38,098 nucleotides of DNA, taken from contig JAHDWP010000031.1 in NCBI GenBank assembly GCA_023382715.1, positions 1 to 38,098 on the forward strand. Direction: 5' to 3'. The notes below the pieces were generated by a model, which searched no databases, was not told where the DNA came from, and saw nothing but the letters and a program-made list of their open reading frames with translations. Shown one piece after another: positions 1-38,098 of the stretch (positions are counted from its first letter, which is position 1; every line of letters starts with the position of its first letter). The position numbers were made by a program, and so were the translations under genes. The stretch is from Anaerolineae bacterium (GTDB lineage: Bacteria > Chloroflexota > Anaerolineae > Aggregatilineales > Aggregatilineaceae).

Positions 1-57
1 TCTCCACGCAGATGGAGAGGGGGCAAGCCGAGCGTAGCGAGGCTGGGGGTGAGGTCA
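1..57. repeat. Family C inverted-repeat element, partial copy at left edge
   Basis: A short stem (ctctcc / ggagag) is followed by GAGCGTAGCGAGGCTGGGGG and ends in GGTGAGGTCA. The same layout recurs at 208-305, 7862-7920, 20722-20779, 25108-25151 and 34711-34810. The left half lies outside the window. It is non-coding; the reading frames across it are repeat artefacts. Confidence 0.7.
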
Positions 58-92
58 CCGCCCCCGCTCGGCGAGTCGTGCGTCTGGCTTTG

Positions 93-205
93 CCCCCTCA
101 TCCCCGACCCTTCCCCCTCGCGGGGGGGGAAGGGAGCAAAGCGCGCCCGCTGAGCTTCTCCCTCACCGGGGCGAGGGGTTTGGGGCGGGGGGAAACAGCG
201 CCCTG
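93..205. repeat. Family E dispersed repeat, copy 1
   Basis: About 110 bases that closely resemble 22298-22401. Shared landmarks are a C-run/G-run hairpin, the string GGGAGCAAAGCGCGCCCGC, and a GGGGTTTGGGG(C/T)GGGGGG tail. Tail-only relatives lie at 20548-20591 and 1617-1666. I see no coding potential. It is probably an intergenic repeat of unknown mobility. Confidence 0.65.
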
Positions 206-207
206 GC

Positions 208-305
208 TGACCTCACCTCCGCTCGGCGCTGACGCGCCTCGCCGCCCCCTCTCCACGCAGATGGAGAGGGGGCACGCCGAGCGTAGCGCGGCGGGGGGTG
301 AGGTA
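208..305. repeat. Family C inverted-repeat element, full copy
   Basis: An imperfect palindrome of about 98 bases. The outer arms are TGACCTCACC and GGTGAGGTAA, with inner GCTCGGCGCTGACGCG / GAGCGTAGCGCGGCG sequences and a central CCCCCTCTCC / GGAGAGGGGG stem. A further left half begins at about 308. Together with 1-57 and 93-205 it fills the region before dnaJ, where I see no gene. Confidence 0.7.
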
Positions 306-387
306 AAGCTCTGCTGCGCCCTGGTTGACCTCACCCCCGCTCGGCGCTGACGCGCCGCGTTCTGAGGATGCTCTGCCAACTCAGCCT

Positions 388-415
388 TTCAACTCGCGCT
401 CCACTAAGATAGAAT
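388..415 (+). promoter_or_regulatory. Candidate sigma-70-type promoter of dnaJ
   Basis: TTCAAC and TAGAAT are separated by 16 bases and end 24 bases before the dnaJ start. The match is moderate. I found no CIRCE operator around it, although an HrcA repressor is encoded nearby. Confidence 0.4.
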
Positions 416-439
416 CCCTACCGCTGAGGACCACCTGAA

Positions 440-1597
440 ATGGAACGCACGATGCCACGAGACTACTACGAGACCCTGGGCGTCCCGCGCAATGCGTCGA
501 AAGATGACCTCAAGCGCGCGTTTCGCCAGCTTGCCCGCCAATACCACCCCGACGTGAACTCGTCGCCAGACGCCGAGGAACGCTTCAAGGAGATCAACGA
601 AGCCTACCAGGTGCTCTCCGACGACCAGAAGCGCGCCGCCTATGACCGCTTTGGGCACGCCGGTCTCAACGGGATGCCGGGCGGCGGGTTCAGCGGCGGC
701 ATCCCCAGCATGGAGGAGATCCTCGAGGAGTTCTTCGGCAGCCTGGGTGGGTTTGGCGGGTTTGGGAGCGGGCGCCGCCGGCGCGGGCCGGTTCAGGGAC
801 GCGATCTGCACCAGGAACTGCGCCTGAGCTTCGAGCAGGCCGTCTTCGGCGCGGAGATTGACCTCGATGTGACGCGGCGCGAAACGTGCGGCGTGTGCAA
901 GGGCAGCGGGGCAGAGCCGGGCACCCAGCCGCGCACCTGCCCCGAATGCAACGGCACCGGCCAGGTGCGCCGGATGCAGCAGGCGTTCGGCTTCAACATG
1001 GTCAACGTGACCGACTGCTCGCGCTGCAAGGGGCGCGGCCAGGTGGTGGATACGCCCTGCCATGAGTGTCGCGGGCAGGGGATCGTCACGCGCACGCGCA
1101 CGCTGATGGTCAAGGTGCCGCCCGGCGTGGATGACGGGATGCAGATTCGGCTGGCCGGTGAGGGCGAGCCAAGCCCCAACGGGGGGCCGCCCGGCGACCT
1201 GTTCGTGGCGCTGGACGTGGCCCGCCATGAGTTCTTCGAGCGGCGCAACAACGATATTGTCCTGGAGGCATCCATCAACGTCGCCCAGGCGGCGCTTGGC
1301 GACATCATCAAGGTGCCCACCGTCGAGGGCGAGAGCGAGCTGACCATCCCGGCGGGCACCCAGGCCGGAGACGTGATCCGTATGCGCGGCCTGGGCATCC
1401 CCAAGCTGCGCCGCGATGGCACGTCGTCCGGGCGGGGCGATCAGCTCGTTGTGATCAATGTGGAGGTCCCGTCGCGGCTGAGCAAAGAGCAGCGCCGCCT
1501 GTTCGAGGAGCTTGGCCGCTCGCTGGGCCATGAAGTGACGCCGCAGAAGGCGCGCGGGCTGCGCGACCGACTGACTGATTTCCTGGCGGGAAGCTGA
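440..1597 (+). CDS. dnaJ: Molecular chaperone DnaJ (Hsp40)
   Basis: Co-chaperone that delivers unfolded clients to DnaK and stimulates its ATPase in the cytoplasm. The 385 residues show the full type I layout. An N-terminal J domain (about 5-70) carries the HPD motif. A short Gly/Phe-rich linker follows, then an Arg-rich patch (RRRRG). A zinc-binding region holds all four CxxCxGxG repeats (CGVCKGSG, CPECNGTG, CSRCKGRG, CHECRGQG), and the C-terminal substrate-binding beta domains follow. A GAGGA ribosome site lies nine bases before the ATG at 440; the in-frame ATG at 452 (MPRDYYE) is a plausible alternative start that looks more like the family. dnaK and grpE are not in this window. The next gene is prmA, after a hairpin and an AT-rich leader, so the two are probably separate transcripts. 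Confidence 0.96.
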   Translation: MERTMPRDYYETLGVPRNASKDDLKRAFRQLARQYHPDVNSSPDAEERFKEINEAYQVLSDDQKRAAYDRFGHAGLNGMPGGGFSGGIPSMEEILEEFFGSLGGFGGFGSGRRRRGPVQGRDLHQELRLSFEQAVFGAEIDLDVTRRETCGVCKGSGAEPGTQPRTCPECNGTGQVRRMQQAFGFNMVNVTDCSRCKGRGQVVDTPCHECRGQGIVTRTRTLMVKVPPGVDDGMQIRLAGEGEPSPNGGPPGDLFVALDVARHEFFERRNNDIVLEASINVAQAALGDIIKVPTVEGESELTIPAGTQAGDVIRMRGLGIPKLRRDGTSSGRGDQLVVINVEVPSRLSKEQRRLFEELGRSLGHEVTPQKARGLRDRLTDFLAGS

Positions 1598-1712
1598 GAG
1601 GGCGGCAGATCGATCCTTTGGCCCTTTCCCCCGCGTGGGGGAAGAGCCGGGGATGGGGGGCAAAGGCAGGCGCACGACCTTTCAAACGGCCTCGCGCTCC
1701 AGGCAGCCCACA

Positions 1713-1747
1713 GAGAAACGGGCACTCTTTGGGAGCGCCCGTTTCTC
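1713..1747 (+). terminator. Hairpin downstream of dnaJ
   Basis: An 11-bp perfect stem, GAGAAACGGGC / GCCCGTTTCTC, has a 13-base apex containing a further CTC/GAG pairing. It is followed by TTGCG rather than a U-run, so it may be a weak terminator or an mRNA 3' end stabiliser. The rest of the 381-base dnaJ-prmA gap holds a family E tail relative (1617-1666) and an AT-rich leader. Confidence 0.6.
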
Positions 1748-1839
1748 TTGCGCGTATCACTTTGAGGAGGAGGACGGGGCCTGGTTGGTCACGATGGGGC
1801 TACGATACTGGTTCAGCACGCGGCGATGAGACCCCGTCA

Positions 1840-1915
1840 ACCATACTATATCACACTTTTCGTTACAGCGCGCATTACAATCATAAAAATAGAGAAAATT
1901 ATACAATCTTTTACA
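1840..1915 (+). promoter_or_regulatory. AT-rich promoter region of prmA
   Basis: A strikingly AT-rich stretch in a GC-rich genome, with repeated TTACAATC and TATACAATC strings. TACAAT at 1876-1881 and 1902-1907 are candidate -10 elements. No -35 element stands out, so exact promoter positions are uncertain. Confidence 0.4.
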
Positions 1916-1920
1916 GATTG

Positions 1921-1949
1921 CTTGTGCCGGGGCGCACAAGCCGCCCCGG
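1921..1949 (+). promoter_or_regulatory. Two mutually exclusive hairpins in the prmA leader
   Basis: CTTGTGC (1921-1927) can pair with GCACAAG (1934-1940). CCGGGGC (1927-1933) can instead pair with GCCCCGG (1943-1949). The two stems overlap, so only one can form at a time, about 30 bases before the prmA start. The layout is that of an attenuator-like switch, but no ligand or partner is evident. Confidence 0.4.
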
Positions 1950-1978
1950 TCCTTTGACCGCTGCATTGAGGTGCGCTT

Positions 1979-2899
1979 ATGGATTGGCTCGAGGTTTCAT
2001 TGGAAGTGGATGGAGAGGCGGCGGAAGCTGTCGCCGATCTGCTCGCGCGTTATGGGCACCAGGGCGTGGCGATTGAGCAGGCTGGCTTCCCCGTCGAGGT
2101 GTGGCCGGACGAGATTCCGCCTGCCGATCGGCTGATCGTCCGCGCCTACTTTCCCGCTGACGCCCGCGCCGACGCGGCCCAGCAGCAGTTGCGCGAGGCG
2201 CTGTGGCACCTGGGCCGGCTGTATCCCATGCCGGAGCCGACCTTCACCGTCGTCAAGGAAGAGGACTGGGCCGAAGCCTGGAAGCGGCATTACCACCCCC
2301 TGCGCCTGGGCCGGCGACTCTATATCCGCCCGCAGTGGACGACCATCCCCGACCCGCGCCCGGACGACATCGTGCTGGTCATGGACCCCGGCATGGCCTT
2401 TGGCACCGGCACCCATCCGACCACGCAGCTTTGCCTGATCGCCGTCGAGGAGCACCTGGCTGCGCGGCCCGCCCTGGACGTGCTCGACCTGGGCTGCGGG
2501 TCGGGCATTCTGAGCATTGCCGCGCTGAAGCTGGGGGCGGCGCGCGTCCTGGCGCTGGACACCGACGAGCTGGCCGTCCAGGCTACCATGCAGAACGCCG
2601 CCTACAACGAGGTGGGCGACCGCCTGACCGTCCAGCAGGGCAGCCTGGAGACGCTGCGCCGCTCCGCGCGACACTTCGACCTGCTGCTGGTCAACATCCT
2701 GGCCAAGGTGATCATCGCCCTGTGCGAGGAAGGGCTGGGAGAGGTGCTGCGCGCGGGCGGAACCGCTATCTTCAGCGGGATCATCCATGAGCAGGCGGAC
2801 GAGGTGGAAGCAGCGCTGCGCCGGGCCGGGCTGGAGCCGGATCAGCGCCGCACCCAGGGGGATTGGGTGGCTATCGAAGCGCGCAAGCCATTGCCGTAG
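1979..2899 (+). CDS. prmA: Ribosomal protein L11 methyltransferase PrmA
   Basis: S-adenosylmethionine-dependent enzyme that trimethylates ribosomal protein L11 in the cytoplasm. The 306 residues match the family length. An N-terminal L11-recognition domain leads into GMAFGTGTHPTT, the PrmA signature, then the SAM-binding LDLGCGSG motif near residues 169-176 and the VNILA catalytic-loop motif. A GAGGTG ribosome site sits eight bases before the ATG. The gene follows dnaJ and converges on hrcA with nine bases between stops. That trio (dnaJ, prmA, hrcA) fits a heat-shock neighbourhood in many bacteria. The leader just upstream can fold in two alternative ways. Confidence 0.95.
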   Translation: MDWLEVSLEVDGEAAEAVADLLARYGHQGVAIEQAGFPVEVWPDEIPPADRLIVRAYFPADARADAAQQQLREALWHLGRLYPMPEPTFTVVKEEDWAEAWKRHYHPLRLGRRLYIRPQWTTIPDPRPDDIVLVMDPGMAFGTGTHPTTQLCLIAVEEHLAARPALDVLDLGCGSGILSIAALKLGAARVLALDTDELAVQATMQNAAYNEVGDRLTVQQGSLETLRRSARHFDLLLVNILAKVIIALCEEGLGEVLRAGGTAIFSGIIHEQADEVEAALRRAGLEPDQRRTQGDWVAIEARKPLP

Positions 2900-2908
2900 C
2901 GCGCCCGC

Positions 2909-3997
2909 TCATTCGCTGCGCTCGGTGCCGTGCATGTCGTCGAACATCCCGGACATCAGCCCGGCCACATAGCGCACGGCGCTGACCGCGCGCCCGTAAC
3001 GCATCCGCGTGGGGCCGAGCACGCCCAGCGCGCCGCGCGCCTGGGGCGTTCCATAGCGGCTGAGCACCATGCTCAGGTGGCTGAGACCCTCCCAGCGCCC
3101 TTCGCCCGCGACGACAATGCGCAGGTCGGGCTGATCGGGGGCGAGCATCTCGCGCAGGATCGTCTCCAGCACCTCGTTCTCTTCGAGCACGCGCAACGCC
3201 TGCTGCGCCTCGTCGTCGGTGAACGAGCCGAGGCTTTCGCTCAGTCCATAGCGGACGATGTCGCGCGCCGTCTGCTGGGCGGTCTGGCGCATGGCATCGG
3301 CGACCAGCTCGGCGATCTCGCGCGTCAGCGCGTCCGGCTGCTGGGGGGCTTTGGCCTGAATCTGGGCGGCGGCCAGCCCGGCGCAGCTCAGGTTGATGAT
3401 GTGCGCCGTCTGCGAGAGCACGCTCTGCGGCACCGATTCGGCCAGGGTGAGCACCTGTTGCTGGACGGCCCCCCCTTGCAGCACCAGCACCAGCAGCACC
3501 AGCCGGCCCTGCGTGCTGATCAGCTCCAGGTGCTTGAAATGATTTTCGACGGCGCGCGGCGGCGTGACCAGGGCGGCAGCGCGCGCCGTGCGCGAGAGCA
3601 CCATCGCGGCGATGCGCGGCCATTCGTCGGGGTTGGTGGCGGCGCGGGCGAACTCACGGGCGATGCGCTGGCGTTCGGCGGTGGGCAGGTTGGCCGCCGT
3701 CAGCAGGCGATGGACGAAGTAGCGGAAGCCCTGTTGGGTGGGCACGCGGCCCGCCGACGTGTGCGGCGCGAAGACCAGGCCATGCTCTTCGAGCGCGCTC
3801 ATCTCGTTGCGCACGGTGGCGCTGCTGATGCCCAGGTCGAAGTGCTCGACGAGCGTCTTGGAGCCGACGGGCTGGCCGGTGCGGATATATTCGCGCACGA
3901 CTAGCGAGAGGATAAGCTCCTGGCGCTCGGTCAGCGCGGGCAGAGACTCTTGGGGAGAGGGGTTAATAGTCGGGCTGCGTGGCGGTGTAGTGGGCAT
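2909..3997 (-). CDS. hrcA: Heat-inducible transcription repressor HrcA
   Basis: Repressor of class I heat-shock genes that binds CIRCE operators and depends on GroEL for activity. The 362-residue product has the winged-helix N-terminus typical of HrcA (LTERQELILSLVVREYIRTG, then SSATVRNEMSALEE and the TSAGRVPTQQGFRYFVH signature), a GAF-like middle and a conserved C-terminal region. It is slightly longer than usual because of a Pro/Ser-rich N-terminal extension, so the true start may lie further in. No clear ribosome site precedes the ATG at 3997. A TATACT on the reverse strand at 4042-4047 could be its -10. I searched the upstream regions of dnaJ and hrcA by eye for the CIRCE inverted repeat and did not find one, so its targets are probably elsewhere. 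Confidence 0.94.
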   Translation of the reverse strand: MPTTPPRSPTINPSPQESLPALTERQELILSLVVREYIRTGQPVGSKTLVEHFDLGISSATVRNEMSALEEHGLVFAPHTSAGRVPTQQGFRYFVHRLLTAANLPTAERQRIAREFARAATNPDEWPRIAAMVLSRTARAAALVTPPRAVENHFKHLELISTQGRLVLLVLVLQGGAVQQQVLTLAESVPQSVLSQTAHIINLSCAGLAAAQIQAKAPQQPDALTREIAELVADAMRQTAQQTARDIVRYGLSESLGSFTDDEAQQALRVLEENEVLETILREMLAPDQPDLRIVVAGEGRWEGLSHLSMVLSRYGTPQARGALGVLGPTRMRYGRAVSAVRYVAGLMSGMFDDMHGTERSE

Positions 3998-4250
3998 GGT
4001 CGTCAGGGCTGTTCTGGCTCACTGTGCGTTTGCTGCGTCAGAGTATAGCGTGACGGGGGTCGGGCGGCTATGGATTGCGGGGTTAGTACATAATGTTTTA
4101 TGCTGCAACCATCAGATAGCCTGATTTCTCGCACTCGTCCGGCGGTACTGGGAAGGAGATGTTTCTTGACCAGTTACAGGCAACTTTCCCTTCCCTTTGG
4201 CTCAGGCTCACAGAGCGGATACGCTGAATGCCCATCCCTCAATCCCGCCA
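3998..4250. other. Divergent intergenic region hrcA / rplS
   Basis: The gap between hrcA and rplS is 392 bases. It contains the candidate hrcA -10, an AT-rich patch near 4085-4110, and at its right end the rplS promoter and leader (annotated separately). I see no gene or repeat element here. Confidence 0.5.
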
Positions 4251-4279
4251 TTGAAAAACCACTACGCCTATGCTACAAT
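4251..4279 (+). promoter_or_regulatory. Strong promoter of rplS
   Basis: TTGAAA, then 17 bases, then TACAAT, with an extended TGC just before the -10. This is the best sigma-70-type promoter match in the window. Transcription would begin near 4286, giving a leader of about 100 bases before rplS. Confidence 0.75.
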
Positions 4280-4290
4280 GCTCGCGCCTC

Positions 4291-4318
4291 GGCGGCCCGC
4301 ACCACCCAAGGGGCCGCC
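4291..4318 (+). promoter_or_regulatory. Leader hairpin of rplS
   Basis: GGCGGCCC / GGGCCGCC forms an 8-bp GC stem with a 12-base loop, starting almost at the predicted transcription start. It is followed by TTCTGTTG. Ribosomal protein mRNAs often carry autogenous leader structures, so this is a candidate L19-binding or stabilising element; that role is inference. Confidence 0.5.
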
Positions 4319-4389
4319 TTCTGTTGCATAAAGCGGGCGGCGCTCGGCCAGGCCGTCTCGATCTCGCGAACGTAGAAGGATGGCGTCAG

Positions 4390-4734
4390 ATGACGGACTT
4401 GATCAAAGCGTTGGAACCGGCCCAGACCCAGCACCCGCGCATCCAGCCGGGCGACTCGGTGCGCGTGCACCTGCGCATTGTCGAGGGCAACCGCGAGCGT
4501 ATCCAGGTGTTTCACGGCACGGTGATCCGCATTGGCGGCGGCGGCGTCAACACGACGTTCACCGTGCGCCGCATCGCCAGTCATGGCATTGGTGTGGAGC
4601 GCACCTTCCTGCTGCACAGCCCGCGCATCGAGAAGGTTGAAATCGTGCGCAACGCCAAAGTGCGCCGCGCCAAGCTGTACTACCTGCGCGCCCTCACCGG
4701 CAAGGCGACCCGCCTGAAGGAGCGCCGCTTCTGA
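4390..4734 (+). CDS. rplS: 50S ribosomal protein L19
   Basis: Structural protein of the large ribosomal subunit at the 30S-50S interface. The 114 residues match L19 throughout: [20 protein letters not shown], the central [20 protein letters not shown] core, [13 protein letters not shown], and the C-terminal [10 protein letters not shown] motif ending in a basic tail. I chose the ATG at 4390 because AAGGA lies nine bases before it and the protein then begins MTDLIKALE, as in homologues; the reading frame extends upstream to 4270 without support. It stands alone with its own strong promoter and leader hairpin, rather than in the usual rpsP-rimM-trmD-rplS operon. Confidence 0.96.
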
Positions 4735-4898
4735 TCGCGCCTGGTGCACGCTGCGGAGCCGCTCAGCCTGGCGCTGCGCCTCCCCTTTACGGAGCGCGCG
4801 CATAGGCTTTTTCTGTTGATCCGCCTCGTCCGCTATCCCCGACTCTGACTCTGCGCGCCGCTCATCCTGTGATGACCGGCGCTTTTTGCTGCATCCGC

Positions 4899-5693
4899 TC
4901 ACTCGTCCTCGCCTAGCCCGACATCGCCGGCCAGCACGCGCCGCACGTCGCCGGAGTCCAGCCGGACGAGCAGCGCGCCCGCTTCGTCCACATCCTCGGC
5001 GACGCCGCCGTAGGACGGGCTGGGGAACTGCCCCGGCGCGGTGTAGACGGTCACGCGCTTGCCGAGCGTGCCCAGCTGCGCCCGCCAGGCGGCGACGATG
5101 GCCGATTCGGCGGCGCGAGCGACCCAGTGATCGAGGCGCGGCAGCAGCGCCGCCAGCAGCGCGACCCGGCTCACCGGGCGGCCCAGCGCCGTTTCCAGGC
5201 TGGTGGCGACCGCGGCCAGGTCGCCCCCGCCGAAGTCCGCGCGCACGTTCAGCCCGATCCCCACCACGACCGCCGCCAGCCGTTCGCCGAGCCAGGTCGC
5301 TTCGCAGAGGATGCCGCACAGCTTCCTGCCGCGCACCAGCCCGTCGTTGGGCCACTTGAGGGCGAAGGCGTCGCCCAGCAGCGGGCGCAGCACATCGGCG
5401 AGAGCCAGGCCGGCGGCCATCGTCACGCGCTGCATGTGTGCGGGGGCCAGGGCGGGGCGGTAAATGGCGCTGACCAGCAGCGCACCCCCCGGCGGGGAAT
5501 GCCAGCGCCGGCCCTGGCGACCGCGCCCGGCGGTCTGCGACTCGGCGATGACGATGGCCCCTTCCGGGGCGGGCGGGTCGGCCAGCGCCCAGTCGCGGGC
5601 GATGTCCTGCGTGCTGCCCACTTCGTCGAAGCAGCGGAAGGGGCGCTGGCCCAGGGCCGCGCGCAGGGCGTCGGGAGTCAGGCGGTCGGGCAT
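4899..5693 (-). CDS. birA: Biotin--[acetyl-CoA-carboxylase] ligase, monofunctional BirA type
   Basis: Activates biotin as biotinyl-AMP and attaches it to the carrier domain of biotin-dependent carboxylases. The 264 residues contain the catalytic loop motif GRGRQGRRW, preceded by STQD, then KWPNDG with the active-site lysine, GILCEA and VGIGLNV, and a C-terminal SH3-like domain with a GAxxVR-type strand. The N-terminal helix-turn-helix of bifunctional BirA repressors is absent, so it should not be a DNA-binding regulator. GGAGAGGA sits four bases before the ATG at 5693; the frame remains open upstream but without a convincing start. Its promoter region carries a small heptamer repeat (5747-5774). 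Confidence 0.93.
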   Translation of the reverse strand: MPDRLTPDALRAALGQRPFRCFDEVGSTQDIARDWALADPPAPEGAIVIAESQTAGRGRQGRRWHSPPGGALLVSAIYRPALAPAHMQRVTMAAGLALADVLRPLLGDAFALKWPNDGLVRGRKLCGILCEATWLGERLAAVVVGIGLNVRADFGGGDLAAVATSLETALGRPVSRVALLAALLPRLDHWVARAAESAIVAAWRAQLGTLGKRVTVYTAPGQFPSPSYGGVAEDVDEAGALLVRLDSGDVRRVLAGDVGLGEDE

Positions 5694-5746
5694 GGAGTCC
5701 TCTCCAGGTAGCAACGATTCAGCACAGACACAACCTGTCGCTCTCG

Positions 5747-5774
5747 CTGAAAACTGATGGCTGAAAGCTGACAG
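5747..5774. repeat. Heptamer tandem repeat, four CTGANNN units
   Basis: Four consecutive seven-base units read CTGAAAA, CTGATGG, CTGAAAG, CTGACAG. They lie 54-81 bases upstream of birA and 170 bases before the HIT gene. The last two units also form a short palindrome (AAGCTGACAGCTT). Confidence 0.6.
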
Positions 5775-5867
5775 CTTTTCCAGTATACCCGCAAAAAGAC
5801 CCATCTCCCTGTAACCTGCGCGTAACTTGGGCGGGGTATGGTGAGGCGGACTGGGGAGCATCCTGGT

Positions 5868-5895
5868 TGTGCGGGCGGCGTCCGCGCCGTACAAT
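5868..5895 (+). promoter_or_regulatory. Candidate promoter of the HIT gene
   Basis: TTGTGC, 16 bases, TACAAT. Transcription would start near 5902, 42 bases before the chosen start codon. Confidence 0.45.
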
Positions 5896-5943
5896 GCGGT
5901 CAATAATGTGAGACGACCTGGTTGGCTGTGGAGTAGACCGCTG

Positions 5944-6456
5944 ATGACTGATCCGTTTCTGTGGACGCCCTGGCGGATGCCCTACCTGCGCGGCGAAGAC
6001 CGCGCGCAGTACGACGGCTGCGTGTTTTGCATCAAGGGGCTGGGGGGCCAGGCAGAAGCCGACGCCGACGCCCGCGAGTACGTGGTCGCGCGCTCGACGC
6101 ACGTCTACGCGGCGCTGAACATGTACCCGTACAACAACGGGCACCTGCTGATCGTCCCCTACGCGCACGTGCCGTCGCTGGAGAATCTGCCGGCGGAGGT
6201 GCTGACCGACCTGATGCTGACGACCAACAAGGCGCTGGCTGCGCTGCGCGCCGCCTACAGCCCGCACGCCTTCAACATCGGGGCCAACATCGGGGCGAGC
6301 GCCGGGGCGGGCATCCCCGACCATTTCCATATGCATATTGTGCCGCGCTGGGAAGCAGATACGAACACCATGACCGTCATCAGCGGGACGCGCGTCATCC
6401 CGGAAATGCTCAGCGACACCTACGCCAGGCTGCGCGCGGCCTGGCCACACGACTGA
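5944..6456 (+). CDS. HIT-family hydrolase, diadenosine tetraphosphate phosphorylase-like
   Basis: Histidine-triad nucleotide-binding protein that should cleave or phosphorolyse dinucleoside polyphosphates such as Ap4A in the cytoplasm. In 170 residues it shows the WTPWRM opening and CVFC (Cys26, Cys29). The NMYPYNNGHLLIVPY segment and the active-site HFHMHIVPRW triad follow (His127, His129, His131), then a C-terminal V-I-P motif. The overall pattern resembles the actinobacterial Ap4A phosphorylase subgroup of HIT proteins, a resemblance I judge by motif memory only. I chose the ATG at 5944 because homologues start near DPFLWTPWR; the frame is open back to 5869. The next gene, a thiolase, starts 95 bases downstream and may be co-transcribed. 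Confidence 0.9.
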   Translation: MTDPFLWTPWRMPYLRGEDRAQYDGCVFCIKGLGGQAEADADAREYVVARSTHVYAALNMYPYNNGHLLIVPYAHVPSLENLPAEVLTDLMLTTNKALAALRAAYSPHAFNIGANIGASAGAGIPDHFHMHIVPRWEADTNTMTVISGTRVIPEMLSDTYARLRAAWPHD

Positions 6457-6551
6457 GCGGGCGGCCACCCACCCCCGCTCTGTCTCGCCGGATCAACGCT
6501 CAATATTTGATGATAGTCTGATGGTAAAAGATGGCGAAAGGACAGGTTTTC

Positions 6552-7769
6552 ATGCCAGCGAACGACAAATCCCCCCGTGATGCTGTCATCCTCAGCGGGG
6601 CGCGCCTGCCCCAGGGCAAGCTGCTGGGCGCGCTGACGCCCTTCACCGCCGTGCAGCTTGGCCAGATGGCCGCGCGCGCCGCCCTGGAGCGCAGCGGCAT
6701 AGACCCGGCGACCATTGACGAGGTGATCCTCGGCCAGGTCGTGCCGGCGGGCGCGGGCCAGGCTGTCCCGCGCCAGGTATCGCTCGGTGTGGGCATTCCC
6801 CCGCACGTCGGCGGCCTGCTGATCAACAAGATTTGCGGCAGCAGCCTGAAGGCGGTCATGCTGGCGGCGGGGCTGATCCGCGCCGGCGACGGCGACCTCT
6901 ACCTGACCGGCGGCATCGAGAGCATGACCAACGCGCCGTTCATGGACCTCAAGGGGCGTGTCGGGCACAAGTACGGCCATTTCGAGATGGTGGACGCCAT
7001 CATGTGGGACGGGCTGTGGGATCACATCGCCGGCTGGGTCATGGGCGAGGCGGCGGAGTTCATCGCCCAGGAGTTCGAGCTTACCCGCCGGGAGTTGGAT
7101 GAATTCGCCGTGCGCAGCCACCAACTGGCCCACGAAGCGACCGAAGCCGGGCGCTTCGCCGAGGAGATCGTGCCGGTCGAATTGCCAGGGCGCAAGGGCC
7201 AAGTGACGATCTTCGACCGCGACGAGTCGATCCGTCCCGATACGACGCTTGACACGCTGGCCCGGCTGCGCCCGGCCTTCCGCGATGATGGGATTGTCAC
7301 GGCGGGCAACTCCCCCGGCCTCAACGATGGGGCGGCGGCGCTGGTTGTCGCCAGCCGCGAGTACGCCGAAGCGCACGGGCACCAGCCGCTGGCGCGCATC
7401 GCCGGTTATGGGCAGGCGGCGCTGGAACCCAAGTGGCTGTTCGCCGCGCCGATCGAGGCCATGCCGCGCGCGCTGGCGCGGGCGGGCTGGACGATGGCCG
7501 ACGTGGATCTGGTGGAGCTTAACGAGGCGTTCGCCGCGCAGGTGCTGGCCGACCTCAAGGGGCTGGCGCGCGACGGGCACCCGGTCCCGCCGGAAAAGCT
7601 GAACGTCAACGGTGGGGCGATCGCCATCGGCCACCCCATCGGGGCGTCGGGGGCGCGCGTGCTGGTCACGCTGCTGTATGCGTTGAAGCAGCGCGGGCTG
7701 AAGCGCGGGCTGGCCGGGCTGTGCCTGGGCGGCGGCGAGGCGGTGGCGCTGGCGGTGGAGCTGGAGTAG
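6552..7769 (+). CDS. Acetyl-CoA C-acetyltransferase (thiolase II family)
   Basis: Catalyses reversible condensation of two acetyl-CoA to acetoacetyl-CoA, or thiolytic cleavage in fatty acid breakdown. The 405-residue protein carries all thiolase catalytic elements. The nucleophilic Cys95 is in NKICGSSLKAV, the NEAFAA motif is present, His361 lies in GGAIAIGHPIGASG, and Cys391 is in LCLGGGEA. GAAAGGA nine bases before the ATG at 6552 favours that start; an upstream in-frame ATG at 6531 adds seven residues but has no ribosome site. It stands alone here, though a DUF35-type pair that often partners thiolases lies at 36487-37070. A family A palindrome follows it and may terminate transcription. 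Confidence 0.94.
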   Translation: MPANDKSPRDAVILSGARLPQGKLLGALTPFTAVQLGQMAARAALERSGIDPATIDEVILGQVVPAGAGQAVPRQVSLGVGIPPHVGGLLINKICGSSLKAVMLAAGLIRAGDGDLYLTGGIESMTNAPFMDLKGRVGHKYGHFEMVDAIMWDGLWDHIAGWVMGEAAEFIAQEFELTRRELDEFAVRSHQLAHEATEAGRFAEEIVPVELPGRKGQVTIFDRDESIRPDTTLDTLARLRPAFRDDGIVTAGNSPGLNDGAAALVVASREYAEAHGHQPLARIAGYGQAALEPKWLFAAPIEAMPRALARAGWTMADVDLVELNEAFAAQVLADLKGLARDGHPVPPEKLNVNGGAIAIGHPIGASGARVLVTLLYALKQRGLKRGLAGLCLGGGEAVALAVELE

Positions 7770-7801
7770 AGGTCACTCCGCGTCGGCGGATGTGCTTGAG
7801 A

Positions 7802-7834
7802 AGACTTCCGAAGTTTAGCAAACTTCGGAAGTCT
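7802..7834. repeat. Family A palindrome, copy 1 (terminator-like)
   Basis: A perfect 15-bp inverted repeat, AGACTTCCGAAGTTT, with loop AGC, 32 bases after the thiolase stop and followed by GCCTTT. Each arm also contains its own palindrome, CTTC-C-GAAG. Other copies are at 10342-10375, 26449-26482 and 36257-36287. Confidence 0.85.
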
Positions 7835-7861
7835 GCCTTTATGTGCTTGCCGTCGCAGGGG

Positions 7862-7920
7862 CGCTGACGCGCCTCACCGCCCCCTCTCCGAGCGCAGCGA
7901 GGCCAGGGGGTGAGGTAAAC
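7862..7920. repeat. Family C element, degenerate copy
   Basis: GCTGACGCGCCTCACCGCCC leads into CCCTCTCC, then GAGCGCAGCGAGGC and AGGGGGTGAGGTAAAC. It is a shortened relative of the element at 208-305, between the thiolase and the LysM lipoprotein. Confidence 0.6.
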
Positions 7921-8056
7921 CAGGGCGCAGCCGAGCAGCGTCCCTACCCGGCAAGGTTCGCACGCCCCAAACCCCCGCCGCTTGTGCGCTGCGCGTGCTG
8001 ATGGTAAACTGCGGGCACACTGACGCTGTGGGATCAGGTCCAGGGAGGGATGGCGT

Positions 8057-9499
8057 ATGCCGATCAAAAGCCGTCGCGTGGGGTGGGTGACGCTGGCGCT
8101 GCTGCTGTCGCTGGCCCTGACGGGCTGCTACCAGTCATTGGGTGGCAGCCTGGAGCCGACGCAGGTGGGCGAAATGGGCATTGAGCAGCAGACGGACAGC
8201 ACGCCGCTGCCCCAGCCGACCTTTGCCCCCCCGGAGGGCGTGCCCACCGAGGAGCAGCTTACTGTCCCGCCGGGAGTGCCTACGCTCACCCCGTTCCCCA
8301 CGCTCGGCCTGCCCACCGAGACGCCCGCGCCCACCGACACGGTCATCGTCCAGCCGACAGATGTCTTCGGCAACCCGCCGGACGGGCAGGGCGGGGCGGT
8401 CGTCCCGTCGGAGACGGCGGTCATCGCGGTGGCGGTGATCGTCACGGCGACGCCGCCTCCGCCATCCGAGACGCCCAGCCCGACCCGCACCGACACACCA
8501 CAGCCCACCGCGACGCGCGTGCCGCCCACGAACACGGCCGTGCCGACACAGCCGCCGACACAACTGCCGCAGCCTGGGCCGACCCTGACCTTCACGCCGG
8601 TGCCGTTCATGCCCTTCGCGGCCACCGCGACGTATACGCCCTACTTCGTTGCGTACAGGCCGGTTGAGGCAGTGCCGCTGGCTGAATCCGCGGCGGACAC
8701 GACGGGAACAGGCGCTGCCGCGCCGGTCGTTCTGCCCACGCAGGCACCGCCAGCTTTGCCGACGCAGCCGGTCGCTGTGGCGCAGGTGCCCTCGGCGACG
8801 CTCGCCGAAGCGCAACCGCTGGGCGAGGTCGCTCTTCAGGCGACGCTGACCGGCGGGCAGATGACCGCGACGCAGATGGTCTACGAAGCGACGGCGACCG
8901 CCGCCGCGACGTTAGGCGTCGCGCCGCCCGAACCCCTGCCGGGCGTGGCCGGGCCGGGCGTGATCTACGTGACGGCGACGCCGCCTGTCGCGGGCCAGCA
9001 GGTGATCTACGTGACGGCGACGCCGGCGCTGGCGGGCGGAATCTGCGGCGAGCACTTTGTCCTGCCGGGCGAGACGCTTTCGCGGCTGGCGTTGCAGTAC
9101 GGCGTGTCCGTCAACCAGTTCGCCCAGGCCAATAATATCGTCAACCCCGACCTGATCCGGGCAGGCGATACGCTGCTCGTGCCGTGCGTGGTGCCAGCGA
9201 CGGCCACCCCTGCCACGACGCCCTTCGTCCCGGATGGGCAGGGCGGTCGCCAGGGCGTGTACGTCGTCCAGCCGGGCGACAACATCTACCGCATCTCGCT
9301 TCAGTTCGGCGTGACGATGGCCGAGCTGATGGCCGTCAACGGCATTTCGCCGGCGCAGATGAACTTCCTGACGGTGGGGCGGGAGCTGGTCATCCCTGCA
9401 TCCGCCGCGCTGCCCGCGCCGACAGTTGCGCCAGCGGCGGGCGCGCCAGTCTACATCGTCATCACGGCGACGCCTACGCCGCCCGGCTTCGTGGGCTAG
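8057..9499 (+). CDS. LysM-domain lipoprotein with long Thr/Pro linker
   Basis: Probably a cell-envelope protein that binds peptidoglycan or a related glycan. Of the 480 residues, 1-24 form a lipoprotein signal peptide ending in the lipobox LTGC (Cys24). About 300 residues of low-complexity Thr/Pro/Ala sequence follow, with repeated VTATP and YVTATP units. Two LysM domains lie at about 332-378 (opening with FVLPGETLSRLALQYGVSVN) and 400-447 (YVVQPGDNIYRISLQFGVT). The protein ends in another ITATPTPP segment. The linker style is common in Chloroflexota surface proteins (family knowledge). No enzymatic domain is visible, so the role is likely structural or adhesive. The ribosome site is GGGAGGGA just upstream. 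Confidence 0.9.
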   Translation: MPIKSRRVGWVTLALLLSLALTGCYQSLGGSLEPTQVGEMGIEQQTDSTPLPQPTFAPPEGVPTEEQLTVPPGVPTLTPFPTLGLPTETPAPTDTVIVQPTDVFGNPPDGQGGAVVPSETAVIAVAVIVTATPPPPSETPSPTRTDTPQPTATRVPPTNTAVPTQPPTQLPQPGPTLTFTPVPFMPFAATATYTPYFVAYRPVEAVPLAESAADTTGTGAAAPVVLPTQAPPALPTQPVAVAQVPSATLAEAQPLGEVALQATLTGGQMTATQMVYEATATAAATLGVAPPEPLPGVAGPGVIYVTATPPVAGQQVIYVTATPALAGGICGEHFVLPGETLSRLALQYGVSVNQFAQANNIVNPDLIRAGDTLLVPCVVPATATPATTPFVPDGQGGRQGVYVVQPGDNIYRISLQFGVTMAELMAVNGISPAQMNFLTVGRELVIPASAALPAPTVAPAAGAPVYIVITATPTPPGFVG

Positions 9500-9533
9500 T
9501 GGCGGGCATTTCGTCTCTGGGACGGGGAAGACC

Positions 9534-9616
9534 ACCGCGGAGGCGCAGAGAGCGCAGAGAAAAGAGGGGCGAGAACTCTGTAGAGTCCTCGTTGTGCCTT
9601 CTGCGTCTCTGCGGTG
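9534..9616. repeat. Family D inverted-repeat element, copy 1
   Basis: The left arm begins ACCGCGGAGGCGCAGAGAGC and the right arm is its imperfect reverse complement, ending CTGCGTCTCTGCGGT. A related, fuller element is at 34569-34668 and a half element at 20669-20702. It is non-coding and MITE-like in size; no transposase is linked to it. Confidence 0.65.
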
Positions 9617-9732
9617 CAAAGAACTCCGCTTCGACCCCTGGAATGTGTCGGGCTGGTGCGATCCATTAGGAGAGGCGGGGGAGCGCTCGCTGTGACGGGC
9701 CGCTCCCCTTTTGCGTGCAGGGACAGGTGAGC

Positions 9733-10272
9733 ATGGGCGATTTGCGTGAGAGGGCGCTGACATCGGAGCCGGCCTACCTGGGCCGCCTGGTCAAGGTCTA
9801 CGTTGAGACGGTGCAACTACCGGACGGCGCGCAGGCGGTGCGCGAGATCGTGCGGCACCCTGGCGCGGTGGCGATGGTCCCGCTGCTGCCGGGTGGCGAC
9901 GTGCTGCTCGTGCGCCAGTACCGCCACGCGGCGGGCGATCTGCTGCTGGAGATTCCGGCGGGGACGCTGGAACCGGGCGAGGACCCAGAGCAGGCTGCTG
10001 CGCGCGAATTGCAGGAGGAGATCGGGTACTGGCCGGGCAGGCTGGAACGGCTGACCGGCGAGTATACCGCGCCCGGCTACACGACCGAGTTGATTCATAT
10101 CTATCTGGCCACTGAGCTGATGGAATCGCGGCTGGCCGGGGACGCGGACGAATTCCTGGAAGTGGTGCGGCTGCCGCTGGCGGAGGCGCTGCGCCGGGTC
10201 GAGCGCGGCGAATTGCCCGACGGCAAGACGATGATCGGGCTGCTGCTGGCGGCCCGCCGGCTGGGGTTGTGA
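9733..10272 (+). CDS. Nudix hydrolase, ADP-ribose pyrophosphatase type
   Basis: Predicted to hydrolyse ADP-ribose or similar nucleoside diphosphate sugars to AMP plus a sugar phosphate in the cytoplasm. The 179-residue protein has the complete Nudix box at residues 77-99 (GTLEPGE, then RELQEEIGY), preceded by VRQYRHAAGDLLLEIPAG, a pattern typical of the ADPRase subgroup. The downstream Pro-Gly (APGYTTELIHIYLA) fits the substrate-specificity position of that subgroup. I chose the ATG at 9733 because AGGTGA lies just before it; a frame start at 9715 has no support. The exact substrate cannot be fixed from sequence. A family A palindrome lies about 70 bases downstream. Confidence 0.92.
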   Translation: MGDLRERALTSEPAYLGRLVKVYVETVQLPDGAQAVREIVRHPGAVAMVPLLPGGDVLLVRQYRHAAGDLLLEIPAGTLEPGEDPEQAAARELQEEIGYWPGRLERLTGEYTAPGYTTELIHIYLATELMESRLAGDADEFLEVVRLPLAEALRRVERGELPDGKTMIGLLLAARRLGL

Positions 10273-10341
10273 GCGGGGGCGGGGCGACCTTGCGGGCGGG
10301 CAAAAGATCGGTGCGGGAGCACAGAGGGCGCGGACAGAGAC

Positions 10342-10375
10342 AGACTTCCGAAGTTTTCGAAAACTTCGGAAGTCT
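10342..10375. repeat. Family A palindrome, copy 2 (terminator-like)
   Basis: A perfect 34-base palindrome with arms of 17 bases beginning AGACTTCCGAAG. It is followed by CTTTCTCC, which suits a terminator for the Nudix gene. It is the most perfect member of family A. Confidence 0.85.
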
Positions 10376-10445
10376 CTTTCTCCGCACCTCGGCAGTGCGC
10401 GCTTCTCTGCGCAAGCGCGACCCATACTCCCCCGCGCATTGAGGC

Positions 10446-10474
10446 TTCCCAAGCCCCCGCCCCGATGGTATAAT
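10446..10474 (+). promoter_or_regulatory. Promoter of rpsO
   Basis: An extended -10 (TGGTATAAT, with TATAAT at 10469-10474) and a weak -35 (TTCCCA) 17 bases upstream. It gives a leader of about 80 bases before rpsO. Confidence 0.65.
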
Positions 10475-10504
10475 GGCCCCCATTGCAAGCTCGTATCGTT
10501 TCTG

Positions 10505-10534
10505 ACCGGCGGGCCAACGTCCGGCTCGCCCGGT
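10505..10534 (+). promoter_or_regulatory. Leader hairpin of rpsO
   Basis: ACCGGCGGGCC can pair with GGCTCGCCCGGT with a small bulge, leaving a seven-base loop, 26 bases before the start codon. S15 represses its own translation through leader RNA structures in several bacteria, and those structures differ widely between phyla; this is a candidate for such a site. Confidence 0.4.
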
Positions 10535-10560
10535 GACAGCAGTCCACGAGGACGCCCGTT

Positions 10561-10830
10561 ATGTCAATCACCAAGCAAGCCAAAGAAGAACTCATCCAGA
10601 GCTATGGCCGGCACGAAACCGATACCGGCTCGCCCGAAGTGCAGATCGCCATTCTGACGACGCGCATCGGGCAGCTCACCGAGCACCTGAAGGTACACAA
10701 GCACGACGAGCACAGCCGCCGCGGCCTGCTCAAGCTGGTAGGTCTGCGCCGCCGCCACTTGAAGTACCTCAGCCGCAAGAACCCCGAATCCTACCGCGAG
10801 CTGATCCAGCGGTTGGGTCTGCGCCGCTAG
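10561..10830 (+). CDS. rpsO: 30S ribosomal protein S15
   Basis: Small-subunit protein that binds the 16S rRNA three-way junction early in assembly. The 89-residue product has exactly the usual length and the diagnostic [19 protein letters not shown] stretch, the [19 protein letters not shown] segment, and the C-terminal RRRHLKYL basic patch. GAGGACG precedes the start. It is followed by pnp, the same pairing as in many bacteria. Here a hairpin, an independent promoter and a long leader separate the two genes, so pnp can be expressed separately. Confidence 0.97.
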
Positions 10831-10848
10831 GCGGCGGAGGGTATGCGG

Positions 10849-10874
10849 AGCGCGGGTCGGACGATCCGCGCTTT
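10849..10874 (+). terminator. Hairpin between rpsO and pnp
   Basis: AGCGCGGGTC pairs with GATCCGCGCT (one G-T wobble) around a four-base loop, followed by TTTG. It overlaps the -35 region of the pnp promoter. It may terminate rpsO partially or serve as an RNA processing site. Confidence 0.6.
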
Positions 10875-10901
10875 GACTGCACAGGGAAGCATGAATAGTA
10901 T
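10873..10901 (+). promoter_or_regulatory. Promoter of pnp
   Basis: TTGACT, exactly 17 bases, TAGTAT. The start would be near 10908, giving a leader of about 195 bases. A dedicated pnp promoter inside the rpsO-pnp gap also exists in Escherichia coli. Confidence 0.65.
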
Positions 10902-10912
10902 CTGTGTCCCGC

Positions 10913-11060
10913 CGGCCACCGGCTCCGCACCAGCGGGGCTGATCCTGGCCGTGAGTCGACAACCTGTCTGATCGTGAAGCCAGCCCGGGGCGGCAGGAAT
11001 TGGAACATGCGGTCAAGCCAGTGCTCTCGCTGGGAGCGGCGTGCTTGACACCAGGTTCCA
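10913..11060 (+). promoter_or_regulatory. Structured leader of pnp
   Basis: Two stem-loops are visible. In the first, CGGCCA (10913-10918) pairs with TGGCCG (10946-10951) and encloses GCTCCGC / GCGGGGC around loop ACCA. In the second, TGGAAC (11001-11006) pairs with GTTCCA (11055-11060). It encloses GTCAAGC / GCTTGAC and an apical GCTC / GAGC. The second is a long interrupted stem resembling an RNase III substrate, as in the autoregulated pnp leader of E. coli. Function is inferred. Confidence 0.5.
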
Positions 11061-11102
11061 GTCCCTGACCTCCGGGCGCATTAGTTTCGGAGGATTTTCC
11101 CC

Positions 11103-13466
11103 ATGTCTGATTCAACCGGAATGCCGGCCAACCAACGCTTTACGGCGCTGGTCGGCGACAAGGAATTCGTCCTGGAGACGGGCAAGCTGGCCGAGCAGGC
11201 CGGCGGCGCAGTCACCGTCCGCTTGGGCGACACCGTCGTCTTTGCTACAGCGACCATGAGCGCCGCTGCCCGCGAAGGCATTGACTTCTTCCCGCTCAGC
11301 GTGGACTACGAAGAAAAGCTCTACGCGGCGGGCCGCATCCCCGGCAGCTTCATGCGCCGCGAAGGGCGCCCGTCGGAGGCGAGCATTCTCATCGCCCGCG
11401 TCACCGACCGCCCGCTGCGCCCGCTCTTCCCCCACGACCTGCGCAATGAGGTGCAGGTCATCGTCACGCCGCTCAGCCACGACCAGGAAAACCACGCGGA
11501 CATGCTCTCGATCATCGCTGCCAGCGCCGCGCTGCACATCTCCGATGTGCCCTGGGGCGGGCCGATTGGCGCGGTGCGCGTGGGGCTGGTTGACGGCGAG
11601 TTCGTGCTCAACCCGACCATCCCGGAGATGGAGAACAGCCAGCTAGACCTGCGCATGGCCGGCACCAGCGAAGCGATCATCATGGTCGAAGCCGGGGCCG
11701 ACGAAGTGGACGAAGAGACCATGATCCGCGCCCTGAGCTTCGGGCACGACGCCATGCAGAGCCTGATCGCAGCCCAGAACCAGATGCGCGAGCAGGTGGG
11801 CAAGCCCAAGCGCGAGTACACCCCGGCAGTGGTGGACGAGGCGCTGGCCGCCGAGGTCGAGGGCAAGATCGCCGCCGACATCGCCCGCATCCTGGCCGAT
11901 ACCACGGCCCGCCCGGAGCGCAACGCGGCCATTGACGAGCTGCGCGAGCGCCTGCTGGCCGAGTACGAGGCCGCCGGCCCCGCCAGCGAAGAGGAGCCGA
12001 TCCCCGTCAAGGGCGTCAGCGAGGCGCTCGACGCCACGCTGAAGAAGGAAGTGCGCCGGCGCATCCTCGAAGATGGCGTGCGCCCCGACGGGCGCGACTA
12101 CACGACGATCCGCCCGCTGGCCGCCGAAGTGGACCTGGTCCCGCGCGTGCACGGCTCCGGCCTGTTCAAGCGCGGCCAGACGCAGGTGCTCAGCATCTGC
12201 ACGCTGGGCACCCCGCGCGACAGCCAGCCGCTCGACGGGCTGTACCCGGAAGATACCAAGCGCTACATGCACCACTACAACTTTCCGCCCTACAGCACCG
12301 GCGAGACGTGGTTCCTGCGCGGCCCCAAGCGCCGCGAGATCGGGCATGGCGCGCTGGCGGAGACGGCGCTGCGGGCGATGATCCCGCCGGAAGACCAGTT
12401 CCCCTACACGATCCGCGTGGTCAGCGAGGTGATGTCGTCCAACGGCAGCACGAGCATGGCCAGCGTGTGCGGCAGCACCCTGGCGCTGATGGCGGCGGGC
12501 GTCCCGCTGATCCGCCCGGTGGCGGGCATTGCCATGGGCCTGATCAAAGAAGATGATCGCTACGCCGTGCTGACCGACATTCAGGGCATGGAAGATCACC
12601 TGGGCGACATGGACTTCAAGGTTGCCGGGACGGAGACGGGCATCACCGCCCTGCAGATGGACATCAAGATCACGGGCATCAGCGAAGCTATCCTGCGCCA
12701 GGCGCTGGCCCAGGCGCGCGAAGCCCGCATGCAGATTCTCGGCGTGATGCTGGCCACGATCCCTGCGCCCCGCACGGAGCTGAGCGCCTATGCGCCGCGC
12801 ATCCTGACGGTCAAGGTCAATGTCGAGAAGATCGGCATGATCATCGGCCCAGGCGGCAAGACTGTGCGCGCCATCCAGGAAAAGACCGATGCCAAGATTG
12901 ACATCGCCGAGGATGGCACCGTCTTCATCGCCAGCCCGGACGGTCCCAGCGCCGAGCGCGCCCGCGACATGATCCTGGCCCTGGTCGAGGAGCCGGAGCT
13001 TGGGCGCATCTACACCGGGCGCGTGACCCGCGTGGAAGCCTACGGCGCGTTCGTCGAGGTGCTGCCCGGCCAGGACGGCCTGGTGCCGGTCAGCCAGATC
13101 GCCGACCACTTTGTGCAGCGCATCGAGGACGAGGTGGCGGTGGGCGACGAGATCATGGTCATGATCACCGACGTGGACAGCGACGGCAAGATTCGCCTCA
13201 GCCGCCAGGCCGTGCTCGAAGGCTGGACGCTGGAAGAAGCGCGCGCGGCGGATGTCAAGATCAGCGGCGGCGGGCGGAGCGGTGGGCGCGGCGGCGACCG
13301 TGGCGGGCGCGGTGGCGACCGCGGCGGGCGTGGCGGCGGGGACCGTGACCGGCGCGGCGGTTTTGGCGGCGGGCGTGGCGGCGGAGATCGCGATCGGCGC
13401 GGCGGCGGCGACCGGGGCGGCTATCGCGGTGGCGGCGGCGGGGGTGACCGGGGCGGGCGCGACTGA
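11103..13466 (+). CDS. pnp: Polyribonucleotide nucleotidyltransferase (PNPase) with RGG-rich tail
   Basis: Phosphorolytic 3'-to-5' exoribonuclease of mRNA turnover, working as a trimer in the cytoplasm. The 787 residues hold a first RNase PH domain, an all-helical linker and a second RNase PH domain with the [20 protein letters not shown] catalytic stretch. A KH domain follows, with [10 protein letters not shown] near residues 580-588, then an S1 domain at about 633-703. From about residue 719 the protein ends in roughly 68 residues of Gly, Arg and Asp only, in RGGDRGG- and GGDRDRRGG-type repeats. That tail is an RGG-box-like RNA-binding extension and makes the protein longer than the usual 700 residues. 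The ribosome site is GGAGGA before the ATG at 11103. A strong terminator follows. Confidence 0.96.
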
Positions 13467-13494
13467 GCGTCACCCGGTCCTGATCGGTAGAAAC

Positions 13495-13530
13495 AGCAGG
13501 GCGTGCTCAGCGCACGCCCTGCTTTTTTTT
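13495..13530. terminator. Strong intrinsic terminator of pnp
   Basis: AGCAGGGCGTGC and GCACGCCCTGCT form a perfect 12-bp stem with a five-base loop, followed by a run of T. Upstream AAAC gives little on the other strand, so it mainly serves pnp but may also help stop the convergent GYD gene. Confidence 0.9.
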
Positions 13531-13554
13531 CTGGGCCAGAAGCCAGACTCGATG

Positions 13555-13854
13555 CTAAGGTCGCCGGTCGAGGCTCAGGCGGCTGATGAAATCGTTGATC
13601 GAGATGGTGGGCAGGCTGAGCGGCTTGAGATGCCCGCGCGCGGTCAGCTCCATGCTGACGCGGGCGATGGTCTCGTTGTCCGGCGCTTCGATGACGTGCA
13701 CGAAGTCGAACTGACCGAGCGTGGCGTACTGATCGAGCACCTTGACGCCGAGCTTCTCGATGTCCATGCCGATACGGCGCAGGCACGACGGGTCCTCGAC
13801 GACGCACGACACGCCTTGCTCGGTGAAGGTGCTGAGCAGAATGTAAATGGGCAT
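13555..13854 (-). CDS. GYD-domain protein
   Basis: A 99-residue protein of the GYD family, related in fold to ferredoxin-like ABM/GYD domains, whose biochemical function is unknown. Visible features are YILLSTFTEQGV at the start, a central LDQYATLGQFDFVHVIEAPD (the position of the family's GxYD segment) and a C-terminal region with TARGHLKPLSLPTIS. I chose the ATG at 13854, preceded by AGGAG ten bases upstream; the frame reaches 13953 without a convincing start. It converges with pnp. The 235-base gap up to rdgB shows nothing beyond small GC hairpins. Confidence 0.85.
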   Translation of the reverse strand: MPIYILLSTFTEQGVSCVVEDPSCLRRIGMDIEKLGVKVLDQYATLGQFDFVHVIEAPDNETIARVSMELTARGHLKPLSLPTISINDFISRLSLDRRP

Positions 13855-14089
13855 AGGATTCAGGCTCCTGGAGTGATCACGGGTTCGCGCAGCATAGGAC
13901 GCTGCCAGGGCCAAGTGTACCGCACTTCGCCCGCGTTGGTTAGCGGGCGGCAAGGCGGGCGTCGCAGGATGACACCCCCGCGCCTCGGCTCTCGGTGTCT
14001 CCTCGCCGCGCGATCGTTTGCCGCCGCGCCGCGCGCGCAGTACACTGCACCGCGTGATCGGCCCGGCCAGCTTTTACGGAGATGCTGTC

Positions 14090-14722
14090 ATGCGCCCTGT
14101 GCTCTTTGCTACCGCCAACCCCGGCAAGATCATGGAAGTTCGTCACCTGCTGGCGGCGGCGGGGCTGCCCCTTGTCACGCCGCACGAGATCGGGCTTTTG
14201 CTGAATGTGCCGGAGCCGGGGGCGACTCTGGAAGAGAACGCGACGCTCAAGGCGCGCGCCTACCTCGAGCGGCTGCCGTCCGGCGAATTCGTGGTCGTGG
14301 CCGACGATACGGGCCTGGAGATTGACGCGCTGGGCGGCGAGCCGGGCATCCACGTGCGGCACTGGACGGGCGGAGAGCGTATGAGCGACGAGGCGATCAT
14401 CGCCTACTGTCTGGAGCGACTGCACGGCGTGCCTCCGGCGCAGCGCGGCGCGCAGTTCCGCACGGCCCTGGCCGTCGGGGCGGAGCTGGAGGCTATCACC
14501 CTGTTCGAGGGGACGCAGCGCGGCGTCATCCTGGAGCAGCCCGACCCGCTGCGCATCGAGGGCTTTCCCTTCGAGTCGCTCTTTTACGTGGCGGAGTGGG
14601 GGATGCTGCTGGGCGCGATGCACCTGCTGCCAGCCGGGCAGAAGGCGGGCTTCGTCACGCACCGCGAACGGGCGCTGCGCCATGCCCTGCCGCATATTCG
14701 CGCGCTGTGCGGCAGCGCGTGA
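14090..14722 (+). CDS. rdgB: Non-canonical purine NTP pyrophosphatase, RdgB/HAM1 family
   Basis: Cleans the nucleotide pool by hydrolysing ITP, dITP and XTP to monophosphates. The 210 residues begin with the family's ATANPGKIMEV substrate-binding segment, then ATLEENATLKARAY, and the ADDTGLEIDALGGEPGIH core with the catalytic aspartates near residues 70-72. Compared with typical members the downstream segment reads HVRHWTGGERMSDE instead of the usual SARYAG-type sequence, and the C-terminal SHR motif is replaced by THRERALRHAL. It is therefore a somewhat divergent member. GGAG lies eight bases before the ATG at 14090; the upstream open frame lacks a ribosome site. It converges with the next gene with three bases between stops. 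Confidence 0.87.
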   Translation: MRPVLFATANPGKIMEVRHLLAAAGLPLVTPHEIGLLLNVPEPGATLEENATLKARAYLERLPSGEFVVVADDTGLEIDALGGEPGIHVRHWTGGERMSDEAIIAYCLERLHGVPPAQRGAQFRTALAVGAELEAITLFEGTQRGVILEQPDPLRIEGFPFESLFYVAEWGMLLGAMHLLPAGQKAGFVTHRERALRHALPHIRALCGSA

Positions 14723-14725
14723 GCG

Positions 14726-16063
14726 TCAGGGCAGCAGGTAATAGGCCCCCGCGCGCCCGCCGACGCGCCGCAGATAGCCGCCCTGCACCAGCGCCGACAG
14801 GTCGCGCTGCAACAGGTCTGGGCGCAAGGCGGGGTGCAGCGCGCGCAATTCGTGGAAGGTGATGCTGCCGTGCGCGCGGACGTGGGCCAGCGCCGCGCGC
14901 TGCCGCTCGTTGAGGGCGTCTTCGGGCGGCTGGTCGGGCGCGCCTGCGCCCGTCACGCACTCGTTGAACAGGCGCACGGTGACGCTGTACGGCCCCGTCT
15001 CGATCAGCGGCGGGCGCGCGCCCCGGCGATCCATCGCGCGCAGGATGCGCAGCACGCCGCCGCCTCTCCCGTCGGCATAACCCCACTGGGCCAGCGCGCT
15101 CGCCAGGCGCGGGTTGCGGCTGTAGCGCCCGCCCACCAGGTGAGTCGTCGTCAGGAAGGCGGGCAGCCCGCCGGGGCTGACCACTTCCAGGCAATCGGCG
15201 TAGAGGCGCACGGTGAGGCGCTCGCGCAGCCGGTAATCGCGGTGACAGAGGGCGTTGGCCAGCACCTCGCGCACGGCGGCGGGGTATTCGAGCGCGTCCG
15301 GTTTGCCGACGGGCGCGTGCATCTGCGCGCGGATCGCTTCCCATAGCTGGTCGAATAGGGAAATCAGCGGCCCGGCGAAGGATCGCTCGAAGGCGAGGTG
15401 CGCGTCGCCGGCGGGGCCGAGATAGCGCAGGAACTGCGCGCTCGCCTGCGGCAGCCAGCGCGATGGGTCGCGCCCGAAGAGCAGCAGCCCGGCGACGGTG
15501 ACGCCGTGATCGGGCGTGATCGCGCCCAGCGCGGCGAGCGGCACATCCTCGACGGGCTGCCCCAGGCGGCGGGCGCGCGCGACCATGAAGGCGGCCAGCA
15601 GCGCCGGGTCGAGGTCGGCGATGCGCGCGCCGGGCACGGCTTCCGCCTCGAAGTCGCCGTTGGCGCGGGCGCTGAGCAGCCCGCGAATCTCGTCGCCGCC
15701 CAGGGCGCGGTTGCCGAAGTCGCTGCGGGCCAGCACGCTGCCATCGCTGAGGGCGTGCACGCGCCGCCCGCGCGGGACGCGCACGGCCAGGGCCGGGCCG
15801 CCCGGCGTGCTGAGGATCTCTGGCGTGCCGAGCGGGATGGGCGGCGTGCAGCAGTCGGCGGCGGCGAGCAGAGCGCGGGCGACTGCCACGCCGTCTAACG
15901 GGCCGCGATAGACGCCCCCCTCGTCCAGGCCGATCACGATGGCACCACCGTCGGTGTTGGCCAGGGCGACGGCAGCGGCGGCGATGGCGTCCGGGTCGGG
16001 CCGGGGGAGGAAGGCCAGCAGCGCCCCCTGGCCCCCTTCGAGCGAGATGGTGTCGGTGAGCAT
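14726..16063 (-). CDS. AlbA_2 / ATPase-like transcriptional regulator (COG2865 type)
   Basis: A putative DNA-binding regulator with Schlafen-type AlbA_2 and GHKL-like ATP-binding modules. In the 445-residue product, residues 5-110 show the AlbA_2 pattern (ISLEGGQGALLAF, ALANTDGGAIVIGLDEGG). Residues around 262-275 carry REVLANALCHRDY, and a later PGGLP and GYADGRGGGVLRIL complete the HATPase_c_4 signature. The last 60 residues (LNERQRAALAHVRAHGSITF onward) look like a winged helix. The usual AlbA_2 Glu-Phe-Lys motif is altered. The ATG at 16063 lies only six bases after a TACACT -10-like element, so the mRNA may be leaderless; a GTG at 16081 is the alternative. Targets are unknown. Confidence 0.82.
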   Translation of the reverse strand: MLTDTISLEGGQGALLAFLPRPDPDAIAAAAVALANTDGGAIVIGLDEGGVYRGPLDGVAVARALLAAADCCTPPIPLGTPEILSTPGGPALAVRVPRGRRVHALSDGSVLARSDFGNRALGGDEIRGLLSARANGDFEAEAVPGARIADLDPALLAAFMVARARRLGQPVEDVPLAALGAITPDHGVTVAGLLLFGRDPSRWLPQASAQFLRYLGPAGDAHLAFERSFAGPLISLFDQLWEAIRAQMHAPVGKPDALEYPAAVREVLANALCHRDYRLRERLTVRLYADCLEVVSPGGLPAFLTTTHLVGGRYSRNPRLASALAQWGYADGRGGGVLRILRAMDRRGARPPLIETGPYSVTVRLFNECVTGAGAPDQPPEDALNERQRAALAHVRAHGSITFHELRALHPALRPDLLQRDLSALVQGGYLRRVGGRAGAYYLLP

Positions 16064-16069
16064 GGCCCA

Positions 16070-16075
16070 AGTGTA
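16070..16075 (-). promoter_or_regulatory. Candidate -10 element of the AlbA_2 regulator
   Basis: TACACT on the reverse strand ends six bases before the ATG at 16063. Transcription from it would begin at or next to the start codon, giving a leaderless mRNA. No good -35 hexamer is visible. Confidence 0.35.
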
Positions 16076-16125
16076 CGGCACTGCGGAGCCTTTTGCCAGG
16101 GGGATTGTGGCCGGCGGAGATGTGT

Positions 16126-16149
16126 GGGGCGGGTTTGCAAACCCGCCCC
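16126..16149. repeat. Family B palindrome, 24 bases
   Basis: A perfect palindrome with arms GGGGCGGGTTTG / CAAACCCGCCCC, followed by TATAA. Its GGGGCG...CGCCCC ends match the palindromes at 22173-22200, 25052-25080 and 26358-26385, while the centre differs. A further imperfect one (GGGCGTAGGGCCATACGCCC) lies at 16181-16200. Both sit between gyrA and the AlbA_2 regulator. Confidence 0.8.
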
Positions 16150-16245
16150 TATAAACGCTTTGGTCGGCGAGAGAGCGGCGGGGCGTAGGGCCATACGCCC
16201 TTATGGGAGCACGCTCAGCCGCTCGTGCTATTGAGCGGCGCCCGG

Positions 16246-18918
16246 CTACGCTTGGTCGAAGTCCTCGCCGCCGTCCTCGTCGTACTCGTCGTACCCGCCC
16301 GGCTCGTCGTCCGCTTCGTCTTCGGGCGCGTCCTCGTACTCCTCGAACGGCTCGTCGTCCTCGTAGTCGTCCTCGTCGTCGAGCAGCACGTAGTCGTCCC
16401 CTGTCAGCGCTGTCTCGCGCGCGGCAGAGCCGTTGTCTGCCGGCTCTTCCCCGCTGACCAGGGCCATGCTCACCAGCACGTCATCGTCGGGCAGGTGGAT
16501 CAGCTTGACGCCGCTCGTCAGCCGCCCGTAGAGGTTGATCGAGCCGACTTCCGTGCGCAGTGCCACGCCGCCGGCAGTGATCAGCGTCAGGCTGTCGTCG
16601 GGCGTGACAACGCGCGCGCCGATGATCCGCCCGGTCTTGGGCAGATTGCGCAGCGTGCGGACGCCGAACCCGTAGCGCCGCTGCTGGCTGTACTCGTGCA
16701 GGGGGGTGCGCTTGCCATAGCCGTACTCGGTGACGACCAGCAGCGCCTTGCCCCCATCGTCAATGACATCCACGCTGGCCACTTCGTCGCCGCCGCGCAG
16801 GCGGATAGCGCTCACGCCGGCGGCGGGGCGGCCCATCACGCGCACGTCCTGCTCGCAAAAGCGGATGCTCATGCCGTTGCGCGTGACCACGATTACGTCC
16901 TGAGTGCCGGAGGAGGGGCGCACCCAGCCGAGGTAATCGTCCTCGTCCAGGCTCATGGCGATCAGGCCGTTGCTGCGCACGGCGGCGAAGGCGCTGACCG
17001 GCACGCGCTTGATGCGACCTCGCCGCGTGCACAGCACGAAATAGCCCGCCGTCTCCTCGAAGGAGGGCACAGAGGCGATGGCCGTGACGTATTCTTCCGG
17101 CTGGAGAGTCAGGAAGGCGTTGATCAGCGTGCCCTTCGCGCCGCGCCCGGCTTCGGGGATCATGTAGGCGCGCTGTGAGTAGACCTTGCCCTGGTCGGTG
17201 AAGAACAGCACGTGATCGAGCGAGCCGGCGGCGTAGAGATGCTCGACCGAGTCCTCTTCGCGGGTGGCCATGCCGGTGACGCCCTTGCCGCCGCGCCGCT
17301 GCGAGCGGTAGGCGACGACCGGCACGCGCTTGATGTAACCGCGCTCGGTCAGGCTGATCAGCACTTCTTCGTCGCGGATCAGGTCGCTGTCCACGAAGTC
17401 GGTCAGCACGTCGAGCGCCAGCTCGGTGCGGCGGTCGTCGCCGTACTTCTCGGCGAGCGCGTTCACATCGTCGCGGATGAGGGCCAGAATCTTGCGCGGC
17501 GAGCGCAGCAGGTCTTCCAGGTAGGCGATGTAGTCGCGAATCTGGCGGTATTCGTCCTCGATCTTCTGCCGTTCGAGGGCGGCCAGGCGGCGCAACTGCA
17601 TGTCGAGGATGGCGCCGGCCTGGGCCTCGCTGAGGGCGAAGCGCTCCATCAACTGGGCGCGGGCGATGTCGGTGTCGTCGGCGCGGCGGATGGTGCGGAT
17701 GATGTCGTCAATGTGAGCCAGCGCATGCAGCAGCCCTTCGAGGATGTGGGCGCGGGCGCGGGCTTTGGCCAGCTCGTATTCGCTGCGGCGGCGGATGACC
17801 GTGCGGCGGTGCTCGATGTAGATGTGCAGGGCGCGGCGCAGGCTGAGCAGGCGCGGCTCGCCATCTACCAGGGCCAGCATCTGCACGCCGAAGGTGCTTT
17901 GCAGTTGGGTGTATTTGAACAGCCGATTGAGCACCGTGCGCGGCTGGGCGTTCTTCTTCAGTTCGATGGCGATGGCCAGGCCGCGCCGGTCGGATTCGTC
18001 GCGCAGGTCGCTGATCATCTCCAGCCGCCCGTCGCGCACCAGGGCGGCGATGCGCTCCAGGATGGACGACTTGTTGACCTGGTAGGGGATCTCGGTGACG
18101 ACGATGCGGTAGCGCTCGCCGCCGCGCATCTCCTGAATCTCGGTGCGGGCGCGCATGACGATGCGCCCCTTGCCGGTGGCGTAGGCTTCCTTAAGCTCCG
18201 CCCCGCCGACGATCAGCGCGCCGGTGGGGAAGTCCGGCCCCTGGACGTACTGCATCAGCTCGTCAATGGTGATGTCGGGGATGGCGTCGTCCGGCTCGCC
18301 GGGGCAGGCGATCATGCGGTCAATCATGAAGGTGATGGCGGCGGCGATCTCGCGCAGGTTGTGCGGCGGGATATTGGTCGCCATACCGACGGCGATGCCG
18401 CTCGTGCCGTTGATCAGCAGGTTGGGCAGCCGGGCGGGGAGCACCTGCGGCTCGTTGAGCGAGGCGTCGAAGTTGGGCATGAAGTCCACCGTGTTCATGC
18501 CGATGTCTTCGATCAACTCTTCGGCGATGGGGGCCAGCCGCGCCTCAGTGTAGCGCATGGCGGCAGGGCTGTCGCCGTCAATGCTGCCGAAGTTGCCCTG
18601 CCCGTCCACGAGCATGTAGCGCATGGAAAAGGGCTGGGCCATGCGGGCCATCGCGTCGTAGACCGCCGAGTCGCCGTGCGGGTGGTACTTGCCGAGCACC
18701 TCGCCGACGATGCGGGCCGACTTCTTGTACGACGAGTTGGCGCGGATGCCCATGTCGTACATGGCGTAGAGGATGCGGCGGTGCACAGGCTTGAGGCCGT
18801 CGCGGGCGTCTGGCAGCGCGCGAGCCACGATCACGCTCATGGCGTAGTCGAGATACGACTCGCGCATTTCCTGGTCAATCTTGACCTGTCTGACTGTCCC
18901 GGATTCCATTGAGTTCAT
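16246..18918 (-). CDS. gyrA: DNA gyrase subunit A with acidic C-terminal tail
   Basis: Breakage-reunion subunit of DNA gyrase, which introduces negative supercoils with GyrB. The 890-residue protein has the catalytic tyrosine Tyr123 in [10 protein letters not shown]. The quinolone-resistance region reads [10 protein letters not shown] with Ser84 and Asp88, the wild-type residues at the classic resistance positions. The GyrA-box QRRGGKG is at residues 540-546, which marks it as gyrase rather than topoisomerase IV. Six C-terminal beta-propeller blades follow. From about residue 841 there is a 50-residue tail made almost entirely of Asp, Glu and Tyr. The ATG at 18918 has AGGA nine bases upstream; an in-frame ATG at 18909 is an alternative. 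The leader is long and structured. gyrB is not in the window. Confidence 0.96.
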
Positions 18919-18976
18919 AGGGGTTGTCCTGACTGGCGCAGGCGCGCACGAGAGGCGCGCCGCGCGGGCGAATCAT

Positions 18977-19006
18977 CCGGGCGACCATAGTGCGCGAGTC
19001 GCCCGG
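18977..19006 (-). promoter_or_regulatory. Leader hairpin of gyrA
   Basis: A 9-bp stem (CCGGGCGAC / GTCGCCCGG) with a 12-base loop lies about 60 bases before the gyrA start. Two further hairpins lie upstream: GGGCTGC / GCAGCCC at 19029-19044 and CGAGA / TCTCG at about 19048-19073. The leader between promoter and start is therefore heavily folded. Confidence 0.45.
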
Positions 19007-19080
19007 AGGGTGTTATCTGTCCGCGCCTGGGCTGCTGGCAGCCCGGTCGAGATGCTGCGGGGCAGGCGTCTCGTCCCGCG

Positions 19081-19124
19081 ATTATATGCAGGAGATTATA
19101 GCGCACGAGGGGGATTTGGGCGAA
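19081..19124 (-). promoter_or_regulatory. Promoter region of gyrA
   Basis: On the reverse strand TTCGCC, 18 bases, TATAAT (19095-19100). A second perfect TATAAT lies at 19081-19086. Either would give a leader of roughly 160-175 bases. Confidence 0.5.
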
Positions 19125-19227
19125 TTTCGGTGGGCGCGCGTGCCGAAAAACACACCGGGCGCGACCCGCCTGTTAATATTACCGATAATCTACAGATAAA
19201 CTATGTCTAGTACGAATTTCGAAACTT

Positions 19228-19257
19228 TTGCCATATCAACGCCTGTTGATGTATAAC
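19228..19257 (+). promoter_or_regulatory. Promoter of the first DUF6544-like gene
   Basis: TTGCCA, 18 bases, TATAAC, in an AT-rich stretch (19170-19260) between the divergent gyrA and this gene. The start would be near 19264, about 33 bases before the ATG. Confidence 0.55.
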
Positions 19258-19296
19258 CTTATTAGCCGACCATTTTCAAAGGAAAGGGGGTCGAAA

Positions 19297-20376
19297 ATGA
19301 GAACGCCGAGACTCACCGCAGCCCTTCTCATTATCTTGCTCGTCATGGGCTTGGGCGGAAGCGCAGCGGCACAGACGCCGCCAGAGACCCCTCAGGCCAC
19401 CGGTGTCGCTGCCAGCGGCGCGAACCTCGTGAGAGAACAGCTCGCACCGCATGATGCAAAGCCAATCGCCAAGGCCTCTACGCAGAACACTGAAGTTTCT
19501 CCCGCTCCCCCTGACACACACTCCAAACTGACAGCCCCGCTCTCCATTGCCACCACGGGGGCGAACGCGCTCCGCGAGGCGCTGGTGCCCCTGATTATTC
19601 TGGGGGCGCTGGTGGCGGTGCTGGGCGTGGATATAAAGCCGGGGCGCTTCCCCCCCTACTCGCAGCCGACGTCCCCCCTGGAGCAGGTGCCCCTGCCAGA
19701 GAACCTGCCGGAGCCAGTGACCCGCTTCTATCAGGCCGTCAGCGGCGACACCGTGCCCCTGATCCACTCGGCAGTGATAGATGGCACCGCGCCCACGCGC
19801 CTGAACGGGTTCACGCTCCACTCCCGTTTTCGCTTCACGCACCAGGCCGGGCGGAGCTACCACCACTACATCGAATCAACGGCTTTCCGGCGGACCGTGT
19901 TTCGCGTCAACGAGTGGTACCTCAACGGCAGAGTGCGGCTGGAATCGTCGAAGGACAACGCGCTCGATGGGGCAGGAGCCGACCGGGCAGCCAACCTGGG
20001 CCTGTGGGGCGAATCGCTGTGGCTGTCGCCCATCTACGTGACCGATCCGCGCGTCCGCTGGCAGGCTATTGACGAGCACAGCGCCCGGCTGATTGTGCCC
20101 TTCGGCGCGGCCAAGGACTCTTTCACCGTCTACTTTGATGCGCGCACCGGCCTGATCGAGCGGATGGAGACGCTGCGCAGCAAGACCATCAGCCCCGACA
20201 AGATGGTGCGCTGGATTCTCATACCGGGGAAATGGCAGCGGTTCCACGGCCTGCTGATCCCAACATCCATCGCGGTCATGTGGGAGGACGAAGGGACGCC
20301 CTGGGCTATCTTCAGAATCAACGACGTGACCTACAACGCAGACGTGGCGGAATCCATTCACGCGCGCGGGCTGTAG
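19297..20376 (+). CDS. Exported DUF6544-like protein, chimeric N-terminus
   Basis: Function unknown. The 359-residue protein starts with a signal peptide (residues 1-25, ending SAAAQ), then about 75 residues of Ala/Thr/Pro-rich sequence and a hydrophobic segment (LVPLIILGALVAVLGV, about residues 102-117). A soluble domain of about 240 residues follows. This domain is closely similar, by eye well over half identical, to the C-terminal part of the gene at 34965-36083. Shared strings include SRFRFTH, AANLGLWGES and WEDEGTPWA. The architecture resembles DUF6544/DUF6920-type proteins; that assignment is tentative. The first 45 residues instead resemble those of the next gene (20901). The ribosome site GGAAAGGGGG precedes the ATG at 19297; the frame is open upstream. 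Confidence 0.78.
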   Translation: MRTPRLTAALLIILLVMGLGGSAAAQTPPETPQATGVAASGANLVREQLAPHDAKPIAKASTQNTEVSPAPPDTHSKLTAPLSIATTGANALREALVPLIILGALVAVLGVDIKPGRFPPYSQPTSPLEQVPLPENLPEPVTRFYQAVSGDTVPLIHSAVIDGTAPTRLNGFTLHSRFRFTHQAGRSYHHYIESTAFRRTVFRVNEWYLNGRVRLESSKDNALDGAGADRAANLGLWGESLWLSPIYVTDPRVRWQAIDEHSARLIVPFGAAKDSFTVYFDARTGLIERMETLRSKTISPDKMVRWILIPGKWQRFHGLLIPTSIAVMWEDEGTPWAIFRINDVTYNADVAESIHARGL

Positions 20377-20441
20377 CATATAGCTCGCCCCCTGCATATG
20401 CGCTGAGTGACGCCCGGCAATTCCGCTGACCAACCGCGCCT

Positions 20442-20468
20442 GGGGCAGGTGATTCCATCGCCTGCCCC
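20442..20468 (+). terminator. Hairpin after the first DUF6544-like gene
   Basis: GGGGCAGG / CCTGCCCC, extended inside by a T-G wobble and GAT / ATC around loop TCC. No U-run follows. The rest of the 524-base gap to 20901 holds repeat pieces (20548-20591, 20669-20702, 20722-20779) and a promoter, with no gene. Confidence 0.5.
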
Positions 20469-20547
20469 ACAAGCCGCGACTGCCTCCCCCCGAGACCAAC
20501 GTATCTGCCTGTGAGAGACCGTTCGAGAAGTCGTGCGCCGGCCCTAA

Positions 20548-20591
20548 GCCCCTCCCTCCTTGTGGGGAAGAGGTTTGGGGTGGGGGGCAAC
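20548..20591. repeat. Family E repeat, tail-only copy
   Basis: CCCCTCCCTCC followed by GAGGTTTGGGGTGGGGGG, closely matching the right part of 22298-22401 and 93-205. Confidence 0.55.
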
Positions 20592-20668
20592 AGCTTCTCA
20601 TGGGGTCTCTGAGAAGCCCCTGTCCGATCGGGATTCCGGGTGGTGTATCTCATTTCCGGGGCGAAAGA

Positions 20669-20702
20669 TCACCGCTGAGGCGCAAAGAGCGCAGGGAAGA
20701 AA
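20669..20702. repeat. Family D half element
   Basis: ATCACCGCTGAGGCGCAAAG and the following bases match the reverse complement of the right arm of the element at 34569-34668. The other arm is missing. Confidence 0.5.
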
Positions 20703-20721
20703 TGGTGCCAGGTCTGCGCCG

Positions 20722-20779
20722 CCCCCTCTCCGACGCGGAGAGGGGGCGAGCCAAGCGCAGTGCGGCTGGGGGTGAGGTC
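20722..20779. repeat. Family C element, right-half copy
   Basis: CCCCCTCTCC / GGAGAGGGGG stem, then GCGCAGTGCGGCTGGGGGTG and AGGTCA. It matches the right half of the elements at 208-305 and 34711-34810. Confidence 0.65.
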
Positions 20780-20829
20780 AAGCGGCGAGTCGCTGTCAAC
20801 CTGGGCACGCACCCATTTTCAGAGTGCAT

Positions 20830-20858
20830 TTGGCAGGTTGAGACAAATGATGTAAATT
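20830..20858 (+). promoter_or_regulatory. Promoter of the ScyD/ScyE-like gene
   Basis: TTGGCA, 17 bases, TAAATT, in an AT-rich patch 43-71 bases before the start codon. Confidence 0.5.
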
Positions 20859-20900
20859 CAACCATTAGTGTAATGTGTGTTAAGAAAAGGATAAACGGAA

Positions 20901-22040
20901 ATGAGAACGCTGAAACTCATCGTAGCCCTACTCATTGTCTTGAGCTTGAGCGGACTCGCCGCCGCCCAGCCGCCGCTGCCAGAGATTCCGGGGGCGACTC
21001 TCGTCGCTTCCGGGTTCAACGGCCCGCAAGGAGTCCTGGTTGACCCGGAGGGCAATGTCTGGGTCATTGACAGCGGGATGGGCGGTGAGCAGGTGGTCCA
21101 GGTCCCGGGCGAAACTGGCGAACTGGAGGACGCTTCCCTGGGGATGTCGGCCCGCATCGCCATGATCGCGCCGGATGGCACACAGACCGACGTGGCCATG
21201 CTGCCGTCTATCGCGCTGCCGATTGGGGAAGTCGCTGGTGGCGCGCGGCTGGCGCTGCTGAACGGGACGCTCTACGCGACCAGCGGTTGGTGGGGCAGTG
21301 ATGGCACGTATGACCCACCCGACGGATTCTTCGCGGGAGTTGTCCGGGTGGACAGCGGCGAAGTCACGCTTGTGGCGGATTCGTGGGCCTTTGAGGAGTC
21401 CAACAACCCGGACGGCACGATTCTAGACAACCATCCCTACGGCCTGGCTGTTGGGCCTGACGGCTGGCTGTGGGTCACGGATGCCGGGGCCAACGATCTG
21501 TATCGCGTCAATCCCGACACGGGCGAGATCGTGCTCGTGGCGGTATTCGACGCGCTGCCGGGCGTGTTCCCGAATCCCGCGCGCGGGGGTGCGATGGAAG
21601 CCGACCCGGTACCGACCGGCGTGGCCTTTGACGCTGACGGCAATGCCTACGTCTCACTGCTGAGCGGCGCACCCTTCGTCCCTGGCAGCGCCAAGGTGCT
21701 GCGTGTCAGCGCGGACGGCGCGGTCAGCGACTATACCGTCGGCCTGACCATGCTGACCGACCTGGTGCGCGGCCCGGATGGTGAGTTGTACGCGGTGCAG
21801 TTTGGCCTGTTCTCTGAGGAAGGCCCGATGCCCAATTCCGGTGCGGTGCTGCGCATCCATGAAGGCAGCGCCTCGGAAGTGGTGGTGAGCGATCTGCCGT
21901 TCCCGACGGGGATCTCGTTCGACAGCGACGGGAACGCCTACATCACGATCAACGGTGTGGGCGCGCCGGGGTCGGGCGCGGTCGTGCGCTTCGACCTGCT
22001 GACCGAAATTGCGGGCGAGCCGCTGCCGTCGCCGCGGTAA
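20901..22040 (+). CDS. Secreted ScyD/ScyE-family beta-propeller protein
   Basis: An exported protein of 379 residues with a signal peptide (1-22, ending GLAAAQ). The rest is a six-bladed NHL/SMP-30-like propeller. Repeats of the G-DPEGNVWV-D type recur: GVLVDPEGNVWVID, GLAVGPDGWLWVTD, GVAFDADGNAYVS, LVRGPDGELYAVQ, GISFDSDGNAYITI. The ScyD/ScyE label is that of a broad family first seen in scytonemin clusters; nothing here suggests pigment synthesis, and the activity is unknown. AAAAGGA lies nine bases before the ATG. Its last 78 bases are duplicated at 23381-23458, and its signal-peptide region resembles that of the preceding gene. Confidence 0.83.
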   Translation: MRTLKLIVALLIVLSLSGLAAAQPPLPEIPGATLVASGFNGPQGVLVDPEGNVWVIDSGMGGEQVVQVPGETGELEDASLGMSARIAMIAPDGTQTDVAMLPSIALPIGEVAGGARLALLNGTLYATSGWWGSDGTYDPPDGFFAGVVRVDSGEVTLVADSWAFEESNNPDGTILDNHPYGLAVGPDGWLWVTDAGANDLYRVNPDTGEIVLVAVFDALPGVFPNPARGGAMEADPVPTGVAFDADGNAYVSLLSGAPFVPGSAKVLRVSADGAVSDYTVGLTMLTDLVRGPDGELYAVQFGLFSEEGPMPNSGAVLRIHEGSASEVVVSDLPFPTGISFDSDGNAYITINGVGAPGSGAVVRFDLLTEIAGEPLPSPR

Positions 22041-22172
22041 CAGATCGCCGATCTCACCCCCTCAGTCTCCCTCTCCAGCAGAGCCAGAGAGGGGGACTTT
22101 GATCGCGGTGCACCGCACTTCCCCCCTCCCTGGCTCGCCGGACGGGGCCAGGGGGAGGGGCCTTGCGCCCTT

Positions 22173-22200
22173 GTAGGGGCGTATGGCAATGCGCCCCTAC
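22173..22200. repeat. Family B palindrome
   Basis: GTAGGGGCG and CGCCCCTAC ends enclose a near-palindromic TATGGCAATG centre. The copies at 25052-25080 and 26358-26385 are almost the same. Confidence 0.75.
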
Positions 22201-22297
22201 GTCTCCCCTCCTCTCTGCACGCGGCGCGGCGGGCAGCTCGCGATGCTCTACGAGTACCTGTTCGCTTGGTTGCCCAAACTGAAAAACCTGTCCCGTC

Positions 22298-22401
22298 GCC
22301 CCCCAGCCCCGGCCCTGCCCCCGCGAGGGGGCAGGGAGCAAAGCGCGCCCGCCAAGCCCCTCCCTCTTCATGGAGGAGGGGTTTGGGGTGGGGGGAAATA
22401 A
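22298..22401. repeat. Family E dispersed repeat, copy 2
   Basis: Closely matches 93-205, including GGGAGCAAAGCGCGCCCGC and the GGGGTTTGGGGTGGGGGG tail. It has a central CCCTCC / GGAGG hairpin. The 568-base gap from 22041 to 22608 otherwise holds degenerate CCCTCTCC repeats (22056-22165), a family B palindrome and a promoter. I see no gene. Confidence 0.65.
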
Positions 22402-22527
22402 CTTCTCAGGCGGTGGGCATCCCGCGATGTGCGCTGGCGGGTGGTCGTCCCGGCGCGCCAGCGGAAGGCCGGCCCCTGCCGCACGTGAAATTCCTATGAA
22501 TTCTACATATAGGGGTATTAGACGCTG

Positions 22528-22556
22528 TTCCACTTCTATAGAAAGCAAGCTATACT
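22528..22556 (+). promoter_or_regulatory. Promoter of the 22609 gene
   Basis: TTCCAC, 17 bases, TATACT, in an AT-rich segment that begins at about 22495. Confidence 0.5.
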
Positions 22557-22608
22557 AACCTCTCTATGGTCTGGCGAACGGCATTCGCTCCTCAAGAGGA
22601 GTACAAAG

Positions 22609-23328
22609 ATGAGGAAAGTCCTCCCCCTTCTTGCAATCGTGTTTGTCGTGACGGGCGGTGCGTTGGCGCACCTGCCCGCAGCCGCGCGCGCCGACGGTGT
22701 GCTCGAGTACGATGCGTGCCCTATTGTAGATGGCGCTGACGGAACGTACGCGAAAGTCATATTCCTTCCAACCGCGGTGTTCTATGCCGGGGATACGCTT
22801 GAGATCTCGGCTGAGATGCTCTCGCTCACTGCCCCCTTGATGGGTCCGAGTCAGGCATCCTTCACGCCCACAATCTACTTGAACATTGGAGGTGTTCAGG
22901 TGGATACGGCGTCTTTACCCGACACGCTGACCTATACGTTCACCCAAGACACGAAGCTGGCGGACTACCCGGCGCTTGAGTGGGGGCTGGAGGCCTCTCC
23001 TTTGATCCCACTCCATGCGAAATGGTCCGCCTCGTGCGCCAACGTGCCGCTGGCGGGCTGTGACGCCCTGATGAACATTCCCAGCACGGCGGTGGTGGGA
23101 GCGTTCGTAGCCGGTGCGCCATTGTATTGGGAGCCGGGTCAGTTGGTGCAGCCATACACGGAGATTACAGCGGGCAGCACAGCCTGGGTGCTGGGCGTGG
23201 ATAAACGTGGAGAGTATTACAAGATCATCTGGGGGTGCGACCTGGTCTGGGTGCCGGTGGGCACGATGGGCCCCAACTACGATGCGGTGTGGAATGGCGC
23301 GCCGCTGCCGGCTGACATGGTGGACTAG
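22609..23328 (+). CDS. Secreted protein of unknown function with SH3-like C-terminus
   Basis: I do not recognise the family. The 239 residues begin with a signal peptide (about 1-27, ending AAARA). A middle beta-rich part follows (about 28-145), containing Thr-rich strands such as DTLTYTFTQDTKL. The C-terminal part (about 155-230) looks like a bacterial SH3-type domain, with GAPLYWEPG, an IXAGSTAWVLG strand and YYKIIWGCDLVWVPV. Cysteines at CPI, SCAN, GCDA and WGCD may form disulfides. The layout matches the next gene (23637) in order and length class, suggesting related exported proteins. AGAGGAG lies seven bases before the ATG. A clear terminator follows the stop. Confidence 0.72.
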   Translation: MRKVLPLLAIVFVVTGGALAHLPAAARADGVLEYDACPIVDGADGTYAKVIFLPTAVFYAGDTLEISAEMLSLTAPLMGPSQASFTPTIYLNIGGVQVDTASLPDTLTYTFTQDTKLADYPALEWGLEASPLIPLHAKWSASCANVPLAGCDALMNIPSTAVVGAFVAGAPLYWEPGQLVQPYTEITAGSTAWVLGVDKRGEYYKIIWGCDLVWVPVGTMGPNYDAVWNGAPLPADMVD

Positions 23329-23350
23329 CGCTGAGGCTGACATCACAATG

Positions 23351-23378
23351 CGCCCCGGAGAGCATCCGGGGCGTTTTT
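23351..23378 (+). terminator. Intrinsic terminator, loop GAGCA
   Basis: CGCCCCGGA / TCCGGGGCG, a perfect 9-bp stem, loop GAGCA, then TTTTT. The stem and downstream flank (TTTTTGTGCGCCGGGG) are identical to those of the terminator at 24264-24291, but the loop is reverse-complemented. Confidence 0.92.
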
Positions 23379-23380
23379 GT

Positions 23381-23458
23381 GCGCCGGGGTCGGGCGCGGT
23401 CGTGCGCTTCGACCTGCTGACCGAAATTGTGGGCGAGCCGCTGCCGTCGCCGCGGTAA
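23381..23458 (+). pseudogene. Duplicated 3' end of the ScyD/ScyE-like gene
   Basis: These 78 bases match 21963-22040 with one visible mismatch (GTGGGC for GCGGGC), including the terminal taa stop. The likeness continues past the stop into ACAGATCGCCG and a CCCTCTCC repeat. It encodes only the last 25 residues of the propeller protein, has no start or ribosome site, and sits directly after a terminator, so it is a non-functional fragment. With the adjoining repeat it fills most of the 308-base gap to 23637. Confidence 0.85.
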
Positions 23459-23636
23459 CAGATCGCCGGCCTCACCCCCTCAATCCCTCTCTCTCCAGCC
23501 GAGCCAGAGAAGGGGACTTGGTTTGCCGGACATGGCGCCCCAGATCATGCCTGATTTCACAAATCTTTCATGAAAATCCTGGGCGATTCATATTATCCTA
23601 AGTTGAACCGGATTAACAAATGGAGGTCAACACAAA

Positions 23637-24239
23637 ATGATCAAGAGTTTTCGATTGGCTGTCGTGATCAGCGTATTGTTGGTGGCGCTGGTGGTGGTCG
23701 TCCCGGCTTCGGCGAAGCCAACGCGGATCACCGTGTTTGGGACATGCGAAGGTGCGCAGGTGACGGTCACCTATGAAGGCGCTGACGGGGCGTATCAGGA
23801 TTCGATTATTGAGGCCATGACGGAAGATGGCACTCCCCTGGACTCGACGGGCATTGTCCCCTTTGGGCGTGAGGATATGCTGACGGTCACGCTGAGCTGG
23901 GGCAAACTGCCAGAAGGCACGGTGGTGTTCATCTGGGCCGATCACATGATTTACAGCGGCCCGAATTCCGGTATGACCGTGAACTTGGTCAGCTACACCT
24001 GTAGCGAACCCGTCATTATGCCGGAGACGGACAAGATCGTGCAGATCACCGCTGACATGGCGGTTTACTCACAGCCCGATCTGAACTTCCCCATCGCGGG
24101 CGCGCAGGTCAAAGCCGGGCAGGAATTCCTCCTGCTGGATACCAAAGTGGTCGGCGACATGACCTGGTACCAGATTTGGGTGGGCGGCAAGGACTATCCC
24201 TGGGTGCCCGCAGTGGGCGCAGTGGCCGCCTCGAGGTAG
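23637..24239 (+). CDS. Secreted protein of unknown function with SH3-like C-terminus
   Basis: Not a family I can name. The 200-residue product has a signal peptide (1-26, ending VPASA) and then a beta-sandwich-like domain (about 30-125) with strands such as RITVFGTCEGAQVTVTYEG. A C-terminal SH3-like segment (about 133-195) contains MAVYSQPDLNFPIAGAQVKA, LLLDTKVV and TWYQIWVGGKDYPWVPAVGA. The domain order and the W-Y-x-I-x-W ... WVP pattern match the upstream gene at 22609. The upstream leader is AT-rich, with TATTAT at 23591-23596. GGAGG lies ten bases before the ATG. Bacterial SH3-type ends often bind cell-wall material, so an envelope role is possible. Confidence 0.72.
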   Translation: MIKSFRLAVVISVLLVALVVVVPASAKPTRITVFGTCEGAQVTVTYEGADGAYQDSIIEAMTEDGTPLDSTGIVPFGREDMLTVTLSWGKLPEGTVVFIWADHMIYSGPNSGMTVNLVSYTCSEPVIMPETDKIVQITADMAVYSQPDLNFPIAGAQVKAGQEFLLLDTKVVGDMTWYQIWVGGKDYPWVPAVGAVAASR

Positions 24240-24263
24240 CTCATCGTCCCTTTGCCCATTTCA

Positions 24264-24291
24264 CGCCCCGGATGCTCTCCGGGGCGTTTTT
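24264..24291 (+). terminator. Intrinsic terminator, loop TGCTC
   Basis: The same 9-bp stem as at 23351 (CGCCCCGGA / TCCGGGGCG), loop TGCTC, then TTTTT and the same GTGCGCCGGGG flank. It terminates the 23637 gene. Confidence 0.92.
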
Positions 24292-24325
24292 GTGCGCCGG
24301 GGCGGGCGGCGGGTATGCTGGGGCC

Positions 24326-25003
24326 ATGAACACCAGCCCCCCCGCTGATTCGCCGCCCATCTGGCTGTGGCGTGCTGCCGTGCTCGGCCTGATCGCGGCC
24401 CTGGCGCTGATCGGCGCGGGCGTTTTGCTCATCGCCGGCGGAGCGACCGATCCGCCAGTGGCCGGGCCGGTCGTCTGGGAAGATGTGGCGCTCACCTGGG
24501 CGGCGGATGCGCTCGCCAGGGGGGGCGAAGCCTGGGCCTCTGCGCCCGCGCCGCTGCCCGCGCCGCCCGCCGCGTTCACGCTGACGGTGCGCGCCCACCT
24601 GCCCGCCGAGGCCGATCCGCTGGCAGCGTGGGGCGTGTGGCTGGCGGGGGCGGATGGATCGCGGACGGTCTACGCGCTCAGCGCGGCGGGCTACCTCACC
24701 ACGCGCCGCTGCCCGGCGGGGCAGCCTATCCCGGATGCGCTCGCAGGCTGCCCCGCGCTGCGCCCGGAGTGGGACTGGAGTGCTTACCCGCGCATCCATC
24801 CGCCGAGCCAGGCCAACATCATCGCGCTGCACCGCGAGGCGGGCGGGGCGATCCGGCTGCGCATCAACGGCGAGCGGCTGGGCGCAGCGCCGGTGGAGGT
24901 GGCCGGGACGTGGGGCGTCTGGGCGCGGGCGGGAGACGGCGAGTCACTGCGCGTGGTCTGGGAACGAGCCGAGCTGCGCGCCGCCGTTCGGGGGAGCGGC
25001 TGA
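24326..25003 (+). CDS. Single-pass membrane protein with beta-rich exterior domain
   Basis: Function unknown. The 225-residue protein has a short Pro-rich cytoplasmic start, one transmembrane helix (about residues 12-37, LWRAAVLGLIAALALIGAGV), and an exterior domain of about 185 residues. Its strand pattern (AAWGVWLAGADG, YALSAAGYLTTRR, ANIIALHREAGGAIRLRING, VAGTWGVWARAGDGESLRVV) suggests a concanavalin-like jelly roll of the kind seen in glycan-binding modules. That is inference from pattern only. Two cysteines lie in the RRCPAGQ and AGCPALR region. I chose the ATG at 24326 because it immediately precedes the helix; the frame is open upstream through the terminator. No strong ribosome site is visible. 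Confidence 0.65.
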   Translation: MNTSPPADSPPIWLWRAAVLGLIAALALIGAGVLLIAGGATDPPVAGPVVWEDVALTWAADALARGGEAWASAPAPLPAPPAAFTLTVRAHLPAEADPLAAWGVWLAGADGSRTVYALSAAGYLTTRRCPAGQPIPDALAGCPALRPEWDWSAYPRIHPPSQANIIALHREAGGAIRLRINGERLGAAPVEVAGTWGVWARAGDGESLRVVWERAELRAAVRGSG

Positions 25004-25051
25004 TCTCTGCGACGGAGCAGCACCGCAGAAGATACTGTTGGGGAAACGCCG

Positions 25052-25080
25052 GTAGGGGGCGTATTGTAATGCGCCCCTAC
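25052..25080. repeat. Family B palindrome
   Basis: GTAGGGGGCG and GCGCCCCTAC ends enclose TATTGTAAT. It is one base longer than the copies at 22173 and 26358. Confidence 0.7.
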
Positions 25081-25107
25081 GGGGGCACTGCTCTGCTGCG
25101 CTCTGGT

Positions 25108-25151
25108 TGACCTCACCCCCGCCCGGCGCAGCGAGGCTGGGGGTGAGGTCA
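25108..25151. repeat. Family C element, short copy
   Basis: TGACCTCACCCCC and GGGGGTGAGGTCA form a perfect terminal inverted repeat around a CGGCGCAGCGAGGC-type centre. The CCCCCTCTCC stem of the full elements is missing, so this looks like an internal-deletion derivative. Confidence 0.75.
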
Positions 25152-25245
25152 CTGCCCGGCGACTGGCGAGTCGCTGGCAGCCTCTGCACGCACCCGGCAA
25201 ATTCCCCTGGTTGACGCCTGCCGCGCCCGCTGCTAGAGTCCGGCT

Positions 25246-26055
25246 ATGCGCCGATCTTTGTGCCGCCTCACCCTTGCTTTGCTGCTCGCCTGCTGGCTGC
25301 TGGCCGATCTGCCCTGGTCGTCCAGGGCGCGGGCGGGCGAGTCCCTGGACGCGACGCGCCGTCGCATTCGCGTGCCGGTGCTGATGTACCACTACATCAG
25401 CGCGCCGCCGCCGAACGCCGACCGATACCGGCTCGATCTGTCGGTGACGCCGGCGCAGTTCGCTGCGCAGTTGGCCTGGCTGCGGGGCAATGGCTACACG
25501 ACGGTGACGCTCGGCGATCTCACCGACGCGCTGGTGGGCGGCGCGCCTCTGCCCGCGCGCCCAGTGATCCTCACCTTCGACGATGGGTATGCCGACGCCT
25601 ATACTCAGGCCTTCCCGCTGCTGCGCGAGGCGGGGATGGTGGGCACGTTCTTCGTGGTGACGGAATGGCTGGACAACAGGCAGGCGGGTTACCTGACCTG
25701 GGACCAGGCGCGCGAGATGGCGGCGGCGGGCATGGCCATCGAGAGCCACAGCCGCTCGCACCCCGACCTGACGGACGGCTGCGATTACGATTGCCGCGTC
25801 TACCAGGTGTTGGGCAGCGCCGAGACCATCGCGGCAGAGATCGGCGTTCGTCCGCGCTTTTTCTGCTATCCCGGCGGGCGCTACGATGCGGCCATTTTCG
25901 CGGTGCTGGAAGGGGCGGGCATGGTGGGCGCAGTCACCACGCATGGCGGGACGCTGCATGTCAGCGAGCGCCCGCTGGAATTGCTGCGCGTCCGCGTGCG
26001 CGGCACGACGACGCTGCGCGAGTTCGGCTGGATGGTTGGCGAGTGGCGGAAATAG
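25246..26055 (+). CDS. Exported polysaccharide deacetylase (NodB/CE4 family)
   Basis: Predicted metal-dependent deacetylase acting on N-acetylated cell-wall or exopolysaccharide chains outside the membrane. The 269 residues start with a signal peptide (about 1-31). The NodB domain follows with all main motifs: TFDDGY (Asp112 and Asp113), HSRSHPDL with metal-binding His168 and His172, and CYPGGRY at 207-213. An N-terminal VLMYHYI segment is typical of the subgroup related to PgaB and other chitooligosaccharide deacetylases. An additional Cys pair occurs in GCDYDCRVY. The ATG at 25246 lacks a strong ribosome site. A small heptamer-type repeat starts just after the stop. Confidence 0.9.
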   Translation: MRRSLCRLTLALLLACWLLADLPWSSRARAGESLDATRRRIRVPVLMYHYISAPPPNADRYRLDLSVTPAQFAAQLAWLRGNGYTTVTLGDLTDALVGGAPLPARPVILTFDDGYADAYTQAFPLLREAGMVGTFFVVTEWLDNRQAGYLTWDQAREMAAAGMAIESHSRSHPDLTDGCDYDCRVYQVLGSAETIAAEIGVRPRFFCYPGGRYDAAIFAVLEGAGMVGAVTTHGGTLHVSERPLELLRVRVRGTTTLREFGWMVGEWRK

Positions 26056-26060
26056 CGATT

Positions 26061-26088
26061 GGTTTTTGGTGGCTGGTTTTTGGTGATT
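26061..26088. repeat. Two 14-base tandem units
   Basis: GGTTTTTGGTGGCT followed by GGTTTTTGGTGATT. Each can be read as two heptamers, similar in spirit to the CTGANNN heptamers at 5747. Confidence 0.6.
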
Positions 26089-26357
26089 GGCCTGGGGGGG
26101 TGGTTCCGGGTGAGGGCGCTCGCCGATGCGCCGTCCGCGAGGGGAGGCAGTCAGTCCCCGCTCAGAGATTCTAGGGAGAGGTTCGCGTTACGATTTACCT
26201 CATCCCTAAATCCCCTCTCCACACGCGGAGAGGGGGCTTCACTGCACGGCGACTCCCCCGCTCTGTTTATGGCTATGCATTTTCCACAGCTTGGATCGTG
26301 CCTGTCCGCCATCCTCGGCCCTTCTTCCGCGGGGGATACTGTTGGCGAAATGCGTCC

Positions 26358-26385
26358 GTAGGGGCGTATGGCCATATGCCCCTAC
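26358..26385. repeat. Family B palindrome, most perfect copy
   Basis: GTAGGGGCGTATGG and CCATATGCCCCTAC. The arms match except for one position (CGTATGG against CCATATG). Flanking C and G extend the symmetry by one base. Confidence 0.75.
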
Positions 26386-26448
26386 GAGGGCGCAGCAGAG
26401 CAGCGCTTCTACGGGAGGCGGCCAGAGGGAGGGGCCTTCTGCTGCAAC

Positions 26449-26482
26449 AGACTTCCGAAGTCTTCAGAGACTTCGGAAGTCT
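26449..26482. repeat. Family A palindrome, copy 3
   Basis: AGACTTCCGAAGTC and GACTTCGGAAGTCT form a 14-bp stem with loop TTCAGA. Unlike copies 1 and 2 it does not directly follow a gene. Confidence 0.8.
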
Positions 26483-26867
26483 CATCGCCGAGCGCTTTTG
26501 CTGCCAGCAGGATCAGAAGGAAGGGGGAAAGGTACTTCTCAAACGGCCCCTCAATTCCAGCCGGTTTCGACACCCTATCAGCCGCGCGAACCGGTCGCCA
26601 TTTCGCCGGAAATGTGGCATAACATACGTAAGACGCCGGGCAGCCCCTAGCGGAATCGCTGGCTGGCGCCGACAGGCCGGGCCTGGGCTGGCGGCGAGTG
26701 CGCCGCGCACTGCCCTCCAGCCGCGAGGGTACTGCCAGCAGCACCGCTCGTCTGGCTGTTCCGAGCTTGCGCGTCCACTCAGCGATTGGCCGAGGCCCGC
26801 TGCCCGGCGCGCCTGGTTCTGGGAGAGGTGTTCTGGGGCCGTGAGGCCACAGACCGCTATCGCACCG
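26483..26867. other. Long unassigned leader before the cupin gene
   Basis: The gap between the deacetylase and the cupin gene is 824 bases. Its first half is repeats (heptamers, a CCCTCTCC repeat near 26215, families B and A). From about 26630 to 26867 there is GC-rich, repeat-free sequence with no convincing reading frame or start codon. It might be a 5' leader or an unrecognised RNA; I cannot assign it. Confidence 0.4.
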
Positions 26868-26879
26868 AGAGGATACCCT

Positions 26880-27212
26880 ATGAGCGAGTTTGTATTTTTC
26901 GAGGATTTGGCCGCCCTCCTGGCGGAAATCCAGCCGGACAGCATCGTCAGCCGGACGCTGCATGGCGATGGCGATGTGAAAGCTGTGCTGTTCGGCTTCG
27001 ATACAGGCCAGGAACTCTCTGAGCATACTGCCGCGCTGCCGGCCTCGATCTTCGTGCTGCGTGGCGAGGCCGAGCTGAGCCTGGGCGGCGAACGGCGCCA
27101 GGCCGGCCCCGGCACCTGGGTGCACATGCCCCCTAACCTGCCGCATACGGTGGTGGCCCGTTCACCGCTGATCATGCTGCTGCTGCTCTACCGGCGGGGC
27201 GGCGAGAAGTGA
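26880..27212 (+). CDS. Small cupin-domain protein
   Basis: A single-domain cupin of 110 residues, function unknown. The first cupin motif is reduced: GQELSEHT keeps His49 but the usual HxH pair is incomplete, and ASIFVLRGEAEL follows. The second motif reads GTWVHMPPNLPHTV with His82 and His89. Metal binding is possible but not certain with this ligand set. AGAGGA lies six bases before the ATG at 26880; the long open frame upstream is not supported. The hemerythrin-like gene begins 54 bases downstream and they may be co-transcribed. Small cupins of this kind are often sensor or detoxification accessories. Confidence 0.85.
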   Translation: MSEFVFFEDLAALLAEIQPDSIVSRTLHGDGDVKAVLFGFDTGQELSEHTAALPASIFVLRGEAELSLGGERRQAGPGTWVHMPPNLPHTVVARSPLIMLLLLYRRGGEK

Positions 27213-27266
27213 GCTGGCGCGTCGAAGTGCTTGTACTGTAACGTATCATATGGAATGAGGTGTGCT

Positions 27267-27770
27267 ATGACCATTGTTACCCAACCCCTGCGCGACGAGC
27301 ATCAGGAATTGCTGCCACATATCGAGCACATCCGCACGGTTGCCGACCACGTCGGCGACATCCCTGCCGAGTCGCTGCGACGCGGCGTTGATGAGGTTTA
27401 CGATTTCCTCGCCCACCACCTGCTTGTGCACGCCGAAGCAGAAGAACGCGCCCTCTACCCGGTCATCGCCGAGATGCTCGGCGCGCCCGATGCCACCGCC
27501 ACGATGCGCCGCGATCACGTCGAGATCGGGCAGCTCATCGGCGAGCTGGCCGGGCTGCGCGCGCAGATCGGGGAAGGGGCGCTGCCCGTCTCCCTGGCCA
27601 AAGGGCTGCGGCGCGTCCTCTACGGGCTGTACGCCCTGGTGAAGGTTCACTTCGCCAAAGAAGAGGAGGTCTACCTGCCGCTGCTGGATGCGCAGATGAG
27701 TGCTGAGGAGGCCCGGCAGTTGTTTGAGAAGATGGAAGCAGCCGCGCAGGAGGCCAGAACGAGGCATTAG
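27267..27770 (+). CDS. Hemerythrin HHE domain protein
   Basis: A four-helix di-iron protein of 167 residues that could bind O2 or NO, or handle iron. Candidate ligands are spaced as in HHE domains: His12 in DEHQELLPHIEH, His51, His55 and Glu59 in LAHHLLVHAEAEE, His84 in RRDHVEIG, and His128 with Glu132 in KVHFAKEEEVYLP. The ATG at 27267 has AGG six bases upstream. It follows the small cupin by 54 bases and precedes the octaheme cytochrome gene by 105 bases. Several HHE proteins act in nitric oxide or nitrosative stress responses, which would fit that neighbour; this is inference. Confidence 0.9.
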   Translation: MTIVTQPLRDEHQELLPHIEHIRTVADHVGDIPAESLRRGVDEVYDFLAHHLLVHAEAEERALYPVIAEMLGAPDATATMRRDHVEIGQLIGELAGLRAQIGEGALPVSLAKGLRRVLYGLYALVKVHFAKEEEVYLPLLDAQMSAEEARQLFEKMEAAAQEARTRH

Positions 27771-27875
27771 GCCAGCGAGCACTGCCACTGGCCGGCTTGC
27801 TGGAGCAGAGGGTGTAGATACAGTGTAGCCTGTTCTATCCTGGCCTGTTCAAGAGGCTAATGAAGGGGGTTCTTG

Positions 27876-29201
27876 ATGACTGAACAACCGAGCAAGAGAG
27901 CGTCCGTCCTGACGGTAGGTCGCGTCCTGGTGCTGGGCCTGGTCGGGGTGATCCTCGTCCTCGGCCTGGTGCTGATCATCATGGCTGTTCAGGAAGCTGG
28001 AGAGACGGCAGAAGGGCCGAAGCGCGTCAACGCCCTGGCCAACAGCGACAACAAGTGCGTCAAGTGCCACGAGCGCGCGACGCCGGGCATTGTCCACCAA
28101 TATGGCTACAGCACGATGGCCGCCGCCAGCGTGAAGTGCGAAGACTGCCACGAAGTGAAAGCCGACTATCCGGGCGCGGTGGAGCACGAAGGCACCTACG
28201 TCCTGGGTTCGCCCACGACGGCCATGTGTGAGCGCTGCCACAAGCAGGAAGTGAAGGAGTTTTACGCCAGCCGCCACGCCTTGCCCGCCTATGTCGCCTA
28301 CTGGGGCACGGATGGCCTCAGCGAAGAGCTGCTTGCTCAGTACCAGGCCATCCCCGAAGGCAGCTTCGCCCCAGACAAAAGCCGCAATGATCTGCACGTG
28401 CTGGAAGGGGAAGCCATCACTCACTTCGCCTGCGAAACCTGCCACAACATCGGCCAGCCGGCCCTCGACGGATCGGTCGGCCAGTGCCAGAAGTGCCATC
28501 TGCGCCACGAGTTCAGCCTGGAGCAGGCGCGCAAGCCCGAAACCTGCAACGCCTGCCACATCGGCCCGGATCATCCGCAGTGGGAAATCTACCACCAGTC
28601 GCCGCACGGCATCGCCTACACGACGCTGGGCCACAACTGGAACTGGGAAGCCGAGCCGGGCACGCTCACCGTGAAAGACTTCCCGGCGGCCACCTGCGCC
28701 ATCTGCCATATAAGCGGTTTCGGCGGGACGGGCACCTCGCACGACGTGGGCGAGCGCCTGACCTGGTATCTGTTCGCCCCCATCAGCGAGCGCCGGCCTG
28801 CCTGGGAGAGCAACAAAGTGCGCATGCAGGGCGTGTGCCTGGAATGCCACAACGACAACTTCATCACCGAGTTCTACGAAGCGGCTGATCTGGCGACCGA
28901 GGCGACCAACGAGTGGGTCCGCGAGAGCAACGAGATCATCCAGCCGCTCAAAGACGCCGGCTTGCTGACCGCTGCCCCCTTCGACGAGCCGATTGACTAC
29001 ACCATCTTCGAGCTGTGGCATCACTGGGGTCGCACGGTCAAATTCGGCGCGTGGATGCAGGGGCCAGACTATACGCAGTGGCACGGCGCGTATGAGGTGC
29101 TGTCCGATCTGGCTGAGCTGCGCGAGATGGTTGCCGACAAGCTGGAGAAGGCCGGTCTCGCGGCGGAAGAAAGCGGTGAGACGACGGACTCAGGTAGCTA
29201 G
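27876..29201 (+). CDS. Membrane-anchored octaheme cytochrome c, hydroxylamine oxidoreductase (HAO) family
   Basis: Extracytoplasmic multiheme enzyme of 441 residues. A single N-terminal helix (about 14-37) anchors it. Eight CxxCH heme sites follow at Cys61, 88, 118, 186, 204, 224, 274 and 321. The segments CHLRHEFSLEQARKPETC, GPDHPQWEIYHQSPHG and TSHDVGERL are HAO-family hallmarks. The fourth site (CETCH, 186-190) corresponds to the catalytic heme. Family members oxidise hydroxylamine or hydrazine, or reduce nitrite or hydroxylamine. The catalytic heme of oxidising enzymes is cross-linked to a tyrosine; Tyr399 in GPDYTQWHG is a candidate but needs alignment. AGGGGG lies six bases before the ATG at 27876. 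Its stop is two bases before the next gene, so the pair is translationally coupled. Confidence 0.9.
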   Translation: MTEQPSKRASVLTVGRVLVLGLVGVILVLGLVLIIMAVQEAGETAEGPKRVNALANSDNKCVKCHERATPGIVHQYGYSTMAAASVKCEDCHEVKADYPGAVEHEGTYVLGSPTTAMCERCHKQEVKEFYASRHALPAYVAYWGTDGLSEELLAQYQAIPEGSFAPDKSRNDLHVLEGEAITHFACETCHNIGQPALDGSVGQCQKCHLRHEFSLEQARKPETCNACHIGPDHPQWEIYHQSPHGIAYTTLGHNWNWEAEPGTLTVKDFPAATCAICHISGFGGTGTSHDVGERLTWYLFAPISERRPAWESNKVRMQGVCLECHNDNFITEFYEAADLATEATNEWVRESNEIIQPLKDAGLLTAAPFDEPIDYTIFELWHHWGRTVKFGAWMQGPDYTQWHGAYEVLSDLAELREMVADKLEKAGLAAEESGETTDSGS

Positions 29202-29203
29202 CC

Positions 29204-30118
29204 ATGTACCATCTGGCAACCGTCTTCCCGCCGATTCGGCGCGTGCCCATCCCGTTCTCGCGCGACCAGATCATGCTGCTGATGGCGGCTGTCAACCTGG
29301 GCTTTCTCGGCCTGGACATCTATCTGGCGCACAATATCAGCGGGACCATCGTGCCGTATGAGTGGATTCCGATCATTTTCGGGCCGGTGGCGGGCGCCAT
29401 CCTGCTCGTCACCGGCCTGCTCGCCCTCAGGCAGCGCCCGCTGGCGACGCTGATCGCGACGGCGGTGCTGCTGGTCAGCATCGCGGTGGGCCTGCTGGGG
29501 GCGTACTTCCACGTTCTGCGCACCGCCTTGCCCGAAGGCCCCTCCGGCGAGCAGATCACCGTCCGGCTGCTGGTATGGGGGCCGCCCTTCCTGGGGCCAC
29601 TGATGTTCTCGCTGGTCGGTCTGTGGGGCATCAGCGCGGCCTGGGTCGAAGAGCCGCCCGACAGCGGGCGGCTGCGCATGCCGGGCGGCTGGCACCTGCC
29701 GCTGCCGCTGAGCAAGACGCGCGCCTACTTCCTGATGATGGGCCTGGGCATCATGGTCACGACCATCAGCGCTGTGCTCGACCATGCCCGCACCGGCTTC
29801 GCGAACGACTGGCTGTGGATTCCGACGGTCATTGGCGTCTTCGGCACCGTCGTCGGGGTGACGCTCGGCTTCATCGAACGCCCCACCCGCGCCGATCTGA
29901 TCACCTACACCGTCGCCATGCTGCTGCTGATCGTCACCGGTCTGGTCGGGGCCTGGCTGCACATCAACGACAACCTCACCTCGTCTGGCGCGTTCGTGGC
30001 GGAGCGCTTCATCCGAGGCGCGCCGTTCCTGGCCCCGCTGCTGTTTGCCAACGTGGGTGCGCTGGGGCTGATCGTCCTGCTCGACCCGCGCTCGGAGGTG
30101 CTGGGCGAGAGTCAGTGA
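29204..30118 (+). CDS. Eight-helix membrane protein with internal duplication, partner of the octaheme cytochrome
   Basis: Not a family I recognise. The 304-residue protein has about eight transmembrane helices in two homologous halves (about 20-150 and 170-295). Aligned landmarks are DIYLAH43 with AVLDH194, GLLGAYFH103 with GLVGAWLH253, and WGPPFLGPLMFSLVG with RGAPFLAPLLFANVG. The paired histidines sit at equivalent helix ends, on the same membrane face within each half, an arrangement that could ligate heme b. No soluble redox motif or cofactor-binding loop is seen. The ATG lies two bases after the octaheme stop, so it is almost certainly a partner, perhaps passing electrons to or from quinones. 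That role is inference. A terminator follows the gene. Confidence 0.85.
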   Translation: MYHLATVFPPIRRVPIPFSRDQIMLLMAAVNLGFLGLDIYLAHNISGTIVPYEWIPIIFGPVAGAILLVTGLLALRQRPLATLIATAVLLVSIAVGLLGAYFHVLRTALPEGPSGEQITVRLLVWGPPFLGPLMFSLVGLWGISAAWVEEPPDSGRLRMPGGWHLPLPLSKTRAYFLMMGLGIMVTTISAVLDHARTGFANDWLWIPTVIGVFGTVVGVTLGFIERPTRADLITYTVAMLLLIVTGLVGAWLHINDNLTSSGAFVAERFIRGAPFLAPLLFANVGALGLIVLLDPRSEVLGESQ

Positions 30119-30154
30119 TGGCTTGCCGCTGTCACAACCGTCGCTGCGTTTCAG

Positions 30155-30188
30155 AAACAGGGAACTGGCTGGTCTGGTTCCCTGTTTT
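30155..30188 (+). terminator. Terminator of the octaheme operon
   Basis: AAACAGGGAAC / GTTCCCTGTTT, a perfect 11-bp stem with an 11-base loop, ending in a TTTT run. It is 36 bases after the membrane-protein stop. Confidence 0.85.
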
Positions 30189-30204
30189 GTGCAGATCAAC
30201 ACAG

Positions 30205-30231
30205 TTCCACGAGCCGAGGAGGCTGTACAAT
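30205..30231 (+). promoter_or_regulatory. Candidate promoter of the nucleoside permease gene
   Basis: TGTACAAT (-10 TACAAT at 30226-30231, extended TG) with a TTCCAC 15 bases upstream. The spacing is short, so only the -10 is convincing. Confidence 0.4.
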
Positions 30232-30271
30232 TGACGATTAGAGTAAGCTCTTGATCTTTTGAGGAGAGAAG

Positions 30272-31339
30272 ATGGTGAAACACAAAATGTTCGCTCGTTC
30301 GCTGGTAGTTTCGCTCTTGCTGGTGACTCTGTTCGCTGGCATACCTGGCCTTTCGGCCCAATCCGACTCGCCCAAAGTTGTGAAAGTGCTCACCATAGCC
30401 ATGTTCGAGGTGGGCGAGATGAGAGGAGATTTCGCCGGTGAGGCGCAGTTTTGGGTAGAGGGAGAAGAACTCGATGAGGTCATCGAGATTCCCGGCAGTT
30501 GGTCACCGGTCTACTGCAATGCGGACGGCCATTGCCTGGTGGTGACGGGGATGGGCATTGCCAACGCCGCCTCAACCGTCATGGCGGTGGGACTCAGTGG
30601 CAAGCTCGATCTCAGCCAGACGTATGTCGTCGTGGCGGGGATCGCCGGCATCGATCCGCACGATGGCACGCTGGGATCGGCAGCCTGGGCCGACTGGGTG
30701 ATTGACGGCGACCTGGCTCATGAGATTGACTCGCGAGAGATACCCCCCGAATGGGACTATCCCCTGCTCCATCTGGGATGTGACGCGCCCTGGTGCGAAG
30801 AAGGTTGGGCGGCAGGCACAGAAGTCTACCAGCTTAATACGGCGTTGGTAGACTGGGCCTATACGCTCTCGAAGGATGTCGAATTGGCGGACAGCGAGAT
30901 GGCCCAGGCGTACCGGGCCAACTACCCCGCGGACTGGCCCGCCGCTGCGCCGCCCTCGGTCGTTCGCTGCGACACCATCGCCGCCAGCACCTACTGGCAC
31001 GGCGACCTGCTGGGAGCCTGGGCTGAATGGTGGGCCAGCCAGTGGAGCGGCGGGCAGGCGAACTACTGCATGACCGAGATGGAAGACAGCGCCACGCTCG
31101 CGGCCTTGAGCCGCCTGGCCAGCGCCGGCCTGGTAGACCTGGAGCGCGTGCTGGTGTTGCGCACGGCCAGCAACTTCGACCGCCCGTATCCGGGACAAAC
31201 GGCGGCTGAGTCGCTGGCCTCCGATAGCGGGGGCTTTGGCCCGTCAACCAGGAATGCCTATCTGGCCGGCTCGGTGGTGACAGACTACATCATCGCCAAC
31301 TGGGAGACCTGGCAGGACGGCGTGCCGCCCCTGCCGTAA
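30272..31339 (+). CDS. Purine nucleoside permease (NUP) family protein
   Basis: Exported protein of 355 residues of the NUP family, which is related by fold to nucleoside phosphorylases and was first described as fungal nucleoside transporters. A signal peptide (about 1-29) is followed by family landmarks. These are VKVLTIAMFEVGEM, VTGMGIANAASTVMA, VVVAGIAGIDPHDGTLGSAA, a SREIPPEWDYP segment, EMEDSATLAALSRL and LRTASNFDRP. The signal peptide implies an extracytoplasmic nucleoside-binding or nucleoside-cleaving role rather than transport by itself, since no membrane helices follow. GAGGAG precedes the ATG. It lies in the same direction as the octaheme operon but after its terminator. It ends with its own strong terminator. 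Confidence 0.88.
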   Translation: MVKHKMFARSLVVSLLLVTLFAGIPGLSAQSDSPKVVKVLTIAMFEVGEMRGDFAGEAQFWVEGEELDEVIEIPGSWSPVYCNADGHCLVVTGMGIANAASTVMAVGLSGKLDLSQTYVVVAGIAGIDPHDGTLGSAAWADWVIDGDLAHEIDSREIPPEWDYPLLHLGCDAPWCEEGWAAGTEVYQLNTALVDWAYTLSKDVELADSEMAQAYRANYPADWPAAAPPSVVRCDTIAASTYWHGDLLGAWAEWWASQWSGGQANYCMTEMEDSATLAALSRLASAGLVDLERVLVLRTASNFDRPYPGQTAAESLASDSGGFGPSTRNAYLAGSVVTDYIIANWETWQDGVPPLP

Positions 31340-31382
31340 GCGCGCCGTTCGTCCCGCGCTCGGAGGTGCTGGGGTAAGACCA

Positions 31383-31715
31383 TTGGAGGGCACGCTCGTA
31401 CACGGCGAGCGTGCCCCGGACTTTTTTCTTTCTCGATGGGGTGCGTGCAAAACCTGTCAGGGTAGGGTACTGCTCTGCTACGCCCGCATCGCACGCCCTC
31501 ATTTCGCCTTCCTGATCGCACCCCAGGGGGCCAACCGTTCGCTGACTCACTTGCTGACCGTGTACCGCCGGCTTGATGTGCTGGAGTACTTCGCCGAACA
31601 AGGCCGTCTGCCTCGCGCGCTCATCGTGGCCCGCTGGGATGCTCACGGGGGCACCATCGCGTTCGACAGTATTGTGACAACCGATGCCCAGAAGGTCGAG
31701 CTGGGAAAATTCTAA
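31383..31715 (+). pseudogene. Possible gene remnant before DUF166
   Basis: An open frame of 110 codons whose 5' part overlaps the NUP terminator and whose only start is a TTG. From about 31440 the codon third positions are GC-rich, as in real genes of this window. The translation (for example FLIAPQGANRSLTHLL and YRRLDVLEYFAEQGRLPRAL) is well behaved but matches no family I know. The likeliest reading is the C-terminal remnant of a gene that lost its 5' end. A short real gene is less likely. Confidence 0.35.
31388..31433 (+). terminator. Strong terminator after the NUP gene
   Basis: GGGCACGCTCG / CGAGCGTGCCC, a perfect 11-bp stem with a seven-base loop. After CGGAC comes TTTTTTCTTTCT. Confidence 0.88.
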
Positions 31716-31733
31716 CAACCCAAAGGACACCCT

Positions 31734-32498
31734 ATGCGCCTGCTCATCCTCGTCACCGGCGACTACGGCTGGCGACACGTCGCCAACCTGCGCCAGCACG
31801 CCCCATCGGACTGGACGATCCTCACCTGGGAGACGCCCAAAGCCCTGCCGCCGGTGGTGGACTATCCCGAAGACTACCTGCCCGACGCGCTGCCTCCCTG
31901 CGACCTGATCCTCTCCCTGGCCGAAGTCAAAGGCGTCGCCGAGCTGATCCCCGACATCGCCCGCATGACCGGCGCGCGCGCCGTCATCGCCCCTATAGAT
32001 AACGTCGCCTGGCTGCCGGTGGGCCTGGCTCGCCAGTTGGAAGGCTGGCTGGCGCGGATGGACGTCGCCTGCGTGACGCCGATGCCTTTCTGCTCGCTGA
32101 CCGAAACGCACACCAACGCCCTGCGCCTCAGGCGGCCCTACGACGACCCGCTCATCCGCGCCTTCGCCCGGCATTTCGGCGCGCCCGCTTTCCGCGCCAG
32201 CGTAGACCCGCAGACGCGCCAGATCATCTCCCTGGAGGTGACGCGCGATGCCTGTTGTGGCTGCGCGCTCTATGTCGCCGAGCGGCTCGCGGGGACGCCC
32301 GTTGATGACGCGGTTGAGGCGGGCGGCCTGCACCATCACCACTACCCCTGCCAGGCGACGATGGGCATTGATCCGCAGTATGGCGACACCCTGCTGCACG
32401 TGTCGGGCAACATCATGAAGGACGCGCTGAAAGAAGCGCTGGCCGATCACCTGCGCGTGCGCTACATCCGTCCGACAGGGTACCGGGAAGAGCCGTGA
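31734..32498 (+). CDS. DUF166 family protein
   Basis: A 254-residue cytoplasmic protein of the DUF166 family. The family is found mostly in methanogens and some anaerobic bacteria and is sometimes labelled thymidylate synthase-like, without firm evidence. It begins with a Rossmann-like MRLLILVTGDYG strand and loop. Conserved cysteines and histidines suggest a metal or Fe-S site: Cys120 in PMPFCSL, Cys174, Cys175 and Cys177 in DACCGCALYVAERL, and HHHHYPC ending at Cys206. AAAGGA precedes the ATG at 31734. It converges with the ferritin gene. Function is unknown; the anaerobe-leaning distribution and cysteine pattern are the only clues. Confidence 0.85.
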   Translation: MRLLILVTGDYGWRHVANLRQHAPSDWTILTWETPKALPPVVDYPEDYLPDALPPCDLILSLAEVKGVAELIPDIARMTGARAVIAPIDNVAWLPVGLARQLEGWLARMDVACVTPMPFCSLTETHTNALRLRRPYDDPLIRAFARHFGAPAFRASVDPQTRQIISLEVTRDACCGCALYVAERLAGTPVDDAVEAGGLHHHHYPCQATMGIDPQYGDTLLHVSGNIMKDALKEALADHLRVRYIRPTGYREEP

Positions 32499-32516
32499 GA
32501 CGGCGCCAATGACAAA

Positions 32517-32538
32517 GGACGCCCCAGCCGGAGCGTCC
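32517..32538. terminator. Terminator between DUF166 and ferritin
   Basis: GGACGCCCC / GGAGCGTCC with one mismatch and a four- to five-base loop. On the reverse strand it is followed by TTTGTC, which suits termination of the ferritin gene. Confidence 0.6.
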
Positions 32539-32568
32539 AAGTCTGTCTGTTGAGCGGTCTGGCGCGAA

Positions 32569-33063
32569 TTATTCGGCCTGGCGCGCGCCCAGCTCGCGGT
32601 CGAGGATGAGCAGGGCCACGCCGGAGTCGCCGGCCAGCTTAAGCTGCTCCACGACCGCATCAGCAGACGCCTCTTCCTCGACCTGCTCATCCACGAACCA
32701 TTGCAGGAAGCTGTCGCTGGCGTGGTCGCGCTCTTCGACGGCCAGGTTGACCAGCCCGTGAATCAGGCCGGTGACCTTCTGCTCGTGGGCCAGCGCATTC
32801 TCGAAGACGGCCAGCGACGACGCCCATTCGGCGGGCACCGCGCCCACCGGCTCCAGCATCACCCGCCCGCGCCGCTCCACGATGAAGTCGAAGAACTTCA
32901 GGGCATGGCCCAGCTCTTCATTGGCCTGCAGGCGCATCCAGTGGGCGAAGCCCGGCAGGTTCCTGTGCTCGAAGTAGGCCGCCATCGCCAGGTAAAGATA
33001 GGCGGAGTGCAGCTCGGCATTGATCTGCTTGTTCAGGGCGGCTTGCATTTTCTCGCTCAACAT
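32569..33063 (-). CDS. ftnA: Non-heme ferritin (FtnA type)
   Basis: Iron-storage ferritin of 164 residues, forming a 24-mer shell that oxidises Fe(II) and stores Fe(III). Ferroxidase residues are conserved at the same positions as in E. coli FtnA: Glu17, Glu50 and His53 (site A), Glu94 and Gln127 (site B), and Glu49, Glu126, Glu129 and Glu130 (site C). AGGAGGT lies five bases before the ATG at 33063. It is downstream of the bacterioferritin-like gene on the same strand, 68 bases away with a GC hairpin between, and both probably share a promoter at 33684-33712. Confidence 0.93.
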   Translation of the reverse strand: MLSEKMQAALNKQINAELHSAYLYLAMAAYFEHRNLPGFAHWMRLQANEELGHALKFFDFIVERRGRVMLEPVGAVPAEWASSLAVFENALAHEQKVTGLIHGLVNLAVEERDHASDSFLQWFVDEQVEEEASADAVVEQLKLAGDSGVALLILDRELGARQAE

Positions 33064-33097
33064 AGCGCACCTCCTGGTGCTATCAACCTGAAATGTT

Positions 33098-33122
33098 CGC
33101 GCCGGAGCCAGGCTCCGGCGCG
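33098..33122 (-). terminator. GC hairpin between the two ferritin genes
   Basis: A 12-bp near-perfect palindrome, CGCGCCGGAGCC / GGCTCCGGCGCG, with only one base between the arms. No U-run follows on the reverse strand, so it is more likely an mRNA-stabilising or partial-termination hairpin. Confidence 0.5.
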
Positions 33123-33131
33123 GGGGAAGTG

Positions 33132-33554
33132 CTACTCCCAGTTCTTGAGCAGCTTGGCCGTCTCTTCGGCGTGACCGGTCTCGTCGCGCACCATATCCTC
33201 CAGCGCGACCACCAGGCCCTTGTCGCCGAATTCTTCGGCCTGCCTGGCCCGCTCGGTGTAGTCGCGGCCCGCCTGCTGCTCGGCCTTGAGGATGGCTTCG
33301 AGCATCTCGCGCGGGGTCGCTGCCGGCGGGACGGGGCGCGGCGTGGTGGCCGGCTCGCCGCCCAGGGCCACGACCTTGTCGGCCAGGAACTGGGCGTGCA
33401 GCAGCTCGTCGGCGATCTCAGTCTGCATGAACTGCACCAGTTGGGGCCGCCAGGGGCCGGTGACGCGGGCTGAATAGGTCAGGTATTGGATGATCGCCTG
33501 CAGCTCGCCAGCCAGGTCTTCATTCAACGCTTTGATCAATGTCTGTTTGTCCAT
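33132..33554 (-). CDS. Bacterioferritin-like di-iron protein
   Basis: A ferritin-like four-helix protein of 140 residues. The di-iron ligands follow the bacterioferritin pattern: Glu17, Glu50 and His53 (ELLH), a Glu around residue 92, and Glu125 and His128 (ETGH). The methionine that binds heme in true bacterioferritins is leucine here (E-L-L-H), so it should be heme-free. A Pro-rich insertion (about 66-80) interrupts the usual spacing, and the protein is shorter than the typical 155-160 residues. GGAGGTGG lies before the ATG at 33554; an upstream in-frame ATG has weaker support. It is first in a two-gene transcript with ferritin. Confidence 0.88.
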   Translation of the reverse strand: MDKQTLIKALNEDLAGELQAIIQYLTYSARVTGPWRPQLVQFMQTEIADELLHAQFLADKVVALGGEPATTPRPVPPAATPREMLEAILKAEQQAGRDYTERARQAEEFGDKGLVVALEDMVRDETGHAEETAKLLKNWE

Positions 33555-33683
33555 GAGCAATCCACCTCCATAGTGGCGCATCTCGTAACAAGGCCAGGCC
33601 ACGTGTGGAGACGGAGCGAGCATTGTGGCACAGACCGATTTTCGCGCATCGGGACCGCTCTGGCGCGGCTCGCCGATAAGGAA

Positions 33684-33712
33684 ATTGTAAAGAATTGCAG
33701 CAGCGAAAGCAA
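33684..33712 (-). promoter_or_regulatory. Promoter of the ferritin pair
   Basis: On the reverse strand TTGCTT, 17 bases, TACAAT. Transcription would start near 33677, about 120 bases before the bacterioferritin-like start. I see no clear Fur-box. Confidence 0.6.
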
Positions 33713-33825
33713 AGCGACTCGCGTTAGAATCGCGTCAATTCGCCCGCGCAACTCGCGCCCGGCGCTGCACGTATTGATCCATGAAGCATAGCGGCACGAG
33801 TGGCCCAGCAGGAAGAGCGAACCCG

Positions 33826-34470
33826 ATGAGCCAGCAGTCCCCCGATTCCCGTACCATCTCCGGCGAAGCCGAGCCGGTCCCTTCGCAGATTCAGCGGCGC
33901 AATCCCGACAACGGTCTGCACTCACTGCCGCCCCGCGACGCGCGCGCGCTGCCGCCGCCTGATCCGCGCGCCCTCGTCGAGGAGCGCAACTGGACGGCGC
34001 TGATTGGGCTGGTCCTGATCGGCGTGGGCCTGCTGATCTTCGTGGGAGACGTGCTGCACCTGCATCTGCGTCTGTGGGCGCTGCTGCTGCTCGGCGTGGG
34101 CGGCTGGCTGGCCGCCGACGGCTGGGGCCGTTACGAGCGCGCCGGGCAGGTCTGGGACGACACGGCGCGCAGCCGCGCTCTTTTCGGCGCGGTGACGGCG
34201 CTGGTCGGCTTCATCGGCCTGCTCGATCTCAACTGGTGGGGCCTGCTGCTGATCGCCTTCGGCGGCAAGCTCGGCCACGACACGCGGCAGCGCTATATAT
34301 CTGGCGGGCGCATCTGGACCGCCGGGCTGCGCCGCCGGGCCTTCTTCGCTCTCATCGTGAGCGGGATCGGCCTGTTGAGTTTCTTCAACCTGGGAAGCGC
34401 AGGCCCGCTGCTGCTCATTCTGCTCGGCGTGGGCCTGTTCATCGAGCGCGCCAGCCGCCAACGGCGCTGA
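33826..34470 (+). CDS. Membrane protein with repeated LiaF-type helix pairs
   Basis: A 214-residue membrane protein. A Pro-rich, polar N-terminus (about 1-55) precedes roughly six helices in three pairs, at about 57-98, 116-150 and 171-207. Each pair has the GLxLIGxGxLxxxxx-LxLLLLGVGGWL style of the DUF5668/LiaF transmembrane module. These occur in cell-envelope stress regulators and in uncharacterised membrane proteins. No soluble C-terminal domain follows, so its role is unknown. I prefer the ATG at 33826, with AGGAAGAG eight bases upstream, over the one at 33781. Confidence 0.72.
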   Translation: MSQQSPDSRTISGEAEPVPSQIQRRNPDNGLHSLPPRDARALPPPDPRALVEERNWTALIGLVLIGVGLLIFVGDVLHLHLRLWALLLLGVGGWLAADGWGRYERAGQVWDDTARSRALFGAVTALVGFIGLLDLNWWGLLLIAFGGKLGHDTRQRYISGGRIWTAGLRRRAFFALIVSGIGLLSFFNLGSAGPLLLILLGVGLFIERASRQRR

Positions 34471-34568
34471 GCGTTGCGCTTCCACCCCCTACCTGTGGGC
34501 GGATGCTCCCACCCTACCGGGCATCCGCCCGTTCTTTTGGGGCAAGGTGGGCGGGGCTGGGATACAAA

Positions 34569-34668
34569 ACTCTGGAACCGCAGAGGCGCAGAGGACGCGG
34601 AGAAGAACGTACCCTTTGCTTTTCCTCTGCGCTCTCTGCGCCTCGGCGGTGATCCTGTGCTCCAGAGT
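34569..34668. repeat. Family D inverted-repeat element, full copy
   Basis: A 100-base element. Outer ends ACTCTGGA / TCCAGAGT enclose ACCGCAGAGGCGCAGAGGAC and its imperfect reverse complement, GCGCTCTCTGCGCCTCGGCG plus GT. It is related to 9534-9616. Size and symmetry resemble a MITE, but there are no obvious target-site duplications. Together with the next family C element it fills most of the 494-base gap between 34471 and 34964. Confidence 0.7.
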
Positions 34669-34710
34669 CCGGCGTTGGGTGTGTCAGGGGCGCTGCGCTG
34701 CTGCGGCCTG

Positions 34711-34810
34711 GTTGACTTCACCCCGCTCGGCGCTGGCGCGCCACGCTGCCCCCTCTCCACACGCGGAGAGGGGGCAAGGCGGGCGGGGCTGGGCTGGGGG
34801 TGAGGTCAAC
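34711..34810. repeat. Family C inverted-repeat element, full copy
   Basis: A 100-base element with terminal inverted repeats GTTGACTTCACCCC / GGGGGTGAGGTCAAC and a central CCCCCTCTCC / GGAGAGGGGG stem. It is the clearest full copy, together with 208-305. Confidence 0.75.
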
Positions 34811-34964
34811 GCCCGGCGCGTCGCTGACCATCTTTGCACGCACTCTGCAGACGAAAATCCTTGCCGGGCGAACGGGCTGCGGGCACAATAGGGGCGCACG
34901 GCTTACAGACTTAACCGATCGCCGCCGGGCGAGACTCGGCGCGCAGGGCAGGAGAGGGTGCCTC

Positions 34965-36083
34965 ATGGCGAAGATTGCGCTCGGCGCTGCGGCGTTCATC
35001 GTGGCGGCGCACGGACTGATTCACCTGGCGGGCCTGGTGGCCTACTGGCCGCTGGCCGAGATGAAGGAGCTGCCGTACAAGACGGCGCTGTTCGGCGACC
35101 GCTGGGAGGTGGGCCGGACGGGGATGCGCCTGTTCAGCGTCCTGTGGCTGCTAGTGGCCGCTGGCCTGGTGGTCGCGGTGGGCGGCTGGCTGGCCGACCG
35201 ACCCTGGGCGGCGGGGCTGATGGCCGGCGCTGCCGCGCTCTCGCTGGCAATCTGCCTGGCCGATTGGTCGGTGGCCTGGCGCGGCGCGCTGCTCTCGCTG
35301 GTGATTCTGATCGCGGCTGTGCTGGCGCTGGGTTTGCAGATGAAGCCGGCTCGCTTCCCCGCTTACGCGGAGCAGACGCCGCCGCTGGAGCAGGTGCCCG
35401 TGCCGGAGGGTCTGCCGCAGCCGGTCGCGCGCTTCTACCAGGCGATCAGCGGCGACACCGTGCCGGTCATCCGCTCGGCGGTGCTCACCGGCACCGCGCC
35501 GCTGCGTATCAACGGGATCACGCTGAACTCGCGCTTCCGCTTCACGCACGACGCTGGGCAGAACTATCGCCACTACATCGAGTCGACCGTCTTCGGCTTG
35601 CCGATCCTCAAGGTCAACGAGCGGTACCTGGATGGCAAGGGGCGGATGGAGCTACCCTTCGGCACGACCGAGAACGAGCCAGCCATTGACCACGCCGCCA
35701 ACCTGGGGCTGTGGGGCGAGTCGATCTGGCTGCCCTCGATCTGGCTGACCGACCTGCGCGTGCGCTGGGAAGCGGTGGACGCGCAGACCGCCCGGCTGGT
35801 GGTGCCCTTCGGCGTGGGCGAGGACTCCTTTACCGTGACTTTCGACCCGCAGACGGGCCTGATCGCGCAGATGGAGGCGCTGCGCCCCAAAGGCACCGAC
35901 CCGGATAAGCTGACGCGCTGGATTCTCAGGCCGGAGAGCTGGCAGCGGGTCAACGGCCTGCTGATTCCCTCGCGCGCCTCGGTGACGTGGGAGGACGAGG
36001 GCACGCCCTGGGCGGTGTTCACGGTGGACGACGTGCGCTACAACGTAGACGTGACGGCATACATCCGGGGGCGGGGGCTTTAG
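34965..36083 (+). CDS. Multi-pass membrane DUF6544-like protein
   Basis: Function unknown. The 372-residue protein begins with about four transmembrane helices (about 3-30, 48-70, 76-100, 104-125). A soluble domain of about 240 residues follows and is very similar to that of the gene at 19297. Shared strings include SRFRFTH, HYIEST, AANLGLWGES, VRWEAVDAQTARLVVPFG and WEDEGTPWA. The tentative DUF6544/DUF6920 assignment rests on the LPQPVARFYQAISG opening and the W-P-tryptophan-rich core. GGAGAGGG lies six bases before the ATG at 34965. This looks like the ancestral architecture, while the copy at 19297 has replaced the membrane part by a signal peptide. A CCCTCTCC repeat and a family A palindrome follow. 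Confidence 0.8.
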   Translation: MAKIALGAAAFIVAAHGLIHLAGLVAYWPLAEMKELPYKTALFGDRWEVGRTGMRLFSVLWLLVAAGLVVAVGGWLADRPWAAGLMAGAAALSLAICLADWSVAWRGALLSLVILIAAVLALGLQMKPARFPAYAEQTPPLEQVPVPEGLPQPVARFYQAISGDTVPVIRSAVLTGTAPLRINGITLNSRFRFTHDAGQNYRHYIESTVFGLPILKVNERYLDGKGRMELPFGTTENEPAIDHAANLGLWGESIWLPSIWLTDLRVRWEAVDAQTARLVVPFGVGEDSFTVTFDPQTGLIAQMEALRPKGTDPDKLTRWILRPESWQRVNGLLIPSRASVTWEDEGTPWAVFTVDDVRYNVDVTAYIRGRGL

Positions 36084-36109
36084 AGACCCTCTGGAAAGGT
36101 CTGCGTTAC

Positions 36110-36215
36110 GATTTACCTCACCCCCTAAGTCCCCTTCCACGCGCGGAGAGGGGGACTTGACCGCACAACGACTCCCCCTCTCTGTTTACGGGAGGGAGCC
36201 GGGGGGTGAGGTTTC
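36110..36215. repeat. Degenerate CCCTCTCC repeats
   Basis: GATTTACCTCACCCCCTAAG, a GCGGAGAGGGGGACTTGA stretch and GAGGTTTCCGC form a loose family C relative. A similar GATTTACCTCATCCC start occurs at 26190. The 403-base gap after 36083 otherwise holds the family A palindrome and a TCAAAAGCT / AGCTTTTGA hairpin (36336-36372). Confidence 0.45.
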
Positions 36216-36256
36216 CGCATAGCCCCTTAGCGCGCGCCGGGCAGGTCAGAGATAGG

Positions 36257-36287
36257 CTTCAGAAGTTTCCGCAAACTTCGGAAGTCT
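36257..36287. repeat. Family A palindrome, copy 4 (one mismatch)
   Basis: CTTCAGAAGTTT and AAACTTCGGAAGTCT around CCGC-type loop bases. One A-G mismatch breaks the stem. It lies 173 bases downstream of the membrane DUF6544-like gene. Confidence 0.75.
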
Positions 36288-36486
36288 CTTGTCACACACC
36301 CCGGCGAGAGCGATGCGCTGAGGGAGAAAAGACTGTCAAAAGCTCTCAGGATAGCCATCTGGTAGCTTTTGAGAGACGACCGCGTGTATACCTATCAACA
36401 CCAGCGCACCGCGTGAAAAGCAGCACGAAAGCCCTGGCGGTGGGCTGAGACTCATTGTAACGCACATCCGAAACGAGGTATCGGTA

Positions 36487-36690
36487 ATGGACATCACTCG
36501 CAATTGGCGACTCAAGACCAGCCGCAGCCAGCTTCTGGCCACCCGCTGCCCGCAGACCGGCGCGGTGATGCTCCCCCAGCAGACTGCTCCGGTCACGCAA
36601 CAGGCGTTTGTCCCCTACACCTTCGCTGCTGACGACGCCCAGGTTGTCCTGGCGGAAGATACGCTTGAGTTCGCGCGGGCGGCGCGATGA
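36487..36690 (+). CDS. Small protein resembling a degenerate DUF35 zinc-ribbon part
   Basis: A 67-residue protein whose first half (ITRNWRLKTSRSQLLATRCP) matches the start of DUF35-type Zn-ribbon/OB-fold proteins. Only one cysteine (Cys21) of the expected four remains, so it cannot form the usual zinc ribbon. The second half is unfamiliar. GAGG lies nine bases before the ATG. Its stop overlaps the start of the next gene (ATGA), so the two are translationally coupled. The next gene encodes the OB-fold half. It may be an eroded or re-purposed split form of a normally fused protein. Confidence 0.65.
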   Translation: MDITRNWRLKTSRSQLLATRCPQTGAVMLPQQTAPVTQQAFVPYTFAADDAQVVLAEDTLEFARAAR

Positions 36691-37070
36691 CCCCTATGGA
36701 CGAAGACTACACCAGCGTGACCCAGGCGCGGCTGGCGCACCAGGCCGCGTACTGGGATCATCTGCGCCGCGCCCAGCCGTTGGAAGGCGAAGGCGTCGAG
36801 CTGTTCGCGCTGTCCGGCAAGGGGACGGTGTACAGCTTCACGACGGTGACCGCGCCCGCCGAGCCGTATGAGGCGTATGCGCCGTATGCGCTGGCGCTGG
36901 TGCAGCTTGACGAAGGGCCGCTGGTCACCGCGCAGCTCACCGACCTGGACGGTGAGCCGGCCATCGGGATGCGTGTTGAGATGGTCATCCGCAAGCTGCG
37001 CACCGACGGCGAGCGCGGCATCATCATTTACGGGCCGAAGTTCCGGCCCCTGCTGCGCCCGCAGGCTTAG
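36687..37070 (+). CDS. DUF35 OB-fold protein
   Basis: The 127-residue product shows the OB-fold half of DUF35 (OB-fold acyl-CoA-associated) proteins. Visible strings are GKGTVYSFTTVTAPAEPYE, YALALVQLDEGPLVTAQLTD, GMRVEMVIRKLR and a final YGPKFRPL. Members commonly form complexes with thiolases or HMG-CoA synthases and help channel acyl-CoA intermediates; the thiolase of this window is 29 kb away. The usual N-terminal zinc ribbon is missing and replaced by a helical, Gln/Ala-rich segment (about 1-40). The start overlaps the stop of the previous gene (ATGA). Confidence 0.8.
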   Translation: MTPMDEDYTSVTQARLAHQAAYWDHLRRAQPLEGEGVELFALSGKGTVYSFTTVTAPAEPYEAYAPYALALVQLDEGPLVTAQLTDLDGEPAIGMRVEMVIRKLRTDGERGIIIYGPKFRPLLRPQA

Positions 37071-37105
37071 CCAGCCGCCCACCACGCCAGATCAGAAAAG
37101 ATCAG

Positions 37106-37135
37106 CGCGCTCCGCACCGGGGCGCGTTTGTTGTT
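37106..37135 (+). terminator. Terminator of the DUF35 pair
   Basis: CGCGCTCC / GGGGCGCG (one T-G wobble) with loop GCACC, then TTTGTTGTT. Confidence 0.75.
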
Positions 37136-37290
37136 GGCAGCCAATCGAAGGTGGCAGAAGCACGGCAAATGGTCAGCAGGCATGGGTGCACCACTTGGCG
37201 TGAGGGCGGGGCGCTGTATACTGAAGGCGAAAATCTCGTGCTAAGTCAGCCTTCTCTGGTCAGGCTGAAGGCGCTCCGGGAGGGCATTGA

Positions 37291-37530
37291 GTGGTGCGGC
37301 AAGGTTGGAAGTCCGTCACGCAGGTTTCGGCGCGCGAGCTTGTGTCCCGCAGATACTACCCGCTTTTTCTGGCGTCGGTGTTTGTCGCCAGCCTGCTGGC
37401 GGCAATGCTCACCACCGCCGCCGCCGAGCAGACCGAAGAAGCGATTGCCCGGCGATACAGGCAGCCGGTCTTCCCTGCTGCCAGGCCGCTGGTGGGCTGG
37501 CTGGCCCAGCGAGAGGGACGTTCCGCTTAG
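37291..37530 (+). CDS. Small single-helix membrane protein
   Basis: I do not recognise it. In 79 residues a basic N-terminus precedes one hydrophobic helix (about 23-46, YYPLFLASVFVASLLAAMLT), followed by a short Ala/Gln/Glu-rich tail with PVFPAARPLVGWL. It starts with GTG at 37291, supported by CGGGAGGG six bases upstream. It stands alone after a terminator. Codon third positions fit a real gene, but its shortness keeps confidence modest. Confidence 0.5.
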   Translation: MVRQGWKSVTQVSARELVSRRYYPLFLASVFVASLLAAMLTTAAAEQTEEAIARRYRQPVFPAARPLVGWLAQREGRSA

Positions 37531-37575
37531 GTGGGCCTACAAGGGGTATCCGCTGGATGCTGAGGTATTGTCGCG

Positions 37576-38098
37576 CTAACGTCCGGGGCAGCCCGGCCCG
37601 GCGAGCAGCCGCGCCAGGTCGGCGCCGGTGGGGACGCGCACCCAGCCCGCGCCCGCTGCGTCGCCCGTGCCAGGCGCGACGCGCAGCCAGAGCACTTGCT
37701 CCCCATTCTCACTGCGCAGCGTGACCTGTTCGACCACACGCGCCAGGCGCGAGGCCTGCGCCGCGATCTGCCGGTCGCCCGCGTATGGCCCGCTGAGGGC
37801 GGGCAAGGGCAGGTCGTCCAGGTTGACCAGCAGGCACGACTCGACATCCAGGACAGCGAGCAGCGCGGCAGCGGTGGCGGCGGAGTCGGGCGTGGCCGAA
37901 GGGACGGGCGTGCGCGTCGGCGAAGCGCTCGGCGTGGGCGAAGGCGTGGCGGTGAAGGCGTCGGCGGTCGCCGTGAGGTCGGCGGCGAAGGCAGCGCGCA
38001 CCGCTTCGTGGGTGGCGGCGGAGTCGGGCGTGGCCGACGGGATGGGCGTGCGCGTCGGCGAAGCGCTCGGCGTGGGCGAAGGCGTGGCGGTGAAGGCG
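37576..38098 (-). CDS. Thr/Pro-repeat protein with C-terminal domain, 5'-truncated by the window edge
   Basis: The frame stays open through the right edge, so the N-terminus is missing. A 46-residue unit (138 bases) is repeated in tandem: the copies align at 37873 and 38011 with few changes. The repeats contain TATPSPTPSASPTRTP and an Ala-rich AADLTATADAFTA linker, the same style as the LysM lipoprotein linker. The last 90 residues form a folded-looking domain with SCLLVNLDDLPLP, QVTLRSENGEQVLWLRVAPG and a final Cys. It is probably a surface or secreted protein; function is unknown. The valine codon at 38001 is not likely to be the real start. Confidence 0.7.
   Translation of the reverse strand, partial: AFTATPSPTPSASPTRTPIPSATPDSAATHEAVRAAFAADLTATADAFTATPSPTPSASPTRTPVPSATPDSAATAAALLAVLDVESCLLVNLDDLPLPALSGPYAGDRQIAAQASRLARVVEQVTLRSENGEQVLWLRVAPGTGDAAGAGWVRVPTGADLARLLAGPGCPGR

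Follow-up and report, generated by a model that had tools for sequence, protein, structure and literature searches.

Results

Two adjacent genes are the subject of this analysis of a 38,098-nucleotide stretch of Anaerolineae DNA, hereafter the window. The first (27876..29201, forward strand) encodes a 441-residue c-type cytochrome of the HAO family with eight CXXCH motifs, a match to Pfam PF13447 and an N-terminal membrane anchor. The second (29204..30118, forward strand) encodes a 304-residue protein of no named family, which we describe as an eight-helix membrane protein and putative quinone-coupled electron-transfer subunit on the basis of its AlphaFold2 model and a 33-member alignment (A1). 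The octaheme gene starts with the ATG at 27876, six bases after the end of an AAGGGGG motif, and its stop codon is separated from the ATG at 29204 by two bases (CC), the same spacing as had been claimed in a preliminary description of this DNA. Among the scanned neighbours are cupin and hemerythrin genes upstream and a purine nucleoside permease gene downstream, and again in line with that description, none of them encodes a NapC/NrfH-type, soluble or other cytochrome. No promoter was found by a promoter scan. A terminator had also been proposed to close the unit: a 14-bp hairpin at 30155..30187 on the forward strand does fold well (-21.8 kcal/mol, z -2.45, with 5 of 200 shuffles equally good), but its T tract is short and it is absent from the output of a terminator scan, leaving it a possible terminator.

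The octaheme matches PF13447 (Multi-haem_cyto) at 3e-31 and 109.1 bits against a gathering cut-off of 21.9, which together with its eight CXXCH motifs places it in the HAO superfamily, and its relatives in the PDB are 4qo5, 1fgj and 6h5l. The single N-terminal helix spans residues 8-41 in an AlphaFold2 model that is poor (pLDDT 65); the earlier identification as a membrane-anchored HAO-family octaheme is thereby upheld. It scores 86.3 bits against the hydrazine dehydrogenase family NF052343, for which the curated cut-off is 900. Residues D232-H233 (codons 28569..28574, forward strand) are equivalent to Asp267-His268 of Nitrosomonas europaea HAO, the HAO numbering being counted from the alignment with that protein, and they also align with the Ruegeria HAO. 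The pair, which we take to have a catalytic role in HAO and to lie near heme 4, is invariant across the 29 members of the octaheme alignment A2, from which the octahemes of loci L013, L015, L024 and L035 were excluded as too partial. In alignments with the Ruegeria and N. europaea enzymes, the position of the HAO cross-link residue Tyr467 is occupied by Q401 (codon 29076..29078, forward strand), and glutamine is found there in 29 of 29 A2 members, in a local alignment anchored by few residues. Tyr399 in the motif GPDY was considered as the cross-link residue and rejected, since both alignments put Tyr467 at Q401. The octaheme thus falls outside HAO sensu stricto, the defining feature of which is a tyrosine cross-linked to heme P460. 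Because glutamine replaces the cross-linking tyrosine, the sequence makes a reductase more likely than a hydroxylamine dehydrogenase. In PMC5317091, absence of this tyrosine is read as supporting nitrite reductase function.

For the second gene, the AlphaFold2 model (pLDDT 85.6, pTM 0.86) has the eight membrane helices that had been predicted, two of them short. The earlier view that the protein belongs to no recognisable family also held: its three Pfam matches are all below cut-off and none is to NarI, cytochrome b561, bc1 cytochrome b or CopD, and there is no match in NCBIfam or among PDB sequences. It has no CXXCH motif, and the NapC/NrfH family PF03264 is not among the families matched up to E 1. 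A Foldseek search with the model gave nothing at E <= 0.001 (best E 0.19), and the best VIA-align hits were rhodopsins, with a Z of 8.5 and an rmsd >5, a level that is common for helical bundles; neither search is relied on for the function of the protein, and their failure to yield a structural relative weighs against the explanation favoured below.

The two halves of the protein are homologous (hhalign probability 98.7, E 2.3e-16, score 98.6, with 30 column shuffles reaching no more than 22.5), and this profile comparison shows the protein to consist of a four-helix unit duplicated in tandem. Unit 1 (29246..29653, forward strand) contains the invariant residues H43 and H103, and unit 2 (29705..30085, forward strand) the invariant residues H194 and H253. 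Across an alignment of 53 four-helix units H, P, G, H and P are invariant, giving two histidines per unit, and the units carry a GxxGxxxH pattern. In each half the histidines lie at the extracytoplasmic ends of the first and third helix, where they probably serve as axial ligands to a heme b. The N-terminal side is the richer in lysine plus arginine in all 33 members of A1, which places the histidine face outside, towards the octaheme.

With the octaheme upstream and both genes on the same strand, the pair recurs in 34 distinct loci from Chloroflexota and Desulfosporosinus, so the gene order is not due to chance, and the neighbours do co-occur across Chloroflexota as the preliminary description had proposed to check. 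In this count L005 and L007 were dropped as duplicates of L024 and L029, L001 and L002 are the window itself, and L040 from D. metallidurans, with broken, partial frames, was excluded from the alignments. A strong match to the membrane protein occurs in 14 of 199 genomes of the class, and these are exactly the 14 that have an octaheme at >=59% identity. The distances of the two partners are correlated: of the 32 pairs in this test, the 29 outside Desulfosporosinus gave an r of 0.64, and 0 of 2000 permutations gave a value as high. G257 carries a related, lipoprotein-like octaheme (55%) without such a membrane protein adjacent, which counts against the explanation that we favour below; this octaheme nests inside the rows with the eight-helix partner on the octaheme tree, so that this partner label taken by itself requires 2 changes there. 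Directly upstream of the pair in G033 lies a cytochrome b/Fer4/FlpD-type gene, making another carrier possible in that genome.

All the close relatives of the membrane protein that we found adjoin this octaheme type, but the exclusive partnership that had been supposed did not survive the search for distant ones. In 31 of 34 further Chloroflexota loci, a single or doubled four-helix unit precedes genes for gluconate-2-dehydrogenase subunit 3 and a GMC oxidoreductase, and the unit also adjoins subunit 3 in three other phyla, including on named plasmids. The octaheme-linked and GMC-linked units are related by hhalign (E 6.8e-20, score 115 compared with at most 18.7 in 20 shuffles) and share the same two invariant histidines in the 53-unit alignment. 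GMC gene sets usually carry a cytochrome c subunit. Homologues lying mostly away from octahemes had been named beforehand as grounds for refuting the proposed complex, and the more distant relatives do show this pattern; in our view the association with these genes strengthens rather than weakens a redox role of the membrane protein.

The class genome G091 contains a true relative: its GMC gene set includes two four-helix genes in tandem. G084, another weak class match, was rejected because the match lies inside an Mrp/Mnh-type antiporter subunit, and around the weak matches L122 and L123 tblastn revealed no octaheme and no GMC gene; L122 was kept in alignment A5 as one distant unit, and L115 stops at a contig edge. 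A Pfam search of 34 units gave weak, scattered matches to single units, the best at E 2.6e-4 (1 of 34), including one weak match to b561 in 1 unit (E 0.055) among the best 25 of 45 families, and a family search of six relatives gave one weak match. The subunit 3 proteins of the GMC sets have no clear export signal by eye or by a crude twin-arginine pattern, which matched in 6 ORFs inside the apparent mature domain. The charge bias of the GMC-linked units is weak, with N-side lysine plus arginine higher in 22 of 40 and lower in 9, and this too speaks against the explanation favoured below.

We surveyed the membrane carriers of related octahemes. Of 12 unfused octahemes at 34-38% identity, 11 have a tetraheme ORF upstream and the remaining one is cut by a contig edge; 4 related octahemes, two of which were scanned, have a fused CopD/cytochrome b5 region, and two more distant octahemes lie near a bc1-type cytochrome b. 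Still more distant octahemes (L158-L160, from G058, G116 and G110) have no adjacent NapC-like ORF, and two of these three have an ORF with nine CXXCH motifs next to them. A more distant octaheme is present in 20 class genomes, the stretches of G061, G096 and G190 lying outside the neighbour survey. For 6 groups, partner type can be mapped onto the octaheme tree with 5 changes, the minimum number. Kinship between the four-helix module and the CopD region of the fused octahemes was rejected, as a profile comparison gave a probability of 0.19%. NapC/NrfH-like partners are quinol oxidisers, and since the membrane protein fills the slot held elsewhere by NapC/NrfH, CopD/b5 or a bc1-type cytochrome, a link to quinone is the natural reading.

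Regarding nitrogen metabolism, the genome of the window has narGHJI, and no NrfA, NirK or NirS was found in it above cut-off. A NirK-type gene lies ~2.6 kb upstream of the pair in G033. Of the 14 genomes with the pair, only 2 have a NarG above cut-off, which is again unfavourable to the explanation below, and NarG-based nitrate respiration is therefore no constant companion of the pair. The pair is also present in Desulfosporosinus acididurans (L039), which PMC10949509 lists as reducing nitrate and nitrite without an NrfA match; the same source gives this organism AsrABC, a candidate nitrite reductase, which would compete with our explanation.

Discussion

We consider it probable, with moderate confidence, that the pair is a membrane-bound quinol:N-oxide oxidoreductase in which the membrane module feeds menaquinol electrons to an octaheme reductase. 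The eight-helix protein would be a doubled four-helix redox module with heme b ligated by two histidines per half; it would oxidise menaquinol at the outer face of the membrane and hand the electrons directly to the anchored octaheme, which would reduce a small N-oxide, most likely nitrite and possibly NO or hydroxylamine, at a heme 4 that is not cross-linked. The module would stand in for the NapC/NrfH-type cytochrome that serves many related octahemes, and elsewhere it would couple a GMC/gluconate-2-dehydrogenase-type flavoenzyme to the membrane. The best reading of the membrane protein is as an undescribed quinone-coupled membrane module, probably with heme b. From the preliminary picture of a complex tying nitrogen chemistry to the quinone pool, the pairing and a probable quinone link are retained, the dedication of the membrane protein to octahemes is given up, and hydroxylamine oxidation is the less likely direction.

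The same complex could instead run in the oxidative direction, with the octaheme oxidising hydroxylamine or another nitrogen compound and the membrane protein reducing quinone. Membership of the HAO family and the conserved Asp-His pair are compatible with this, as are the GMC dehydrogenases, which are expected to donate electrons to quinone. However, the loss of the cross-link tyrosine, taken as a sign of nitrite reductases in PMC5317091, and the quinol-oxidising partners of the next related octahemes make this direction unlikely. Less probable still is that the eight-helix protein is not redox-active and travels with redox enzymes as an anchor, assembly factor or substrate channel: its cofactor is putative, no family match names it, and the octaheme already has its own transmembrane anchor, but two invariant histidines per unit in a GxxGxxxH pattern, its place where other octahemes of the family have an established redox subunit, and its occurrence in GMC gene sets, which typically include a cytochrome c subunit, all point to electron transfer, and a channel for a single substrate would not suit both partners. 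We find it least probable that the octaheme is an outward electron outlet for extracellular or metal electron transfer with the membrane protein as its quinol dehydrogenase, for although it is an anchored multiheme cytochrome of probably monoderm bacteria, and a hypothetical Desulfosporosinus acidiphilus protein is the reported closest match of the Ardenticatena surface multiheme ARMA_580 (a candidate family member only), the invariant HAO-like Asp-His pair points to small-molecule catalysis, and ARMA_580 has seven hemes and 74 kDa according to PMC5808234, compared with eight hemes in 441 residues here.

Our preferred reading, a quinol-dependent octaheme reductase, has its closest parallel in the epsilon-HAO and IhOCC-type reductases, which are likewise HAO-family octahemes without the cross-link tyrosine, in two-gene units with a membrane electron carrier. 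The octaheme studied here is 34-37% identical to the three NapC-linked octahemes aligned, and these also have the Asp-His pair, where 4qo5 reads PDVP; their partner is a tetraheme, however, whereas here it is an eight-helix protein without CXXCH. HAO of nitrifiers is similar in its eight hemes, PF13447 domain and Asp267/His268 equivalents, but differs at the Tyr467 position and in gene context: the pair has no HaoB neighbour, while HaoB adjoins the Ruegeria HAO. The GMC/gluconate 2-dehydrogenase gene sets contain the homologous unit, with its two invariant histidines, as a four- or eight-helix 'hypothetical' subunit, unlike the pair in that a flavoprotein and subunit 3 are the catalytic partner, that unit identity is ~20-30% and that the unit is sometimes single or split over two genes. 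NarI, cytochrome b561, bc1 cytochrome b and CopD-like proteins resemble the eight-helix protein in proposed role and in helices with paired histidines facing one membrane side, although it matches none of their Pfam families at cut-off.

A broader proposal, for which we see the chances as evenly balanced, makes the four-helix unit a widespread and so far undescribed family of membrane redox proteins. Whether single or doubled, this small quinone module with heme b would have been combined with catalytic partners that are unrelated to each other, namely HAO-family octahemes on the outside of the membrane and GMC flavoenzymes; each time it would replace a c-type cytochrome subunit and turn its histidine face towards the partner served. 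We found no description of the octaheme pair or of the GMC gene set in the open-licence literature, including the available portions of PMC10949509, PMC5808234, PMC11879220, PMC9530715, PMC5460018, PMC3971608, PMC5317091, PMC7509429 and PMC8042283. The nearest published cases in these portions come from an Ignavibacteriae MAG, where an Otr occurs with a cytochrome b561 (PMC7509429), and from a Chloroflexi genome in which octaheme genes share operons with subunits of the DMSO reductase family (PMC3971608).

For one octaheme group, present in 14 of 199 genomes of the class and also in Desulfosporosinus, the pair may thus represent a route from the quinone pool that needs no NapC/NrfH. Where narGHJI is present and NrfA, NirK and NirS are not found above cut-off, as in the genome of the window itself, the pair is a candidate nitrite reductase, and its occurrence in D. 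acididurans makes the idea testable in a cultured strain. It also suggests a testable function for the unannotated membrane protein that adjoins gluconate-2-dehydrogenase subunit 3 in four phyla.

The pair and its conservation

The octaheme c-type cytochrome gene (27876-29201, + strand) codes for a 441-residue protein that has a single N-terminal helix and eight CXXCH motifs; its stop lies two bases before the start of the gene for the eight-helix membrane protein (29204-30118, + strand; 304 residues, eight membrane helices in the AF2 model, pLDDT 85.6), as the preliminary description had it. That description also placed a terminator after the unit; a 14-bp hairpin is present 3' of the pair, but it has a short T-run and is absent from the output of the terminator scan. 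The 5' neighbours carry cupin and hemerythrin domains (26175-27770, Pfam); downstream are a purine nucleoside permease gene and, about 2.5 kb away, two ferritin-like ORFs judged by eye only (32569-33602). Both the ORF carrying the cupin and one of the ferritin type recur, each in 3 loci.

Whether the two genes co-occur as neighbours across Chloroflexota had been suggested as a check; they do, and the pair extends to Desulfosporosinus. The membrane protein was found at 22 loci in a scan of named genomes, including 17 from Chloroflexota and 4 from Desulfosporosinus, and gave 16 matches in a search of 199 class genomes. By tblastn, an octaheme lies upstream on the same strand at all 22 named-genome loci and in 14 of the 16 class genomes. 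The exceptions are G084, a false match that sits in an antiporter, and G091, where a relative occurs in the GMC context (with Gluconate_2-dh3, or subunit 3, and a GMC oxidoreductase) instead of beside an octaheme. With duplicates counted once and the window included there are 34 distinct pair loci, and the intergenic gap, which depends on our choice of starts and stops, is at most 14 bases in 27 of them and 30 to 547 bases in the rest.

A reverse search of the same 199-genome sample, judged by genome handles, gave some octaheme match in 34 genomes. The 14 with an octaheme of at least 59% identity coincide exactly with the 14 that carry the membrane protein (chance of such an overlap about 1e-21, relatedness ignored); the protein occurs in none of the other 20, which hold only more distant octahemes. 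Pairwise distances of the two proteins are correlated (r 0.64 over 29 non-Desulfosporosinus pairs), a value reached in 0 of 2000 permutations. The sole exception found, in genome G257 from another class, is a 55% identical octaheme with a lipobox-like N-terminus (L049:4844-6217); it has no eight-helix partner beside it, and the genome is absent from the unit-search matches. This gene adjoins a ferritin/rubrerythrin-like ORF (judged by eye).

An octaheme of the HAO family

The octaheme was correctly described as a membrane-anchored member of the HAO family: it matches PF13447 with 109.1 bits (cut-off 21.9), and its PDB relatives are 4qo5 (IhOCC), HAO (1fgj, 4fas, 6m0p) and several HAO-like proteins, 6h5l and 4n4j among them. 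The pair D232-H233, invariant in all 29 aligned octahemes, aligns with the catalytic Asp267-His268 of N. europaea HAO (numbers counted from the alignment). Q401, likewise invariant in 29/29, aligns through few anchors with the HAO cross-link Tyr467 (in ..NPGGWTY..). With Asp-His retained and Gln at the Tyr467 position, the protein is an HAO-family octaheme but not a strict HAO; it forms a new subgroup within a known kind of enzyme. Absence of the cross-link Tyr has been interpreted as pointing to a nitrite reductase (PMC5317091).

A doubled four-helix module

The partner had been said to belong to no recognised family, and we agree: its three Pfam hits all fall below cut-off, and neither NCBIfam nor the PDB sequences gave a match. 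The protein is a doubled module: when profiles of the two halves are compared they match with probability 98.7 and E 2.3e-16 (score 98.6, against 22.5 for the best of 30 column shuffles and 12.5 when reversed). In an alignment of 34 units, from 16 proteins and two G091 genes, H29, P42, G82, G85, H89, P114 and P118 (unit numbering) are invariant, and H29, P42, G85, H89 and P114 remain so in a wider 53-unit set. The window's invariant His residues, H43, H103, H194 and H253, lie close to the termini of helices 1, 3, 5 and 7. K+R is higher on the N-terminal side in 33/33 aligned proteins (mean 13.2 vs 5.7), which suggests that the His ends should face outside, on the octaheme side. Two His per unit and a GxxGxxxH motif would be compatible with bis-His heme b.

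Membrane carriers beside related octahemes

Partners of the more distant octahemes were surveyed in 17 of the 20 genomes, plus further copies in G177, G058, G116 and G110. A four-CXXCH, NapC/NrfH-like ORF (PF03264 tested formally for G014 only) lies directly upstream of 11 of 12 unfused full-length octahemes of 35-38% identity, the twelfth being cut by a contig edge, and annotated NapC/NirT genes precede the octaheme on Desulfobaculum and Desulfosarcina plasmids. Four fusion proteins of 745-776 aa (L141, L142, L143 and L145, from G162, G106, G053 and G126) carry an N-terminal membrane region, with its own helices and an additional CXXCH, ahead of the octaheme; the two scanned have CopD and cytochrome b5 matches. 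Two more distant octahemes (G155, G177) are near bc1-type cytochrome b, and none of these carrier types was seen for the additional octahemes of G058, G116 and G110. Those at L158 and L160, in pair genomes G058 and G110, adjoin nine-CXXCH ORFs.

When partner type, scored as 6 groups, is mapped onto a 50-octaheme tree, 5 changes are needed, the minimum possible. The eight-helix label alone requires 2, since G257 falls within it; support for the position of the Desulfosporosinus sequences is modest (87/42). From these neighbours and the tree pattern, the eight-helix protein fills the slot held by known kinds of membrane electron carrier in most surveyed relatives.

The module beside other enzymes

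The preliminary description named, as evidence against itself, relatives of the membrane protein lying mostly away from octahemes. Close relatives were found only beside octahemes, but the unit occurs mostly elsewhere. The unit profile matches 37 of 400 phylum genomes, 3 of them octaheme-linked (G000, G019, G033). The other 34 loci have no octaheme near the module (0/34, tblastn, E 1e-4); 31 show the order module, Gluconate_2-dh3, GMC oxidoreductase, one is cut by a contig edge, and two are weak matches without subunit 3 or GMC. Four-helix subunits in this context are at L055:2974-6204 (G091), L090-L121 and L124-L126; the two units are separate genes in some loci, those of G091 overlapping by ATGA. 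A distant single unit at L122:4759-5154 (G037) stands beside a small lipoprotein-like ORF, with no octaheme or GMC nearby.

Single or doubled, the subunits precede subunit 3, mostly also GMC, in Chloroflexota, Actinomycetota, Acidobacteriota and Deinococcota. Frondihabitans (Actinomycetota) and Granulicella (Acidobacteriota) plasmids carry the module under the annotation 'hypothetical protein', with the genes for subunit 3 and a GMC oxidoreductase next in order. The Deinococcus sp. D7000 module stands ahead of a subunit 3 family protein (by annotation) of 865 residues, and the annotation lists no GMC gene apart from it. The units beside octahemes and those beside GMC genes are homologous (probability 99.2, E 6.8e-20, score 115; at most 18.7 in 20 shuffles). 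The GMC-linked units have a weak charge bias (N-side higher in 22/40, His-side in 9), and neither inspection by eye nor a crude pattern revealed a convincing export signal in their subunit-3 proteins. Classical gluconate dehydrogenases have a cytochrome c as their third subunit.

Genome context and proposed function

The nitrogen-gene context is not uniform. The window's genome (98.6% complete) has a narGHJI set with narG over cut-off, and NrfA, NirK and NirS gave nothing over cut-off. Of the 14 pair genomes, 2 exceed the cut-off for narG, 2 for NrfA (marginally in one), 1 for NirK (with a partial match below it in G019) and 4 for NirS-type (strongly in one, weakly in three). The G033 pair has, ~2.6 kb upstream and on the opposite strand, a NirK-type multicopper gene that includes a cupredoxin domain; the interval holds, immediately before the octaheme, a gene matching cytochrome b, Fer4 and FlpD. 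This region (L167:2855-11783) also includes a COX1-family gene close to the pair.

In D. acididurans there is a Crp/Fnr-type regulator ~0.7 kb past the pair, and ORFs of the regulator's cluster occur at 4 other loci, one being the NapC-type G014. The available part of PMC10949509 lists D. acididurans as a nitrate and nitrite reducer without an NrfA match; its authors propose the cytoplasmic AsrABC or DEACI_1836 for a related Acididesulfobacillus, D. acididurans has relatives of both, and that part of the paper holds no mention of the octaheme pair.

The analysis establishes the pairing, the octaheme's family and key residues, the duplication, the sharing of the module and the slot that it fills; we infer the cofactor, quinone, direction and substrate. 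Most likely, the eight-helix module would oxidise menaquinol at the outer face, and electrons would cross its proposed b hemes and reach the octaheme, where heme 4 would reduce nitrite (or NO, or hydroxylamine). The literature searched yielded no description of the module, and its spread across unrelated dehydrogenases is a more surprising result than the new octaheme subgroup.
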